DNA from: Williamsia soli
GTDB taxonomy: Bacteria > Actinomycetota > Actinomycetes > Mycobacteriales > Mycobacteriaceae
Direction of reading: 5' to 3'
Assembly (NCBI RefSeq): GCF_017377795.1
Contig: NZ_JAFRDR010000004.1
Location: 62,001 to 126,000 of the forward strand
DNA: 64,000 bases
The position numbers and the translations under genes were made by a program. The notes beneath the pieces are model-generated. The model had not been told where the DNA came from, searched no databases, and saw nothing but the letters and a program-made list of their open reading frames with translations. Positions 1 through 64,000 of the stretch are shown here, piece after piece; position 1 is the first letter of the stretch; every line of letters begins with the position of its first letter.

Positions 1-866
1 GTCTGCAGCGCATTGTCGAGGATGAATACCGGGTTGATGGAACTCATCTCGGCGTAGACGGGGATCGGCTCGCGCCGGGCAGCTGCCGCGGCCACAAGAG
101 CTGTTCCACCGGAACGGGATCCGGTGAATCCCACGGCCTTGACCCTGGGGTCGGTGACGAGTCGTGTGCCGAGGGTCGGACCGAACCCGTACAGGAGGGA
201 GAAGGTGCCCGCAGGCATGCCGGTGGCGGCGATGGCATCGGTGATGGCGCGGCCCACCAGCTCGGAGGTGCCGGGATGGGCGTCGTGGGCTTTGGCGATC
301 ACTGGGCATCCCGCGGCGAGCGCCGATGCGGTATCGCCGCCGGCAACCGAGAAGGCCAGCGGAAAGTTGCTGGCGCCGAAGACGGCGACGGGCCCGAGTG
401 GGATCTTGCGCTGGCGGATGTCGGCGCGCGGCAGGGGAGAACGATCGGGCTGCGCCGGATCGATACGTGCTCCGTTCCAGCCCCCATCGCGCAGGACTCC
501 TGCGAACAATCGCAGCTGGCCGGACGTGCGGCCGACCTCGCCGGTGATGCGTCCGATCGGGAGGCCGGACTCGGCGACCGCCCGGTTGATCAGGGTGTCC
601 CCGAGGGCTTCCAGATTGTTCGCGATGGCTTCGAGAAAGCCCGCGCGGGTCTCCGACGTCGTCGCGCGGTAGTCGTCGAAGGCCGCTGCTGCGGCTGAGC
701 AGGCGCTATCGACATCCGAATCGTTGCCATAGGCGTAGCCGGGCTCGAGCACGTCATTGGTCGACGGGTCGAGTCCACGGATCGTTTCGCCGCTGCCGGT
801 CACGAAAGTGCCTGCGATGATCATCTGCCCGGTCAGGGCGTCGGTCCGTTTTACCGTTGCTGTCAT
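1..866 (-). CDS. Aldehyde dehydrogenase, 2,5-dioxovalerate (ketoglutarate semialdehyde) type, partial
   Basis: The gene starts at ATG 866 on the minus strand and runs off the left edge; 288 codons are visible. The reading continues without a stop and contains the [10 protein letters not shown] segment of the nucleotide-binding fold and the AEMSSINP segment carrying the general-base Glu. The catalytic Cys region lies outside the window. The combination of [13 protein letters not shown] and AEMSSINP is typical of NAD(P)-dependent ketoglutarate semialdehyde dehydrogenases, which convert 2,5-dioxopentanoate to 2-oxoglutarate in sugar-acid or hydroxyproline breakdown. The exact substrate is inferred from family resemblance. 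No neighbouring gene inside the window supports a specific pathway. Confidence 0.85.
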
Positions 867-1089
867 GGTCGATTCCTTGCGTTGTCGATGCGCGTGCTCT
901 CGTTGCCGACTCTGATCACGCCCGGGAAACCCAGAAGCGTGACCTGAGTCATAACTCTGACCGTAGGAGGCGGATTCATTCCTGTCCAAGTCAAATGTGC
1001 CGATCTTCAATAGCTCTATTGAATCGACGCACGTCAACGCCCCAGCGGTACGCCTAGGAGAATTGGGTTTGCGATCGTGTGCCCTGCGG

Positions 1090-1095
1090 TAGGTT
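1090..1095 (+). promoter_or_regulatory. -10 box, leaderless start of the WS/DGAT-like gene
   Basis: The hexamer TAGGTT fits the actinobacterial -10 pattern TANNNT. It is followed by 6 nt and then ATG 1102, so the transcript would begin at or next to the start codon. No Shine-Dalgarno sequence is seen here, which agrees with leaderless translation. The same arrangement recurs at glgC. Confidence 0.5.
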
Positions 1096-1101
1096 TCCCT
1101 C

Positions 1102-2442
1102 ATGGAGCGAATGTCGCCGGCCGACGCCCAGATGTACTGGATGTCGGAGAAGATCCCCAACGACCAGTTTCTGGTCTACGCGTTCGACCGCGCTCCGCAA
1201 TCTCTGGAATCGGCAATAGATTTCGTGATCGAGCGAGCCGGATCGATCCCTGATCTCCGGCTTCGGATCGCCGACGTCGACTGCGCGCTGGACTACCCGT
1301 ATTGGGTCCGGTGCGATGCCGACTGGGACCAGGTCATCGTTCACGACCTCGAGGATCCGACCTGGGGCAATTGCCTCGACGAGATCGCCGGGCTCGCGGA
1401 TGCGCAGCTCGACCCGCGCCAGAAGGCGTGGCGACTTCACGTGTTCACCCACATCGCCGACACCCCGCACTGTGATCACTCGGCGACTGTCGTCGTGCTG
1501 CAGATCTGCCACGCCCTGGCCGACGGTAGGAGATCCTCGGGCCTGGCCCGCCTACTGTTCGGCCCCGTCGGGCCAGAAGGTCCAGGGCCGGGGCGCACCG
1601 AGCAGGCCTACTCGGCGGTGCAGGCCGCTGCCGTGGCGGCTCTGCGGTTTCCGATGCAGATCGGCTCGCTGGGCTGGCGCGGCCTCAACGCTGCGCGCAC
1701 GCACCGTCGACTCGTCGACGACATGGTCAAAGGTCGTGTGCCGCAACAGGCCAAAGGTCGGCCGCTGCTGCTGACCAACACCCGGCCCGAGGGTGTGCGG
1801 ACTGTACGCACCCTCGTACGCCGCCGGGACGACTTTCCAGGGCCGACTGTGACGGTCAGTGCGCTCACGGCGATCTCACTCGGACTCTCGGACTATCTCC
1901 GTGAGTGCGGCGAGGACCCGACGACGCTCGGTGCCGAGGTGACGATGGCCAAGTCCGGTGCCGCACTGTCTCGCAATCACTTTCGGAACGTCGGCATCGG
2001 CCTCTATGCCGACACCGCCGACCTGGGAGTTCGGTCGAGGCACATCGCGGATGCCCTGGGACAGCGGCAGTTGCGTAACAATCACCCGGCGCTGCGCGCG
2101 GGTGACGAGGCGTTCGCGGCAGTGCCCGCACCCCTGCTGCGATGGGGCGTCGCGCAGTTCGATCCGACGCACGTGCCTGCATCGGTGACCGGCAACACCG
2201 TCGTCTCCAGCGTGAACCGCGGCGCTGCCGACCTGACTTTCGGTGACGCCCCTATCGTGTTCACCACCGGTTTTCCCGCGCTCTCCCCGGTGATGGGGTT
2301 GACCCACGCCGTGCACGGTATCGGTGACACGGTCGCGATCAGCGTGCATGCCGCAGAGTCCGCTGTCGGCGACATCGACAACTACATGGAGATTCTCGGA
2401 GCCTCGATCGCCTGGAACCACATCGTCTCGAGTAGTCGGTAG
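1102..2442 (+). CDS. WS/DGAT-fold acyltransferase-like protein
   Basis: This 446-residue protein has the condensation-like fold of wax ester synthase/diacylglycerol acyltransferases, which move acyl groups from CoA to alcohols or diacylglycerol. The family motif HHxxxDG appears near residues 136-142 as CHALADG: the first His is Cys, while the second His, the catalytic one, is kept. The C-terminal half resembles the DUF1298 domain of that family. The length matches typical members (about 450-480 residues). ATG 1102 is chosen because a -10-like TAGGTT lies 6 nt upstream. It is transcribed away from the aldehyde dehydrogenase. Whether it makes storage lipid or another ester cannot be told from the sequence. 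Confidence 0.72.
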
Positions 2443-2472
2443 TCGCCTCCGCAGTACTTGCGCGGCGGCGCC

Positions 2473-3216
2473 TCAGTGTTCGCCGGTGCCGTTCTTGCTC
2501 CGGACGAGGCGTTTCGGCAGCTTTCCGACGAGTTCACCGAGCGGGGTGACGGCCACGCTGAGCGTCTCGGCGGCGTCGTTGAGTTCGTCCACCGTCGATT
2601 GGAGCTTTTCGATGCTCGGCGCCAGTTGGCCGATCATCTCGACCAGATCCGAGAGCCGGTCGATGGGGCCGCCAGGCGCGATGGTGCGCTCGAGCGCTCC
2701 GTTGTCGCCCACGAGTTGCTCGAGCAAACCTTCATCCGCGGTGAGGCGGTCCAGGAAACCCTCGTCCTCGGACAGCCGGTCCAGCAGGCCGCCTGACTTC
2801 GTGAGCTTGGCCAGGACCCCGTCTTCGGCCAGCATCCGGTCCACGGGTCCATTGCGGGAGAGCAGACGATCGAGCGGTCCGCCCGCCTCCGTCATCTGAT
2901 CCAGCACTCCGTCGTCGGCCAGTACGCGTTCCACCAGCCCGTCTTCGGCAAGTAACCGATCGAGTGGACCGCCGCGGGCCAGGATCCGGCCCAGCGAGCG
3001 GTCTTCTTCCAGCAGCTCGCCGAGTTGGTTGAGCAACTGCAGGGGACTGCGAAAGGCCGGACTGTCCCGCAGACCCATCGCCGCGGAGATCTCGTAGTGC
3101 ACGTTCTCGACGGCGACACGGCTCAGGGCCACACTCGCCTCGACGGCCGACAGTGCTGCTCCCGCTGCCGCGAACCCCAGCCGAGTTGGGATCTCGATCA
3201 CCAATTTGGCATCCAT
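2473..3216 (-). CDS. Conserved protein with decapeptide (LDRLLAEDG-type) repeats
   Basis: The protein has 247 residues. An N-terminal part (about 1-70) is followed by eleven consecutive 10-residue units at residues 74-183 and a helical tail (about 190-235) that may form a coiled coil. Each unit follows the pattern hydrophobic-Leu-Asp/Glu-Arg/Lys-Leu-x-Ala/x-x-Asp/x-Gly, for example PLDRLLAEDG, LVERVLADDG and FLDRLTADEG. No signal peptide or membrane segment is visible. I do not recognise a function; regular short units suggest a solenoid or extended helical scaffold. It sits 39 nt downstream of the HhH-GPD gene on the same strand, so the two may be co-transcribed. Confidence 0.8.
   Translation of the reverse strand: MDAKLVIEIPTRLGFAAAGAALSAVEASVALSRVAVENVHYEISAAMGLRDSPAFRSPLQLLNQLGELLEEDRSLGRILARGGPLDRLLAEDGLVERVLADDGVLDQMTEAGGPLDRLLSRNGPVDRMLAEDGVLAKLTKSGGLLDRLSEDEGFLDRLTADEGLLEQLVGDNGALERTIAPGGPIDRLSDLVEMIGQLAPSIEKLQSTVDELNDAAETLSVAVTPLGELVGKLPKRLVRSKNGTGEH
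2668..2997 (-). repeat. Array encoding eleven 10-residue repeats
   Basis: These bases encode residues 74-183 of the decapeptide-repeat protein. Eleven units of 30 nt follow one another without spacers. The units differ at DNA level but keep Gly at position 10, a hydrophobic residue at position 2 and mostly an Asp/Glu-Arg or Asp/Glu-Gln pair at positions 3-4. A twelfth, partial unit (PIDRL) follows. Confidence 0.85.
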
Positions 3217-3255
3217 GGCCTCAGCCTAAGGCGTTGCCGTAGCCCCCGGGCACAT

Positions 3256-3837
3256 TCACCCGGCTTTGTCCTTGGCGGCGGCTTTCTGTTGCTTCTTGAA
3301 CTCACGGACCTCTTGCAAGGTGGCGTCGTCTACCACGTCAGCGACGGAGCGGCGGGATCCCTCGTCTCCGTAGTGGCCCGCAGCTTCCCGCCAGCCCTTC
3401 GGTTCGACGCCTACTTGCTTGCCGAGTAGTGCCAGGAAGATCCGTGCCTTCATGTCACCCCACCCTGGCAGCGCCTTGAGCCGCTTGAGCACGGTCTTGC
3501 CGTCCGGGTCGCCTTCGGTCCAGATGGCCGACGGCTTGCCACCGTAGTTGTCGACGATCACGGTCGCGAGGTCGTGGACGCGCTTGGCCATCGACCCCGG
3601 AAATCGGTGAATCGCAGGCGTCACCGAACACAACGCCACGAACTCGTCCGGATCCGACTCGGCGATGCGGTGGATGTCGAAACCATCCATCCGCTCAGCG
3701 ATTTTGTGCGGTCCCTTGAACGCCGCTTCCATCGGATATTGCTGATCGAGGGTCATGCCCACGACGAGCGCAAAGTCGTCCCTCGACAACAACTCGTCGG
3801 CCGCAGGGTCTTGTGCGATGCAGATCTGGCGGGTCAT
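3256..3837 (-). CDS. HhH-GPD-type base-excision repair family protein
   Basis: This 193-residue protein resembles the small actinobacterial HhH-GPD proteins related to DNA glycosylases. The TLDQQYPMEAAF segment and the LKALPGWGDMKARIF segment correspond to the helix-hairpin-helix and the downstream DNA-facing helices. The tail is rich in Lys and Ala. ATG 3837 (MTRQICIAQ) is chosen over an upstream in-frame start because GGAGAG lies just before it and family similarity begins there. A catalytic Asp cannot be assigned with certainty, so glycosylase activity is inferred only from the fold. It likely shares a transcript with the repeat protein downstream. Confidence 0.75.
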   Translation of the reverse strand: MTRQICIAQDPAADELLSRDDFALVVGMTLDQQYPMEAAFKGPHKIAERMDGFDIHRIAESDPDEFVALCSVTPAIHRFPGSMAKRVHDLATVIVDNYGGKPSAIWTEGDPDGKTVLKRLKALPGWGDMKARIFLALLGKQVGVEPKGWREAAGHYGDEGSRRSVADVVDDATLQEVREFKKQQKAAAKDKAG

Positions 3838-3966
3838 GTCGCTCTCCAAACGCCGTTCGGACACGTCGCGCTCCAGCGTATAGGGCAGTTTCCCGGCACA
3901 ATCCATCCCTCGACTGGTTCAATGCTGGCAGGAAACACACTCGGCTCGGGGATGAGGGAGTTCGCG

Positions 3967-4479
3967 GTGGGAATCGGAGCAATCAGAAGTACGGCACGGA
4001 AAATGATGGTGGGGGCCGCGGTCGCGGGGGCGGCTGCCGCGATGACGGTGGTCGGAGTCGCGCCTGCCGCTGCCGAACCCAACCTGGTCGACACCATCAG
4101 TTGCAACAGTGCCGATCCGTGGGGTCCTCCAATCAGCAACGGCAGTCCGCTGCCCATCAACATCGACCTCTACAACAACGTGCAGTTCCCGAAAGACGGT
4201 GCCAGGGGGCCGGTGCTCTACCTCAGTGCCAACAACCCGCGAGCTGGTTTCCTCTTCGAATACAACGTGGAGTCGACCGTCACCTGGGTGAACACGACCA
4301 CGGGCGCTCGAGGCACGGTGATCATCCCGGCCCGTGGACGTTCGGCGAGCTGGGAGGGTTCTCTGCGAACGGGCCATGGTGCCGTCCAGTTCACCGTCCA
4401 CCAGAAGATCGGCGCGCTCGCCTTCTTCCCGATGGTGAACCCGCAGTACTCCTCGTGCGGGGGAGCGGCCACCGTCTAG
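3967..4479 (+). CDS. Secreted protein of unknown function
   Basis: The reading encodes about 170 residues with a basic N-terminus (RSTARK), a hydrophobic Ala/Val-rich stretch and a likely signal peptidase site after APAAA. The mature part starts near EPNLVDT and has two Cys that could form a disulfide. GTG 3967 is chosen because GAGGGAG lies 6 nt upstream; ATG 3952 in the same frame is the alternative and would add five residues. The mature domain looks like a small beta-rich exported domain, but I do not recognise the family. It is divergent from the HhH-GPD gene. Confidence 0.72.
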   Translation: MGIGAIRSTARKMMVGAAVAGAAAAMTVVGVAPAAAEPNLVDTISCNSADPWGPPISNGSPLPINIDLYNNVQFPKDGARGPVLYLSANNPRAGFLFEYNVESTVTWVNTTTGARGTVIIPARGRSASWEGSLRTGHGAVQFTVHQKIGALAFFPMVNPQYSSCGGAATV

Positions 4480-4631
4480 CCCGCTGGGAGGGCCGGGCCC
4501 GGGTGTTCGAATTGTGACCGACTTTCTCTAGAGGACTTGCGAACTGGCCAGGCGCCGAGGAGTAACGTCACGCGAAGGTGCCTGACGCCGGTAATGACGC
4601 CGGCCGCCGATCGGAAGGTGGGTTCCCCCCG

Positions 4632-6128
4632 ATGTCCACAGATGCGAGCAAGAGTTCGCCCTCGCCACAGGTGGGAGAGGCTCACGTAGCCAAGGTGATC
4701 GGGGTGACGGTGGCAGCCGCCGTCGGCGGTTTCCTCTTCGGTTTCGACAGTTCGGTGGTCAACGGCGCCGTCGATTCGATCGGCACCCATTTCGAGCTCA
4801 ACGACTTCATGAAGGGCTTCTCGGTCGCGATCGCCTTGCTCGGTTGCGCGCTCGGCGCGTGGTTCGCGGGCCGTCTCGCCGATATCTGGGGCCGCAAGAA
4901 GGTGATGCTGCTGGGCTCGTTCCTGTTCATCGCCTCCTCGATCGGCACCGGCCTGGCCTGGGCGGTGCCAGATCTGTTGATCTGGCGCGTCATTGGCGGT
5001 CTCGGTATCGGTATCGCGTCGGTCATCGCGCCCGCGTACATCGCCGAGATCGCACCGGCCCGCTATCGCGGGGCGCTGGGATCGTTGCAGCAGCTGGCCA
5101 TCACGATGGGTATCTTCGTCGCCCTGCTCTCCGACGCTTTGCTCGCCGACAGTGCCGGGGGTGCGGCCAACGATTTGTGGTTCGGCATCGAGGCGTGGCG
5201 CTGGATGTTCATGGTCGGTGTCATCCCGGCGCTCATCTACGGCATCCTGGCGTTCCTCATCCCGGAATCCCCGCGTTACCTCGTCGGTAGCAACATGGAC
5301 GAAGAAGCTGCCCGGATCTTGACCGAGGTCACCGGTGAGGCCGATCCGCTGGAGCGGGTGAAAGAAATCCGGTTGACCCTCAAGCGCGAATCGAACGTGT
5401 CCATCAAGGACATCCGCGGGCCGTCGTTCGGTCTGCACCCGCTGGTGTGGGTCGGTATCTGGATTGCGATCTTCCAGCAGTTCGTGGGCATCAACGCGAT
5501 CTTCTACTACTCGACGACCCTGTGGCAGTCAGTCGGTTTCAGCGAGAGTCAATCGTTCAAGACCTCGGTGATCACCGCTGTGGTGAACGTCGTCATGACC
5601 TTCGGCGCAATCCTGTTCGTGGACCGAATCGGCAGGCGGAAGCTCCTGCTGATCGGTTCGGTGGGAATGTTCATCGGATTGGTGCTCGCCTGCGTGGCGT
5701 TCACGCAGCAGCAGGGCGCCGGCGACGACATCTCATTGCCCAAGACCTGGGGTCTGGTGGCGCTGATCGGTGCCAACCTGTTCGTCGTCGCGTTCGCGGC
5801 AACCTGGGGCCCGGTCATGTGGGTGATGCTGGGTGAGATGTTCCCGAACCGCATTCGCGGTGTGGCGCTGGGTGTTTGCACCGGAGTGAACTGGCTGGCC
5901 AACTTCACGATTTCGCTGCTGTTCCCGCAGCTGAACGAGACGCTCGGCCTGGCATGGATTTACGGTTTCTTCGCCTTCTGCGCGTTCGCCTCGTACTTCT
6001 ACGTCCAGATCAAGGTGCCCGAGACCAAGGGTATGGAACTCGAGGACATGGACACCTTGGGCGACGTCGAAGCAGCTCTGAAGGCCGGCAAGGCCGCCGA
6101 CAAGGCAGCGGCCAAAGATCTGAAGTAA
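4632..6128 (+). CDS. MFS sugar transporter (sugar porter family)
   Basis: The 498-residue protein has the twelve-helix pattern of the sugar porter family. Signature motifs are visible: GRLADIWGRKK in the loop after helix 2, PESPRYL after helix 6, the second-half VDRIGRRK, and PETKG after helix 12. These are the hallmarks of proton-coupled xylose/glucose/galactose importers such as XylE and GlcP, and M. tuberculosis SugI is a plausible relative. The tail is rich in Ala and Lys. ATG 4632 follows a GGAAGGTGGG stretch, which could serve as a ribosome site. It converges on echA12 with only 4 nt between the stop codons. The sugar cannot be named from sequence. Confidence 0.88.
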   Translation: MSTDASKSSPSPQVGEAHVAKVIGVTVAAAVGGFLFGFDSSVVNGAVDSIGTHFELNDFMKGFSVAIALLGCALGAWFAGRLADIWGRKKVMLLGSFLFIASSIGTGLAWAVPDLLIWRVIGGLGIGIASVIAPAYIAEIAPARYRGALGSLQQLAITMGIFVALLSDALLADSAGGAANDLWFGIEAWRWMFMVGVIPALIYGILAFLIPESPRYLVGSNMDEEAARILTEVTGEADPLERVKEIRLTLKRESNVSIKDIRGPSFGLHPLVWVGIWIAIFQQFVGINAIFYYSTTLWQSVGFSESQSFKTSVITAVVNVVMTFGAILFVDRIGRRKLLLIGSVGMFIGLVLACVAFTQQQGAGDDISLPKTWGLVALIGANLFVVAFAATWGPVMWVMLGEMFPNRIRGVALGVCTGVNWLANFTISLLFPQLNETLGLAWIYGFFAFCAFASYFYVQIKVPETKGMELEDMDTLGDVEAALKAGKAADKAAAKDLK

Positions 6129-6132
6129 CCCG

Positions 6133-6942
6133 CTACTTCGAGTCGGAGAAGTTCGGCGGCCGTCCCTCTGCGCGGGCGGCCGTCGCTTCCTGGAAGTTGT
6201 CGGTCAGGAGCCGGACGTACAGCTGGCCCATACCCTCGGCCTGGATGTGGGCGTCGAGGTTGGATGCCTGGATACCGGACCACAGGGTGCGTTTGGTGAG
6301 TTCGATACCCGGCCGCGACAACTCCGCGATCCTCGTCCCGATGCGGTAGGCCTCCGTCAGCAGATCGTCGTCGGGCACCGAACGGGAGACGAGCCCGATC
6401 CTGGCCGCCTCCTCGGCGGGCACGTCCCACCCGGTGAGCATCATCTCGGCCGCGTGCGAGGTGCCGACCGCGCGCGGAAGCAGAAAGCTCAGGCCGAGTT
6501 CGCTGGCGGTGAGTCCGTTGTTGATCCCGGCGGCCCGGAAGTAGGCGCTCGACCCCGCGATCCGGATGTCGCAGGCCAGCGCGAGACACAGCCCGCCGCC
6601 GATCGCGGCGCCGTTGACCGCTGCGATGACCGGTTGATGCATCGCCCGCAGTGCGCCGAGGGCATCGTCGAGCATCTCCATGGACCGCAGGGCGATCGTC
6701 GGCGCGGTCAGTCCGTCGATGTGTGGGATCTTTCCAGCCGACTTCTGATCGGCGCCGGAACAGAACCCGGGCCCGGCGCCGGTGATGACCACGGCGCGGA
6801 TGTCGTTGTCGCGGCTGATCTGCTCGAGCGTCTCCTTGAACGGAATCATGACGTCAAATGCCATGGCATTCATACGTTCTGGACGGTTGAGAGTCACCAG
6901 GGCGACGTGCGGACGGGGGTGATCGACCTCGACGAAAGACAT
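6133..6942 (-). CDS. echA12: Enoyl-CoA hydratase EchA12
   Basis: This 269-residue crotonase-fold protein matches remembered EchA12 (Rv1472) along its length, for example NRPERMNAMAFDVM, YFRAAGINNGLTASELGLS and SRPGIELTKRTLWSG. The oxyanion-hole segments SGADQKS and IGGGLCLAL and the Glu in the ASELG segment are present. It would hydrate trans-2-enoyl-CoA or carry out a related reaction in acyl-CoA metabolism; the true substrate is unknown. ATG 6942 (MSFVEVDHPRP) is chosen because family similarity starts there; a longer reading upstream lacks support. Confidence 0.87.
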   Translation of the reverse strand: MSFVEVDHPRPHVALVTLNRPERMNAMAFDVMIPFKETLEQISRDNDIRAVVITGAGPGFCSGADQKSAGKIPHIDGLTAPTIALRSMEMLDDALGALRAMHQPVIAAVNGAAIGGGLCLALACDIRIAGSSAYFRAAGINNGLTASELGLSFLLPRAVGTSHAAEMMLTGWDVPAEEAARIGLVSRSVPDDDLLTEAYRIGTRIAELSRPGIELTKRTLWSGIQASNLDAHIQAEGMGQLYVRLLTDNFQEATAARAEGRPPNFSDSK

Positions 6943-7125
6943 GTGGCCATCGTGGCATGCGTCCGAATCCCTGAGGCGCGGATCAGGGAAAACCGGCATC
7001 GAGGTCAGGGCAGGGGACGCCGAAGATCAGGGTCGTTCCCCGATGCCGCCGAGGCCATCTGATCCCTACCGTGAATGTGGTGAGGCGGGAGACGATTTCC
7101 GCCCCGTCGACGAGAGGTTGATGTG

Positions 7126-7332
7126 ATGGACAAGTTGGTTCGGGTTTCCCAGGGCCGGATGCTGGGTGGCGTGTGCACGGGTATAGCGCGGCGGTACGGA
7201 TGGGATGTGAATCTGGTGCGCGTGGCGTTCATCGCCTCGTGTCTGCTGCCTGGTCCGCAGTTCGTGCTTTATCTCGCCCTGTGGCTCGTGATCCCGATGG
7301 ACAAGGGGCACGTGAACACGGTCGCCGCCTGA
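7126..7332 (+). CDS. PspC domain membrane protein
   Basis: This 68-residue protein is a bare PspC domain: KLVRVSQGRMLGGVCTGIARRYGWD is followed by a hydrophobic segment and the typical LYLALWLVIP. PspC domains are found in phage-shock and envelope-stress proteins, usually as a small inner-membrane part. The start is taken as ATG 7126 rather than the GTG one codon earlier; GAGAGG is 8 nt upstream. Its stop codon directly abuts the stop of the convergent lysoplasmalogenase-like gene. No other psp genes lie nearby, so its partner is unknown. Confidence 0.85.
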   Translation: MDKLVRVSQGRMLGGVCTGIARRYGWDVNLVRVAFIASCLLPGPQFVLYLALWLVIPMDKGHVNTVAA

Positions 7333-8046
7333 TCAGTGGGAGCCGGCGCGGCGACTCAGCGCGTCCATGCCGTCGAGCAACAGCATCTGCGCCACAAAAT
7401 AGGTGGAGAGCACCGTGGCCTCGGCAAGGGCGCGGGGGAGCGGGCCGCGCAGTAGGTACCGCCGATTCATCAGGGTCGCATCCGATGCCATGAAGACGAC
7501 GCCGCCCGCCGCCAGCAGGCGGGTCGGGTCGGTGCTCGAACCACGCAGGAGAACCGGGTCGGCGGCGGTGGCCGCCATCGTCGCCAAGGTGCCACCATAG
7601 ATTCCCAGGACCGGCAGCATGCGCGGCTGATGCAGGATCAGCAGGGCTGCAACCTCGTTCATGACGGCGAAACGGGGGAGTAGGCGACGATTCGTCGGGC
7701 GGCCGCCGTGCCGGGCCAGCAACCCCAGATAGGCGAGGTGTGCAAGGCCGAACATCGAAGCGCCCGTCTGCAGTGCTCGGTCTTTCTCCGGTCCGGTCGC
7801 GAACTCTTCGCGATACATGAAGTAGTCGCCGGCCGCCGATGCGCCGACAGCCAGTGCGAGCAAGGCGTTGTCGGGTGCGTTGCGACCGAGGGTGCCGCGT
7901 GCCAGCGTGAGCGCCAGCATCGCGAGGGCCGCGGGCTTGGCCGCCGCGACGCCCGGTTGCCAGCGCAGCGCGCCGGCTACCGAGACCGCGACAGTGGCCG
8001 CGACGAACATCTTCCGTTCCGGCAGTTTCCAACCGGGAAGACCCAT
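7333..8046 (-). CDS. Lysoplasmalogenase-like (YhhN/TMEM86 family) membrane protein
   Basis: The 237-residue protein has about eight hydrophobic segments and the conserved acidic motifs of the YhhN family: GDYFMYREE in the first half and FMASDATL in the second. Animal TMEM86 members cleave the vinyl-ether bond of lysoplasmalogen; bacterial members are mostly assigned by homology. The length fits the family (about 210-240). It lies 7 nt downstream of the lipase-fold gene on the same strand and may be co-transcribed with it. The substrate in this organism is unknown. Confidence 0.8.
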   Translation of the reverse strand: MGLPGWKLPERKMFVAATVAVSVAGALRWQPGVAAAKPAALAMLALTLARGTLGRNAPDNALLALAVGASAAGDYFMYREEFATGPEKDRALQTGASMFGLAHLAYLGLLARHGGRPTNRRLLPRFAVMNEVAALLILHQPRMLPVLGIYGGTLATMAATAADPVLLRGSSTDPTRLLAAGGVVFMASDATLMNRRYLLRGPLPRALAEATVLSTYFVAQMLLLDGMDALSRRAGSH

Positions 8047-8053
8047 CTCGGCG

Positions 8054-9235
8054 TCAGCCGCCCAGGATCTTCGAAATGAAGGCGGTGGCGTCGGGCAGGG
8101 CCGCTGCCGATGTGCCCGGACCGTCGACCGGGTAGGTCCGGATTGTTGCGGTGCGGTCGGTGGCCTGCACCCGATTCAGGAAGTCGAGTGTGTACGGCAG
8201 CACCACAGTGGTGTCGAGTAGGCCCTGGCCGACGAACACCGGCTTGGCGAATCCGCTGTCTGGTACACCCAGGTACGCCTCGACGATCGGCCTGAGGTTG
8301 GGGATCGACGCCACCGGCTTCGTGAACAGCTCGTTCAAACTGGTTCCGGCAACTGCCCTCTGGAGTTCGGCCGAGCAGACCTTGACGGCCTTGTCGGTGA
8401 GTGCGCGACCCTCGGGGCTGAGGTAGGAGTCGAGGTTGAGCTCAGGGTGCGAGGCCCGGATCCCGGCCACGGCGTACAGCACCTCTGCGGTCAGATCGGT
8501 GGGCAAAGGCACCGGGATGAACCCGGGGCCTGCGTTCAGGACGAGGGCACCGAGGTCGGCCGGGACGCTGGTGACCGTCGCACCGCGGAAATCGAGGTCA
8601 GGGCCCTGTAGCTTCACGGCGTTGCGGGCGGTCGCGAGTGCGGCGGTGGCACCACTGCCGTTGCCGTTGACAGCCCATTTGGCGGACAGGTCCGGAGCGA
8701 TGTCGTGTGCTGCCTTGACGGCGTCGATGATGTTGTCCGACTTGATCGTCGTCTGCAGATCGGGCAACTTGCCCTCTGTACCGAGCCCGGCGTAGTCCGA
8801 CGCAACGATCGCGTAGCCCTTCTTCAGCCACGGCGTGATGTCGTTCCACCGCGCTGCCGACTCCGTCTTCCCCGACCACGACGGAGCGCATTTGTCGGCG
8901 AGGCCGACCGTGTCGTGGGCCCAGGCAACCACAGGCCAACCCCCTTCGGGGGCATCGCCGTTCGGCAGATAAATTGCGGCGCTGCTGAGTTCGGTGCGGT
9001 CCGCGGCGGCGTTGGTCCAGTAGGTGAATCGGTTGGCTGATCCCGCCCCGGTGACCCACCGATCATCCGGTAGACCGATGTTTGCGTATACCTTGCCCGC
9101 GGTGCCGCCGGTCGGCACGGGTGCGGCAGCAGCCGTCCCGGCGCCCAGCCCGCTCGCCACCACGGCGGCAAGTGCCGTCGCGGTCAGCCCACACGTTCCG
9201 ATACGTTGCAGTGCTTGTTTGTGAACACTTTTCAT
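8054..9235 (-). CDS. Secreted lipase-family (LIP) protein with degenerate catalytic site
   Basis: The 393-residue protein has a signal peptide (about 1-38) and the alpha/beta-hydrolase layout of secretory lipases, including WAHDTVG, YAIVASDYAGLG and a strand-Asp segment LLDTTV (Asp341). In active relatives the nucleophile elbow reads like VTGHSQGG. Here the same position reads VNGNGSGA, so the catalytic Ser is Gly193 with a Ser one place later. The expected His near the C-terminus (family ADHSGT) reads VDGPGT, so it is Gly372. It may be a non-catalytic lipase homologue. ATG 9235 has GGAG a few bases upstream. It lies just downstream of two paralogous secreted-protein genes on the same strand. 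Confidence 0.82.
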   Translation of the reverse strand: MKSVHKQALQRIGTCGLTATALAAVVASGLGAGTAAAAPVPTGGTAGKVYANIGLPDDRWVTGAGSANRFTYWTNAAADRTELSSAAIYLPNGDAPEGGWPVVAWAHDTVGLADKCAPSWSGKTESAARWNDITPWLKKGYAIVASDYAGLGTEGKLPDLQTTIKSDNIIDAVKAAHDIAPDLSAKWAVNGNGSGATAALATARNAVKLQGPDLDFRGATVTSVPADLGALVLNAGPGFIPVPLPTDLTAEVLYAVAGIRASHPELNLDSYLSPEGRALTDKAVKVCSAELQRAVAGTSLNELFTKPVASIPNLRPIVEAYLGVPDSGFAKPVFVGQGLLDTTVVLPYTLDFLNRVQATDRTATIRTYPVDGPGTSAAALPDATAFISKILGG

Positions 9236-9267
9236 GATGTCTCCTACGAAGGTCCGCGCTGAGCGGA

Positions 9268-10146
9268 CTAAGCCTGCGTGATCCCGATCATCGGGAGGAA
9301 GAAGCAACTGCGGTTGCCGTTTTCGACGGTGCCGAAAACTGCAGACAGCACGGTGCCGTTGCCTGTCTTGACCGGCGCCAGACGCGACCCGGGCACGCTG
9401 AGGCGATTGGCGAACGTCGTGAGCGCTGCTTTGATCTGTCCCTTGAAGGGGTTGTTGTCGGGAACCTTCTTCATCCAGATGTCGACCAGGGTGGTCCCGA
9501 CCGGTGCCATGTCCGCGAAGCCGCCCTGCAGCGTGTTGACGTTGAACCACGCAACCTGCATCCCGCTGGCGGTGCCGTCCTTGGTGATTCCGGACGGGAC
9601 GAAACCGAAGAGAGTCTCACCATCTTTGACCAGGTTGGCATCGATGGCCGCGGGAAGTTTCAATCCGGGGAGGAAGAACGGGCCGGGTACGGCTCCACCG
9701 ACCGCAGGTAGTAGACCGAAGGGGTTGTCCGGTGTCGGTTCGGTGCAGTTGAACGCCACCGACGGGTTGATGAAGCTCTGGATTCCCAACTGACGAAGCG
9801 CCGAGTTTGCCTCTGCGAGCAGGGTGAGTACGTCGGTGGGGGACGCCGCGGGCGTTGCTGTGGGCGCTGCCACCTCGGTCTTGGACAGCGTCGTGGTCGA
9901 CAGCTGTGAGCCGACGCCGAGTATCGCTTTGGCGGCCGCCAGCGCTTCCGGATCGACACGGGTCTTCTGAAGCTGCGCGATGGCTGCGGACAAGGCCTTG
10001 TTGTCAGGGACGCTCGTGGGTGCAGTCAGGGTCAGATCGGCCGGCGGAACCGGGGCGGCCACTGCGAGTGCCGGCGACATCAGGGCTGCTGAGGCCGCGA
10101 TCGCGAGCGCTACGACACCACGACGGATCAGCGGTTGGTTCGGCAT
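9268..10146 (-). CDS. Secreted protein, paralogue A of a tandem pair
   Basis: The 292-residue protein has a clear signal peptide (basic RR, hydrophobic stretch, cleavage near AVAAP). The C-terminal half contains VAWFNVNT, KTGNGTVLSAVFGTV and SCFFLPMIGI, which align with VAWINVDT, KTGQGRVISAIYGNV and SCTIIPTVGL of the neighbouring gene at 10397-11197. The two are therefore paralogues. Two Cys in the mature part could pair. I do not recognise a characterised family. ATG 10146 is used; AAGGAG lies 5 nt upstream of it. It lies 32 nt upstream of the lipase-fold gene on the same strand. Confidence 0.78.
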   Translation of the reverse strand: MPNQPLIRRGVVALAIAASAALMSPALAVAAPVPPADLTLTAPTSVPDNKALSAAIAQLQKTRVDPEALAAAKAILGVGSQLSTTTLSKTEVAAPTATPAASPTDVLTLLAEANSALRQLGIQSFINPSVAFNCTEPTPDNPFGLLPAVGGAVPGPFFLPGLKLPAAIDANLVKDGETLFGFVPSGITKDGTASGMQVAWFNVNTLQGGFADMAPVGTTLVDIWMKKVPDNNPFKGQIKAALTTFANRLSVPGSRLAPVKTGNGTVLSAVFGTVENGNRSCFFLPMIGITQA

Positions 10147-10350
10147 GGTTCTCCTTGAACAGATGAAACCGGCCCATTTGTTACGGATGTGACAGATGTG
10201 GCCAATGTTGCGGTTGTTAAAGCCAACCATGTGATTCGCGTAGATGGCAAGCGGCGAGGCCTACCTGTGACAGAACTGCGACCCAACCGCATTTCTGCTG
10301 TGGTTCAACGAATCTGGAGAGTGCGACGGCATTCACCCCAGACAGCAGAA

Positions 10351-10378
10351 CAGGCGCCGACCTGGTGGTCGGCGCCTG
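10351..10378 (-). terminator. Hairpin terminator after secreted paralogue B
   Basis: Two perfect 12-nt arms (10351-10362 and 10367-10378) flank a TGGT loop, 18 nt beyond the minus-strand stop at 10397. The stem can be extended through flanking GCAG/CTGC with a small bulge. There is no long T run, as is usual in this group. Confidence 0.65.
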
Positions 10379-10396
10379 CTGCTGTGGTGTCTGCGA

Positions 10397-11197
10397 TCAG
10401 ATGATTGCGAGCCCTACCGTCGGAATGATGGTGCAGCTGACCGTCTTGCCCTCGGTCTTGGTGGTCACGTTGCCGTAGATCGCCGAGATGACCCGCCCCT
10501 GGCCGGTTTTCGCGATGGTGGTGAACGTGCCGGGGCCCTCGGCGACGTTGATCTTCTCGTTGCGCTGGAGGCTTTGCTGGCCGCTCTTGCCGGTGTCGAC
10601 GTTGATCCACGCGACAGTGAGCGGCGCGGCGTTGTTGTTCAGTGCCGGGCCGGTGCCGAGGCTGGTGTAGACGAATCCGGCCTCACCTCTGCCGGGGCCC
10701 GGCGCGGGGGCCTTTTGCGGGCCTGCGGTGGCCAGCGCGGTGCCCACCGAGTTGCCGCCGGGGATACATCCCTGGCCGAGCGTGGGGTACAGGAATTGCT
10801 GGATGACCGGAGCGCCGTTGCCGGTGGGGATGGCGGGGCCGCCACCGCCCGTGCCCTCGAGAAAGCTGATGACCTTGTTCCAGATCTCGGCGAGATCCGG
10901 CGGCAAACCGGAGTCGGCCGCGAGTGTCTTGGCATTGGCCACGAGGTCGGCGTTGACCTTGCCGTCGGGACCCGGGGTTGCGGCGGAGCCGATGATCGCC
11001 GGTACGAAGGCGCCCAGCGACTGCAGGGTCGCGTCATCGATCTTCGGAGCGGGGGGTGCGGTCGGTTCGGCAGAGGCGGTCGCCGGCAGTGCCAGCGCTG
11101 CGCAGGCTGCTATCGCCACAGCCGCCATCGTCCGGCGGGCGGTGCGCCCAGCACTGAAACGCCCGCGGTCGCGACCTGTCAGCTCACTCAGTAGCAC
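10397..11197 (-). CDS. Secreted protein, paralogue B of a tandem pair
   Basis: About 266 residues with an extended basic N-region, a hydrophobic core (MAAVAIAACAALALPATASA) and a mature part beginning near EPTAPP. It shares the VAWxNVxT, KTGxG..SA.xGxV and SCxxxPxxGx blocks with the gene at 9268-10146. GTG 11197 (MLLSELTGR) is chosen because the signal peptide needs the basic residues upstream of the internal ATG 11128; the ribosome site is weak, so the start is uncertain. It is divergent from the thiamine transporter operon and is followed by a perfect hairpin. Confidence 0.72.
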   Translation of the reverse strand: MLLSELTGRDRGRFSAGRTARRTMAAVAIAACAALALPATASAEPTAPPAPKIDDATLQSLGAFVPAIIGSAATPGPDGKVNADLVANAKTLAADSGLPPDLAEIWNKVISFLEGTGGGGPAIPTGNGAPVIQQFLYPTLGQGCIPGGNSVGTALATAGPQKAPAPGPGRGEAGFVYTSLGTGPALNNNAAPLTVAWINVDTGKSGQQSLQRNEKINVAEGPGTFTTIAKTGQGRVISAIYGNVTTKTEGKTVSCTIIPTVGLAII

Positions 11198-11478
11198 TGT
11201 TCTTGGTGTCCCATCTTGCGTTGGTGACCCGCTGTCGCAGGTGCCTGTGTTCTGTATCGCCGTGCTGACGGTAACCGTTCCGTGACCCTGCCGCCAACAG
11301 TGCGGCCGACTTGTCATCCCGGTTCAGCCGACGATTCGTTCCGCCCCGGGACCATAGCCTGTTACTGATGAGGCCCCTGGTGCTGGTGATGCAATTGTGA
11401 TGTCACATTTCGACTTCGGGTCACCTCGCCCGTGCTGGTTAGATCAACACGAGAAGAAAACCGCTATCTGGAGGCACC
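11198..11478. other. Divergent intergenic region upstream of the thiamine-type transporter
   Basis: These 281 nt lie between oppositely oriented genes and must hold both promoters. I looked for the conserved CTGAGA and ACCCTT parts of a TPP riboswitch upstream of 11479 and found none. A short inverted repeat TGTGA-TG-TCACA lies at 11396-11407. No gene is supported here. Confidence 0.5.
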
Positions 11479-12510
11479 ATGCGTCGAAGAGTCCATATTG
11501 CGGCAGTCCTGATCGCTGCGGCGGTCGGTGCCACTGCCCTGAGCGCCTGCGGCGATTCGGGGTCCGACGACGAAGTGGTGCTGCTCACACACGACTCCTT
11601 CGCCCTGCCAGAAGAGTTGCTGACCTCGTTCGAGGACCAGACCGGGCTGACGTTGAAGGTCGTGAAGGAGTCCGATGCCGGTCAGCTGTCGTCCTCGATT
11701 GCGCTGACGGCGGGATCTCCGCGTGGCGACGTCGTCTACGGCATCGACAACACCTTTGCCTCGCGGGTGCTCGATGCGGACGCCCTGGAGCCTTACACGA
11801 GTCCCGACAATGGTCTCGGACCGAACGAGCACGCTTTGCCCGAACCCAACCGTCTCACCGCGATCGACCGCGGAGATGTCTGCGTGAACGTGGACAGCGA
11901 CTGGTTCGCACAGCGAGGACAGCAACCTCCACAGAACTTCGCCGATCTCGCCGACCCCCGCTACAAGGGTCTGACCGTGGTTCTCGACCCCGCGACGTCG
12001 TCGCCGGGGATGGCATTTCTACTCGCTACCATCGCCGCGTATCCGAGCTCGACCGCAGGCGGCTGGGAGGGTTACTGGCAGCAGCTGCGCGACAACGACG
12101 TCGCGGTCGCTCCCGGGTGGTCGGAGGCGTACAACCAGGAGTTCACCGCGGGTGAGGGCAAGGGATCCAAGCCCGTCGTGGTCTCCTACGCCTCGTCGCC
12201 CGCCTACCTGCCGACGACGAAGGCCTTGCTGAACACCTGCTTTGAACAGACGGAATACGCGGGAGTGCTGCGCGGCGCCGAGAACGTCGAGGGTGGGCAC
12301 AAGGTGGTGGACTTCCTGCTGAGCGAACCCGTGCAGGCGGCACTGCCCGAATCGATGTACGTCTATCCAGTGCGGACCGGTACGCCGCTGCCCGCTGAAT
12401 GGGCGCAGTACGCACCCGAACCCGAGTTCGTGGCCTCCATGCCTGCCGACGTCATCGCGGGCAACCGGGAGGCGTGGCAGCAGGAGTGGCGCACCGTCAT
12501 GGGTCGCTGA
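11479..12510 (+). CDS. Thiamine-type ABC transporter substrate-binding lipoprotein
   Basis: The 343-residue protein has a lipoprotein signal ending LSAC (Cys24). Several blocks match ThiB/TbpA-type thiamine-binding proteins: THDSFALPEE near the N-terminus, GDVVYGIDNT, DPATSSPGMAFLL, APGWSEAYNQEF and VVSYASSPAY. It would capture thiamine or its phosphates outside the membrane and deliver them to the permease encoded next. GGAGG just before ATG 11479 supports the start. No TPP riboswitch is visible upstream, so thiamine specificity rests on protein similarity alone; an iron- or other cofactor-binding relative is the alternative. Confidence 0.8.
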   Translation: MRRRVHIAAVLIAAAVGATALSACGDSGSDDEVVLLTHDSFALPEELLTSFEDQTGLTLKVVKESDAGQLSSSIALTAGSPRGDVVYGIDNTFASRVLDADALEPYTSPDNGLGPNEHALPEPNRLTAIDRGDVCVNVDSDWFAQRGQQPPQNFADLADPRYKGLTVVLDPATSSPGMAFLLATIAAYPSSTAGGWEGYWQQLRDNDVAVAPGWSEAYNQEFTAGEGKGSKPVVVSYASSPAYLPTTKALLNTCFEQTEYAGVLRGAENVEGGHKVVDFLLSEPVQAALPESMYVYPVRTGTPLPAEWAQYAPEPEFVASMPADVIAGNREAWQQEWRTVMGR

Positions 12511-12515
12511 CCGAG

Positions 12516-14159
12516 GTGACGGCAGGCCAGCTCCACGAGGGCCGACCCCTGCTTCGACGTCCCCGCGGTTCCCGGCTGGCGCTGCTGGGCGCCCTACCCT
12601 TGTTGTTCGTTGCGGTCATGTTCGGCTGGCCGTTGCTGGCGCTCGCGGTGCGCGCCTTCGGCGACGGTGAGAGCGCCGATCTGCCGCAACTGCTCTCCGA
12701 CGCGAATGCGGCGGACCTCCTGTGGTTCACGATCGCGCAGGCCGCGGCGTCCACCGCCGCCACCCTGGTCGTCGGCCTCCCGGTGGCCTGGGTCCTGGCG
12801 ACCTATGAACTGCCCGGCGCGCTGGCGTTGCGGGTGATCGTCACCATTCCCTTTGTGCTGCCGACTGTCGTCGTCGGTGTGGCCTTCTCCGTGCTGCTCG
12901 GGGACCGCGGGCCGCTGGGATGGCTGGGGATCGGCGCTTCCCTCTGGGCGATCATCCTGGCGCACATGTTCTTCAACGTCGCGGTGGTGGTTCGGACCGT
13001 CGGATCGGTGTGGGCTCAGATCGACCCGCGCGCCGAGCAGGCAGCCCGGACCCTGGGCGCGAACCGGTGGCGCGTGCTCCGGACGGTGACGCTGCCTGCG
13101 CTCGCTCCCGCGATCGCGTCGGCCGCTTCGGTGGTGTTCCTGTTCTGTGCCACCAGTTTCGGTGTGGTGCTCATCCTCGGCGCCGGTCGGTACAACACCC
13201 TGGAGACCGAGATCTACCGTCAGGCCATCGGCTTCTTCAAATTGCCTGCTGCCGTGGCGTTGTCGATGGTGCAGATCGTTGTCGTCGCGGTGGTGGTGAC
13301 GATCAGCGCAGTGCTGGGTCGCCGCGCACGGGCGGTCGGGGCGCCGCGCCGGCGTCGCAGGCCGCATGGGCGCCACTGGGTGCCGATCATCGCGATAGTC
13401 ACGGTGGCCCTGCTGATCCTGATCGCGCCGCTGGCCGTCTTGCTCTGGCGTTCGGTACGGCCCACCGTCGGTGGCAGCTGGAATCTCGATGGTTACCGAG
13501 CCCTGTTCGACTCGGTGAACGGTCAGACGCCGTGGCAGAGCATGCAATATTCGCTGATCAGCGCGACATGGGCCATGGTCATCGCGATGGTGCTCGGGCT
13601 ACTCGGTGCCCTCGCCCTCGCCCGCGCCCGCGGGGTGCTGGCGGGCGCGGCGACCGTGGTCGCGATGCTTCCGCTGGGCGTCAGCGCCGTCACGGTCGGG
13701 CTCGGGTACTTGGTGATCCTGACGGGGATGCCCCGCGAGATCAGCACCTCCCCGGCCATCGTCCCGGCCGTACAGGCATTGATCGCCTGCCCGTTGGTGA
13801 TCCGGATCCTGCTCCCCGCGATGGGTCTGGTCGATGACCGGCTGCGGCAGGCGACGGCCACCCTCGGCGCCAGACCGTTGCGGGTGTGGTGGACTGTCGA
13901 CCTTCCGGTCATCAAACGTGCTCTCTGTGCCGCAGCCGGTTTCGCGTTCGTCATCGCCATCGGTGAGTTCGGGGCCACCAGTTTCGTCGCCCGGCCCGAC
14001 ACCACCACGGTGCCGGTGCTGATCGGCTCGTCGTTGGCAAGACCCGGTTCGGGCAACTTCGCGACCGCGATGGCGTGCTCGGTGATGATGCTGGTCGTCA
14101 CCGCCGCGGTGGTCGCTCTGATCGAAGTCGTCCGCAAAGATGAGGGGGGGGAGTTCTGA
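12516..14159 (+). CDS. ABC transporter permease, two fused membrane domains (ThiP-like)
   Basis: The 547-residue protein has two sets of about six membrane helices. Each set carries the EAA-type loop that contacts the ATPase: EQAARTLGANRWRVLR in the first half and LRQATATLGARPLRVWW in the second. Fused double permeases of this size are typical of the ThiBPQ and iron transporters. GTG 12516 lies 5 nt after the substrate-protein stop. An upstream in-frame start would overlap the previous gene by more than 100 nt and is less likely. The stop overlaps the ATG of the ATPase gene (TGATG), so translation is probably coupled. Confidence 0.86.
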   Translation: MTAGQLHEGRPLLRRPRGSRLALLGALPLLFVAVMFGWPLLALAVRAFGDGESADLPQLLSDANAADLLWFTIAQAAASTAATLVVGLPVAWVLATYELPGALALRVIVTIPFVLPTVVVGVAFSVLLGDRGPLGWLGIGASLWAIILAHMFFNVAVVVRTVGSVWAQIDPRAEQAARTLGANRWRVLRTVTLPALAPAIASAASVVFLFCATSFGVVLILGAGRYNTLETEIYRQAIGFFKLPAAVALSMVQIVVVAVVVTISAVLGRRARAVGAPRRRRRPHGRHWVPIIAIVTVALLILIAPLAVLLWRSVRPTVGGSWNLDGYRALFDSVNGQTPWQSMQYSLISATWAMVIAMVLGLLGALALARARGVLAGAATVVAMLPLGVSAVTVGLGYLVILTGMPREISTSPAIVPAVQALIACPLVIRILLPAMGLVDDRLRQATATLGARPLRVWWTVDLPVIKRALCAAAGFAFVIAIGEFGATSFVARPDTTTVPVLIGSSLARPGSGNFATAMACSVMMLVVTAAVVALIEVVRKDEGGEF

Positions 14160-15196
14160 TGCTCGAGTTGTCCTCTGTGACGGTCGGTTACCGCTCAGAG
14201 ATGGTGCTCACCGAACTCGATCTCGCGATCGGCACCTCTGGCGCGGCGATCACCGCATTGCTCGGCCCGTCGGGATGCGGAAAGTCCACGCTGATCCGCG
14301 CGATTGCCGGACTCGAACCGCTGTCCGGTGGAGCCATCACGTTCGACGGCACAGACCTGGCGCCGGTCCCCGTGCACCGCCGCGACTTCGGGGTCGTCTT
14401 CCAGGATGGTCAACTCCTGCCGGGCAGGACCGTCGCCGACAACGTCGCATACGGGCTGCGGGTGCGACGTCGGCCGAAACGCGAGGTTGCCGAGCGGGTC
14501 GCCGAACTGCTGGACCTCGTCGACCTCGCCGGGTTCGGGTCCCGGAAGGTCGCCGAATTGTCGGGCGGCCAACAGCAGCGGGTTGCCCTTGCCCGTGCGC
14601 TCGCACCGCGACCACGGTTGCTGCTCCTGGACGAACCGCTCTCGGCACTCGACCGGCAACTGCGCGAACGACTGGCGCTGCAGATCACGGAGGTCATCGC
14701 CGCCACCGCGACCCCGACGATCGTGGTGACGCACGACCACACCGAGGCGGCGATGATGGCCGACCGGATCGCGGTCATGGAAGCGGGTCGCATCATCCAG
14801 GACGATGTTCCGGAAAAGCTTTGGCGAACACCGAGAACCGAGAGCGTCGCGCGGTTCATCGGCTGCACCACCCTGTGCGACGGGGTCGTCCGTCGGGGAG
14901 TGCTCGCCAGTCCGCTCGGGTCGGTGCCGATCGATCTGCCCGACGGGCCGGTGCGACTCGGCCTGCGGCCCGAGGCGGTGATCGCCGGTCCGGTCGGCAG
15001 CGGCCGCCCGGTCGGGCGCGCGGTGCATGTCGCGTCGCTGCCCGATGGAGTCCGGGTGCGCCTGTCGATTGCGGATATCGAACTCGACGCAGTGAGCGAC
15101 ATCCGGGTGGCGGTCGGTGACGACGTGGGTATCACCCTCGATCCCAACAGGATCGCGATCATCGCCGAACCCCAGCAGACGGCCCACCATGCGTGA
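14159..15196 (+). CDS. ABC transporter ATP-binding protein (ThiQ/PotA-like)
   Basis: The 345-residue ATPase has a Walker A motif GPSGCGKST at residues 36-44, a Q-loop (VFQDGQLLPG), the signature LSGGQQQR, a Walker B LLLLDEPLSALD and the H-loop TVVTHDH-like segment. Residues after about 240 form a TOBE-type C-terminal domain, longer than in the small enteric ThiQ and more like PotA/FbpC. It powers import through the permease encoded upstream. It overlaps the permease stop at its start and the mutT2 start at its end, so all four genes probably form one operon. Confidence 0.87.
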   Translation: MLELSSVTVGYRSEMVLTELDLAIGTSGAAITALLGPSGCGKSTLIRAIAGLEPLSGGAITFDGTDLAPVPVHRRDFGVVFQDGQLLPGRTVADNVAYGLRVRRRPKREVAERVAELLDLVDLAGFGSRKVAELSGGQQQRVALARALAPRPRLLLLDEPLSALDRQLRERLALQITEVIAATATPTIVVTHDHTEAAMMADRIAVMEAGRIIQDDVPEKLWRTPRTESVARFIGCTTLCDGVVRRGVLASPLGSVPIDLPDGPVRLGLRPEAVIAGPVGSGRPVGRAVHVASLPDGVRVRLSIADIELDAVSDIRVAVGDDVGITLDPNRIAIIAEPQQTAHHA

Positions 15197-15581
15197 GGTG
15201 GTTGCCGGCGCGGTGATCGTCGACGGCCGGCTGTTGCTCGCGCAGCGCAGTTATCCAGCTGAGGTCGCGGGTTTGTGGGAGCTTCCCGGCGGCAAAGTCG
15301 AAGCGGGGGAGTCGCGCCGCCGCGCGCTCGAACGTGAGCTCGCCGAAGAGCTCGGGCTCGAGGTGGTTGCCGGCGAGCAGATCGGAGCCGAGGTACCACT
15401 GCGAGAGGGTCTGGTGCTAGTGGCGATCGCCGCAACACTCGTCGCCGGTGATCCACGGCCGACCGAGCACAGCGCCATCTGTTGGGTGGACGCGGACGAC
15501 CTCCGGCGGCTGGTAGCCGATGGTGAGCTGGTTCCCGCCGATGCGGTCTGGCTCGACGATCTGGCCGGCTTGCTCACCTAG
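15189..15581 (+). CDS. mutT2: Nudix hydrolase MutT2-like
   Basis: The 130-residue protein has a complete Nudix box, GKVEAGE followed by seven residues and RELAEELGL. It resembles remembered M. tuberculosis MutT2 (Rv1160): both have WELPGGKV and end with a CWV...VPAD..W..DLA pattern. MutT2 cleans the nucleotide pool by hydrolysing pyrimidine triphosphates such as dCTP analogues or oxidised nucleotides to monophosphates. ATG 15189 overlaps the end of the ATPase gene by 8 nt. In M. tuberculosis mutT2 also lies a few genes upstream of typA, which supports the assignment. Confidence 0.82.
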   Translation: MREVVAGAVIVDGRLLLAQRSYPAEVAGLWELPGGKVEAGESRRRALERELAEELGLEVVAGEQIGAEVPLREGLVLVAIAATLVAGDPRPTEHSAICWVDADDLRRLVADGELVPADAVWLDDLAGLLT

Positions 15582-15595
15582 CCATCTGCAGAGGC

Positions 15596-15778
15596 TCAGG
15601 CGGCGCGGGCGCGGACCTTCTTCAACGCTTTTCCGAGTTCTTTCTCGGACAGACCCTGACCGGAGAGCTTCTGCATCTTGTGGATCACCACGGGGCAGCG
15701 CACGCAACGGGTGGAGCTGCGGCAGCACTTCTTCTTGGGCTTGAGTCCACACACTTTGGACGCCTTCTTCTTGCCCAC
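15596..15778 (-). CDS. Small Cys- and Lys-rich protein
   Basis: A 60-residue basic protein with five Cys and one His: Cys10, Cys18, Cys19, Cys25, Cys28 and His33. The CCRSSTRCVRCPVVIH segment looks like a metal-binding knuckle. The second half is helical and basic (EKELGKALKKVR). GTG 15778 is chosen because AAGGCAGG lies just upstream and upstream codons look non-coding. It lies opposite and between mutT2 and typA. I do not recognise a characterised family; a zinc-binding, nucleic-acid-associated role is only a guess. Confidence 0.6.
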   Translation of the reverse strand: MGKKKASKVCGLKPKKKCCRSSTRCVRCPVVIHKMQKLSGQGLSEKELGKALKKVRARAA

Positions 15779-16007
15779 GTACCTGCCTTTTCGTCCGGGT
15801 TCTCCGCTGATTCGTCTGCTTTGCCTGGTGAAAGTGAGGTTAGCATCACCTTGATTTGCCTCGGGTTTCGGCTGTGACGGCGCTCTCATCGGCCGATTCG
15901 GTTCAGCGCCGCTTCGCTGCCCGAACAGTGCACGCGATACCCTGTTAGAGGTCTGAGCAACTTGCTCGACAGTTTTGACATGCCCACTTCACGTCCGGAG
16001 AACTTCA

Positions 16008-17918
16008 GTGACTGCTGCCCCCAATTTCCGCAACGTCGCGATCGTTGCGCACGTCGACCACGGGAAAACCACCCTGGTTGATGCGATGCTGCGGCAATCG
16101 GGCGTTTTCGAGGAACGCGCCGAACTCGTCGACCGCGTCATGGACTCCGGTGACCTCGAGCGGGAAAAAGGCATCACGATCCTCGCCAAGAACACCGCTG
16201 TGCACCGTCGTCAGCCCGACGGCACCGAGGTCATCATCAACGTCATCGACACCCCGGGCCACGCCGACTTCGGTGGCGAGGTCGAGCGCGGCCTGTCGAT
16301 GGTCGACGGCGTCGTCCTGCTCGTCGACGCGTCCGAGGGCCCGCTGCCCCAGACCCGCTTCGTGCTCCGCAAGGCCCTCGCCGCCTCGCTCCCCGTGATC
16401 CTGCTGGTGAACAAGACCGACCGCCCCGACGCTCGTATCGCCGAGGTCGTCGAGGAGAGCCACGACCTGTTGCTCGACCTCGCATCGGACGTCGACGACG
16501 AAGCCGCCGAGGCCGCCGAACTGGCCCTCGACCTTCCGGTCCTCTATGCCTCGGGTCGCGCCGGGATCGCCAGCACCAAGGCGCCCGAGAACGGCAACGT
16601 TCCCGACGGTGAGAACCTCGACGCCCTGTTCGACGTCCTGCTGTCCTATGTCCCTGCCCCCAAGGGCGACCTCGATGCGCCCCTGCAGGCCCACGTCACC
16701 AACCTCGACGCGTCCGCGTTCCTCGGTCGTCTCGCACTGGTCCGCCTGTACGCCGGCTCGCTGAAGAAGGGCCAGACCGTGGCCTGGCTGCGTGAGGTCA
16801 ACGGTGAGCCCGTCACCGAGCGCGCCAAGATCACCGAGCTGCTGATCACTGTCGGCGTCGAGCGGACGCCCGGCGAGATCGCTGTCGCCGGCGACATCGT
16901 GGCCGTGGCCGGTATGCCCGACATCATGATCGGCGACACCCTCGCCGACGTCGATCATCCGATCGCGCTGCCCCGGATCACGGTCGACGAGCCTGCCATC
17001 TCGGTGACGATCGGTACCAACACCTCGCCCCTCGTCGGACGGGTCAAGGGCCACAAGCTCACCTCCCGCATGGTCAAGGACCGCCTCGACAGCGAACTGA
17101 TCGGTAACGTCTCGCTGCGTGTCCTGGACATCGGCCGGCCCGATGCCTGGGAGGTCCAGGGGCGTGGCGAGCTCGCGTTGGCCATCCTCGTCGAGCAGAT
17201 GCGCCGCGAAGGCTTCGAGCTGACCGTCGGCAAGCCCCAGGTGGTCACCAAGCAGGTCGACGGCAAGCTCCACGAGCCGTTCGAGCACCTGACCATCGAC
17301 GTCCCCGAGGAGTACCTCGGTGCGGTCACGCAGCTGCTGGCCGCCAGGAAGGGTCGCATGGGCGACATGACGAACCACGGCAGTGGCTGGGTCCGCATGG
17401 AGTTCATCGTGCCCTCGCGCGGCCTGATCGGATTCCGTACCGATTTCCTCACCGAGACCCGCGGCACCGGCATCGCCAACGCGGTGTTCGACGGCTATGC
17501 GCCATGGGCCGGCGAGATCCGCGCCCGCCACACCGGGTCGCTGGTGTCCGACCGCGCCGGAACGGTCACCCCGTTCGCCATGATCCAGCTGGCCGATCGC
17601 GGAACCTTCTTCGTCGAGCCGGGCGCGGATACCTATGAGGGCATGGTCGTGGGCATCAACCCACGCATGGAAGACCTCGACATCAACGTCACCAAGGAGA
17701 AGAAGCTGACCAACATGCGTCAGTCCTCCGCCGACGTGATGGAGACCCTCGCCAAGCCCATCAAGCTCGAGCTCGAAGCGGCTATGGAGTTCTGTACCGA
17801 CGACGAATGCGTCGAGGTCACCCCTGAGGTGGTCCGGGTGCGCAAGGTCAACCTCGACTCCAACACCCGCGCCCGCGAGCGGTCGAAGACCAAGGCTCGC
17901 AACCAAAGCGTCGGCTGA
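16008..17918 (+). CDS. typA: Ribosome-associated GTPase TypA/BipA
   Basis: The 636-residue protein shows all translation-GTPase motifs: AHVDHGKT (G1), the switch region GITI, DTPGHADFGGEVER (G3) and NKTDRPDAR (G4), followed by domain 2, the EF-G-like domains III and V and the BipA-specific C-terminal part. BipA acts on the 70S ribosome and 50S assembly, mainly under stress. GTG 16008 is chosen because GGAG lies 7 nt upstream and family similarity begins at NFRNVAIVAHVD. It matches Rv1165 in position between mutT2 and lpqW. A strong hairpin follows the stop codon. Confidence 0.95.
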   Translation: MTAAPNFRNVAIVAHVDHGKTTLVDAMLRQSGVFEERAELVDRVMDSGDLEREKGITILAKNTAVHRRQPDGTEVIINVIDTPGHADFGGEVERGLSMVDGVVLLVDASEGPLPQTRFVLRKALAASLPVILLVNKTDRPDARIAEVVEESHDLLLDLASDVDDEAAEAAELALDLPVLYASGRAGIASTKAPENGNVPDGENLDALFDVLLSYVPAPKGDLDAPLQAHVTNLDASAFLGRLALVRLYAGSLKKGQTVAWLREVNGEPVTERAKITELLITVGVERTPGEIAVAGDIVAVAGMPDIMIGDTLADVDHPIALPRITVDEPAISVTIGTNTSPLVGRVKGHKLTSRMVKDRLDSELIGNVSLRVLDIGRPDAWEVQGRGELALAILVEQMRREGFELTVGKPQVVTKQVDGKLHEPFEHLTIDVPEEYLGAVTQLLAARKGRMGDMTNHGSGWVRMEFIVPSRGLIGFRTDFLTETRGTGIANAVFDGYAPWAGEIRARHTGSLVSDRAGTVTPFAMIQLADRGTFFVEPGADTYEGMVVGINPRMEDLDINVTKEKKLTNMRQSSADVMETLAKPIKLELEAAMEFCTDDECVEVTPEVVRVRKVNLDSNTRARERSKTKARNQSVG

Positions 17919-17926
17919 TCTGCGGT

Positions 17927-17954
17927 GTCCCCGGGGCGGCGACGCCCCGGGGAC
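17927..17954 (+). terminator. Hairpin terminator after typA
   Basis: Perfect 11-nt arms (17927-17937, 17944-17954) of GTCCCCGGGGC type flank a six-base loop, 8 nt after the typA stop codon. The GC-only stem lacks a T tract but is very stable. Confidence 0.65.
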
Positions 17955-17987
17955 GCCTTCGGGTAGAAAGGTCGCCAGCCCTGACGG

Positions 17988-19976
17988 GTGAACCGGGCCG
18001 CGGCGGCAACGGGTAGGACAGGGGAAAGCGGGCAATTGGGCAAACGATGGATTTTCGCGCTGACGTTGTCATGCCTGCTCGTCGTCACCGGCTGCGTCGC
18101 GGATCCGCCGCCCCCCGTGCAGCAGACCAATTCGGTGCCGCCTGAACCTGCCGAACCGTCCGGGCAGGTCCTCTACGTGGCGACCGACTCGATTGGTATC
18201 GGGTTCAACCCGCATCTCGCCGCGGATCAGTCCGCGGTGACCACAGCGGTCGCCGCGATGACCTTGCCCAGTTCGTTCCGGCCCGTGAACGAGGGCGGTC
18301 GCGTGGTGTGGACGATGGACAGTGCGCTGCTGACCAGCGCAGACGTATCCAGCACGGCGCCGTTCACCGTCACCTATCGCATCCACGAAGATGCGCAGTG
18401 GTCGGACGGCCTGCCGATCACCGCGGAAGACTTCATCTACCTCTGGCAGCAGATGGGCCGCCAACCCAATGTGACGGCTCCGGCCGGCTATCGCCTCATC
18501 ACCGACGTCCGCAGTGGCGCAGGAGGTAAAGAGGTCACGGCCACGTTCGCTGCGCCCTACCCGGCGTGGCGCGAACTGTTCAATGATCTGCTGCCCTCGC
18601 ACGTCCTCAAAGGCGCACCCGGCGGTTTCCAATCCGGCATGGACAGCGGCTTCCCGGCCTCGGGTGGTCCGTTCACCATCAGCGGCATCGATCACAGCCG
18701 AGACGAGGTTCGGCTCATCCGCAACGACAGGTTCTGGCTCACCCCGGCGCTGCTCGACCGGATGACCTTACGACGCGCCGGTACCACCAGTCAGCTCGCC
18801 GACTCGATGCGTTCGGGCGACACCAGGGTGGCCGCGGTCAGCGGCGGACCCGCCCTCGCCGCCAACCTCGGAAGCATCGGCGGCGTGCAGACAGGGAACG
18901 TCCCGCAATCGCGCACGCTCGGTGTCACGGTCAACACTCGGACCGAGTCGATGTCGAACTTCGATCTCCGGCGCGCAGTCCTGGCGTCGATCGACACCCG
19001 GCTCGTCACCTTCGCAGGGGCCGACGACACCGAGGTGTTGCCCGCCGAGAACTCGGTGTACGCGCCGTCCGATCCGGGTTACTACCCGGTGCCCCGACCC
19101 ACTGTGACGCCTGAACAGATCGAGCAATGGCTGACGTCGGCGGGATACCAGCGGGGTCCGGTGGAGCCCGCTCCCACCCCCGCGCAGAGCACTCCGGGCG
19201 CAGCGACCACCACAACCACGAACGAGGCGCCTGCGTCAGGCGAAGAGGGCACGGCCGGATCGGAGAACAGCAGTCTGCCTCCTCTTCCCGCGGGCGCGCA
19301 GGAGGTCGAGGAAAGTGGCGGCGACGCACTGATCGTCCGGGTGGCGTCGGTGACCGGTGACCCGCGGACCGGGGCAGCTGCAGCGAACATCGTCGATCAG
19401 CTGCGAAGGTCCGGCATCCGGGCCGAGGCCCTGACGCTGTCGACCGCGGAGTTGTACAGCTCCGCGCTCACCGGCCGCCGGGTCGACCTCGTCGTCGGCT
19501 GGAGTCGGGCGGGAGAGTCCCCGGCCACGGCGCTCGCCTCGAACACCGAATGCCTGAGCACCGAAGTGCCCGGGGTATCCGGGACACCGAGCGTCTCCCC
19601 AACCCCTACGACCGAGACTCCCACGACCGAGACACCGCAGACCGGTGCGCCCAAGTCGGAGACGACCCCGTCGCCATCCGGCTCAGAAGCTCCTGATTCC
19701 GAGCGCAGTGAGCCGCGATACACGAGCAACGTCTCCGGACTGTGCGACCCCGCACTGGAGAATCTCGCGACCCGCGCGATCTCCGAGGACGACCCCACGG
19801 ACAACCTGCGGACGGCGCAGCGCCTGCTCGACGACCGGTCGGTCTACCTGCCCGTCTACCAGGACGTCTTGACGACCGCGGTCTCGCCACTGGTCACCGG
19901 AGCCGCGGTGACCGGCCCGGTGCAGACCGGTATCTTCGGTGGATCCGCGGCCTGGCAGCAGCAGACCGGTAACTGA
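17988..19976 (+). CDS. lpqW: LpqW-like lipoprotein, ABC-type substrate-binding family 5 fold
   Basis: The 662-residue protein has a lipoprotein signal ending VVTGC (Cys36) and the fold of peptide/oligopeptide-binding proteins. In M. tuberculosis LpqW (Rv1166, same position after typA) is not a transporter part but helps route mannolipid intermediates toward lipoarabinomannan. Two low-complexity inserts rich in Thr, Pro, Ser and Glu lie near residues 385-435 and 520-570. GTG 17988 is used; TTG 18036, with GGGGAAAG 7 nt upstream, would give a more classical 20-residue signal and is a serious alternative. Function is inferred from synteny and similarity. Confidence 0.78.
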   Translation: MNRAAAATGRTGESGQLGKRWIFALTLSCLLVVTGCVADPPPPVQQTNSVPPEPAEPSGQVLYVATDSIGIGFNPHLAADQSAVTTAVAAMTLPSSFRPVNEGGRVVWTMDSALLTSADVSSTAPFTVTYRIHEDAQWSDGLPITAEDFIYLWQQMGRQPNVTAPAGYRLITDVRSGAGGKEVTATFAAPYPAWRELFNDLLPSHVLKGAPGGFQSGMDSGFPASGGPFTISGIDHSRDEVRLIRNDRFWLTPALLDRMTLRRAGTTSQLADSMRSGDTRVAAVSGGPALAANLGSIGGVQTGNVPQSRTLGVTVNTRTESMSNFDLRRAVLASIDTRLVTFAGADDTEVLPAENSVYAPSDPGYYPVPRPTVTPEQIEQWLTSAGYQRGPVEPAPTPAQSTPGAATTTTTNEAPASGEEGTAGSENSSLPPLPAGAQEVEESGGDALIVRVASVTGDPRTGAAAANIVDQLRRSGIRAEALTLSTAELYSSALTGRRVDLVVGWSRAGESPATALASNTECLSTEVPGVSGTPSVSPTPTTETPTTETPQTGAPKSETTPSPSGSEAPDSERSEPRYTSNVSGLCDPALENLATRAISEDDPTDNLRTAQRLLDDRSVYLPVYQDVLTTAVSPLVTGAAVTGPVQTGIFGGSAAWQQQTGN

Positions 19977-19991
19977 AAGCGAATCGAGACG

Positions 19992-20864
19992 ATGAACCGT
20001 TTGCTGCTCGTCCATGCCCATCCCGACGACGAGACCATCACCACCGGCGGCACCATCGCGAAGTATCTGGCCGCCGGCGCCGAGGTCACCGTGGTCACCT
20101 GCACCCTCGGAGAAGAAGGTGAGGTCATCGGGGCGCGATGGGGCGGCCTCGTGGCCGACGGAGGCGCCGATCAGCTCGGTGGCTACCGGATCGGCGAACT
20201 GACCGAGGCGCTGGTGGCGCTCAGCCCTGATCCGGCGAAACCGCTCGGACCGCATTATCTCGGCGGTGCCGGCCGGTGGCGCGATTCGGGCATGGCCGGC
20301 GCACCGTCGAACGACCATCCGCGCGCGTTCATCGGCGCAGGATCTCGGGCGCCCGCGCAGGTTCTCGCGGAGTTGATCGTCGAACTGCGCCCACAGGTGT
20401 TGGTCGGCTACGACCCGGTCGGCAGCTACGGGCATCCGGACCACATCCAGGTGCACGCGATCTGTGCCGAGGCGATCGACATCGCCGCCGCCGCCGACGA
20501 CCCGTGGGCGGTGTCCAAGCACTACTGGACGGTCACCGAGGAGTCGGCGCTGTCCGACGGTCTGGCTTCTGCACAGACCCGCGTCCCTGCCGGCTGGCGG
20601 ATGCCGGCGATCGGCGAACTGCCCAGCCATCGCGACGGCGAGATCACCACCGCCATCGACGTCCGAGAGGTCTACGACCGCAAGGTCCGGGCCCTGGCGG
20701 CGCACGCCACGCAGGTCACGGTGGCACCGTCGGGCACCGAATACGCGCTGTCGAACAACATCATTCAGCCCATCTTCGCGGAAGAACACTACATTCTGGT
20801 GGCCGGCGACCCCGGTCCGCTCGGCCCGGTAGGGCGGGAAACCGACCTTTTCGGAGGGTTGTGA
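19992..20864 (+). CDS. mshB: Mycothiol biosynthesis deacetylase MshB
   Basis: The 290-residue protein has the LmbE-fold zinc motif AHPDDE at residues 9-14 and the second zinc segment GHPDH near residue 146. It matches GlcNAc-inositol deacetylases, which remove acetyl from GlcNAc-Ins to give GlcN-Ins, the third step of mycothiol synthesis in the cytoplasm. The size matches Rv1170 (about 300). It lies 15 nt after lpqW, and its stop overlaps the ATG of the next gene (TGATG), so the two are probably translated together. Confidence 0.93.
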   Translation: MNRLLLVHAHPDDETITTGGTIAKYLAAGAEVTVVTCTLGEEGEVIGARWGGLVADGGADQLGGYRIGELTEALVALSPDPAKPLGPHYLGGAGRWRDSGMAGAPSNDHPRAFIGAGSRAPAQVLAELIVELRPQVLVGYDPVGSYGHPDHIQVHAICAEAIDIAAAADDPWAVSKHYWTVTEESALSDGLASAQTRVPAGWRMPAIGELPSHRDGEITTAIDVREVYDRKVRALAAHATQVTVAPSGTEYALSNNIIQPIFAEEHYILVAGDPGPLGPVGRETDLFGGL

Positions 20865-21262
20865 TGCAGGGCGAGGTGATGCGCAAGATCCTTCTCGGGT
20901 TCCTGTGGATCGATGGTCTTCTCGTCGGCATCCTCGGCGTCGCGTTCCTGCAACTGTCCATCGGTTCGGTGGCCTTCCCGATCAGCGCGCTGGCGGCGGG
21001 TCTCGCGAACTACGTGTTGCTGTGGTTCAGTGCGACCCTGACCGCGGGACCTGCGAAGTTCGGAGCGCTGGTCGCGTTCGCGGTGGCCTTCTTCGTCTCG
21101 GCTGCGGGCGGTCCCGGCGGCGATGCGGTGATCCCGCAGGACTGGCGCTCGTTCCTGCTGCTGGCCCTGGGCATCGCGGCACCGATGTTCGCGGGTTATG
21201 CGGGAGTGCTGCCTGCGCCGGAGACGGCGCCGGTGCACCCGACCACGGGTGGCGGGGAATGA
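20864..21262 (+). CDS. Small membrane protein (Rv1171-like)
   Basis: The 132-residue protein has four predicted membrane helices (about 9-28, 33-52, 60-78 and 92-112) and a short Pro-rich tail. It occupies the place of Rv1171 between mshB and the F420 gene in M. tuberculosis, and that is the main basis for the name. ATG 20864 has GGAGGG 5 nt upstream and overlaps the mshB stop. No catalytic motif is visible, and I do not know its function. Confidence 0.75.
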
Positions 21263-21287
21263 ACCGGCGACCAGGGAGCATTATCTG

Positions 21288-22643
21288 ATGGTGACCTCCG
21301 AGACGACGCTGCTGCCCGATCCGGCCATGCCCGGGGCCGTGAACCCGTCCGATGAACCGCCCGAACCCGCAGAGGTGGCGCGCGCGCTCGACCGGGTGCG
21401 CGCCGGCGAATCGATCGACCTCGACGAGGCCACCGTCCTGCTCGGTGTGAGGGGGGACGATCTCGCCGCGCTGTGCACCTATGCGGGCCGGGTCCGCGAT
21501 GCCGGACTCGAGGCCGAGGGGCGCGAAGGACAGATCAGTTACTCGCGCAAGGTGTTCATCCCGCTGACCACACTGTGCCGCGACCGCTGCCATTACTGCA
21601 CCTTCGTCACCGTCCCCGGCAAGCTAGCCCGGGCGGGCCGAGGGATGTACCTGGAGATGGACGAGGTGCTCGACATTGCGCGCCGCGGCGCCGAGATGGG
21701 CTGCAAAGAGGCGCTTTTCACGCTGGGCGATCGTCCGGAGGATCGTTGGCCGGAGGCGCGGGCGTGGCTCGACGACCACGGGTACACATCGACTCTCGAC
21801 TATGTCCGCGCCGCCTCGATCCGTGTGCTCGAAGAGACGGGGCTGCTGCCCCACCTCAACCCAGGTGTGATGACCAGTGATGAGCTGGCTTGGCTCAAAC
21901 CCGTTGCCCCGTCGATGGGGATGATGCTCGAGACCACCGCCCGCAGGTTGTTCACCGACAAGGGCAATGCCCATTACGGAAGTCCGGACAAGGACCCCGA
22001 GGTCCGCAAACAGGTGCTCATCGACGCGGGCAAGAACTCGGTGCCGTTCACGACCGGAATCCTGGTGGGGATCGGGGAGAACCGGGCGGAGCGGGCTGAC
22101 TCGCTGTTCGAGATGGCGAAGGTGCACAAGGAGTTCGGACATCTACAAGAGGTCATCGTGCAGAACTTCCGGGCGAAGCCCGACACCGCGATGCGTGGGG
22201 TCGCCGACGCGGAGTTCGACGAGTTCCTCGCCGCAGTCGCGGTGGCCCGACTCGTACTGGGGCCGCACATCCGGATCCAGGCCCCGCCGAATCTCGTGTC
22301 GCCTGAAGAATGTGCGTCGCTGGTCAGTGCCGGAGTGGATGACTGGGGCGGCGTGTCACCACTGACACCGGACCACGTCAATCCCGAGAGGCCGTGGCCC
22401 AACCTCGACGCGCTGGCGCAGATCACGGCGGGTACCGGCTACGTGCTGACCGAACGTGTTGCGGCGCAACCGAGATACGTGCTGACCGGTGAGCCCTGGA
22501 TCGATCACCGGATCAGTGCGCACGTGCATGCGCTGGCAGATCCCAACACCGGATTGGCCGTGGACGTCAACCCGACCGGGGCGCCGTGGCACGAGAACGC
22601 AGAACCGGCCGCACCACTCACGTCGACGACAGAGGCCGGCTGA
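21288..22643 (+). CDS. cofG: CofG: FO synthase subunit 1, stand-alone
   Basis: The 451-residue radical-SAM protein carries the cluster motif CRDRCHYC (Cys97, Cys101, Cys104) and matches the N-terminal half of mycobacterial FbiC (Rv1173) throughout, including [20 protein letters not shown]-type, [12 protein letters not shown] and [17 protein letters not shown] blocks. CofG acts with CofH to make the deazaflavin FO from tyrosine and a pyrimidine precursor. FbiC in M. tuberculosis is a CofG-CofH fusion of about 856 residues. Here the protein stops right after the CofG part and the next gene is unrelated, so CofH must be encoded elsewhere if FO is made. ATG 21288 has AGGGAG about 9 nt upstream. 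Confidence 0.9.
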
Positions 22644-23398
22644 TGCTGCTGCCCCCCGTTCGGGCCCTGGCCGACCGCGACGTCGCCACACTGCTGTACA
22701 CCCTCACCGGTGTGATCGACCCGGCGCTCTCCGCGGTCGAGCATCTCGACCCGCTGGGTATCAAACGGCGCACCTTCGGGACCGTGGAACAGCAGGCGAA
22801 CCAGGCGATGTCGTCCGAGGCGCTTGTCACCAAAGTCATCGGTGCCATTGATGATTCGCTGATCTGGGCGTCCGACAGCGCCGGTCTGCCCGGAACCGCG
22901 AAGTGGGCGGGGTGGACCGCAGAGGAGCGTCGGGACTGGTGGATCAAGCGGGTCGGCCCGATCAGCACCCTGGCAGTGGCGTACCCGGGTGTTTTCGGGG
23001 TCATCGCCGACCGGCTTCCGCTGCAGACCGTCATCGGCTTCGCGCAGCAGGCCGTACTGCTGTGCGCCGTTGCCCGCGCCTACGGAGTCGACGATCGCCA
23101 TCGGCACGTGGACCTGCTCGCGCGCGTGCTCCTCAACCGAAACCTCGACTCGAAAGCCGTGCTCAGCAAACCTGCTACGCAGGAAGATGAGCATTCGTCC
23201 GCGGACCTCGCCCGTGGGGCCTGGAACGGGATCGGCAAGTCGCGCGCGATCCTCTCCGAACTGGCCCGGCGACCGTCCTCACGTCAGCCTTGGCGACTGC
23301 TCGGCGCGTTACCGATCGTCGGAGCGGCCGCCGACTACATCGGGGAGACCGGCGCACTGCGCCGCGCCGCGGACAACGCGGTGAAGAACATCCGCTGA
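22643..23398 (+). CDS. Conserved protein of unknown function
   Basis: The 251-residue protein starts at an ATG overlapping the cofG stop codon (TGATG), so it is probably translated with cofG. It is mostly alpha-helical with moderately hydrophobic stretches near 108-150 and 215-235 but no clear signal peptide. It has no radical-SAM motif and no similarity to CofH. A His/Asp/Arg-rich stretch (YGVDDRHRHVDLL) is the most distinctive part. I do not recognise the family. Its fixed position behind cofG is the only functional hint. A perfect hairpin overlaps its stop codon. Confidence 0.75.
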   Translation: MLLPPVRALADRDVATLLYTLTGVIDPALSAVEHLDPLGIKRRTFGTVEQQANQAMSSEALVTKVIGAIDDSLIWASDSAGLPGTAKWAGWTAEERRDWWIKRVGPISTLAVAYPGVFGVIADRLPLQTVIGFAQQAVLLCAVARAYGVDDRHRHVDLLARVLLNRNLDSKAVLSKPATQEDEHSSADLARGAWNGIGKSRAILSELARRPSSRQPWRLLGALPIVGAAADYIGETGALRRAADNAVKNIR

Positions 23399-23417
23399 GC
23401 GGATCACCGCTCAGCGG
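23392..23417. terminator. Bidirectional hairpin between convergent genes
   Basis: Perfect 11-nt arms (23392-23402 and 23407-23417, CCGCTGAGCGG type) flank an ATCA loop. The left arm contains the TGA stop of the plus-strand gene, and the hairpin ends 5 nt from the minus-strand rhodanese stop, so it can serve both transcripts. Confidence 0.7.
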
Positions 23418-23422
23418 TCACG

Positions 23423-23803
23423 TCAGACCAGACCTGCCTGGACAAGTGCCTCGTAGCCGCCGATCACGTCGGTGGCGCGGTGCAGTCCGAGATTCTGCAG
23501 CGCGGCAGCGGCCAGGCTCGAGGTGTAACCCTGCGAGCACAGGATGATCCAGGCCACGTCGTGGTCCACGGCCTCGGGAATCCTGGCATCGGAGGTCGGA
23601 TCGGCCCGCCACTCCAGGACGTTGCGCTCGATCACCAGCGCACCAGGGTGTTCGCCCTCCTCGGCGCGCTGGGCAGCGGGTCGAATATCCACGAGGACAC
23701 CGCCATTCGCCAGTGCAGATGGAAGATCCTCAGCCGCGAGCCGGTCGAGACCGGCACGCGCTTCGAGGAGCACTTCGTCGATGCTCTTGGGTCGTGCGCT
23801 CAC
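23423..23803 (-). CDS. Rhodanese-domain sulfurtransferase
   Basis: The 126-residue protein is a single rhodanese domain with the DIRPAAQR entry loop and the active-site loop CSQGYTS, where Cys89 would carry the persulfide. A start ATG overlaps the stop of the cysteine dioxygenase gene (4 nt), so the two are one operon. The pairing fits oxidative breakdown of cysteine: the dioxygenase forms cysteine sulfinate, and the rhodanese may handle sulfite, thiosulfate or persulfide products. That link is inferred from the operon and family roles. A polycysteine leader peptide upstream probably controls both genes. Confidence 0.88.
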   Translation of the reverse strand: MSARPKSIDEVLLEARAGLDRLAAEDLPSALANGGVLVDIRPAAQRAEEGEHPGALVIERNVLEWRADPTSDARIPEAVDHDVAWIILCSQGYTSSLAAAALQNLGLHRATDVIGGYEALVQAGLV

Positions 23804-24375
23804 GCAGACCCTCCGTCGGTGAGCACTGTCTTCGTGCGTCGTAGCGATTGGCTGTCGGTGACTTCGTAGTAGGACATTGCGGTCAGCGGCGGCGAGTAGG
23901 CGTGGACGCTCAGGGTCGGCTCGCTCGTCACGACCCGACTCGGGCTACGGACGACGTCATGGACCCAGCCCAGCGGGAACGACGCCTGATCTCCTTCGTC
24001 GAGGGTACGGGCACGTAGCTGGCTCCCGGTCCAGCGATACTCGGTCAGAGCACCTGACAGCACGGTGAGGGCGCCGAGGGAACCGGCGTGATCGTGCAGG
24101 TCGGTGGACTCGTCTGGGGTCCAGCTGATCAGCCACACGTCGACGTCGTCGTCGTAGTGGAGGCGGGTGGCCCAGCGCTTCTCCCGGTCCCAGTACTTGG
24201 GTAGTACATCGTCGTGACGACCGTCGAGGACGTCCGATGCACCCTGATCGGTCAGCCGCAGCAGGTCCGCGGGACGCAGGCGCGTCGGCAGGTGATGGGT
24301 GGGCGACGGGGTGCGGCTGGACAGGTGCTGTGTCGGCGCGCTGACGGACGCGGGCCGCGAAAGGGTTGAGGTCAT
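23800..24375 (-). CDS. Cysteine dioxygenase (type I)
   Basis: The 191-residue cupin has the iron ligands expected of type I cysteine dioxygenases: His94 and His96 in LHDHAG and His139 in GWVHD. The Ser-His-Tyr second-shell triad is also present (Ser156, His158, Tyr160 in SVHAYSPPL). It oxidises L-cysteine to cysteine sulfinate with O2. ATG 24375 has AGGAG about 7 nt upstream. The frame stays open upstream to 24708, but those codons look non-coding. The roughly 40-residue N-terminus before the cupin is Ser/Thr/Pro-rich. The gene is preceded by a tiny reading frame ending Cys-Cys-Cys. Confidence 0.9.
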   Translation of the reverse strand: MTSTLSRPASVSAPTQHLSSRTPSPTHHLPTRLRPADLLRLTDQGASDVLDGRHDDVLPKYWDREKRWATRLHYDDDVDVWLISWTPDESTDLHDHAGSLGALTVLSGALTEYRWTGSQLRARTLDEGDQASFPLGWVHDVVRSPSRVVTSEPTLSVHAYSPPLTAMSYYEVTDSQSLRRTKTVLTDGGSA

Positions 24376-24419
24376 GTGAGGATGCTCCTGATGAATCGAG
24401 TGGTGTTGGTTGCCCGAGG

Positions 24420-24467
24420 TCAGCAACAACACATTCGGTTCCACAGGGGGGTCGGTCGCACAGTCAC
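24420..24467 (-). CDS. Polycysteine leader peptide upstream of cysteine dioxygenase
   Basis: A minus-strand reading frame from GTG 24467 to TGA 24420 encodes MTVRPTPLWNRMCCC, 15 residues with three consecutive Cys codons (TGT TGT TGC) right before the stop. It ends 44 nt upstream of the cysteine dioxygenase ATG. In mycobacteria, short leaderless frames ending in runs of Cys act as cysteine-responsive attenuators of sulfur-metabolism operons: ribosome stalling at Cys codons changes expression of the next gene. The placement before a cysteine-degrading operon fits. A TATCT sequence a few bases upstream could be a -10 element. The start could also be GTG 24461. Confidence 0.7.
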   Translation of the reverse strand: MTVRPTPLWNRMCCC

Positions 24468-24500
24468 GGGACAGATACTGCCGTCGCTGAGGCGTCTCGC

Positions 24501-24517
24501 ACAGGTTTAAGACCTGT
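24501..24517. promoter_or_regulatory. Inverted repeat upstream of the cysteine dioxygenase leader
   Basis: ACAGGT-TTAAG-ACCTGT is a perfect 6-nt inverted repeat with a 5-nt spacer. It lies about 34 nt upstream of the leader-peptide start on the minus strand, where a -35 element or operator would sit. No matching regulator is known to me. Confidence 0.35.
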
Positions 24518-24643
24518 CTGATTTGAAAGCAGTGGTCAGACGTCTGCTGGCGGAATCGATTGCGTTGACCTGGGGAGGCGTCCGCGCGACAGGGTGACCC
24601 GGGTTTTGACTTGGAATGCAGTACGCGGATACTGGGAGGCAAC

Positions 24644-24689
24644 AAGCGGGCAGGCTGGGCGACCTTCAATCCACAAGGCATGCCCGCTT
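24644..24689. repeat. Widely spaced inverted repeat upstream of fdxC
   Basis: AAGCGGGCA (24644-24652) and TGCCCGCTT (24681-24689) are perfect 9-nt arms separated by 28 nt, in the divergent region between the cysteine dioxygenase leader and fdxC. It could be a weak hairpin in the fdxC leader or a pair of protein sites. The rest of 24518-24743 shows nothing else I can name. Confidence 0.4.
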
Positions 24690-24743
24690 TCGAGCGCGTG
24701 CAGCCCACGCGTGAGTGAACTGTGATTGTGAGGAGGGTGGCCG

Positions 24744-25070
24744 GTGACCTATATCATCGCTGAACCTTGCGTTGATGTCCTGGACAAGGCCTGCGTCGAG
24801 GAGTGCCCTGTCGACTGCATCTATGAGGGTGGTCGGATGTTGTACATCCACCCCGACGAATGTGTCGACTGCGGTGCCTGCGAGCCGGTGTGTCCGGTCG
24901 AGGCCATCTTCTATGAAGATGATGTGCCCGACGAGTGGGCAGGTTATTACAACGCGAATGTCGATTTCTTCGACGACTTGGGATCTCCCGGTGGCGCCAG
25001 CAAGCTGGGCAAGGTCGACTACGACTCGCCGTTCGTCAAGGCCCTGCCCCCGATGAACACCGAGGACTGA
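24744..25070 (+). CDS. fdxC: Seven-iron-type ferredoxin FdxC
   Basis: The 108-residue ferredoxin has a first set of Cys (Cys9, Cys17, Cys21 and a nearby Cys in VECPVDC-like sequence) and a second set [12 protein letters not shown], the arrangement of 3Fe-4S/4Fe-4S actinobacterial ferredoxins. It transfers electrons to redox enzymes in the cytoplasm. GTG 24744 has AGGAGGG 6 nt upstream. It lies 8 nt before dapC, the same gene order as Rv1177-Rv1178 in M. tuberculosis. Confidence 0.93.
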
Positions 25071-25078
25071 CGACGCCG

Positions 25079-26194
25079 ATGTCTGTGCTGCGTGGCCGGG
25101 CGCCGGTGTCGAGGCGACTCCCGGACTTTCCCTGGGACACGTTGCTCGGTGCCAAGGAGCGCGCGGCCGCACACCCCGGCGGGATCGTGGACCTGTCGGT
25201 CGGTACCCCGGTGGACCCGGTCGATCCGCTGATACGCGATGCGCTGGCAGCAGCATCCGGTTTTCCCGGCTATCCGACGACCATCGGCACCGCGGAGGTG
25301 CGCAGGGCCGCGATCGATGCGTTGAAGCGCAGGCACGGCATCGATGGTCTGGACCTCTCTATGGTGCTCCCCGTGATCGGCACCAAAGAGGCGATTGCCG
25401 GGTTGCCGTCGACCCTGGGGCTCGGCGCGGGTGATCAGGTGGTCATACCGGAGGTCGCCTACCCGACGTACGAGGTCGGTGCTCTGCTCGCGGGTGCGGA
25501 GGCCGTCCGGGCCGACTCGCTGACCCAGCTGGGCCCCGCGACGCCGGCGATGATCTATCTCAATTCACCGTCGAATCCGACCGGCAAGGTGCTGCCTGTC
25601 GAGCATCTGCGCAAAGTCGTCTCCTGGGCGCGCGAACGCGGCACGGTGGTGGTGTCCGACGAGTGTTACCTGGGCCTGGCCTGGGATGACGAGCCCGTCT
25701 CGATCCTCGACCCGCGGGTGGCCGACGGAGACAACACCGGTCTGCTCGCGGTGCATTCGCTGTCGAAGACGTCCAACCTCGCGAGCTATCGTGCCGGGTT
25801 CCTTGCCGGTGATCCCACGCTCATCGGCGAGCTCCTGGCCGTACGCAAGCACGCCGGGATGATCGTTCCGTTCCCGATCCAGGCTGCGATGGCGGCGGCA
25901 CTCGGCGACGACGGGCATGCAGCCGAGCAGCGGGAACGCTACCGGATGCGCCGCGAGACCCTGAGAAACGCGGTGACCGGCGCCGGGTTCAGGATCGATG
26001 AATCCGCTGCCGGACTGTATCTGTGGGCCACTCGCGACGAGCCGTGTCGCGACACCGTCGCGTGGCTCTCCGAGCGCGGAATCCTCGCCGCACCCGGCGA
26101 CTTCTACGGACCCCGCGGAGCGCGGCACGTCCGGATGGCGTTGACCGCCACCGATGAGAGAATCGCTGAGGCAGCGAGCCGTCTGGCCTCCTGA
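25079..26194 (+). CDS. dapC: Succinyldiaminopimelate aminotransferase DapC
   Basis: The 371-residue protein is a fold-type I aminotransferase. The PLP-binding Lys lies in HSLSKTSNLASYRAGF, with the upstream YLNSPSNPTGK and SDECYLGL segments contacting the cofactor. It corresponds to Rv1178, annotated as DapC, which makes N-succinyl-LL-2,6-diaminopimelate in the succinylase branch of lysine and peptidoglycan-precursor synthesis. dapD and dapE, acting before and after it in the same branch, are also in this window. It follows fdxC by 8 nt and is probably co-transcribed. Confidence 0.87.
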   Translation: MSVLRGRAPVSRRLPDFPWDTLLGAKERAAAHPGGIVDLSVGTPVDPVDPLIRDALAAASGFPGYPTTIGTAEVRRAAIDALKRRHGIDGLDLSMVLPVIGTKEAIAGLPSTLGLGAGDQVVIPEVAYPTYEVGALLAGAEAVRADSLTQLGPATPAMIYLNSPSNPTGKVLPVEHLRKVVSWARERGTVVVSDECYLGLAWDDEPVSILDPRVADGDNTGLLAVHSLSKTSNLASYRAGFLAGDPTLIGELLAVRKHAGMIVPFPIQAAMAAALGDDGHAAEQRERYRMRRETLRNAVTGAGFRIDESAAGLYLWATRDEPCRDTVAWLSERGILAAPGDFYGPRGARHVRMALTATDERIAEAASRLAS

Positions 26195-26250
26195 CCTGCG
26201 TCGTCGTAGCTGTGTCCAATCTGAGACCAGTCCGTTACCCTTTACTTCGA

Positions 26251-26265
26251 AGTTTCGGTGAAACT
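26251..26265. promoter_or_regulatory. Inverted repeat in the promoter region of the MNIO operon
   Basis: AGTTTC-GGT-GAAACT is a perfect 6-nt inverted repeat with a 3-nt spacer, about 100 nt upstream of the MNIO start. The 170-nt gap after dapC suggests the operon has its own promoter, and this is the clearest operator-like site in it. The regulator is unknown. Confidence 0.35.
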
Positions 26266-26364
26266 GTGGACAAGAAGCAGAACTGACTACGAATCTGTAA
26301 CTCGGACAACGGATTCGAATGTGGCCAACGTCGTCCACTCGTGAGCGAGTGAAAGGACGCGCAC

Positions 26365-27267
26365 ATGAGGGCACAAGTCTCGGGTTCGACCATCGCGTGG
26401 CGCCCGGCCATCTCGGAGATGCTTGTCGGGCTTGCCGACGCCGGATCGCTGACCTTCACCGAGGTCGTTGCCGAGAACATGACTCCTGGCCGGTTGCCCA
26501 GCGGGGTCGAAGAACTGCGGACGCGGGGCGTGGTGGTGATCCCGCACGGGGTGGGACTGGGTCTCGCCGGAGCGGACCTACCAGACCCGGAACGGCTGAC
26601 ACATCTCGCGAGACTCGCGCGCGAGCTGGAATCGCCGCTGGTGAGCGAGCACATCGCCTTCGTCCGGGCCGCCGAGTCCCCGGATGTCATGCACGGGGAC
26701 GTGCTCGAGGCCGGCCACCTGCTGCCGCCGCCGCGGACGGGCCAGGCATTGGATGTCCTGTGCGACAACATCTCCCGCGCTCAAGATGTGCTGGGGGTGC
26801 CGTTGGCCCTCGAGAACGTCGCGGCGCTGATCGGCTGGCCGGAAGACGAGTTCGATGAACCTGACTACCTGACCGAGATCGTCCGCCGCACCGGTGTGCG
26901 GCTCGTTCTCGATGTGGCCAACCTCTACGCCAGTGCAGTCGCCCGAGGTTCAGACCCCGTGGCCGATCTGTGCCGATTCCCGTTGGCACACGCGGCGTAC
27001 GTCCATACGGCCGGTGGGCGCTTCCGGGAGGGGATGTACATCGATACCCACGGAGATCCGATGATCGACGATGTCGGGTCGATGCTCACGGCGTTTGTCG
27101 CGCACTGCCGCGAGGGTGGTCTGCCACTGCCCGGGATCATGCTCGAGCGTGACAGCGACGTCACCTCGGCCGCGGTGGCCGCCGACCTGGAGGTCATCGA
27201 CCAGATCATCGGTGCGGCAACCTCGCGCGGGCAGGAGGAATCGCGTGACCTCGAACCCAGCACGTGA
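26365..27267 (+). CDS. DUF692 / MNIO family peptide-modifying enzyme
   Basis: The 300-residue protein has the TIM-barrel motifs of DUF692 enzymes such as MbnB, TglH and bufferin MNIOs, which use a multinuclear iron centre and O2 to modify Cys or other residues in precursor peptides. Visible family blocks are AENM (36-39), IPHGVGLGL with His61, SEH (94-96), LLPPPRT (119-125), LALENV with Glu150-Asn151, LDVANLYAS with Asp183 and Asn186, VHTAGG with His214, IDTHGDP with His229, and MLERD with Glu261. ATG 26365 has GAAAGGA 7 nt upstream. It is the first gene of a tight four-gene operon with a partner and two Cys-rich peptides. Confidence 0.88.
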   Translation: MRAQVSGSTIAWRPAISEMLVGLADAGSLTFTEVVAENMTPGRLPSGVEELRTRGVVVIPHGVGLGLAGADLPDPERLTHLARLARELESPLVSEHIAFVRAAESPDVMHGDVLEAGHLLPPPRTGQALDVLCDNISRAQDVLGVPLALENVAALIGWPEDEFDEPDYLTEIVRRTGVRLVLDVANLYASAVARGSDPVADLCRFPLAHAAYVHTAGGRFREGMYIDTHGDPMIDDVGSMLTAFVAHCREGGLPLPGIMLERDSDVTSAAVAADLEVIDQIIGAATSRGQEESRDLEPST

Positions 27268-27718
27268 CGACGCCCGGGCAGCCCTCGCGGCACGGCAGCA
27301 CGCGGTGGTCACGGAACTGCTGGCCGGAAGGGTGCCGGCCGGGTTCGATCCGGTGGGGTCTGCCCTGACCAGTGACATCCTCATCGGAAAACGCGCATCG
27401 GCGGCCCTGCGGGCAGGACCGCAACTCCGCACGCTGCCTCAGTGGCGGCGCCGGTTCGTCGAGTACGGACGGCAGGTCGCGGTCAGCGGATGCGCGCACG
27501 ATGATGTCGCGGCGTTCACTCGGTGGCTCGGAACGCGCTCCGACCTCGACGGCGTGACGCGGGACTGGCTACGCGTCGAAAGGGTATACGCCGGCGCCAG
27601 GCGGACTGCGTGGGTGCGTTATCGCGGTAGGCGCGTGTTGATCATCGGGATCGGTTCGAACACTTGGCATCTAGCTGTTTCGCGACCACGAGAGAACGAG
27701 AAGGAGGGATTGTCATGA
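27245..27718 (+). CDS. MNIO partner protein (probable peptide-recognition component)
   Basis: The 157-residue protein overlaps the end of the MNIO gene by 23 nt. GTG 27245 is supported by AGGAGG 6 nt upstream. It is mainly helical, basic and without a signal peptide. The middle has HAVVTELLAGRVPAGFDPV and KRASAALR, and the C-terminus has a short beta-like RRVLIIGIG. Many MNIO enzymes work with a separately encoded partner that binds the peptide leader; position and size suggest that role here, but I cannot place it in a named family. Its stop overlaps the ATG of the first Cys-rich peptide (ATGA). Confidence 0.75.
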   Translation: MTSNPARDDARAALAARQHAVVTELLAGRVPAGFDPVGSALTSDILIGKRASAALRAGPQLRTLPQWRRRFVEYGRQVAVSGCAHDDVAAFTRWLGTRSDLDGVTRDWLRVERVYAGARRTAWVRYRGRRVLIIGIGSNTWHLAVSRPRENEKEGLS

Positions 27719-27960
27719 CCATTGCGGTGATTGTGATCGTCGGACTGGTGAGCGCAGCGGTGCTCTTTTCGACGAGGGCGTTCTACGGCGGCTCCGGGTC
27801 GGACACCGCCCGCCGACGTCGTCCGGGCGGCTGGGTCGGAGACGGCAGCGGCGGTGGCGGCGAGGGTGGCGGCGGTGCCTCCTGCGGGAGTTCGTGCGGA
27901 AGCAGTTGCGGGGGAGGGTCCTCCGGTGGTGGTGGCGGTTGTGGAAGCAGCGGCGGATAG
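27715..27960 (+). CDS. Cys-rich membrane-anchored peptide 1 (candidate MNIO substrate)
   Basis: The 81-residue product has a hydrophobic N-terminal segment (about 2-19), a basic linker (TARRRRPGG) and a Gly/Ser-rich tail with four Cys at 57, 61, 65 and 76 in the pattern CGSSCGSSCGGG. ATG 27715 has AAGGAGGG 6 nt upstream, an ideal ribosome site, and overlaps the partner gene stop. The positive residues after the hydrophobic segment favour a cytoplasmic tail, where the MNIO could reach it. It resembles no standard RiPP precursor I can name. The role as modification substrate is inferred from the operon and the regular Cys spacing. Confidence 0.78.
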   Translation: MTIAVIVIVGLVSAAVLFSTRAFYGGSGSDTARRRRPGGWVGDGSGGGGEGGGGASCGSSCGSSCGGGSSGGGGGCGSSGG

Positions 27961-27972
27961 GAGGGTGAGGCA

Positions 27973-28248
27973 ATGACAGTTCTCGTGGTGGTGCTGGCGT
28001 GTGTGGTGGGCGGGGCGGTGATTGCCCTGATCGCGGTCGTGGGGTCGCATTCGTCCAGGGTGGCCGATCGATACCGGGATGATTCCGGTGGCACGGGTGG
28101 GTACTGGAGCGGTTCGTCCGGTAACACCTGGGATTCTGGCCACCATCACGGCGACAACAACAGCTGCAGTTCGGGTAACTCCTGCAGCTCGGGTTCGTCG
28201 TGCAGCTCGTCCTCATGTGGCTCGGGCTGCGGCGGAGGCGGGGACTGA
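27973..28248 (+). CDS. Cys-rich membrane-anchored peptide 2 (candidate MNIO substrate)
   Basis: The 91-residue product has an N-terminal membrane segment (about 2-24), a charged linker (SRVADRYRDD), a His-rich spot (HHHGD) and a Ser/Gly tail with Cys65, Cys71, Cys77, Cys82 and Cys86, that is CSSGNSCSSGSSC followed by tighter spacing. It lies 12 nt after peptide 1, with GAGG just upstream of ATG 27973. The two peptides share design (membrane segment, basic linker, Cys-Gly-Ser tail) but not sequence. The His cluster could bind metal. It is the last gene before the strong hairpin at 28261. Confidence 0.78.
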   Translation: MTVLVVVLACVVGGAVIALIAVVGSHSSRVADRYRDDSGGTGGYWSGSSGNTWDSGHHHGDNNSCSSGNSCSSGSSCSSSSCGSGCGGGGD

Positions 28249-28260
28249 TCGGGCGCCCCC

Positions 28261-28318
28261 CCACCCGAATTCGCGCCGCCCACCGGTAACAACCGGTGGG
28301 CGGCGCAAATTCGGGTGG
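28261..28318. terminator. Long bidirectional hairpin between the MNIO operon and dapD
   Basis: Arms of 27 nt (28261-28287 and 28292-28318) pair with a single mismatch around an AACA loop. It lies 12 nt after the stop of peptide 2 and 22 nt after the stop of the convergent dapD gene, so it can end both transcripts. Confidence 0.75.
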
Positions 28319-28340
28319 AGCAGTGGAGAAACCGCCTGCT

Positions 28341-29291
28341 TCAGTTGGCGTGCAGCGCTGCGTTCAGCTCGATGCCGTCGCCCTTCCACGGCACGACCTC
28401 AACCGCGCCGGTGGTGCTGTTGCGCCGGAACAGGATGTTGCTCTTGCCGGAGAGGTCGCGAGCCTTGACGACAGTGCCATCCGGACCGGTGACCTTGGTA
28501 CCGGCGGTGACGTAGAGTCCGGCCTCGATGACGCAGTCGTCGCCGAGCGCGATGCCGCAGCCGGAGTTGGCGCCGAGCAGGCATCGCTTCCCGAGGGAGA
28601 TGATTTCCTTGCCGCCGCCGGACAACGTCCCCATCGTCGATGCGCCGCCGCCGACGTCGGAACCGTCTCCGACGATGACACCTGCCGAGATGCGTCCCTC
28701 GATCATCGACTGGCCCAGTGTGCCCGCGTTGAAGTTCACGAAACCCTCGTGCATGACGGTGGTGCCGTCGGCGAGATGTGCGCCGAGGCGGACGCGACCG
28801 GCGTCGGCGATCCGGACCCCGCTCGGCACAACGTAATCCACCATCCGGGGGAACTTGTCGATGCCGTAGACGGTCACCGCACCGCGGCTCTTGAGCTTCG
28901 CGCGGGTCACCTCGAAGCCGTCGACCGCGCACGGGCCGAAGTTCGTCCAGACCACGTTGGACAGCTTGCCGAACACGCCGTCCATGTTCGCGCCGTGCGG
29001 GATGACGAGTCGGTGGGAGAGCAGGTGCAGTCGCAGGTAGGCGTCATGGGCGTCGGCGGGGGCATCGGCCAGCACGATCGAGGTGCGCACGGCCACGGTC
29101 CGGACGCCGCGGGCCGAATCGGTGCCCACCAGCGACGACAGTTCTGCGGGGGTACCGGCAGCGTCGAGTTCGGTGGTGCCGGATTCGCCCGCCTCGGTCA
29201 ATTCGGGGGAGGGGTACCAGGTGTCGAGCACTGCGCCCGAGTCGGTGATGGTGGCGATGCCGATGGCGGAGGCTCCAGATGCGTTGGTCAC
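28341..29291 (-). CDS. dapD: Tetrahydrodipicolinate N-succinyltransferase DapD
   Basis: The 316-residue protein matches actinobacterial DapD (Rv1201c): an N-terminal domain of about 110 residues, then a left-handed beta-helix with hexapeptide-type repeats ([23 protein letters not shown]-like region) and [12 protein letters not shown] near the end. It succinylates tetrahydrodipicolinate with succinyl-CoA, the first step of the succinylase branch toward diaminopimelate. The start is GTG 29291. TAAACT lies 8 nt upstream on the minus strand and could give a leaderless transcript. It converges on the MNIO operon at a shared hairpin. Confidence 0.93.
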
Positions 29292-29329
29292 GGGTCAGGA
29301 GTTTACGCGGGGCGATCTGACCGAGGACA

Positions 29330-30043
29330 ATGGAGCGCGTGGGTTACTCCGAGCAGCGCTCGACGCTGGTCCCGGCGACCGTCTGGCGTCGCCAGGGGCC
29401 GGTCGTTCCTGTCGAGATCTTGCCCGACGGCTGCATGGATCTGATCTGGACAGGTAACGGGCTGCTGGTCGCCGGGCCCGACACGGCCCCGGTCAGCGCG
29501 GCGGGCTCTGGCGAGATGGTGGCGTTGCGGTTCGATCCCGGCGTCGCAGCGTCGGTGCTCGGTGCCCCGGCCGACGCGATGGTCAACGGCCGCGTCGACT
29601 TCGCCGACATTGCGGGGGCGTCGCAGGCCCGTCGCCTGTCCGAGGAGGCCGCCGCCGGAGACCCGGGAGATGTCCTAGAGCGCTTCGCGGCCGCGCAACT
29701 CGACCGGAATCCACCCCCGCGATGGCTCCATCCGGCGACTTCCCTGCTGTCGGCGGGCCACCAGGTGGCGGGCGTCGCCGATCAGATCAGTGCCAGTCCG
29801 CGGCAACTGCAGCGCTGGTCGCGGCATCACTACGGCTACGGCGCGAAGATGCTGCAGCGAATCCTCCGGGTGAACGCGGCGATGACCGGTCTGCGGACGG
29901 GTTGTTCGGCCGTCGACACGGCATACAACTGCGGATACGCCGATTACGCCCACATGTTCCGCGACTTCCGGTCCGTGACCGGCCGCTCACCCGCGGATTT
30001 CATTCCTCCCGCCCCCGATGATGGGTTGTTCTGGCGAAGCTGA
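29330..30043 (+). CDS. AraC-family transcriptional regulator
   Basis: The 237-residue protein has an N-terminal sensor-like domain (about 1-120, with VVPVEILPDGCMDLIW typical of the DUF6597-type N-terminus) and a C-terminal AraC double helix-turn-helix (about 140-230). The second helix-turn-helix shows AYNCGYADYAHMFRDFRSVTGRSPADF, abbreviated here as the CGYADYAHMFRDF block. Its ligand and targets are unknown. It is divergent from dapD and convergent with the VOC gene, so either neighbour could be a target. ATG 29330 has GAGGA just upstream. Confidence 0.85.
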   Translation: MERVGYSEQRSTLVPATVWRRQGPVVPVEILPDGCMDLIWTGNGLLVAGPDTAPVSAAGSGEMVALRFDPGVAASVLGAPADAMVNGRVDFADIAGASQARRLSEEAAAGDPGDVLERFAAAQLDRNPPPRWLHPATSLLSAGHQVAGVADQISASPRQLQRWSRHHYGYGAKMLQRILRVNAAMTGLRTGCSAVDTAYNCGYADYAHMFRDFRSVTGRSPADFIPPAPDDGLFWRS

Positions 30044-30080
30044 CCTGGGCTTTTACTCGCCAGAACAACTCATTTTCGGG
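30014..30080. terminator. Long bidirectional hairpin between the araC-type and VOC genes
   Basis: Arms 30014-30037 and 30057-30080 (24 nt) pair with three mismatches; the inner 12 nt (TTGTTCTGGCGA and its complement) are perfect. The left arm lies inside the last codons of the AraC gene, so the hairpin sequence also encodes its final residues. The right arm ends 4 nt from the minus-strand VOC stop. Confidence 0.65.
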
Positions 30081-30083
30081 AGG

Positions 30084-30482
30084 TCAGGGGAGCGCGGCGT
30101 AAAAGTCGACGGTGTTGCCGTTCGGATCGGTGACCGTGGCGTATCGCTGACCCCACACCGCATCGAACGGTGCGAGGTGTCCGGCGTACCCGGCTGCGGT
30201 CACCACCTCGTAGCGCGCGTCGACCTCGGCGGGAGCAGAGCACTCGAAGGCGAGCGAGATCCGCTGGCCACCCGTCGCGGGACGCCAGTCCGGATCGAAG
30301 GTCGCGACGCTCGCGGCGGTGTCGAGCAGGATCCGGAACCCTCCGGCTGCAACGGCTTCCGCATGTGGGGCGCCGGCATCCTCGGGAAAATCCAGACCGC
30401 AGGCGCGATAGAACGCCAGCGACTCGGCCATGTCGTCGACGACGATCGACAGGGCGTTGAGGTTGGGTGTCGTTGATGTCAT
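30084..30482 (-). CDS. VOC-fold (glyoxalase/bleomycin-resistance superfamily) protein
   Basis: The 132-residue protein is a single VOC domain pair: ALSIVVDDMAESLAFYRACGLDF begins the first beta-alpha-beta-beta-beta module and YATVTDPNGNTVDFYA ends the second. Members bind metal and act as glyoxalases, dioxygenases or drug-binding resistance proteins. The typical metal-ligand His/Glu set is incomplete here, so a catalytic role is uncertain. ATG 30482 is the only reasonable start. It is convergent with the AraC-type regulator and stands alone. Confidence 0.8.
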   Translation of the reverse strand: MTSTTPNLNALSIVVDDMAESLAFYRACGLDFPEDAGAPHAEAVAAGGFRILLDTAASVATFDPDWRPATGGQRISLAFECSAPAEVDARYEVVTAAGYAGHLAPFDAVWGQRYATVTDPNGNTVDFYAALP

Positions 30483-30753
30483 GGTGTCGACGCTATCGCC
30501 GCCGCCGGCTCACCGGCATGAACAATTCGGACAGTTCTGACGTCTGGCTAGTTGTATTGACCCGGCCAGTTCAGGGCCGGTGTCCGGGGTAAGACGTTGC
30601 TCTCGGGCTTGGGTTCCGGTGGTCGAGGGCCCGGCCGCATCTCTGATGCTGATCCTGCGCGGTTGCGCATTGACAGACACCACCGGTCCCGGGACGGAAG
30701 TGCTTGCGCGCCAGATGTCTGGGCAAGGCTGACGACTGCGGTGCTTCGGACGC

Positions 30754-30759
30754 TACGGT
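30754..30759 (+). promoter_or_regulatory. -10 box, probable leaderless start of dapE
   Basis: TACGGT (TANNNT) lies 7 nt before GTG 30767. No ribosome-binding sequence is seen, so transcription probably starts at the start codon. Confidence 0.45.
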
Positions 30760-30766
30760 GAACACC

Positions 30767-31870
30767 GTGAGCATTCCCGCATTGGACCTGCACTCCGACC
30801 CGATCGAGCTGACCGCCGCGCTCGTCGACATCGCCAGCGAGAGCCATGACGAATCCCTCATCGCCGATGCCGTCGAAGCCGCGCTCCGCGAGCAGACCAC
30901 CGGGTTCGAGGTCGTGCGCCACGGCAATCGGGTGTTGGCCCGCACCAACTTCGGGAAGAGCCGGCGGGTGATGCTCGCCGGGCACCTCGACACGGTGCCC
31001 ATCGCCGACAACGTACCGAGCCGGCGAGAGCGCGACAGTGCCGAGGGCGATGTGCTGCACGGTTGCGGGACGGTGGACATGAAGTCCGGCGACGCGGTGT
31101 TCCTGCACCTGGCCGCCACCCTCGACGACCCCGGGTGTGATCTGACGTTGATCTTCTACGACTGTGAGGAGATCGCTGCCCGCTACAACGGTCTCGGCTT
31201 CATCGAGCGAGAGTTGCCGGAGTGGTTGCGCGCCGATGTCGCGATCCTCGGTGAACCCACCGCAGGCCAGATCGAGGCCGGGTGCCAGGGGACACTGCGG
31301 GCACGATTGACCGCGTCCGGAGTGCGGTCACACTCGGCGCGGTCGTGGAAGGGCGACAACGCGATCCACAAGCTCGGATCGGTGCTGCAGACCTTGGCCG
31401 ACTACAGTCCTCGGCGCGTGGACATCGACGGCTGCGAATACCGCGAGGGGCTTTCGGCGGTGCGCATCGACGGTGGCGTGGCCGGCAACGTCGTACCCGA
31501 CGCCGCGAGCGTCGACGTGAACTTCCGGTTCGCCCCGGATCGCTCCGTCGAGCAGGCCACCGAGCACGTGCGCGAGGTGTTCGCCGCTGCAATCGATTCG
31601 GGCGCGGTCACCTTCGAGATCACCGACGCGGCAGGAGGGGCGCTGCCCGGATTGTCCGACCCGGCGGCAGCCGCGCTCGTCGCCGCGGCCGGCGGAAAGT
31701 TCCGGGCGAAGTTCGGCTGGACGGACGTCTCCAGGTTCTCGGCCCTCGGCATCCCGGCGGTCAATCTCGGCCCGGGCGACCCCAACCTCGCGCACAAGCG
31801 CGACGAGCGGGTACCCACCGCGCAGATCACCGAGGTGACCGACATCCTGCGGCGATATCTGCTGAGCTAG
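30767..31870 (+). CDS. dapE: Succinyl-diaminopimelate desuccinylase DapE
   Basis: The 367-residue metallopeptidase-fold enzyme matches Rv1202. The zinc motifs are [19 protein letters not shown] and FYDCEE, and the blocks [13 protein letters not shown] and [15 protein letters not shown]-like are conserved. It removes succinate from succinyl-diaminopimelate to give LL-diaminopimelate. GTG 30767 is preferred because a TACGGT -10 box lies 7 nt upstream; an in-frame GTG three codons earlier and a longer frame are alternatives. With dapC and dapD it gives three steps of the branch within 7 kb, though on different transcripts. Confidence 0.92.
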
Positions 31871-31880
31871 CGTCGTGGCC

Positions 31881-32636
31881 ATGCCCCAACCCGACCGCGA
31901 CACCAGGCTCAGCTACCGCGGCGCAGCCCGGATCCGCGAAGACCAGACCACTCCGACGCAGACCACCGATCAGCGGCTGCTGCGGTCGGCTGACTCCGAC
32001 CGCGATCCCTGGCGGGTGCTGCGCATCCAGTCCGAGTTCGTCGAGGGCTTCGACAACCTGGCCACGGTCTCCGGAGCGGTGACCGTCTTCGGATCGGCGC
32101 GCATCGCCCCAGACACCCCGTATTACGACCTCGGCCGTGAACTCGGCGGTGCGCTCGCCGACGCCGGGTATCCGGTGATGACCGGCGGCGGTCCAGGGCT
32201 GATGGAGGCGGTCAACCGCGGGGCCTGCGAGGCCGGCGGTTACTCCATCGGTTTGGGCATCGAGTTGCCCTTCGAGCAGAACTTGAACCAGTGGGTTGAT
32301 CTCGGAATCAATTTCCGATACTTCTTCGTCCGCAAGACGATGTTCGTGAAGTACGCGCAGGCCTTCGTCTGCCTCCCGGGAGGTTTCGGCACCCTCGACG
32401 AATTGTTCGAGGCGTTGACCCTGGTGCAGACCCGAAAAGTCACCCAGTTCCCGATCGTCCTGCTCGGCACGGAGTTCTGGGGCCCCCTGCTGGACTGGGT
32501 GCGCGGCACTCTCGTCGAGCAAGGCTTCGTCTCGCCCGCCGACGTCGAGCTGCTGCAGGTGACCGATTCGGTCGCCGATGCAGTCGCGATCATCGGTGAG
32601 TCGCGCCAGCGGCAGGGCGGGGAGGACCTCCGATGA
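31881..32636 (+). CDS. LOG/TIGR00730 Rossmann-fold protein, first of a tandem pair
   Basis: The 251-residue protein carries the LOG-family signature PGGFGTLDE and the TGGGPGLMEAVNRGA nucleotide-binding segment. An N-terminal extension of about 60 residues precedes the domain. LOG proteins release cytokinin bases or other free bases from nucleoside monophosphates; related proteins cleave AMP. It overlaps the second LOG-family gene by 4 nt, so the pair is co-translated. ATG 31881 is used; the GTG two codons upstream is possible. The two paralogues differ in length and core sequence, suggesting different substrates. Confidence 0.82.
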   Translation: MPQPDRDTRLSYRGAARIREDQTTPTQTTDQRLLRSADSDRDPWRVLRIQSEFVEGFDNLATVSGAVTVFGSARIAPDTPYYDLGRELGGALADAGYPVMTGGGPGLMEAVNRGACEAGGYSIGLGIELPFEQNLNQWVDLGINFRYFFVRKTMFVKYAQAFVCLPGGFGTLDELFEALTLVQTRKVTQFPIVLLGTEFWGPLLDWVRGTLVEQGFVSPADVELLQVTDSVADAVAIIGESRQRQGGEDLR

Positions 32637-33172
32637 GCGCCATCTGTGTCTATTGCGCGTCCGGCCCTGTCGCGGACCGTCACCTGGCGTTGGCCACCGA
32701 ACTCGGCACCGCCATCGGGGCCGCGGGCCACTCCCTGGTCTCCGGTGGGGGCAATGTCTCGATGATGGGTGCCATCGCGGTCGCGACCCGGAACGCTGGT
32801 GGTCAGACGGTCGGAATCATTCCGAAAGCGCTGGTACACAGGGAAGTCGCCGACGTCGACGCGGACGAGCTGGTGGTCACCGACACCATGCGGGAGCGTA
32901 AACAGCAGATGGATGACCGCGCGGACGCCTTCATCACCCTTCCCGGAGGGATCGGCACCCTGGAAGAGCTGTTTGAGACGTGGACGGCCGGGTATCTGGG
33001 CATGCATGACAAACCGGTGGTGCTGCTCGACCCGGACGGGCACTACGAACCACTGCTGCAGTGGTTGGACACTCTCGCAGGAACCGGCTTCGTGTCGCGA
33101 TCGGCGCTCGACCGGTTGCTCGTGACGCGCACGGTGCCCGATGCGCTGGCAGGCTGCGGTATTTATCTGTGA
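32633..33172 (+). CDS. LOG-family phosphoribohydrolase (Rv1205-like)
   Basis: The 179-residue protein matches Rv1205, which in M. tuberculosis acts as a LOG-type enzyme producing cytokinins. It has SGGGNVSMMGAIA for nucleotide binding, the catalytic PGGIGTLEE motif, and RKQQMDDRADAFI. It would hydrolyse the N-glycosidic bond of adenine-type nucleoside 5-monophosphates in the cytoplasm. The position between dapE and fadD6 is the same as in M. tuberculosis. Its ATG overlaps the preceding paralogue stop. Confidence 0.87.
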   Translation: MSAICVYCASGPVADRHLALATELGTAIGAAGHSLVSGGGNVSMMGAIAVATRNAGGQTVGIIPKALVHREVADVDADELVVTDTMRERKQQMDDRADAFITLPGGIGTLEELFETWTAGYLGMHDKPVVLLDPDGHYEPLLQWLDTLAGTGFVSRSALDRLLVTRTVPDALAGCGIYL

Positions 33173-33212
33173 ATGTCGGTAACCTCTTCTACGCGACCGC
33201 GACGGGGCGAGG

Positions 33213-33239
33213 TTGACCGGGGCGGGGTTCGACTAAATT
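33213..33239 (+). promoter_or_regulatory. Promoter of fadD6 (-35 TTGACC, -10 TAAATT)
   Basis: TTGACC (33213-33218) and TAAATT (33234-33239) are separated by 15 nt, a little short of the usual 16-18. The -10 box is 5 nt from GTG 33245, which suggests a leaderless transcript. A GTG further downstream (33275) with GGAG before it is a second possible start. Confidence 0.5.
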
Positions 33240-33244
33240 CAACC

Positions 33245-35053
33245 GTGGCACAACTCACAAGCATCGGAGCTTACGTGGCGAACGAAACCCGGAACAGTGT
33301 TGGACTACTCGATGTCGCCAAAGGCGCCCTGGGCATGGTTCCCGACCTTCCGGGGGTCATCCGGCACGCGCCCGGACTGATCCTGCGTCGCCCCAAAGCC
33401 GAGGCCACGATCGGCTCGGTCTTCGACGGGCTCGTCGCCAAGCACCCCGAACGTCCGTTCATCCGCTTCGAGGGCAAGTCGATCACCTACGGCGAGGCCA
33501 ATCGGCAGGTCAATCGTTACGCCGCGTTCTTCGGCAAGAACGGGGTCGGTGTCGGTGACGTCGTCGGAGTGCTCGCCAAGAACAAACCACAGACGCTGCT
33601 CGTCATGCTCGCCGCGGTCAAACTCGGCGCGATCGCCGGCATGCTCAATTACAACCAGCGCGGCCACGTGCTGAGCCACAGCCTCGGCATCCTCGACGCA
33701 ACCGTGCTCGTGGTGGATCCGGATGCCAAGGAAGCCCTCGACTCCATCGACAGGGCCGAAGCTCCCGACGTCACGGTCGATTTCGCGGAACTCGACGACG
33801 CGTCCGAGGGGCTGAGTGAAGAGAATCCATCCGTCACCGCTGGTCTTCCGGCGTCCACGAAGGCGTTCTACATCTTCACTTCGGGTACCACCGGAATGCC
33901 CAAGGCCAGCATCATGTCGCACTACCGGTGGATGACGAGTATGGACGGCATCGGCGGGATGGGTGTGCGGTTGCGGCACAGCGACACCATGTACTCCGCC
34001 CTGCCGCTATACCACAACAATGCGCTGACGGTTGCCCTGTCGTCGGTGCTCGCCTCGGGGGCGTGCCTGGCCATCGGCAAGTCGTTCTCTGCCTCGAAGT
34101 TCTGGGACGACATCATCCTCAACCGGGCCACCGCGTTCTGCTACATCGGGGAGTTGTGCCGGTACCTCATGGCACAGCCGGAGAAATCCACCGACCGCAG
34201 TCACGGTGTGAACATCATCGTCGGCAACGGGATGCGATCGGAGATCTGGGACGACTTCACCAAGCGTTTCGGCATCGAGCGGGTGGTCGAGTTCTATGGG
34301 GCCTCCGAACTGAATCTCGCCTTCATCAACGTCTTCAACCTCACCAAGACGGCGGGGTTCTGCCCGCTTCCGTTCAAGATCGTCGAATACGACGCCGAGA
34401 CCGGTGATCCCGAGCGCAACGCAGAAGGCAGACTGACGGCAGTACCGAAAGGTGGCTCCGGACTGCTGATCTCAGAGATCTCCGATCGCGTCCCATTCGA
34501 CGGGTACACCGACGAAGAGGCCTCGGACAAGAAGATCATCAAAGACGCGTTCAAGTCCGGGGACCGTTGGTTCAACTCGGGCGATCTGGTCCGGGATCTC
34601 GGGATGCACCACATCGCGTTCGTCGATCGGCTCGGGGACACGTTCCGGTGGAAGGGCGAGAATGTCGCCACCACCGAAGTGGAGGCCGAACTCGGCGGCG
34701 TCGACGCGATAGATCACTGCGTCGTCTACGGCGTCGAGGTGCCCGATACCGACGGGAAGGCCGGAATGGCTGCGGTGACCCTTCGCGACGGTCAGGAACT
34801 GGACCCGAAAGCGCTCGGCAAGCATCTCTACGACTCCCTGCCGGCATACGCGGTGCCGCTGTTCGTTCGCGTGGTCTCCGAACTCGAACAGACCTCGACG
34901 TTCAAGAACCGCAAGGTGGAATTGCGCGACGAGGGTTTCGCCGACGTCGGGGACGACAAGCTCTACGTCCTCAAAGGCAGCGACGACGGATATGTCGAGT
35001 TCTACGACGACTATCCGCAAGATGTCGCCGCGGCGAAGGTTCCGCGCGGCTAG
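33245..35053 (+). CDS. fadD6: Fatty acyl-CoA synthetase FadD6
   Basis: The 602-residue adenylate-forming enzyme matches Rv1206 FadD6, a very-long-chain acyl-CoA synthetase related to fatty acid transport proteins. Motifs seen are the ATP site FTSGTTGMPKASIMSH, the substrate segment YHNNALTVALSS, EFYGASELN and the hinge region DRLGDTFRWKGENVATTEVE. It activates fatty acids to acyl-CoA at the membrane or in the cytoplasm. GTG 33245 is chosen because a promoter-like pair of boxes lies directly upstream; the frame is open back to 33173. folP2 follows after 12 nt. Confidence 0.92.
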   Translation: MAQLTSIGAYVANETRNSVGLLDVAKGALGMVPDLPGVIRHAPGLILRRPKAEATIGSVFDGLVAKHPERPFIRFEGKSITYGEANRQVNRYAAFFGKNGVGVGDVVGVLAKNKPQTLLVMLAAVKLGAIAGMLNYNQRGHVLSHSLGILDATVLVVDPDAKEALDSIDRAEAPDVTVDFAELDDASEGLSEENPSVTAGLPASTKAFYIFTSGTTGMPKASIMSHYRWMTSMDGIGGMGVRLRHSDTMYSALPLYHNNALTVALSSVLASGACLAIGKSFSASKFWDDIILNRATAFCYIGELCRYLMAQPEKSTDRSHGVNIIVGNGMRSEIWDDFTKRFGIERVVEFYGASELNLAFINVFNLTKTAGFCPLPFKIVEYDAETGDPERNAEGRLTAVPKGGSGLLISEISDRVPFDGYTDEEASDKKIIKDAFKSGDRWFNSGDLVRDLGMHHIAFVDRLGDTFRWKGENVATTEVEAELGGVDAIDHCVVYGVEVPDTDGKAGMAAVTLRDGQELDPKALGKHLYDSLPAYAVPLFVRVVSELEQTSTFKNRKVELRDEGFADVGDDKLYVLKGSDDGYVEFYDDYPQDVAAAKVPRG

Positions 35054-35065
35054 GGGCCGGCTCAC

Positions 35066-35965
35066 ATGACGCTGCCCCAGCGCAGCCCGGCCGGGCCGTC
35101 CGTCTCGCCGACCCTGTGTGGCCGTCCCGTCGCCACCGACCGCGCCCTCGTCATGGCCATCGTCAATCGCACCCCGGACTCGTTTTACGATCGCGGATCA
35201 AGCTTCACCGACGACGCGGCGAAGTCACGGGTCGACCAGGTGGTGGCCGAAGGCGCGGACGTCGTCGACATCGGTGGGGTGAAGGCAGGGCCCGGTGCGG
35301 ATGTCGACGCCGCCGAGGAGACGCGCCGTGTGTTGCCGATGATCGAGTGGATCCGGGGCAGGCACCCCGATCTGATCATCAGCATCGACACCTGGCGCGC
35401 CGAGGTGGCCCGCGCGACCGTCGCGGCCGGCGCCGACCTGATCAACGACACCTGGTCGGGTGCCGATCCCGAATTGGTGGCCGTGGCCGCCGAGATGTCG
35501 GCGGGCATCGTCTGCTCCCACACCGGTGGGGCCGTCCCACGCACCCGGCCGCACCGCGTGCGGTATCCGGATGTGGTCGCGGATGTGCACAGTGAACTCA
35601 CCCGTGCTGCCGATCATGCGTTGGCCAGTGGCGTCAGACAAGATTCGATCGTGATCGACCCCACCCACGATTTCGGGAAGAACACTCATCACGGGCTCGC
35701 TTTGTTACGCCACGTGAACGTTCTGGTTAATACCGGTTGGCCAGTGCTGATGGCGCTCAGCAACAAGGATTTTGTAGGGGAGACTCTGGGTGTAGGCCTG
35801 GAAGATCGGCTGGAGGGAACTCTCGCCGCGACCGCACTTGCCGCCTCGGCCGGGGCTCGCGTGTTTCGCGTACACGAGGTTGCCGCCACTCGAAGGGTGG
35901 TCGATATGGTTGCCGCTGTGAACGGAACCAGACCACCCACCCGAACAGTAAGGGGTTTGGCATGA
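35066..35965 (+). CDS. folP2: Dihydropteroate synthase homologue FolP2
   Basis: The 299-residue TIM-barrel protein has the pterin-binding family blocks MAIVNRTPDSFYDRG, VDIGG, SIDTWRAEVA, LINDTWSG and DPTHDFGKN. By gene order (fadD6-folP2-gpgS) it is Rv1207 FolP2 and not the main FolP1. In mycobacteria FolP2 does not replace FolP1 in folate synthesis and its true role is unsettled. Relative to FolP1 the loop after NRTPDSF is changed (YDRG instead of SDGG). The last codons overlap the start of gpgS by 4 nt, so the genes are coupled. Confidence 0.87.
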   Translation: MTLPQRSPAGPSVSPTLCGRPVATDRALVMAIVNRTPDSFYDRGSSFTDDAAKSRVDQVVAEGADVVDIGGVKAGPGADVDAAEETRRVLPMIEWIRGRHPDLIISIDTWRAEVARATVAAGADLINDTWSGADPELVAVAAEMSAGIVCSHTGGAVPRTRPHRVRYPDVVADVHSELTRAADHALASGVRQDSIVIDPTHDFGKNTHHGLALLRHVNVLVNTGWPVLMALSNKDFVGETLGVGLEDRLEGTLAATALAASAGARVFRVHEVAATRRVVDMVAAVNGTRPPTRTVRGLA

Positions 35966-36996
35966 CCGCTGGGAAGCAAGTCACTGGAAAGTCCGACCGT
36001 GCCTGGACGCCGATTGCGTCCGCACCCGACAGCAGACTGAAAGGCCGGAGCTCGCCTCACTCCGTGTGGGCGGCCGATCACAGCTGGGATCGTCCCGATT
36101 GGACCGTCGACGAGCTCGTCGCGGCGAAGAACGGCCGCACCGTCTCGGTGGTGTTGCCCGCACTCAACGAAGAAGAGACCGTGGCCGACGTCATCGCGTC
36201 GATCCGCCCGCTCCTCGGCACCCTCGTCGACGAGCTGATCGTGCTCGACTCGGGCTCCACCGATGCCACAGCGGAACGCGCACTCGCTGCGGGCGCTCAG
36301 GTCATCACCCGCGAGGAAGCCGTTCCCGAGGTAGAGCCCGTGCGAGGGAAGGGCGAGGTGCTCTGGCGCTCGCTCGCCGCCACCACCGGCGACCTGATCG
36401 CGTTCGTCGACTCCGACCTGATCGATCCGGATCCGATGTTCGTGCCCAAACTCCTCGGCCCACTTCTCATCAACGAGGAGATCCAGCTGGTGAAAGGCTT
36501 CTACCGGCGGCCGCTACGCACCGGGCAGGTCGAGGACGCCAACGGGGGAGGCCGGGTCACCGAACTCGTCGCCCGACCGCTGCTGGCCTCGTTCAAACCC
36601 GAACTCACCGCGGTACTCCAGCCGCTGGGGGGCGAATACGCGGGAACACGCGAGCTGCTGTGCGCAGTGCCGTTCGCTCCCGGGTACGGGGTGGAGATCG
36701 GCCTGCTGGTCGACACCTACGACCGTTACGGCATGGCCGGTATCGGCCAGGTCAACCTGGGGGTGCGGACGCACCGCAACCGTCCCCTGGTGGAGCTCGG
36801 TGTGATGAGCAGGCAGATCGTCGGAACCCTGATGGGCAGGTGCGGCATCGAGGACTCGGGCGTCGGACTGACCCAGTTCAAGATCCAGCCGGACGGCACC
36901 TTCTCCCCGAAGACCACCGACGTCTACCTCACCGATCGGCCGGCGATGAACACACTGCGGCCCGCGGTCGCGGAGCGTAGTCGCCGCGCCTCCTAG
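35962..36996 (+). CDS. gpgS: Glucosyl-3-phosphoglycerate synthase GpgS
   Basis: The 344-residue GT81-family enzyme matches Rv1208. It has VVLPALNEEETV for nucleotide-sugar binding, GSTDAT, the metal-binding DSD motif in FVDSDLIDPDP, and the acceptor-side KGFYRRPL. It transfers glucose from UDP-glucose to 3-phosphoglycerate, the first step of methylglucose lipopolysaccharide synthesis. ATG 35962 overlaps the folP2 stop. A perfect hairpin lies 24 nt after its stop. The maltose-1-phosphate pathway genes glgM and glgC, about 4 kb downstream, serve related polysaccharides. Confidence 0.93.
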   Translation: MTAGKQVTGKSDRAWTPIASAPDSRLKGRSSPHSVWAADHSWDRPDWTVDELVAAKNGRTVSVVLPALNEEETVADVIASIRPLLGTLVDELIVLDSGSTDATAERALAAGAQVITREEAVPEVEPVRGKGEVLWRSLAATTGDLIAFVDSDLIDPDPMFVPKLLGPLLINEEIQLVKGFYRRPLRTGQVEDANGGGRVTELVARPLLASFKPELTAVLQPLGGEYAGTRELLCAVPFAPGYGVEIGLLVDTYDRYGMAGIGQVNLGVRTHRNRPLVELGVMSRQIVGTLMGRCGIEDSGVGLTQFKIQPDGTFSPKTTDVYLTDRPAMNTLRPAVAERSRRAS

Positions 36997-37020
36997 CTCC
37001 ACCCGATCCGCTTTCACGAC

Positions 37021-37046
37021 GACGAGCCGCCGATAGGCGGCTCGTC
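37021..37046 (+). terminator. Hairpin terminator after gpgS
   Basis: Perfect 11-nt arms GACGAGCCGCC (37021-37031) and GGCGGCTCGTC (37036-37046) flank a GATA tetraloop, followed by TTCGTAT. It ends the fadD6-folP2-gpgS transcript. Confidence 0.75.
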
Positions 37047-37093
37047 TTCGTATATCCGGCTCGTCCATGGATCCGGCACGCTATCGTAGAAAC

Positions 37094-37107
37094 TAGAACA
37101 TGTTCTA
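37094..37107. promoter_or_regulatory. KstR-type operator
   Basis: TAGAACATGTTCTA is a perfect 14-nt palindrome that matches the KstR motif TnnAACnnGTTnnA at every fixed position. It lies 16 nt upstream of the SDR start and overlaps the place where RNA polymerase would bind (TATCGT at 37082 could be the -10). KstR is the TetR-family repressor of cholesterol catabolism in mycobacteria and rhodococci, released by 3-oxo-4-cholestenoyl-CoA. The regulator gene is not in this window. Confidence 0.7.
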
Positions 37108-37123
37108 ACTACGGGAGTTGTCA

Positions 37124-37996
37124 ATGTCGGGTTCGATGTCGGGGAAATCAGTTCTGGTCACCGGAGGTGGCAGCGGGATCGGCGAGGGGATCGCGGCGCT
37201 GCTCGCCGAACGTGGTGCCCAGGTCACCATCCTGGGGCGCAATGCCGAGCGACTGGGTGCGGTCGCGGAAAAGCTCAACGCCGCAGCCGGCGGGTCGTCG
37301 GTGCTGGGACATTCCGCCGACATCACCGACGAGGACCAGGTTGCGAACGCGGTTGCGGTGGCCACCGCGCGTACCGGCCGGCTCGACGGCATCGTCGCCT
37401 GTGCGGGCGGCAGTGAAACGATCGGACCGATCACCCAGATGGACACCGAGGCCTGGAAGCGGACCGTGGACCTCAATCTCAACGGCACCATGTTCACGAT
37501 CAAACACGGTGCGCGAGAGCTCGTTCGCGGTGGAGGCGGCGCAATCGTCGCCATCTCGTCCATCGCAGCCAGCAACACCCACCGGTGGTTCGGCGCATAC
37601 GGTGTCACCAAGTCCGGGGTCGACCATCTGGTGGCCTTGGCTGCAGATGAGCTGGGCGCGAGCAATGTTCGTGTCAATGGCATCCGACCGGGGCTGACCC
37701 GCACCGAACTCGTCGGGATGATCACCCAGGATCCCGCGCTGAGCGAGGACTACCGCGTCAGCACGCCGCTGCAAAGAGTCGGAGAGGTCGAGGACATCGC
37801 GGGCCTGGCGCTGTTCCTGCTCGGCGAGGAGTCCACCTGGATCACGGGACAGGTGATCAACGTCGACGGTGGTCAGATGTTGCGTCGCGGACCGGATTTC
37901 AGTTCGATGCTCGAGCCGCTGTTCGGCGCGGAAGGACTGCGCGGTGTGGTGGCCGTGCCGGACGGACAGGTCTCGGATGAGGTGGCGGCATCATGA
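37124..37996 (+). CDS. Short-chain dehydrogenase/reductase (SDR), KstR-controlled
   Basis: The 290-residue protein has the NAD(P) motif TGGGSGIG near the N-terminus, ACAGG in place of NAG, the SSIAAS strand with the catalytic Ser, and the YGVTK active site. It ends with an extra tail of about 30 residues after the GQVINVDGG segment. ATG 37124 has GGAG 6 nt upstream. A perfect KstR-type operator directly precedes it, which suggests a role in sterol or related side-chain catabolism. It overlaps the acetoacetate-decarboxylase-like gene by 4 nt. The exact substrate is unknown. Confidence 0.85.
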   Translation: MSGSMSGKSVLVTGGGSGIGEGIAALLAERGAQVTILGRNAERLGAVAEKLNAAAGGSSVLGHSADITDEDQVANAVAVATARTGRLDGIVACAGGSETIGPITQMDTEAWKRTVDLNLNGTMFTIKHGARELVRGGGGAIVAISSIAASNTHRWFGAYGVTKSGVDHLVALAADELGASNVRVNGIRPGLTRTELVGMITQDPALSEDYRVSTPLQRVGEVEDIAGLALFLLGEESTWITGQVINVDGGQMLRRGPDFSSMLEPLFGAEGLRGVVAVPDGQVSDEVAAS

Positions 37997-38733
37997 CCGC
38001 TCACGACGTGCTGGGCACGGCGATCGAGATGCCGGTCCGAATCCGGCAGGCGAGTTGCTTCGTGGCCGGGTTCACGGCGTCGGCGGGCGCTGTCCAGTCC
38101 GCCATCGCCCACACCGGCCTGGAAGTCCTGCGCATCAGGCCGGGCCGCGCGATGTGCATGCTCGTCTTCGTCGACTACGTGGACGGTGATCTGGGCCCGT
38201 ACAACGAGTTCGGCGTCTGCGTGCTGGTCGCCGACCGGGAACGGCCCGGGCAGTCGATGGTGCGCAACCTGAAGGATCTCGCCGGCGGACAGGCCCGGGC
38301 ACTGGTGCACCGACTGCCGGTCGACGGTGAGTTCACGCTCGCGGCTGGGCGCGGGATCTGGGGCTTTCCCAAGACGCTTGCCGAGTTCGACGTCGATCAC
38401 CAGAGCCGGACCAAACGTGGGGTGGTCACCGAGGGCGGTCAGATGATCGCTGCGTTGACCGTGCGGCCGGGTGTCAAGGTGCCCGATTCGCCCGCCTCGG
38501 CGGTGCTGCGGGCGTATTCGCACCTCGACGGGGTCACCCGCGAGACGCCATGGGTGCTGAACAACACCGCAGACACGCGCACCCGACTCGGCGGTGCGCA
38601 GCTGCAGTTGGGCTCGCACCCGATCGCCGATGAGCTGCGGACGTTCGAACTCTCTCGCCGCGCACTGATGACGTCCTCTGTGGGGAAGATCGAGATGACC
38701 TTCGAGGACGCCGAGGTCGTGGCAAGGAGCTGA
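37993..38733 (+). CDS. Acetoacetate decarboxylase-like protein
   Basis: The 246-residue protein has the ADC-family core: RIRPGRAMCMLVFVDY-type strand, YNEFGVCVLV, and the GIWGFPKTLAEF loop that carries the Lys equivalent of the Schiff-base Lys in acetoacetate decarboxylase (EYPKK/GYPKK in relatives). Family members include decarboxylases and hydratase/aldolase-like enzymes with keto acids. It is translationally coupled to the SDR gene and shares its KstR-type control region, so the pair probably works on one pathway intermediate, for example a beta-keto acid made by the SDR. That is inference. Confidence 0.8.
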   Translation: MTAHDVLGTAIEMPVRIRQASCFVAGFTASAGAVQSAIAHTGLEVLRIRPGRAMCMLVFVDYVDGDLGPYNEFGVCVLVADRERPGQSMVRNLKDLAGGQARALVHRLPVDGEFTLAAGRGIWGFPKTLAEFDVDHQSRTKRGVVTEGGQMIAALTVRPGVKVPDSPASAVLRAYSHLDGVTRETPWVLNNTADTRTRLGGAQLQLGSHPIADELRTFELSRRALMTSSVGKIEMTFEDAEVVARS

Positions 38734-38767
38734 CGCGGGCAAGCGCCCACCGTGGGATAGTGGTGAA

Positions 38768-39088
38768 GTGCTGACACTACTTCTGTACCTGGTGATCATG
38801 GTGGCGGTGATCGGGGTCGTGTTCGCGGTGGTCTGGCGGGTTTTCGGACGTTCAGAGGATCTGCCACCGCTGGAAAAAGGGACAACGCTGACGCGGTTGC
38901 CACGGGCGGGCATCACCGGCGATGACGTTCGGGGACTACGTTTTGCACAGGTGACCCGGGGTTACAAGGCCGGCGAGGTGGACTGGGCGCTGGAGAAGTT
39001 GGCACGAGAGATCGACGAATTGCGGAACGCCCTGCACGACCTGCAGGCGCGGGATGAGATCGAAAGCCCAGCGCAAGGGGCAGAATAA
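38768..39088 (+). CDS. DivIVA-domain-containing small membrane protein (Rv1209-like)
   Basis: The 106-residue protein has one N-terminal membrane helix (about 3-26), then a cytoplasmic part with VRGLRFAQVTRGYKAGEVDWALEKLAREID, summarised as the FxxxxRGYxxxEVDxxL pattern of DivIVA-type N-terminal domains. It takes the place of Rv1209 in the gpgS-glgM neighbourhood. DivIVA-like proteins bind curved membrane or scaffold growth sites; a role in envelope growth is only suggested. GTG 38768 is the start. M. tuberculosis has tagA after Rv1209; no tagA is seen here. Confidence 0.8.
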   Translation: MLTLLLYLVIMVAVIGVVFAVVWRVFGRSEDLPPLEKGTTLTRLPRAGITGDDVRGLRFAQVTRGYKAGEVDWALEKLAREIDELRNALHDLQARDEIESPAQGAE

Positions 39089-39221
39089 CCTGAGCCGGGT
39101 CCGTAGTATGGAATCGGAATCCAAGCAACGTGAACCGCGCGGTGTCCAACGATTGATGGCACCAACCTAATAAGATCAGACTTCGACGCCGACTGCGGCA
39201 GCGAATCTGAAGGGAGCAGAG

Positions 39222-39395
39222 ATGGCGGCGATGAAGCCACGGACCGGGGACGGTCCCCTTGAAGCAGCCAAGGAAGGGCGAGGAATCGTCGTGCGCATAC
39301 CTATCGAGGGCGGCGGCCGACTGGTAGTCGAGCTGACGGCCGATGAGGCAGCTGCACTGGGTGAGGAATTGCGTGGGGTGACCACCGCTTCGTAG
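39222..39395 (+). CDS. DUF3117 small conserved protein (Rv1211-like)
   Basis: The 57-residue protein begins MAAMKPRTGDGPLEAAKEG and contains RIPIEGGGRLVVELTADEAAAL, nearly identical to remembered Rv1211 and other DUF3117 proteins. It has an AAGGGAG ribosome site before ATG 39222. Its function is unknown. The small size and strong conservation across mycolic-acid bacteria suggest a core role. It lies 34 nt upstream of the rRNA methyltransferase gene. Confidence 0.88.
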   Translation: MAAMKPRTGDGPLEAAKEGRGIVVRIPIEGGGRLVVELTADEAAALGEELRGVTTAS

Positions 39396-39429
39396 CGGGG
39401 TCAGATCAACCAGAAGGAGACGATCGACC

Positions 39430-40266
39430 GTGCTTTCCGCAGTGGTCGATCTGTTGTGTTGTCCGGTGTGCCGGGCCCCGTTCGAGCGTGCCGATCGCAC
39501 GCTCTGGTGTGGCCAGGGGCATAGCTTCGACCTGGCCAGGCAGGGGTACGTCACCCTGCTGGGCGGCGCCGGCAACAATTTTCGTTCGGATACCACCGAA
39601 ATGCTCGCCGCCCGAACACGTTTCCTCGATGGCGGCTTCTTCGACCCCATCATGCGCGCGGTCAACGAGGAGTGTGCGGACGACTCCGCCATCCTCGACA
39701 TGGGTGCCGGCACCGGGCATTACCTCGCTGCGGCGGTCCGTCATTGCGGCGGGCGCGGGGTGGGTGTGGACCTTTCCAAGCTGGCCGCCAGGCAGATCAG
39801 TCGACTCGACGGCCGGATCGGCGCGGTCGTCGCCGACGGCTGGCAACCATTTCCGATCGCCGACGGCGTGATCGATGTTGCGTTGTCGATCTTCTCACCG
39901 CGTAACGTGGCCGAGTTCGCCCGTGTGCTCGCGCCCGGCGGGCGACTGGTCGTGGTCTCGCCCACGCCGCGGCACCTGACCGAGGTCGTCGGGAGTGTCG
40001 GGATGATCGGGGTGGACAAGGAAAAGTCCGTACGGATCGGCAACAGTATGGCCGGCTACTTCACCCGTACCGAAAGATCGTTGTTGGAGTATCCGATCAC
40101 GTTGTCCCACAGCCAGGTTGTCGACGTGGTGCTGATGGGCCCGTCGGCATTCCACCTGACCGAACACCATGTGACCTCGCAGCTGACCGGGTACGCCGAC
40201 CCGATGACGGTCACGGTATCCGTGACGGCCGCGGTGTATCAAGCTGATTCGGTGACCGACTCGTAG
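39430..40266 (+). CDS. rRNA guanine-N1 methyltransferase, RlmA family
   Basis: The 278-residue protein has an N-terminal zinc finger (CCPVC, then CGQGHSFD) followed by DLARQGYVTLLGG, the signature of RlmA(I)/(II) enzymes, and a SAM-binding domain with ILDMGAGTGHY. Relatives methylate G745 or G748 of 23S rRNA in domain II, and RlmA(II)/TlrB confers resistance to tylosin-type macrolides. Which base is the target cannot be told here. GTG 39430 has AAGGAG about 9 nt upstream. Its end overlaps the convergent glgM gene by 28 nt. Confidence 0.85.
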   Translation: MLSAVVDLLCCPVCRAPFERADRTLWCGQGHSFDLARQGYVTLLGGAGNNFRSDTTEMLAARTRFLDGGFFDPIMRAVNEECADDSAILDMGAGTGHYLAAAVRHCGGRGVGVDLSKLAARQISRLDGRIGAVVADGWQPFPIADGVIDVALSIFSPRNVAEFARVLAPGGRLVVVSPTPRHLTEVVGSVGMIGVDKEKSVRIGNSMAGYFTRTERSLLEYPITLSHSQVVDVVLMGPSAFHLTEHHVTSQLTGYADPMTVTVSVTAAVYQADSVTDS

Positions 40267-41411
40267 ATCTTCATGGTCTGTTCGGCAATCGAATCCCACG
40301 AGAACTCAGCGATCGCACGTTCTCGCCCGGCGACGCCCATCGCGGTGGCCAGGGTGGGGTCGGCGATGACCCGGTTGACCGCTGCCGCGAGGTCGTGTTC
40401 GAAGTCGTCTGTCCTGTCTTCGTCGTAGTGCACCAGTAGTCCGGTGACCTCGTCGCGGACCACCTCGGGTATGCCGCCCACGTCCGAGGCGACGACCGCA
40501 GTGCCGCAGGCCATCGCCTCGAGATTGACGATGCCGAGCGGTTCGTAGATCGACGGACATACGAAAACGTCTGCTGCTGAAAGTATCTCGCGGATCTTTT
40601 CGAGAGGGAGCATCTCGCGTACCCAGAAGACGCCGTTGCGGGCTTTCGAGAGTCTGTCGACGGCGTCCGCGATCTCGGCCCCGATCTCGGGGGTGTCCGG
40701 GGCTCCGGCACACAGCACGAGCTGTAGATCGGGATCCATGTGATGGGCCGCGGCGACGAGGTGGCGAACCCCCTTCTGACGCGTGATCCGGCCGACGAAC
40801 ACCGCGATCGGCCGATCGGGGTCGACGCCGATCTCACGCAACACCGACGTCGCCTCGTCGGGCGCGCTGGAGGGCTGCCACTTCACGGTGTCTATACCGT
40901 TGCGAACCACGTGGACCTTGTCGGGGTCCAGCCGGGGGTAGGCGTCGCAGACGTCGATTCGCATGCCCGAGCTGACGGCGATCACCGCGTCGGCGTACTC
41001 GACGGCGTTCTTCTCCACCCAGCTCGACACCCGGTATCCGCCGCCGAGCTGCTCTGCCTTCCACGGCCTGCGGGGCTCGAGTGAATGTGCGGTCAACACA
41101 TGGGGAATACCGTGCAGCTGTCCGGCGAGATGTCCGGCCAGCCCGGTGTACCAGGTGTGCGAATGGGCCACCTGGGCGCCCTCGGCCGCAACGGCCATCC
41201 GCAGATCCGCCGACAGCGTGGTGATCGCGGGGTTGGCGCCGACGAGTTCCGGGTCCACGCCATAGACGTGTGCGTCCTCGCGTGGAGCGCCCATGCAATG
41301 CACGTCGACCGTGGCGAGCCGGCGCAGGTGAGCGACCAATTCGGTGACGTGTACGCCGGCTCCGCCGTACACCTCTGGCGGGTATTCCCTGGTCATCATT
41401 GCCACGCGCAT
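40239..41411 (-). CDS. glgM: Alpha-maltose-1-phosphate synthase GlgM (GT4)
   Basis: The 390-residue GT4 glycosyltransferase matches Rv1212c. It has the N-terminal REYPPEVYGGAGVHV donor loop and the C-terminal EPLGIVNLEAMACG motif (E-x7-E). GlgM joins ADP-glucose and glucose-1-phosphate into maltose-1-phosphate, which feeds GlgE-dependent alpha-glucan synthesis. It is divergent from glgC, which makes ADP-glucose, the same arrangement as in M. tuberculosis. ATG 41411 has a -10 box TAGCGT 7 nt upstream. The old name glgA is also used for this protein. Confidence 0.92.
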   Translation of the reverse strand: MRVAMMTREYPPEVYGGAGVHVTELVAHLRRLATVDVHCMGAPREDAHVYGVDPELVGANPAITTLSADLRMAVAAEGAQVAHSHTWYTGLAGHLAGQLHGIPHVLTAHSLEPRRPWKAEQLGGGYRVSSWVEKNAVEYADAVIAVSSGMRIDVCDAYPRLDPDKVHVVRNGIDTVKWQPSSAPDEATSVLREIGVDPDRPIAVFVGRITRQKGVRHLVAAAHHMDPDLQLVLCAGAPDTPEIGAEIADAVDRLSKARNGVFWVREMLPLEKIREILSAADVFVCPSIYEPLGIVNLEAMACGTAVVASDVGGIPEVVRDEVTGLLVHYDEDRTDDFEHDLAAAVNRVIADPTLATAMGVAGRERAIAEFSWDSIAEQTMKIYESVTESA

Positions 41412-41418
41412 ACTCCAA

Positions 41419-41424
41419 ACGCTA
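41419..41424 (-). promoter_or_regulatory. -10 box of glgM, probable leaderless start
   Basis: Read on the minus strand, TAGCGT (TANNNT) lies 7 nt before the glgM ATG at 41411. GGAG is only one base from the start codon, too close to serve as a ribosome site. Confidence 0.45.
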
Positions 41425-41552
41425 ATGGTCCGGTGGCTTCGGCGCCAAGTGCGCGGGAAAATTGCCTCGACACAATCGTGGAGAATTGTCCCGACGTGAC
41501 AAGCGATTTCGACGGATCGGCCGGTCCTATGGCCGCGGCGTCGGATGCCGGA

Positions 41553-41558
41553 TAGGTT
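41553..41558 (+). promoter_or_regulatory. -10 box of glgC, probable leaderless start
   Basis: TAGGTT lies 6 nt before GTG 41565. The identical hexamer and spacing occur before the WS/DGAT-like gene at 1102. Confidence 0.5.
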
Positions 41559-41564
41559 TAAGGG

Positions 41565-42782
41565 GTGATTTCACAGCGCCACGTGCTCGGGATAGTCCTC
41601 GCCGGCGGCGAGGGAAAGCGACTTTTTCCCTTGACGATGGACCGTGCCAAACCTGCAGTTCCATTCGGTGGTGGATACCGGCTGATCGACTTTGTGCTGA
41701 GCAACCTGGTCAACGCCGGGTACTCCCGCCTGTGTGTGCTCACCCAATACAAGTCGCACTCACTCGACAGGCACATCTCGCAGACGTGGCGGCCGTCCGG
41801 TTTCAACGGCGAGTACATCACCCCCGTCCCCGCGCAGCAGCGACTGGGCCCACGCTGGTACACCGGTAGCGCCGACGCGATCTTCCAGTCTTTGAACCTC
41901 GTTTACGACGAAGAGCCCGAGTACATCGTCGTCTTCGGCGCCGATCACGTCTACCGGATGGATCCGGAGCAGATGGTCGAGGCGCACATCGCCTCCGGTG
42001 CCGAGTGCACGGTTGCGGGTATCCGGGTTCCACGGGAGGAGGCCACCGCCTTCGGTTGTATCGACTCCGACGACAGCGGCCGCATCACCCAGTTCCTCGA
42101 GAAACCCGCCGATCCGCCGGGCACCCCGGACGACCCGAACGCGACGTTCGCATCGATGGGCAACTACGTGTTCACCGCAGACGCCCTGGTGGCCGCGATC
42201 AAGGCAGACGCCGACAATCCCGACTCCGACCACGACATGGGCGGCGACATCATCCCGGCCTTCGTCGAGCGCAACGAGGCGTTCGTCTACGACTTCAAAG
42301 ACAATCAGGTCCCCGGCGCCACCGACCGTGACCGCGGGTACTGGCGAGACGTCGGAACCCTCGACGCCTTCTACGACGCCCATATGGACCTGGTGTCGGT
42401 GCACCCGATCTTCAACCTCTACAACCGCCGCTGGCCGATCCACGGGTCCGCCGACTACCTGGTGGCACCGGCGAAGTTCGTCAAGGGTGGCCTAGCGCAG
42501 GAGTCCATGGTCGGCTCGGGGAGCATCGTCTCCGCAGCCACCGTCCGCAACTCCGTGCTCTCCTCGAACGTGATGATCGAAGAAGGCGCCACCGTCGAGG
42601 GCAGCGTCCTCATGCCCGGCGTCAGGATCGGCAAGGGCGCTGTGGTGCGCAAAGCGATCCTCGACAAGAACGTCGTGATCTCGCCCGGCCAGATCATCGG
42701 TGTCGACGAAGAACGCGACCGCGAGCGATTTGCCATCAGCAGTGGCGGGGTCGTTGCCATCGGTAAGGGTGTCAGGGTCTAG
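41565..42782 (+). CDS. glgC: Glucose-1-phosphate adenylyltransferase GlgC
   Basis: The 405-residue enzyme has the nucleotidyltransferase motif [11 protein letters not shown], the conserved [18 protein letters not shown] and [11 protein letters not shown] segments and a C-terminal beta-helix. It makes ADP-glucose from ATP and glucose-1-phosphate, supplying glgM and glycogen synthesis; it is Rv1213 by position and sequence. GTG 41565 is the first in-frame start and follows a -10 box, suggesting leaderless expression. No ribosome site is needed or seen. Confidence 0.95.
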
Positions 42783-43077
42783 CGGTTCTTGGTCCGCCGG
42801 GCTTGGTTTCGTAGTCGGGTCGCCAGCTGTGTTTTTTCGCTCCGCTTCGCTGCGCGGGCGTGCGGCCCTTCATCGCGTGCTCTTCCTCAGTCGACTCAGT
42901 CGCTGCGCTCCCTCGCTCCATCGTCCAGAGCACGCGGGCCGCACGCGGGCGGGGCGAGTTCGCTCTGCTCACCGCCCTAGGTGGCCTTCCGTCGAGCGGG
43001 CCGATACTGCCGTTGAGCGTGCCAAAGATGCTGCCCAGCGTGCCCAAACAGCCGCCGAGTGGGCCCTGATTGCGCCG
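42783..43077. other. Gap after glgC with repeat-like, possibly decayed sequence
   Basis: These 295 nt lie between the stops of glgC and the convergent Nudix gene. One part is full of CGCTCCGCTTCGCTGCGC-like runs (42838-42925) that recur as short imperfect copies. Another (42985-43075) has a 12-nt rhythm; on the minus strand it reads GTLGSIFGTLNGSIGPL, which looks like a leftover of a Gly/Leu-rich coding tail. No start, ribosome site or conserved domain supports a gene. Confidence 0.4.
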
Positions 43078-43644
43078 TCAGGAGACGCGAAGTGCCGCGG
43101 CGATGAGCTCGGGAATTGCCGGCAATTCGGTGTTCTCGGGGAGTGCGTCGATCGGCCACCAAGCCAAATCGACCGACTCTTCGCTGCGGACGAAGTCGGG
43201 CAGCGCACCATCGGGGCCGTCGACCGCCACGGCGACGAACCGTAGATCGAGATGACGCGTCGGTATACCCAGCGAGCACGTGATCGGATGCGTGTGAACC
43301 TGCACCAGTTGCGGTTCGGCGACCAGGTCGGAGATCCCGGATTCTTCCTGCGCCTCGCGAGTGGCCGCGGCGACGATGGTGGCATCGGACTCCTCGCAAT
43401 GGCCGCCGAGTTGAATCCACTTGCCCACCCGTGGATGCAATGTCAGCAGCACATGGGTCCGGGCAGCGTTCAGCACAATGGTCGACGCCGTGATGTGTCC
43501 GGCCTCGCACGCCCGGAGACATCCGAGAGGTGCCGCGGCGAGGAACGCCAACACGGTGTGTCGCAACGAGTCCTGGTGTGGGTCCGACGTTGTCCACGTG
43601 GTGAGCAGCTCCGTGGCGGACTGATGCAGCGATTCTGCACTCAC
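43078..43644 (-). CDS. Nudix hydrolase coupled to fbiB
   Basis: The 188-residue protein has a Nudix box variant, GGHCEESD followed by eight residues and REAQEESGI, one residue longer than the standard spacing but common in this actinobacterial subfamily. The 40 N-terminal residues form a helical extension. GTG 43644 overlaps the fbiB stop codon (4 nt), so it is expressed with the F420 genes. The coupling may be metabolic or accidental; its substrate is unknown. It ends near the sequence gap before glgC. Confidence 0.83.
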
Positions 43645-45005
43645 AGCTCCACCACCAGGTTCTCGATCTCGGCCGGCGGCCGTGGCCCGTCGTCGGGGGA
43701 ATCGGGATACCCGACGGCGATCGCACCGAGAGGCTCCCAATCCGCGGGTAGTTCCAACTCGCTGCGGACCAGGTCCGGCGTGAAGATCGTCGAACCGACC
43801 CAGCAGCTACCCACCGAACGTACCGCCAGCGAGACCAGCAATCCTTGGACCGCTGCGCCGGCGGCGACAGTGAACATCGTGTGCTCGGCGGTATTGCGGA
43901 CGGCATCCGGATAATCGTGTCGGCCTTCGGAGGTGAGAATCGGGATGACCACCTCTGGTGCGTCGTAGAGTAATTGCCCTCTTGCCACGCGTTTGTCGAT
44001 CGACTCGGCCGACTTCTCGTCGGCGGTCAGATCGGCACGCCACCGCTTCGACATCGCGTCGAGTAGTCGCACGCGCCGATCGCGGTCACGCAGCCAGATG
44101 AACCGCACCGGGTGGCTGTGATGTGGAGCAGGTGCGGTCAGCGCTTCGGCGAAGGCTTCGTTCATGACGTCGGCCGGCACCCGGGCCCTCGCGTAGCGGC
44201 GGACCGATCTGCGCATCAGTTGGGCTTGTCTGCGACCGAGGTCGATGGCCTCGGTGGTTCCGAGCCAGAACAGATCCTCGGCTCCTGGTCGAACCAGATC
44301 TCTTGCCGTGGTGCCGTTTTCGCGGGGACGCAGACCGCGCACCACGGCGACCGGAATCTCTCCGAGCTTGCCCTTGACCAGGTCTGCGGCGGCGGCGAGC
44401 TCGTCGACGACCGCGATGTCGGTCACGATGAGCGCATTGCCGTACTCGTCGACCGATCCCTCATACGGGTGCGTGACGGCGATGCCCGAGGCCCCGATCG
44501 TCTGGTCGGTCTGTCCGACGCGCCAGGCCCGTCCCATCGTGTCGGTGATCAACACGGCCACCTCCACCGAGAGGAGCTCTCGTAGCGCTGAGCGCAACGC
44601 TGCCGCGCTCGCGTCGGGATCGACGGGCAGCAGCGCCAACTCGTCCCCGTCGACGTTGGAGCCGTCGACGCCGGAGGCGGCTTGCACGATGCCGAGCCGA
44701 TTCTCTGTGATCAGAGTCCGGCCTTTGCGGGCCACCACGCGAACCGCTTCGGAGTCGACGAGTGCGCGCCGGGCGGCATCGCGGGCGTCGGGGTCGGTCG
44801 GCGCAGGCACCATGCGACCTTCGACCTTGGAGATGATCTTGCTCGTCACCACCAGGATGTCGTCGTCACGCAGCCAGTTCGCCGCGGATGCCAGAGCACC
44901 GGCGAGGTCGTCGCCCTTGCGAAAGCGGGGTAGGCCGGTGATGGGGAGGATCTCCAGGGCGCCGGGAGCAGCGTGGTCCCCGAGGTCTGCGGTGTACTCA
45001 CTCAT
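43641..45005 (-). CDS. fbiB: Coenzyme F420:glutamate ligase FbiB
   Basis: The 454-residue protein has two parts. Residues 1 to about 245 form the F420-0:gamma-glutamyl ligase ([32 protein letters not shown]), and about 255-454 a nitroreductase-like FMN domain ([27 protein letters not shown]). The fusion is the mycobacterial form (Rv3262): the C-terminal domain reduces dehydro-F420-0 and the N-terminal domain adds the glutamate tail. The gene overlaps fbiA by 8 nt and the Nudix gene by 4 nt, one operon. Confidence 0.94.
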
Positions 45006-46017
45006 AGGACACGCCGACGAGATCGCAGGCCGCGCGGACCATCTGGGCGGTCGTGGTGGGGTCGGTCATCAGCAGGGGTACCGACTGCACCGCGACACCG
45101 GGCACGTCGGCGGTGTCGCCTGTGGCGATGAGCCAGCCATCGAGGACCCCGTTCTCAGAACGGGCGCCGTAGTGTCGCCCGACCGCTTCCGCGGTCGTCT
45201 CGACACCGATGACCGACAGACATTCATCGGCCATGCCGCGCAGTGGACGATTGTCGATGATGGGGGAGATGCCTACGACCGGCGCGCTGGTGGTCCGCAA
45301 CGCGCCGCGCACGCCGGGAACCGACAGGATCGCACCCACGCTGACAACAGGGTTCGATGGCGCCATCAGGATGATGTCGGCGTCGGCGATCGCCTCGAGC
45401 ACGCCCGGGGCGGCCTTCGCATCGTCGGAACCCACCTGGGCGAAACCGTCGGTCGGTATCTGGGCGCGGTAGCGAACCCACCACTCCTGGAAATGGATGG
45501 CGACCTTCTCTTCGGCCTCTCCGTCGCCGCTGCCCGGCCGGGTCACGACGACGTGGGTCTCGTGGCGGTCGTCGGTGGCCGGCAGCAGCCGCACACCCGG
45601 GTCCCACCGCTTGCACAGTGCGGCAGTGATGTCGCTGAGGCGGTAACCCGCGTCGAGCATCTGGGTCCGGATGAGGTGGGTGGCGAGATCTCGGTCGCCC
45701 AGGCCGAACCAGTCGGGGTCACCGCCGTACGCGGCCAATTCTTCTTTGGCATGCCAGGTTTCCGCCCGCCGGCCCCAGCCCCGTTCGGGGTCGATGCCGT
45801 CGCCGAGCGTGTACATGCAGGTATCGAGGTCAGGACAGATCCTCACCCCGTGCATCCATGCGTCGTCGCCGACGTTCACGATCGCCGTCACCTCATGCGG
45901 GGACGGGACGCGTCCGGACGCGAGCACCTCTGGGAACGCGGTGGGTCCCAGAAGCGTGCGTACCCCTTGCAGAAACCGGGCGCCACCGACGCCACCGACG
46001 AGAACCGTCACCTTCAC
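44998..46017 (-). CDS. fbiA: F420 biosynthesis transferase FbiA
   Basis: The 339-residue protein matches Rv3261/CofD-type enzymes: [16 protein letters not shown] at the N-terminus, [12 protein letters not shown], and [16 protein letters not shown]. It transfers the phosphoenolpyruvyl (in mycobacteria) lactyl-type moiety to FO, giving dehydro-F420-0. GTG 46017 is chosen because TACCCT lies 8 nt upstream and similarity begins there. FO itself needs CofG (in this window at 21288) and CofH, which is not here. Confidence 0.93.
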
Positions 46018-46381
46018 AGGGAACCAGGGTAGGCGGTCTTCCGAAGTGCCTCGCACCGAGCCGACTACACGTAACGTTGGGGACAGGGGTGTAGTGAGGA
46101 CGACCGGAGTCCGGGGCGCGTTCGAACTGTTCGATACTCTTGGGTGCACTTTTCAGTGGCGATTTCGGCATCAACCCCGTGTCGAGACTCGGGAATCGGC
46201 GGTGGGGGTGATAAAGCAATTTCCCGCTGAGCTTGACCTGGACACCTGAAACCGTGTCTAATCACATCAGTGTCATTCCAAGTTTTGACAGCGAGAATTG
46301 TTGCAGGACTTGGTGATCGATCACTTGTTCGAATCAGATTGACCAACTGCACAATTCGAAGTGAGATGAGGAGGCGGGACG
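46018..46381. other. Long leader/promoter region upstream of whiB2
   Basis: These 364 nt separate fbiA from whiB2 and contain no supported gene. AT content is higher than the surroundings. Notable parts are GTGTCTAATCACATCA at 46254-46269, a possible -10 region, and a perfect 12-nt palindrome GTGATCGATCAC at 46313-46324 about 60 nt before the whiB2 start. Dense regulation of a septation/redox regulator would fit such a long leader. Confidence 0.5.
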
Positions 46382-46738
46382 ATGGCTCTTGAACACGTGG
46401 CTACCAACAGCCTTGAACCGCAAGTCGATTCGCAATCGAACGCAACCGAAAACCAACTAGATGATCGTCCTCGCCTGAGCCTGGTCACATCCGCATTCGA
46501 TGATATGTTCGAAGACATCGAAGACCAGTGGCAGGACCGTGCGCTGTGCGCACAGACCGACCCGGAGGCGTTCTTCCCCGAAAAGGGTGGATCGACTCGG
46601 GAAGCAAAGCGCATCTGCCAGGGCTGCGAGGTGCGTTCTGAATGCCTTGAGTATGCCCTGCACAAGGACGAGCGGTTCGGCATCTGGGGCGGGTTGTCCG
46701 AACGGGAGCGCCGGCGTATCAAGCGCGGCATCGTCTGA
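46382..46738 (+). CDS. whiB2: Transcription factor WhiB2
   Basis: The 118-residue protein has the four Cys of a WhiB 4Fe-4S cluster (ALCAQTDPEAFFP, ICQGCEVRSEC), the GIWGG turn and a basic C-terminus (RERRRIKRGIV). The acidic N-terminus of about 45 residues and the position next to fbiA identify it as WhiB2/WhmD (Rv3260c), needed for septation and cell division. The ribosome site GAGGAGG precedes ATG 46382 by 7 nt. The start is supported by codon pattern and by similarity of the N-terminal region. Confidence 0.93.
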   Translation: MALEHVATNSLEPQVDSQSNATENQLDDRPRLSLVTSAFDDMFEDIEDQWQDRALCAQTDPEAFFPEKGGSTREAKRICQGCEVRSECLEYALHKDERFGIWGGLSERERRRIKRGIV

Positions 46739-46804
46739 CCTTCTGAGCCTGAATTTTGTTGTACCGCAATAACTCTTGAGTTGCCGGCGCTTGTCCCGGT
46801 GACG

Positions 46805-47308
46805 TCACGATGGTGGGTCGATGGTGTCCTCGTCGACGCCGAGGTGGGCTGCCACCTGCTGGACCAGCACCTCGTGAATCAGATCCAACAGATCCGCGCC
46901 CTTCGTCGCGCGACTCTCCAGCGGCCTGCGAAACAGCAGAATCCGCGCCTTCGTGGCCCTACCTGCGGAGTCCATACCGGACGGGATGAGCCTGGCCAGG
47001 GGGATGGGGCCATCCGCGGTGACCTCCGCAGGCCACTGGACGGTATCGGGGTCCCTCGGCAACATTCGAGGCACGTCGTCGACGGCGAGGTCCAATCCGG
47101 TCAGCCGGCTGTGCCATCGCGCGTCGATCTCGGCGAATGCCTCCAGAACCATCGCGTCGAAGCTCTGGGCCCGGCTCGTCCAGGCGGGCACATGCGGCGG
47201 AAGCAGTGTCGACCGCAATCCGCGACCACGACGATCCCTGACCCGCGGAACACCGCGACCACTACGGCGACGCCGCGGGCGGGCCTGTGGAGGTCGAATG
47301 TGAGCCAT
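46805..47308 (-). CDS. Zincin-like (minimal metallopeptidase) family protein with degenerate HExxH
   Basis: The 167-residue protein matches the actinobacterial family that sits next to whiB2 (Rv3259 in M. tuberculosis) and is usually called metallopeptidase family protein. True members of the zincin_1 group have HExxHHFG; here the corresponding segment reads HEVLVQQVAAHLGVDED, so the second zinc His of HExxH is missing. The N-terminus is Arg-rich (about 1-30). Peptidase activity is therefore doubtful. ATG 47308 is used. It is divergent from the DUF3499 gene. Confidence 0.7.
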   Translation of the reverse strand: MAHIRPPQARPRRRRSGRGVPRVRDRRGRGLRSTLLPPHVPAWTSRAQSFDAMVLEAFAEIDARWHSRLTGLDLAVDDVPRMLPRDPDTVQWPAEVTADGPIPLARLIPSGMDSAGRATKARILLFRRPLESRATKGADLLDLIHEVLVQQVAAHLGVDEDTIDPPS

Positions 47309-47370
47309 AGGCCGCAAGTCTAAGCAGTCGGCTGCGGTGTGTCCTGCTTCGACCCGCCGGGTGGTCGGGA

Positions 47371-47376
47371 TAATCT
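47371..47376 (+). promoter_or_regulatory. -10 box of the DUF3499 gene, probable leaderless start
   Basis: TAATCT (TANNNT) lies 7 nt before GTG 47384. No ribosome site is present between them. Confidence 0.5.
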
Positions 47377-47383
47377 TCCTACC

Positions 47384-47821
47384 GTGAGGCTCCCACGTCA
47401 GTGTTCCAGGCCCGGCTGCGCCAATCCGGCGGTGGCAACCCTGACTTTTGTGTATTCAGATTCCACCGCCGTCGTCGGGCCGCTGGCCACGTCGGCCGAA
47501 CCGCACTCCTGGGATCTCTGCGACACCCACGCAACCCGGATCACTGTCCCGCGCGGCTGGGAGATGCTGCGCAGCGAGGGCGGCTTCGCCCCGCCACTGC
47601 GCGACGAGGACGATCTGACCGCGTTGGCCGACGTCGTGCGTGAGGCATCAGGCGGGGGATTGGTGCCGCGGTCGGCTCCCGTCGCCTCGTCCGACGCCTC
47701 GAGTCCGCGTATCCGCTCGCATGGTCGCCGCGAGGAGTCCCTCAGCGGGCCCGATCCGCTTCCCCGCCCACGACCCGGCCGCCGGGGACATCTTCGAGTC
47801 CTGCCTGATCCCGTCGACTGA
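47384..47821 (+). CDS. DUF3499 family protein (Rv3258c-like)
   Basis: The 145-residue protein opens with the family block RQCSRPGCANPAVATLTFVY and continues with STAVVGPLATSAEP and the DLCDTHATRI segment; three Cys and a His may bind zinc. DUF3499 proteins are conserved beside whiB2 and manB, and their role is unknown. GTG 47384 is chosen because a TAATCT box is 7 nt upstream; a longer frame to 47339 is open. Its last 80 nt overlap the end of the convergent PAP2 gene, so the two mRNAs can pair. Confidence 0.83.
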   Translation: MRLPRQCSRPGCANPAVATLTFVYSDSTAVVGPLATSAEPHSWDLCDTHATRITVPRGWEMLRSEGGFAPPLRDEDDLTALADVVREASGGGLVPRSAPVASSDASSPRIRSHGRREESLSGPDPLPRPRPGRRGHLRVLPDPVD

Positions 47822-48980
47822 GTTCCTCGGTCTCGGTCATCGCAGCGCTCGGCAGATCGACCATGTCGGCCTCGGGCTTGTCGACGGCTCGCCTGGCTCT
47901 GCGCCGGGACCATGCTTTTTCGCCGTAGTTGCTGCCGATCATCACCAGCGCGGCCAGGCCCCAGCCGAGTAACACGTCGATCACATAGTGCTCCGCCGAA
48001 TAGACGAGCGTGAACGCCATGATGAGCGCATAGCCGGTGAACAGGGTGCGACCGAGGGCCTTGGTGCGGGACCACATGAACATCGCGAGCAGCGCCGTCA
48101 CACCCGCGTGCAACGACGGGATCGCCGCCACCTGGTTGGACTTCTCCTGGCCCTGCTCGAGAACCGTCCGGACCGGGCCGAAGTGCAAGACGTCCCAGCC
48201 GCGGCTCGAGATCCGTTCGGTGTACGGCGCTGCGCCGGGGTTGGTTGGCTCGACCGGGCCGAGGAGTCCGCCGCCGGGAGCGTCCTGGACCGGTTCGGTG
48301 ATGCAGGGCGGAAAGGCCGGGCCGTCGACAACTTCTGCCGTGGTGCACTTTGCCGCGGCCCATGGCGGCGCGGCGGGAACCATGATGTACCCGATCAGCC
48401 CGAGGAAGAAGATCGCGACGAAGCGCAGGACGAACTTCTTCCACTGGACCCGATCGCGCAGCCAGAGGTAGCCGGCCAACGCGTACGGGACGATGAAGTA
48501 AGACATGTAGACAGCGCTGGTGATGACTTCCCACCACTGGGGCTCTGCCATTTTGAGGTGTTCCTGCAACCACACGGTCGGCACGACACCGAACATCCAG
48601 CGATCCGCATCGACAGGCCATTCCCACTGCGTCGGCATCCCCAGGAATGCGGCGATACCCCGGGTGGAGTCGTAGACCGCGAGGAGGATGCCGAACGGGA
48701 GCCAATCGCGGACGACAGACAGGATGTTGCGGCGTCCGATCGATGCGGCCGCGAGCCCGATCGCGATGGCGAGCAGGACGTACGACCTGCTGAACGACAT
48801 CGTCCGAGTGCCGAGCAGCACGAGGAGCGTGAGGGCCCAGATCGTCACGGTCACCCGGCGCACGAGGACCAGGTCGAATGTGGTGGACCCGAACCGCGCC
48901 GCGGTGAACTCGGCGAAACGCACCCGGGAGTACCAGGATGGAGTCGGGTCTTCGGTGTGCTTACTCTGCAGTTCCGTCAT
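47742..48980 (-). CDS. PAP2-superfamily membrane protein (AUR1/inositolphosphotransferase-like)
   Basis: The 412-residue protein has about six to eight membrane helices and the acid-phosphatase motifs SLHAG (within IPSLHAGVTALL) and a later YSAEHYVIDVLLGW containing the conserved His and Asp, as in PAP2 enzymes that transfer or remove phosphate from lipid or inositol phosphates. The layout resembles the AUR1-type inositol-phosphoryl transferases of actinobacteria. The substrate is not known. ATG 48980 is used because the upstream open frame lacks a ribosome site. It sits between DUF3499 and manB. Confidence 0.82.
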   Translation of the reverse strand: MTELQSKHTEDPTPSWYSRVRFAEFTAARFGSTTFDLVLVRRVTVTIWALTLLVLLGTRTMSFSRSYVLLAIAIGLAAASIGRRNILSVVRDWLPFGILLAVYDSTRGIAAFLGMPTQWEWPVDADRWMFGVVPTVWLQEHLKMAEPQWWEVITSAVYMSYFIVPYALAGYLWLRDRVQWKKFVLRFVAIFFLGLIGYIMVPAAPPWAAAKCTTAEVVDGPAFPPCITEPVQDAPGGGLLGPVEPTNPGAAPYTERISSRGWDVLHFGPVRTVLEQGQEKSNQVAAIPSLHAGVTALLAMFMWSRTKALGRTLFTGYALIMAFTLVYSAEHYVIDVLLGWGLAALVMIGSNYGEKAWSRRRARRAVDKPEADMVDLPSAAMTETEELSRRDQAGLEDVPGGRVVGGEADRAR

Positions 48981-49117
48981 GGTTATCCGGCGGCCCCGTT
49001 GCCCGCGATCGCTCGCGGGCCACTGAAAGCGGACCTCGACCCGACTAGGGTTGAACACATGCGGGACTCTTCGAGTCCCCGATCACGCACCCGCACATGA
49101 CAAGAAGGAGCCAACCT

Positions 49118-50503
49118 GTGAGTGGTCCCGCAAAGGTCTTCAGTTCCGAACTCGTGAGCGCTGTCATCAAGGCCTACGACGTGCGTGGACTGGTGGGGAG
49201 CCAGATCGACGAGGATTTCGTCAGGGCGGTCGGAGCTTCGTTCGCGCGGCTGATGCGGGCCGAAGGTCAGAGTGCCCTGGTGGTCGGCCACGACATGCGT
49301 GAATCGTCGCCGGTGCTGGCCGCGGCCTTTGCCGATGGCGCGTTGGCCGAGGGGCTGGACGTGACGATGATCGGTCTGGCCTCCACCGATCAGCTCTACT
49401 ACGCATCGGGTGATCTCGACCGGCCCGGGGCGATGTTCACCGCGAGTCACAACCCCGCGAGTTACAACGGCATCAAGTTGTGCCGGGCGGGCGCCAAACC
49501 GGTCGGCCAGGACACCGGTCTCGCCACCATCTCGGCGGAACTGGTCGATGGCGTGTCCACACCTGAGGTCGCCAGGGGAACTCTCACCGAGCGCGACGTA
49601 CTCGCGGACTATGCGGCGTTTCTGCACAAGCTCGTCGATCTTTCCGGTCTGCGGCACTTGACGGTCGCCGTCGATGCGGGCAATGGCATGGGAGGTCACA
49701 CAGTTCCGGTGGTCCTCGGCGGTTGCGAGGTGTTCACCGTACGGCCACTCTACTTCGAGCTCGACGGAACCTTTCCCAACCACGAGGCGAATCCGCTCGA
49801 TCCAAAGAATCTGATCGACCTGCAGGCCTACGTCACAGAGACGGGCGCCGACATCGGGTTGGCGTTCGATGGTGACGCAGACCGCTGTTTTGTGGTCGAT
49901 GAGCTGGGTGAACCGGTTTCGCCGTCGGCGGTGACCGCGCTCGTGGCCGAGCGGGAACTCGCGAAGAACCCCGGTGCTTCCGTGATCCACAATCTGATCA
50001 CCTCACGGGCGGTTCCTGAACTCGTCCGCGAGTTGGGTGGTACTCCGGTGGTCACGCGAGTTGGGCATTCGTTCATCAAGCAACAGATGGCCGAAACAGG
50101 CGCGGTTTTCGGCGGCGAGCATTCGGCGCACTACTATTTCCGCGACTTCTGGGGTGCCGACTCGGGACTGCTCGCCGCGCTCCACGTCCTGGCCGCCCTC
50201 GGGGCGTCCGACGAGCCGCTGTCGAAAATCATGTCCCGCTACGAACGTTATTCGAACTCGGGCGAGATCAATTCCACGGTGGACGACCAGGCCGCCCGCA
50301 CGGCGGCAGTGTTGGCGGAGTTCGCCGATGAGACCGCGGGCACCACCAGGATGGACGGGGTGACGGTCGACCTGACCGATGGCTCGTGGTTCAACCTGCG
50401 TGCCTCGAACACCGAGCCGCTGCTGCGGCTCAATGTGGAGGCGGCGTCGCCCTCGCGCGTCGACGCACTGGTGGAGCGGATCCTCGGGGTGGTTCGGGGT
50501 TGA
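49118..50503 (+). CDS. manB: Phosphomannomutase ManB
   Basis: The 461-residue enzyme has the phosphoserine loop TASHNPASYNGIK, the metal loop DGDADRCF, the sugar-binding GEHSAHYYF and the phosphate-binding RASNTEPLLRLNVE of alpha-phosphohexomutases. It interconverts mannose-6-phosphate and mannose-1-phosphate, feeding GDP-mannose for lipoarabinomannan and PIM synthesis. It is Rv3257c (also called pmmA) by position. GTG 49118 is chosen because AAGGAG lies 7 nt upstream; ATG 49097 in frame is less favoured. Confidence 0.93.
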   Translation: MSGPAKVFSSELVSAVIKAYDVRGLVGSQIDEDFVRAVGASFARLMRAEGQSALVVGHDMRESSPVLAAAFADGALAEGLDVTMIGLASTDQLYYASGDLDRPGAMFTASHNPASYNGIKLCRAGAKPVGQDTGLATISAELVDGVSTPEVARGTLTERDVLADYAAFLHKLVDLSGLRHLTVAVDAGNGMGGHTVPVVLGGCEVFTVRPLYFELDGTFPNHEANPLDPKNLIDLQAYVTETGADIGLAFDGDADRCFVVDELGEPVSPSAVTALVAERELAKNPGASVIHNLITSRAVPELVRELGGTPVVTRVGHSFIKQQMAETGAVFGGEHSAHYYFRDFWGADSGLLAALHVLAALGASDEPLSKIMSRYERYSNSGEINSTVDDQAARTAAVLAEFADETAGTTRMDGVTVDLTDGSWFNLRASNTEPLLRLNVEAASPSRVDALVERILGVVRG

Positions 50504-50579
50504 GAGCGGAACGTTGCCGGGCAGACGTCGACGGGTCGTGGGCTTGCGTGTGAGACGCCGCCTGATCGGCTCGGAGCAC

Positions 50580-50585
50580 TAGGCT
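50580..50585 (+). promoter_or_regulatory. -10 box of the TobH-like gene, probable leaderless start
   Basis: TAGGCT (TANNNT) lies 6 nt before ATG 50592. No ribosome site is seen in between. Confidence 0.45.
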
Positions 50586-50591
50586 GGTGAC

Positions 50592-51686
50592 ATGCTGACC
50601 GGAGCTCCCGACCTCGACGATGTCGCCGCCCTGACGGATGCCGACGTCGAAGGTCTGCTGCCCGCGTCCGCGCTGGCCGGAGCACAGGTGCGTGCCGTTG
50701 TCGCGGCACGCGAGGAAGGTGCGCTCGAGCCGTTGCGGCATCTGCGGCCTCGCGCGGTCGTCGTCGTCTGCGGCGACGGGACTGCCGGACGCGCGACGGA
50801 TCTGGTGCTGGCCCTGGTCGGCCCGCATATCGACGTGCCACTCATCAAGACCGCCGTCCTGCCGTCGTGGATCGGGCCGTTGGATGTGGTGGTCGTCGCC
50901 GGCGACGACGCGGGTGATCCGCGTCTTGCCGAGGCCGCGTCGAGGGCAGGTCGGAGACAGGCCGAGGTCGTTGTCGCCGGGCCTCTCGAGGGTCCGTTGC
51001 GCGAATCCCTTGGTGGACCGGTGCTCGACATGTCCCCGCGGATACGCGTACTCGAACGTTTCCGGTTCGCACACTACGTTTCGGTGCTCGTCGCGGTGCT
51101 CGACAACCTGGATGCTGTCCGGATGTCCGGCGAGCGGGCGAAGCTGGCGGAGCTGGCTGACGAACTCGACCGAGAAGCGGCAGGCAACCATCCCGGTAAC
51201 GAGATGTTCCACAACGCTGCCAAGGAACTCGCCGCCCGGGTGGTCGGCAGACCGACCGTGTGGACCGCGGAGACCCCGGCCGGAATGGCTCTGGCCGCAC
51301 ACGCGGCGCGAACCTTCTTCGCGAGCGCTGGAAGTATCAGTGTGGCAACGGATCTGCATGACGTGGTGGCCGCGGGGCGGCTGCTGCACGGCGCGGCGTT
51401 GCCCACCGACTACGATCCAATCTTCCATGATGCGCAGATCGACGGTCCTGCCGCCGAACCGGTACGAGTCCAAGTGCTCACCACCCCCGATCGGGAATGG
51501 CTTGCCCGTCGTCTCACCGCGACCCTGCCGGAGGTCGACATACAGATCAGCGGTCCCGCCGAAGCACCGACCGGCGAGTCGCCGCCGTCGGGCCCGCCTG
51601 GGTTGGGAGATCTTGTGCCTCTGATGATCCTTGCGCTGCGGACCGATATGGCCGGTGCCTATCTGCGACTGGTGGGGGAACGCTGA
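50592..51686 (+). CDS. TobH/Rv3256c-like SIS-domain-related protein
   Basis: The 364-residue protein matches the conserved actinobacterial family between manB and manA, often named TobH. Its fold resembles sugar isomerase (SIS) proteins and bifunctional phosphoglucose/phosphomannose isomerases: PRAVVVVCGDGTAGRA near the N-terminus and NEMFHNAAKELAARVVGR in the middle. It probably acts on a hexose phosphate, but no reaction is proven. It overlaps manA by one base at the ATG (TGATG). ATG 50592 follows a TAGGCT box by 6 nt. Confidence 0.78.
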   Translation: MLTGAPDLDDVAALTDADVEGLLPASALAGAQVRAVVAAREEGALEPLRHLRPRAVVVVCGDGTAGRATDLVLALVGPHIDVPLIKTAVLPSWIGPLDVVVVAGDDAGDPRLAEAASRAGRRQAEVVVAGPLEGPLRESLGGPVLDMSPRIRVLERFRFAHYVSVLVAVLDNLDAVRMSGERAKLAELADELDREAAGNHPGNEMFHNAAKELAARVVGRPTVWTAETPAGMALAAHAARTFFASAGSISVATDLHDVVAAGRLLHGAALPTDYDPIFHDAQIDGPAAEPVRVQVLTTPDREWLARRLTATLPEVDIQISGPAEAPTGESPPSGPPGLGDLVPLMILALRTDMAGAYLRLVGER

Positions 51687-52921
51687 TGCGCCTGCTCGAC
51701 GGCGTGGTCAGACCGTATGCCTGGGGGTCGCGGACCGCGTTGGCCGATCTGCGTGGATTGCCGACCCCGAGTGCTCACCCCGAAGCGGAGTTGTGGTTCG
51801 GCGCGCATCCGGCGGCGCCGGCGCCGGCGCACGATGGCAACTCGACAGCGACGCTGCTCGAGGTGATCGATTCTGATCCCGCGGGTCAGCTCGGCGCACA
51901 GTGTGCTGACCAATTCGGCGGACGTCTGCCGTTCTTGTTGAAGGTGCTCGCGGCAGAAGAACCGCTGTCCCTGCAGGCGCATCCCAGCCTGGAGCAGGCG
52001 AAGGAGGGATTCGCGCGCGAGAATGCGCAGGGGATCGAGGTCGGGGCCGCCAACCGTAATTACCGCGACGACAACCACAAACCGGAACTCGTCGTCGCTC
52101 TCACCGATTTCGATGCGCTCGCAGGCTTTCGCGATATCGCCGACACCGTCGAGTTGCTGCGGGTCTTGCAGGTACCTGAGTTGGACAGCCATCTGGGTAT
52201 GCTTGCGGGGCAACCTGATCCGCAGGGGCTCCGAGCCCTGTTCACCACGTGGATCACCCTTCCGGAATCGGCGTTGTCGGTGCTGATCCCGGCCGTTCTG
52301 GCCGGGGCGATCCGATACCTCGAATCCGGGCAGACGCAATTCGCACTCGTGGCCCGGACCCTGCTCGAGATCGGCGAGAACTACCCGACGGATCCCGGGG
52401 TGCTCGCCGTGTTGCTGCTGAACCGGGTCGCTTTGAAACCCGGGCAGGGACTCTTCCTCCCGGCCGGCAATCTGCACGCGTACCTCGGTGGTACGGCCAT
52501 CGAGGTGATGGCGAACTCCGACAACGTCTTGCGTGGAGGGCTGACACCCAAGCACGTCGACGTCCCGGAACTGCTCCGCGTGCTCGACTTCACCCCTGTC
52601 ACCCCAGCGGACATCGCCCCGACGGTGCACACCGTCAACGCCGAAATGATCTATCAGGCGCCGGTTTCGGAGTTCCGGCTGTCCAAGGTGGAGTTGGACG
52701 GAACCGGTATGCGCCGGCCATCATCGATCTTGTTCGATGTCCCCGGCCCGCAGATCCTGCTGTGTACCTCCGGATCGATCGAACTGCGCGGATCGGCCAA
52801 GCAGTTGCTCGTACCGCAAGGGTCTGCGGCCTGGATCGGCGACGATGAGCCCGACGTCGTGGTGCACGCGGCGTCGGCCCATTCGACGTTTTTCCGTGCG
52901 CTTGTGCCGGGCAACTTCTGA
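51686..52921 (+). CDS. manA: Mannose-6-phosphate isomerase ManA (type I)
   Basis: The 411-residue type I phosphomannose isomerase has the zinc motifs LSLQAHPS and DDNHKPELV, plus NLHAYLGG and SDNVLRGGLTPKHVD. It converts fructose-6-phosphate to mannose-6-phosphate, the entry to GDP-mannose synthesis, and is Rv3255c by position. ATG 51686 overlaps the stop of the TobH-like gene. With manB and the TobH-like gene it makes one operon-like block. Confidence 0.94.
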   Translation: MRLLDGVVRPYAWGSRTALADLRGLPTPSAHPEAELWFGAHPAAPAPAHDGNSTATLLEVIDSDPAGQLGAQCADQFGGRLPFLLKVLAAEEPLSLQAHPSLEQAKEGFARENAQGIEVGAANRNYRDDNHKPELVVALTDFDALAGFRDIADTVELLRVLQVPELDSHLGMLAGQPDPQGLRALFTTWITLPESALSVLIPAVLAGAIRYLESGQTQFALVARTLLEIGENYPTDPGVLAVLLLNRVALKPGQGLFLPAGNLHAYLGGTAIEVMANSDNVLRGGLTPKHVDVPELLRVLDFTPVTPADIAPTVHTVNAEMIYQAPVSEFRLSKVELDGTGMRRPSSILFDVPGPQILLCTSGSIELRGSAKQLLVPQGSAAWIGDDEPDVVVHAASAHSTFFRALVPGNF

Positions 52922-52986
52922 CTTTCCCCCGTCGAGGCCGCGTCGACCGGGTTCAGACCCCTCAGGTGACCGGATCGGGTCTACGG

Positions 52987-54630
52987 TCAGCTCTGGCGTG
53001 CCATCGACGGGAGGCTGTGCCCGATGAATCCGATCTCGTCTGGCGTGGCGACCATCGTCACCATCGTTGAACCGCTGGGCGTGCCGACCCAGATGTCCTG
53101 TGGCGCTGCGTGGTTCTGTTTCAGCCGAACGTCGGCCTCGGTGCTGTCGGTGCCCGGCGGCAGCAGCATGATGATCGTTGGCGCGTCGACTGCGACAGGC
53201 GACATCCCGTGGAAGACCGCCACCGTGAAGTGACCCGGCGAGACCCGGCCGCCGGCGAGGGCCAACAATCCGGGGTCGCCGACCGCCGTCACGAACTGGT
53301 GCCACTGAGCGGGATCGTCGGTGTGGACCAGCACGCGGGCGCCCACCGCGATCGCCCGCAGCAGCACCTGCTGGGCCAGATGCAGACCGCCACTGATGGC
53401 GACGACGTGTGGACCGCCTCCGAGCAGGTCGACGGCGACGGCGCGGCCACTGTGATCGGCGCCGATGAGCTGGCCGCATCCGGCAGCTGACAAGCGCAGG
53501 GCCGCCAGTGATTCGAGGGTGTGCGCCTGTTCGCCGACGGCCGGCAACGCGTCCGCCGCACCGACCGGCAGGCTCGCGGCGAGGGCGGCACGCTGACGGC
53601 CGACGAGGTCGATCAGTCCGTCGATCACCGGCTCGTCGTCACCGAGTGTGTTGAAGCGGACGAGCGCGCGGAGCGACGTCGTGCGGTCGCCCGCGGACCT
53701 CAGCCTGAGGGTGAGGGTGGTCGAGAGTGAGGGGACCGCCCACACCGAGCCGAGCATCGACGGCAGATGCTCGGGATCGACAGCGTAGGTCCGCATCCGG
53801 AGGCGGTCGGTGGTGACCGAGTCCCAATCCTCCCTGGCGGAACCGGAGTCGGCGCCATGCGCCAACTGTGTTGTCGCCGCGGTGATCTGGGCGGCGGAGA
53901 GGATGCTCACCGACAATCCGCGTTCGGCGATCCGGTTCGCGACCCTGCGGGTGGCGACGATGGCGGTACGCAGCGCACCCTCGGAGCCACCGCCGCGGCG
54001 GGCGACAGCGTCGGGACACCGCGTGGGGTCGAGACGCAGCACCACCAGCACCGAGCGGTACGCCGTGGCGGGCAGCGGTCCCAGGGTGCGTCGGTACACC
54101 TGTGCCACCCGACCCGTGCCGTGCGTGCGGATCCCGTGACTGATCACGTCGATCGACTCGAGGGCGATGTCGAATTGGTCGACGCACTCCGCCAGCGTCG
54201 ACAGGGGTACGGCGGGGCCGCCGGTGCTTCGACCGGGGTCGAGGAAGTTCAAACCAGGTGCGGGGGTGTCGATACGGACGACGGTCACCATGCACGCGCC
54301 GTCCCAACGTGCGCCGATCGGACCTGCTTCGGGAACCGGGATGTCGAAGGGGGCCTGATCAGGCTTGGAACCGTCGGACTGGGGCGACCCGAACACCTGA
54401 CGGCGCCACAGACCCACGCGGAGACCGATGCGCCTCGCGCCCGACATCCGTCCGGGTAGCGCGACCAGCATCAGCGACGCCGCGACGGCGACAGCCACAG
54501 CACACCACCACAGGGCACCGGCGTCGTAGGACAACACCAGAGCCCCCGCGATCAATAGTTCGATCCACACGATCGAGCTCCGCTGCGATACGCCCGGCCC
54601 GACGATCTTCATGAAATCCCCCACACCCAT
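52987..54630 (-). CDS. eccE: Type VII secretion protein EccE
   Basis: The 547-residue protein has two N-terminal membrane helices (about 20-60), then a large cytoplasmic domain with VTVVRIDTPAPGLNFL and the TLRLRSAG and LIGADHSGRAV strand segments typical of EccE. EccE is a membrane component at the periphery of the ESX secretion complex. ATG 54630 is used; ATG 54612 (MKIVGPG) with GGGGGA upstream is an alternative. It is divergent from eccB (54 nt apart). No other ESX gene lies in the window. Confidence 0.85.
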   Translation of the reverse strand: MGVGDFMKIVGPGVSQRSSIVWIELLIAGALVLSYDAGALWWCAVAVAVAASLMLVALPGRMSGARRIGLRVGLWRRQVFGSPQSDGSKPDQAPFDIPVPEAGPIGARWDGACMVTVVRIDTPAPGLNFLDPGRSTGGPAVPLSTLAECVDQFDIALESIDVISHGIRTHGTGRVAQVYRRTLGPLPATAYRSVLVVLRLDPTRCPDAVARRGGGSEGALRTAIVATRRVANRIAERGLSVSILSAAQITAATTQLAHGADSGSAREDWDSVTTDRLRMRTYAVDPEHLPSMLGSVWAVPSLSTTLTLRLRSAGDRTTSLRALVRFNTLGDDEPVIDGLIDLVGRQRAALAASLPVGAADALPAVGEQAHTLESLAALRLSAAGCGQLIGADHSGRAVAVDLLGGGPHVVAISGGLHLAQQVLLRAIAVGARVLVHTDDPAQWHQFVTAVGDPGLLALAGGRVSPGHFTVAVFHGMSPVAVDAPTIIMLLPPGTDSTEADVRLKQNHAAPQDIWVGTPSGSTMVTMVATPDEIGFIGHSLPSMARQS

Positions 54631-54684
54631 CGTCCCCCGCGATGCTGCTATACGCTACACCGCGGGAGGACGGGGGGTACGGCT

Positions 54685-56130
54685 GTGCCGGCTCAATTGA
54701 CGACAAAGGCTCAGGTCAATGGCTATCGCTTTTTGCTGCGCCGACTCGAGCATGCGCTGATCCGGCGCGACGTGAGGATGCTGCACGATCCGATGCGTTC
54801 GCAGATGCGCTCACTGATGGTCGGTGTGGTGCTCGCGGTACTCGTCGTGGCTGGATTCGGTGTGTATGGGTTGATCAAACCGCAGGGCGCGGTGGGGAAT
54901 TCGAAGATCATCGTGAGCAAGAAGGCGGGCGCGACGTATGTCGTCGTCGACGGTCGTCTGCATCCGGTGCTCAATCTCACCTCTGCCCGGTTGATCATCG
55001 GTACCGACGATTCGCCGAAATCGGTGGGTGAGAAGAAGCTCACCGGGTACCCCCGGGGTCCGCTCCTGGGCATCCCCGGCGCGCCTACTGCTCTGCCTGG
55101 GCCGGCTAACAAGGGGCAGTCGAACTGGACGGTCTGTGACACCGTCGTGGCGGGGCAGGTGACCACGGTCGCCGCGACCGCCGAACCTGAGCTCGGCGAC
55201 CAGATCCGGGCCGCAGGCGGTGGGGAAGCGGTGTTGGTGTCAGCGGGCGATGAGGTGTTCCTGGTCGCGGGCGGCACGCGGTCTCGCGTCGACGTCGGCA
55301 GTGTCCCGGTGCGGCGGGCCCTGGACATCGACGGTGCAGATGTACGACCCATCAGCCCCGGTGTCCTCAACGCGCTCCCGGAGGTCGATCCGCTTGTGGT
55401 GCCGGCCATCCCGAACAGGGGTGCCCCCTCTGCACTCGGTCGCGACATCCCGATCGGCGCTGTGATCAAGGCTACGACGCTGACGGGCGAGCCGACGTTC
55501 TACGTCGCGTTGGCGCAGGGCGTGCAGCAGATCGGTGAGGTCGCGGCCGAGGTCATTCGACAGGCCGACCCCGTCGGGGGTGACAGCGTCCCGACCGTGA
55601 GTCCGGCAGAGTTGACCGGGGTTGAGACGGTGAGCCTTCTCCCGGTGGACGAGTTCCCGGTGAAGGTGCCCCGATGGGCTGGTGTCGAGGCCGATCCCGT
55701 GCTGTGTCACGCATGGTCGAGGTCTGCCGACGATCACGAAGCGGACGCGCGGTTGCTGCTCGGCTCGATACTGCCGTTGGGCACGCGCGAGATGCCCGTC
55801 GTACTCGCCGGTGCCGACGGCCCCGGCCCGGGCCTGGACGCGGTCTTCGTCGAACCGGGGCGCGGGCATCTCATCCAGGTGACCGGATCCGAACCGGACA
55901 GCACCCGCGCGGAATCGCTGTTCTACGTCAACGATTCAGGTGTCCGTTACGGGATCCCAGACCTGGACACCGCCGCGACCATCGGGCTCGGGGACACCCC
56001 CGCTCTGGCGCCGTGGTCGATCGTGTCGCTGCTCGCGGCCGGGCCAACCCTGTCCCGAGACAACGCCCTGGTGTCGCACGATGGCATGGCGCCGGATCCG
56101 GCCGGCAGTCGAATCGAGCCGCCGACCTGA
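54685..56130 (+). CDS. eccB: Type VII secretion protein EccB
   Basis: The 481-residue protein begins with the EccB signature PAQLTTKAQVNGYRFLLRR and RDVRMLHDPMRSQ, then a single membrane helix (about 43-65) and a long periplasmic repeat domain with several Cys. EccB forms the periplasmic crown of the ESX complex and has ATP-binding/hydrolysis reported for some homologues. GTG 54685 has purine-rich GGGAGG and GGGGGG upstream. Divergent arrangement with eccE and absence of eccC, eccD, mycP and esxAB nearby are unusual. Confidence 0.92.
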   Translation: MPAQLTTKAQVNGYRFLLRRLEHALIRRDVRMLHDPMRSQMRSLMVGVVLAVLVVAGFGVYGLIKPQGAVGNSKIIVSKKAGATYVVVDGRLHPVLNLTSARLIIGTDDSPKSVGEKKLTGYPRGPLLGIPGAPTALPGPANKGQSNWTVCDTVVAGQVTTVAATAEPELGDQIRAAGGGEAVLVSAGDEVFLVAGGTRSRVDVGSVPVRRALDIDGADVRPISPGVLNALPEVDPLVVPAIPNRGAPSALGRDIPIGAVIKATTLTGEPTFYVALAQGVQQIGEVAAEVIRQADPVGGDSVPTVSPAELTGVETVSLLPVDEFPVKVPRWAGVEADPVLCHAWSRSADDHEADARLLLGSILPLGTREMPVVLAGADGPGPGLDAVFVEPGRGHLIQVTGSEPDSTRAESLFYVNDSGVRYGIPDLDTAATIGLGDTPALAPWSIVSLLAAGPTLSRDNALVSHDGMAPDPAGSRIEPPT

Positions 56131-56138
56131 ACGACGGG

Positions 56139-56903
56139 TCAGGGTAGAGGACGTAGCGCGCGGACCAGGTTCTCCCAGTAGTCGCCGATCTCCTCCACGG
56201 ACATTCGGTCGTTGTTGCGCATGTGATGGATCGCAGGTGCTTCCAGCGGAGCCAGCACAGCCATGCACATCACTTCGAGGTTTCCGCGGAAGCCGATCTG
56301 CGTCAACAGCATTCGTGTGTGCATGACAACGACGGTGCGGGTGGGGTGACTGAAGCGCTGGGGACCGGTGTCCTCGGCCTCGAGGAGGATGTCGAGGTGT
56401 GCCGAAGCCGTCGCCAGGCGGGCCCGTCCGAACGCGATCAAGCGATCGAGCGGGTCGACCCGCTCACCGGGCGCTCCGGGACCCAGCGGCGCGGGCCCGG
56501 TCAAGAAGGCCTGCTGCAACTGCATCTCGGAATGGTTGAGCAGTGCGAGCATCAGGCCGGTCCGGTTGCCGAATCTACGGAAGACGGTGCCTTTGCCGAC
56601 GCCGGCCTCGCGAGCGACCGCGTCCATGGTCACCGCCGAGGCCCCCTGCGATTCGATCAGGCGGGTTGCGGCCTCCATGAGTAATTGGCGGTTGCGAGCG
56701 GCGTCGGCACGCTCGGATTCACCCGACTCGGGGACTGGGAACACATGCTCGTGGGCGTTCGACAGCGGCAGCGCCCTGTCGGTTGCGGCGGTGGGCGCGG
56801 CGGCGGGTGTGGGTGAGCCGAGACCGACAACCGGCAGCGCAGTGCTGTTGCCGGTGTGCTGGGGGTCCACACCCTGCGACGGGTGCCGAGAGGGCGTTGA
56901 CAC
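56139..56903 (-). CDS. TetR-family transcriptional regulator
   Basis: The 254-residue protein has a poorly conserved, Pro/Ala/Thr-rich N-terminal stretch of about 60 residues and then the TetR helix-turn-helix TMDAVAREAGVGKGTVFRRFG. The C-terminal ligand-binding domain contains HLDILLEAEDTG. Its target is unknown; the divergent FMN reductase gene is the natural candidate. GTG 56903 is chosen because TACAGT lies 7 nt upstream, suggesting a leaderless transcript; the frame is open back to ATG 56972 without a ribosome site. Confidence 0.82.
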   Translation of the reverse strand: MSTPSRHPSQGVDPQHTGNSTALPVVGLGSPTPAAAPTAATDRALPLSNAHEHVFPVPESGESERADAARNRQLLMEAATRLIESQGASAVTMDAVAREAGVGKGTVFRRFGNRTGLMLALLNHSEMQLQQAFLTGPAPLGPGAPGERVDPLDRLIAFGRARLATASAHLDILLEAEDTGPQRFSHPTRTVVVMHTRMLLTQIGFRGNLEVMCMAVLAPLEAPAIHHMRNNDRMSVEEIGDYWENLVRALRPLP

Positions 56904-56910
56904 AACCCTG

Positions 56911-56916
56911 ACTGTA
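56911..56916 (-). promoter_or_regulatory. -10 box of the TetR-type gene, probable leaderless start
   Basis: On the minus strand TACAGT (TANNNT) lies 7 nt before GTG 56903. It favours the shorter start of this gene. Confidence 0.45.
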
Positions 56917-57027
56917 TCGGGTACCAAGATCGGGAATGGATTCGGACCACGGTCCGTTTGAGGTGGTGTCATGTGATCGACGCGAGAAGACCCGGGCGAT
57001 CAACGGCCCGGATGAAGGAGGACTGTG

Positions 57028-57591
57028 ATGGGCGACGAGAACAATACGAAGATCCTGGTGCTGGTCGGAAGTCTGCGGAAGGGCTCGGTCAACCGCTCCC
57101 TCGCTCAGGTGGCGGCGGACAATGCTCCTGCCGGCGTCGAGGTTCAGATGTATGCAGGCCTGGAGTTGCTGCCCTTTTACAACGAGGACATCGACGTCGA
57201 ACCGGTGAATGCCGAGGTCGTCCGGCTGCGCGCGGCCGTCGGGGACGCCGATGCCGTGCTGATCTCGACCCCGGAATACAACGGGACGATTCCTGCCGTC
57301 TTGAAGAACGCGATCGACTGGCTTTCCCGTCCATACGGTGCAGGTGCGATCACGGGTAAGTCCGTTGGCGTCCTGGGCGCCGCACTGGCGCAGTTCGGCG
57401 GCAAATGGTCGCACGACGACACCAGTCGCGCGGTGGGTATCGCCGGCGGCCGCGTGGTCGAGGACATCGAACTCCACCTCCCGATCGGGCGGCTGGAAGG
57501 CCGACCGGTCACCGACGTTCCCGAGGTCGTCGAGCAGCTGCGGCAGGCCGTCACCGTGCTCGCTGCCGCAACCACCGAGGTTGCTGCCTGA
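57028..57591 (+). CDS. NADPH-dependent FMN reductase
   Basis: The 187-residue flavodoxin-fold protein has the GSLRKGSVNRSL phosphate-binding loop, the TPEYNGTIPAVLKNAIDW segment and the GALAQFGGKWS-type loop of NADPH-dependent FMN reductases and azoreductase/chromate reductase relatives. It would use NADPH to reduce FMN or quinone-like compounds. ATG 57028 has AAGGAGG about 6 nt upstream. The divergent TetR gene may control it. It is followed by a long hairpin that separates it from the nrd operon. Confidence 0.88.
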   Translation: MGDENNTKILVLVGSLRKGSVNRSLAQVAADNAPAGVEVQMYAGLELLPFYNEDIDVEPVNAEVVRLRAAVGDADAVLISTPEYNGTIPAVLKNAIDWLSRPYGAGAITGKSVGVLGAALAQFGGKWSHDDTSRAVGIAGGRVVEDIELHLPIGRLEGRPVTDVPEVVEQLRQAVTVLAAATTEVAA

Positions 57592-57599
57592 TCTTCCCC

Positions 57600-57666
57600 A
57601 CAAACGTCCCCGTCAGCAGTGTCCGAGGGAACGCCGCCCTCGGACACTGCCGACGGGGACGTTTGT
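57600..57666. terminator. Long hairpin after the FMN reductase gene
   Basis: Arms of 30 nt (57600-57629 and 57637-57666) pair with a single mismatch around an AACGCCG loop. The stem starts 8 nt after the stop codon. It is one of the longest near-perfect hairpins in the window. Confidence 0.75.
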
Positions 57667-57702
57667 GTCCGCCGCATCATGGATTCTCGATCTGTGACGC
57701 AC

Positions 57703-57722
57703 GACACGCCGGGACACGCCGG
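57703..57722 (+). repeat. Tandem 10-nt direct repeat upstream of nrdH
   Basis: GACACGCCGG occurs twice head to tail (57703-57712 and 57713-57722), about 50 nt upstream of the first NrdR box. Its role is unknown; it may be a regulator site or part of a leader. Confidence 0.5.
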
Positions 57723-57770
57723 AATTCACGCTGGTGCACACACGCGACCTGGGACTTTCATGAATGTCAT

Positions 57771-57786
57771 TCGCAACGTGTTGTGT
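57771..57786 (+). promoter_or_regulatory. NrdR box 1
   Basis: TCGCAACGTGTTGTGT fits the NrdR motif (about 11 of 16 positions of ACACWATATATWGTGT) with the CAA-n4-TTG core. The start-to-start distance to box 2 is 32 nt, three helical turns, the usual NrdR geometry. Confidence 0.6.
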
Positions 57787-57802
57787 TGTTCCCGAATGTC
57801 AG

Positions 57803-57818
57803 GCACTAGGTGTAGTGT
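57803..57818 (+). promoter_or_regulatory. NrdR box 2
   Basis: GCACTAGGTGTAGTGT has the perfect CACTA-n4-TAGTG inverted core and matches the NrdR consensus at most conserved positions. NrdR represses ribonucleotide reductase genes when dATP is abundant; the nrdR gene itself is not in the window. Confidence 0.7.
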
Positions 57819-57952
57819 TTGGAACACTGAACGGCCGCCAGGGGTTGAACCTGAGGAACAACACCGACAAGCCGACAGAATCAAGATTTGAAACACGTTT
57901 GAGCAGGTCGCGTCAACCGACCGTCGGCACGTCAAGAGGGAGTTCTGGGGAT

Positions 57953-58204
57953 ATGACAGCTTCGGCCACCGCAACCATCACCGTCTACACCAAGCCTGCG
58001 TGCGTGCAGTGCAACGCCACGTACAAGGCCCTCGACAAGAACGGTCTCGCGTACGAGATCGTCGACATCACCGAAGACTCTGACGCCCGCGACTACGTCA
58101 TGGCCCTCGGTTACCTGCAGGCACCTGTTGTCGTCACCGGTGACAGCCACTGGTCGGGTTTCCGCCCCGATCGCATCAAGGCGCTCGTCACAGCAGCTGC
58201 CTGA
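57953..58204 (+). CDS. nrdH: NrdH-redoxin
   Basis: The 83-residue glutaredoxin-like protein has the CVQC active site (Cys17, Cys20) and the WSGFRPDRI segment typical of NrdH. It passes electrons from thioredoxin reductase to the class Ib ribonucleotide reductase. ATG 57953 has GAGGGAG about 10 nt upstream. The leader of about 130 nt after the NrdR boxes has no other gene. It starts the nrdHIEF operon. Confidence 0.93.
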   Translation: MTASATATITVYTKPACVQCNATYKALDKNGLAYEIVDITEDSDARDYVMALGYLQAPVVVTGDSHWSGFRPDRIKALVTAAA

Positions 58205-58252
58205 TCCATCGTTCTCAGCTCTACCCGTCGGCAACATCGTGGAGGTCGGGAT

Positions 58253-58791
58253 ATGGGGAAGATTCCCGGACGCTCCGCACCCGCAGAGTTCTCCGAGGCG
58301 CCGCTGATCGTCTACTTCTCGAGCGTCTCGGAGAACACGCACCGATTCGTCGAAAAGCTCGGACTGCGAGCGCGCCGGATCCCGCTGATCGATCACGACG
58401 GCAGTTTCACCGTCGATGAGCCCTACGTTCTGATCTGCCCCACCTATGGTGGCGGTAAGACATCGGGCGGACACGGAGCCGAAGGCGGAGCTGGACCGGT
58501 CAAGAGCGCCGGCGGCTTCGTTCCGAAGCAGGTCATCAGGTTTCTGAACAACCCACACAACCGTTCCCTGATCACCGCTGTCATAGCGGCAGGGAATACT
58601 AACTTCGGTGAAGAGTTCTGTTTCGCCGGAGACATCATCTCGCGTAAATGCCAGGTGCCCTATCTGTATCGGTTCGAGCTGATGGGTGACACCGAGGACG
58701 TCGAGCGGGTCCAGACCGGACTCCACCACTTCGCCCAAAGATCATCTGCCCCAGACCAAACAGCCCCAGACCACGCCCAGGAGTCGTCACA

Positions 58792-58816
<25 letters not shown>
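58253..58816 (+). CDS. nrdI: NrdI flavodoxin
   Basis: The 187-residue protein has the NrdI core: [26 protein letters not shown] and the [12 protein letters not shown] loop. NrdI supplies the oxidant for assembling the manganese-tyrosyl cofactor of NrdF. A Gly-rich insert lies near residues 70-85 ([12 protein letters not shown]). The last 25 nt overlap nrdE, and the C-terminal Gln/Pro tail may be a by-product of that overlap. ATG 58253 is 48 nt after nrdH. Confidence 0.92.
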
Positions 58817-62041
<3,225 letters not shown>

Positions 62042-62047
62042 CCCACC

Positions 62048-62122
62048 CAGAAGTTCGCGCCACCTACGATGAAACGCGCCAGTAGCAGCTGGCGCGTTTC
62101 GTCGTAAGTGGCGCGAATTCTG
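62048..62122. terminator. Long hairpin after nrdF
   Basis: Arms 62048-62082 and 62089-62122 (about 34 nt) pair with one bulged base and two mismatches around a TAGCAG loop. It starts 6 nt after the nrdF stop codon and ends the nrd transcript. Confidence 0.7.
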
Positions 62123-62140
62123 TTGGGGGAGTCCAAGCAC

Positions 62141-62174
62141 AACGCTCCACCGGCCGCGTGGCCAGTGGAGCGTT
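62141..62174. terminator. Second hairpin between nrdF and canA
   Basis: Arms 62141-62155 and 62160-62174 (15 nt) pair with one mismatch; the outer 10 nt (AACGCTCCAC) are perfect. It lies 25 nt from the minus-strand canA stop and probably serves that gene, while the first hairpin serves nrdF. Confidence 0.65.
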
Positions 62175-62199
62175 TCTGTGCAGAGCCCCCGCCCCGATC

Positions 62200-62691
62200 T
62201 CAGGCAGAAACTTCTTCGAGCTTTCCGGTGGCGACATCGAAGATGAAGCCGCGCAAGGATGTGGTCTTGGTGACGAACGGGGAGTTCTCGATGCGGGCCA
62301 GTGACTGTTTCACGTCCTCGTGAAGGTCGGGGAACGCCTCGGCCGACCAGGGCGGCTTGACACCGAGCTCATCCTGGATGCCGCGCTTGAACTCGTCGTC
62401 GGTGAACGTGAGCATTCCGCAGTCGGTGTGGTGGATCAGGATGATCTCGGTGGTGCCGAGCAAACGCTGACTGATGGCGAGCGAGCGGATCTCGTCGTCG
62501 GTGACGACGCCGCCTGCGTTGCGGATGACGTGCGCCTCACCGTCCTTGAGTCCGAGAATGCGGTAGACGTCGAGGCGAGCGTCCATGCACGCGACGACTG
62601 CTACATGGCGACTCGGCGGTAGCGGAAGGGGGCCGGAGAACTCCGCCGCGTAAGCGCGGTTGTTGTCCAGGTATTCGTCGGTGACAGTCAT
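62200..62691 (-). CDS. canA: Beta-carbonic anhydrase CanA (Rv1284-like)
   Basis: The 163-residue protein is nearly collinear with remembered Rv1284: MTVTDEYLDNN, VVACMDARLD, HVIRNAGGVVTDDEIRSL and HHTDCGML carry the zinc ligands Cys, His and Cys and the Asp-Arg pair. It interconverts CO2 and bicarbonate. ATG 62691 is the natural start. It stands alone, with fecB about 100 nt upstream on the same strand, and may have its own promoter. Confidence 0.93.
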   Translation of the reverse strand: MTVTDEYLDNNRAYAAEFSGPLPLPPSRHVAVVACMDARLDVYRILGLKDGEAHVIRNAGGVVTDDEIRSLAISQRLLGTTEIILIHHTDCGMLTFTDDEFKRGIQDELGVKPPWSAEAFPDLHEDVKQSLARIENSPFVTKTTSLRGFIFDVATGKLEEVSA

Positions 62692-62793
62692 GCAGTCATG
62701 CTCATGGGTGCATCAGTTGGGGCACAGGGTTGTCCTCAGGGTGATTCCAATCCCATCCGTTACTCCGACCCTGCCGAATGGTTGACCTGCAGA

Positions 62794-63774
62794 TCAGTTC
62801 AGGGAGTCCCGGACATTCCCCAGCACGACATTTGCAGCCGACAGGCCGCCTGAGCTGTACCAGACGTCATCGGCAACGATCAGCACCCGACGCCAGCTCG
62901 GAGCGCCCATGTCCAGCCAGCGGTCGCTCTCCATGACGGACGTGCCGTACTTCTCGCCGTCCGTGCCCTGGAAACTGACGTAGACGACGTCGCCGTCCGC
63001 GATCTCGAAGTTCTTGTCGTCGATGATCGTGGGCTCGGGTTCCCGTTGTCCCGGCGGCCGTTGCACTCCGATGTCGGTGAGGACCTGCGCCGCAAACGCG
63101 TCGGTGCCTTCCACGATCTCGGAATCCTTGGCGAAGCGCACCAAGGATGCCTGCGAATACCGGGCACCGATACGGTCGCCGACCGCCTTGGAACTGTCGA
63201 GGTACGCCTGGAGCCGTTCTTTGCCGGCGCCCGTCCGGCCCACCGCTGCAGCGACGGCCGAAAAGCGTTTCTCCCACTCCTGTGCAGGGTCGATCGAGAC
63301 GACCTCGACGGATCCCATGGCGCCGTCGAGGGGTGAATCGCCAGAGCTGAGGACCAGGTCCGGGTTCGCCGCTGCCGCCATGGCGACATTCGGCCGGCTC
63401 TTCTCGCCGATGGTCGGGAGGTCGTGCACCGCATCGCCCATGAACGTCGGCAGCGAGCCTCCGATCGTCGTGCTGGCCACTACCCGGTTCTGCAGACCCA
63501 GCGCGCACAGCGCATCCAGCAGATTTGGATCGGCGACCACAATCCGTCGGGGATCGGGAGCACCGGCGTCGGCGGGAGCGGCCGGCTGACACGTCAGGTT
63601 GGTGTCCCGCGTCGGATCGACCAGGTCGACCGATGCGATCCGGGTGGTAGTCGTCGTGATCGTGCCCTCGCCACCGGGAACCTCGGAGTCGATACACCCA
63701 CTCACGGCTACGCTGACCAGCGCGGTAAGGACCACAGCCGCCCAGCCGCGCGGACGGCGGAACACATCGCTCAC
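62794..63774 (-). CDS. fecB: FecB-like iron-siderophore substrate-binding lipoprotein
   Basis: The 326-residue protein has a lipoprotein signal ending AVSGC and the helical-backbone periplasmic binding fold (class III) with the NLLDALCALGLQNRVVAST segment of M. tuberculosis FecB (Rv3044) and the family blocks DLPTIGEKSRPNVAMAAA and YVSFQGTDG. FecB binds iron-siderophore or heme in mycobacteria and also affects the envelope; no transporter genes are adjacent. GTG 63774 is used, since AAAGAG lies about 10 nt upstream on the minus strand; the frame stays open to the window edge. Confidence 0.85.
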   Translation of the reverse strand: MSDVFRRPRGWAAVVLTALVSVAVSGCIDSEVPGGEGTITTTTTRIASVDLVDPTRDTNLTCQPAAPADAGAPDPRRIVVADPNLLDALCALGLQNRVVASTTIGGSLPTFMGDAVHDLPTIGEKSRPNVAMAAAANPDLVLSSGDSPLDGAMGSVEVVSIDPAQEWEKRFSAVAAAVGRTGAGKERLQAYLDSSKAVGDRIGARYSQASLVRFAKDSEIVEGTDAFAAQVLTDIGVQRPPGQREPEPTIIDDKNFEIADGDVVYVSFQGTDGEKYGTSVMESDRWLDMGAPSWRRVLIVADDVWYSSGGLSAANVVLGNVRDSLN

Positions 63775-64000
63775 TGGAGGACTCTTTCGGTTCTGCGGGC
63801 AGCCGGACAAGGGTTGAATTCTCGAACAAACTAGCACTCGCGATCGTGCTGACCGCCCAGGCCACGAGGGGCCCGGGTTGTTGCTCAAAACAAATACGAC
63901 ACTTCGTAGGACCCACTCAAACGGCGCTCCCGCGACGGGATACGATCGTGCACAGCGCACATTCATCGCCGTGCCCTCATGTCGTGGGCGGGAGAACATC
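63775..64000. other. Upstream region of the fecB-like gene, right edge
   Basis: These 226 nt contain no supported gene. I looked for an iron-box palindrome (IdeR/DmdR type, TTAGGTTAGGCTAACCTAA) before the FecB-like gene and found none. Confidence 0.4.

Follow-up and report, generated by a model that had tools for sequence, protein, structure and literature searches.

A four-gene MNIO cassette encoding two short membrane-anchored Cys-rich peptides in Williamsia soli: a candidate compact variant of an actinobacterial system

Analysis of a 64,000-nucleotide stretch of the Williamsia soli genome (hereafter the window) revealed a cassette that encodes an MNIO/DUF692 enzyme, a partner protein and two small Cys-rich peptides. 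With moderate confidence, we interpret this cassette as a compact variant of an actinobacterial MNIO system, in which the peptides would be the substrates, their tail Cys residues would be oxidised, and the product would act as a membrane-tethered soft-metal ligand. The enzyme family, the conserved catalytic residues, the partner family with its fusions, the co-occurrence of the four genes, the purifying selection and the separateness from TIGR04222 systems are established by the observations presented below. Among MNIO products, those best characterised (methanobactin, bufferins, captophorins) are peptides that are either free or exported, whereas the candidate substrate here is an apparent membrane protein of 80 residues, small enough to be made and analysed whole; its TIGR04222 counterparts are multi-helix proteins. 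The cassette provides a simple system for asking whether these actinobacterial MNIOs modify Ser/Gly/Cys tails, and nature supplies two contrasts: one genome of the group lacks the cassette, and others carry both systems. The features of the locus are the following:

24744 to 26194, plus strand: neighbouring genes fdxA, for a ferredoxin, and dapC; both above the NCBIfam cut-offs (FdxA_Actino, DapC_actino)
26195 to 26364, plus strand: leader region 5' of the enzyme gene, conserved among Williamsia
26365 to 27267, plus strand: MNIO/DUF692 enzyme P0001, 300 aa; PF05114 match
27245 to 27718, plus strand: partner P0002, 157 aa, PME-type 2-like; its relatives accompany related MNIOs or are fused to them
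27715 to 27960, plus strand: peptide 1 (P0003), 81 aa; an RRRR linker joins the membrane segment to a Gly/Ser tail that has 4 Cys
27973 to 28248, plus strand: peptide 2 (P0004), 91 aa; the membrane segment is followed by a basic linker, a His cluster and a Ser/Gly tail that has 5 Cys
28261 to 28318, no strand assigned: hairpin with a 26-bp stem between peptide 2 and the convergent dapD; -60.5 kcal/mol, z -7.7
28341 to 29291, minus strand: flanking dapD, convergent; NCBIfam DapD_actino above cut-off

On recheck, the gene coordinates given in the earlier note, together with the overlaps of 23 nt and 4 nt and the gap of 12 nt, proved exact, and the four-gene observation itself was confirmed as lying beyond chance by the PF05114 score, the conservation of peptide 2 and the pN/pS values. 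AGGAGG-type sequences, read from the DNA directly, precede the partner and both peptide genes. Peptide 2 has one further Cys inside its membrane segment, besides the five in the tail. The leader region showed a mean column identity of 85% over 6 sequences, in an aligned stretch that takes in gene ends; a promoter scan of this region gave no match to a sigma-70-type promoter. The leader region likewise showed no recognisable site for a metal regulator, and the cassette no recognisable metal gene; its neighbours are fdxA and the lysine-biosynthesis dap genes (with dapE further on, past dapD, as an NCBIfam equivalog above cut-off). All of these negative results are counted against the preferred explanation. 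The hairpin is likely the end of the operon, being terminator-like without a T-run, and it was not flagged by the terminator scan, which requires one.

The enzyme P0001 matched PF05114 with an E-value of 2.3e-57 and 194.7 bits (cut-off 25 bits), so the DUF692/MNIO assignment, made at first from the sequence alone, is upheld by the profile search; it is also the sole PF05114 match in the genome. Because P0001 scored under the cut-offs of all five NCBIfam MNIO equivalogs that it matched (BufB, HvfB-type, ApyH, ChrH and MbnB), it cannot be assigned to any of these types. By sequence it matched the solved structures 3BWW, 8HCI/8HI7/8HI8 and four MbnB entries. H61, H96, E150, D183, N186, H214, D227, H229 and E261 do not vary among the 30 MNIOs aligned; those that we take to be metal-site ligands, other than N186, D227 and H229, were assigned from the MbnB structures. 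These last three residues correspond by motif to N175, D242 and H244 of HvfB, which are essential (PMC13419390).

The partner P0002 itself had no Pfam or NCBIfam match and is not recognised by PF09836, and the profile of its family gave no relevant match in the PDB. An iterated HMM search of 123 loci detected relatives of P0002 in 114, either next to related MNIOs or fused to them, with 10 of these 114 matching over the first half of the profile only, and DUF2063 was matched by 11 of the 49 aligned family members (best E 4.6e-5). The recurrence beside MNIOs and the DUF2063 matches would together fit the PME-type 2 proteins, as described by Antoine et al. 2025 (PMC12452194). The nine loci without a partner match comprise three in which the contig ends just after the enzyme (L061, L086, L092), the Nocardioides orphan L045, L029, and the distant MNIOs L010, L134, L135 and L136. 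At 21 of the 123 loci the partner lies behind the MNIO and in its reading frame. Such fused frames were seen in many Streptomyces (L053, L058, L060, L062, L064, L066 and others), and also in L076, L088, L089, L121 and L127, the partner part being cut short in L088 and L089. These natural fusions resemble the engineered HvfBC fusion (PMC13419390). They also bear on the published claim that many TIGR04222 loci appear to be without partner genes (Antoine et al. 2025, PMC12452194), since in-frame fusions may explain some of this apparent absence. At 23 MNIO loci the stretch retrieved also contains a HemQ gene and a protoporphyrinogen-oxidase-type gene (Streptomyces loci L051-L118; NCBIfam matches for L058).

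The window MNIO is 95% identical to that of Williamsia sp. 1135, 91% to that of Williamsia sp. 1138 and 83% to that of W. limnetica. The nearest named relatives are thus Williamsia and not Gordonia, which the earlier note had named for a neighbourhood survey; the MNIO of Gordonia polyisoprenivorans (L106) lies outside the short-type clade and adjoins a TIGR04222 protein. The name is probably wrong for one record, titled Kitasatospora arboriphila NRRL B-24581 (L043), whose locus is almost identical to that of Williamsia muralis. Enzyme, partner and peptide 2 are each present in one copy in the same 8 of 9 Williamsia-group genomes. Peptide 1 was found by BLAST in 4 of the 9, and for the remaining four enzyme-bearing genomes an ORF scan located a peptide 1 gene at the corresponding position. 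In the ninth genome (G001), enzyme, partner and peptides were all absent by genome search; fdx, dapC and dapD lie together there, with 95 bp between dapC and dapD, i.e., an empty site. Enzyme, partner and peptide 2 are present together and absent together, as expected for peptides conserved with the enzyme.

Short Cys-tailed peptides were found beside an MNIO in Williamsia, Tsukamurella, Jongsikchunia, Aeromicrobium and two further genera. Apart from the window there are 22 short-type loci; fdx-dapC is directly upstream in 19, and dapD lies within the fetched stretch in 16 of those 19. L050, L121 and L127 are located away from this context, and L121 and L127 combine short-type peptides with a fused MNIO-partner at a different place; in G023 the dapC-dapD site is empty, with a gap of 61 bp. 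In L166 an ORF that looks protein-kinase-like stands between dapC and dapD, with no Cys peptide there. One antisense tail ORF and one labelled 'offset 2040' were dropped as spurious. A Nocardioides albus MNIO (L045:6001-6855) is 60% identical to the window enzyme, and neither a partner nor a Cys-tailed peptide was found nearby; this orphan falls within the short-type clade and is counted against our preferred explanation.

When the window was compared with three Williamsia relatives, pN/pS values were 0.17-0.31 for peptide 1, 0.06-0.44 for peptide 2, 0.18-0.29 for the partner and 0.13-0.27 for the enzyme. The peptides are under purifying selection, with pN/pS in or slightly above the range of partner and enzyme, and changes in tail length between the window and these relatives keep the reading frame. 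The association of the peptides with the enzyme suggests that they are its substrates. Alternatively, the peptides could be unmodified membrane-bound Cys/His metal ligands or redox scaffolds, with the MNIO acting elsewhere. Low-complexity tails of variable length and Cys count, in which no known recognition motif occurs, would suit such a role; however, the joint presence and absence of the genes in nine genomes, their overlapping order, the same pairing in several genera, and the same kind of tail in the separate TIGR04222-MNIO pairing make it improbable.

The short peptides, our preferred candidate substrates, are 75-121 aa long with one helix, and the number of tail Cys ranges from 3 to 7 with varying spacing. 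At most positions the Cys stands beside Gly or Ser, many peptides have His upstream, and at least one His follows the helix in 15 of 17 short peptides checked. Several features count on the other side: the variation in Cys count and spacing and the absence from the tails, as read by eye, of the EGKCG motif of characterised 5-thiooxazole substrates weigh against the preferred explanation, as does the lack of His in the tail of peptide 1. Neither peptide 1 nor peptide 2 matched any Pfam family at E up to 1, DUF2282 included, which agrees with the earlier statement that they are unlike bufferin-type families; this comparison covered Pfam, with the Buf2 profile of Antoine et al. outside it. Identity with the YxzE-like putative bacteriocins (PF25184) was considered and rejected, as was a GRP Pfam match that was weak in 2 of 27 short peptides; the weak Pfam matches lay under cut-off where read out. 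A modified peptide released as a signal or bacteriocin-like RiPP, instead of a metal ligand, would draw on the weak matches to YxzE-like (putative bacteriocin) proteins in 6 of the 27, the best reaching 28.4 bits. Three individually read scores (21.3-28.4 bits) are under the 40-bit cut-off and span the membrane segment and linker, neither window peptide is matched, and the cassette consists of four genes only, in which Pfam and NCBIfam recognised no protease, transporter or immunity protein. We consider such a released product very improbable.

To place the tails relative to the membrane, we relied on a rule of hydropathy and charge. According to the positive-inside rule, the basic flank of a helix stays cytoplasmic. 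All 17 short peptides checked lack Lys and Arg before the helix and have 3-10 of them in the 35 residues after it; by the same measure, which is not a signal-peptide prediction, the N-terminus is hydrophobic without a basic n-region. Since Lys and Arg occur only after the helix, the rule predicts an N-out, tail-in arrangement, and the tails are probably on the cytoplasmic face. The same enzyme-substrate relation could also operate with the tails facing outward, as extracytoplasmic copper or redox buffers of the kind proposed for TIGR04222 proteins. This arrangement is in line with the extracytoplasmic tails predicted for TIGR04222 proteins by Antoine et al. (PMC12452194) and with the Sec signal peptides of bufferins and oxazolin (PMC12452194, PMC13419390). 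The charge pattern, uniform in 17 of 17, points to a tail inside, and we regard outward tails as rather unlikely. On 66 long TIGR04222-type proteins the charge rule gave 45 tails in and 21 out, and all 10 of those counted with four helices came out as 'out'; the rule is thus ambiguous on long proteins, and we built no claim on their topology.

The relation of the short peptides to the TIGR04222 precursors was examined by profile searches and phylogeny. Both have a C-terminal Ser/Gly tail with interspersed Cys and adjoin an MNIO gene. TIGR04222 was matched by 66 of 66 long Cys-tailed proteins adjoining related MNIOs (from 71 long tail genes, five shorter or cut ones being left out), by none of the 27 short peptides scanned with E allowed up to 1 (from 33, with the two peptides of L006 and those of L130, L131, L121 and L127 left out), and by nothing in the window's genome at E up to 0.001. 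The gene caller misses many low-complexity genes, as in 34 non-short loci with no called tail protein, so that absence from the gene lists does not mean absence from the DNA. An MNIO phylogeny with 124 rows places the 23 short-type enzymes in one group with the orphan L045 (SH-aLRT 95); the label 'other' there (101 rows) means not short-type and does not mean proven TIGR04222. A careful tree of 49 rows drawn from those 124 has its 25 non-short rows on one side of a branch supported at 99/94. Among 22 genomes counted, all eight that carry a second MNIO besides the short-type one had TIGR04222 above cut-off, whereas none of the 13 with only a short-type MNIO did, nor did G001, which has no MNIO; a ninth genome with two MNIOs (G278) was left out of this count, its second enzyme (L134) being distant and not short-type. 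The eight two-system genomes belong to the Tsukamurella group and to one genus. Weak, stop-containing TIGR04222 matches below cut-off were seen in G005 and G007. Profile-profile comparison of short peptides and TIGR04222 proteins aligned only 9 tail columns, which indicates shared composition, not homology. We also considered the peptides as degenerate TIGR04222 genes and rejected this, given the lack of any TIGR04222 trace, the separate MNIO clades and the coexistence of both systems; on the same grounds, the short system is a separate, coherent lineage and not a remnant of the long one. At one locus (L117:7381-9330), two tandem TIGR04222 Cys-tailed genes stand beside one MNIO.

Based on these observations, we propose the following mechanism for the cassette. 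The two peptides would be the MNIO substrates, inserted in the membrane by one N-terminal helix without export. The DUF2063-like partner would dock the peptide and activate the di-iron MNIO, which would then oxidise the tail Cys in succession, with 5-thiooxazoles as the most likely outcome. The product may be a multivalent soft-metal ligand, with Cu(I) as first choice, that would stay tethered to the membrane, probably on the cytoplasmic face. MNIO-partner pairs turn Cys into 5-thiooxazole at a di-iron site that is mixed-valent and reaches its active state with the help of the required partner (PMC13419390), and 5-thiooxazole products bind copper (PMC13097082). This conversion removes four electrons (about 4 Da) per Cys and gives an absorbance near 305 nm (PMC13419390, PMC12452194). 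The Cys beside Gly or Ser, the His residues, the Lys/Arg pattern and this known MNIO chemistry lead us to favour modification of the tail at the inner face and a soft-metal role; from such features we infer the chemistry, the metal and the membrane side. A more far-reaching version, which we hold only tentatively, is that these are MNIO peptides that are never exported, a single N-out helix holding the oxidised Cys/His tail at the inner membrane face, where it would serve permanently as a redox relay or a multivalent ligand for soft metals; the class would have evolved apart from the multi-helix TIGR04222 system, with which it shares some genomes.

A system of this general kind has been described before, since MNIO loci with multi-helix TIGR04222 membrane proteins bearing Ser/Gly/Cys tails, and PME-type 2 partners, were published in 2025 (Antoine et al., PMC12452194). 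The earlier interpretation missed this description; its core, an MNIO with a partner and small membrane-anchored Cys-rich peptides conserved with the enzyme, stands. The window cassette shares with the TIGR04222 loci related MNIOs (about 45-52% identical to P0001), the same partner family, Ser/Gly tails with interspersed Cys and a membrane-bound substrate candidate. It differs in the one-helix precursor of 75-121 aa without a TIGR04222 domain, in the separate MNIO clade, and in a tail predicted to be inside, in contrast to the outside location given by Antoine et al. (PMC12452194). We found no description of the short form among the listed matches of open-licence PMC full-text searches, as far as titles and the starts of abstracts tell, nor in the accessible text of PMC12452194, with one possible overlap. 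The adjamnio-V group of that paper consists of very small proteins directly after MNIO genes and without structural relatives, and in most Tsukamurella-group loci the short peptides likewise directly follow the MNIO gene. Compared by description and not by sequence, the two may overlap; if they are the same, the variant is already in print, though not interpreted as precursors.

With bufferins and captophorins/oxazolin, the cassette has in common an MNIO with a partner, a Cys-rich ribosomal precursor and a simple operon. In those systems the precursors bear Sec signal peptides and the partners are of the full DUF2063-RRE type (PMC12452194). In the present one, the peptides show no DUF2282 match and, by reading, no EGKCG, and P0002 is without a PF09836 match. 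Membrane anchoring as such has precedents among MNIO products: lipoprotein signals are predicted in about 16% of Buf2, a helix is predicted before some Buf_EGKCG/EF-hand proteins (PMC12452194), and a lipidated MNIO product has been reported (PMC12636315).
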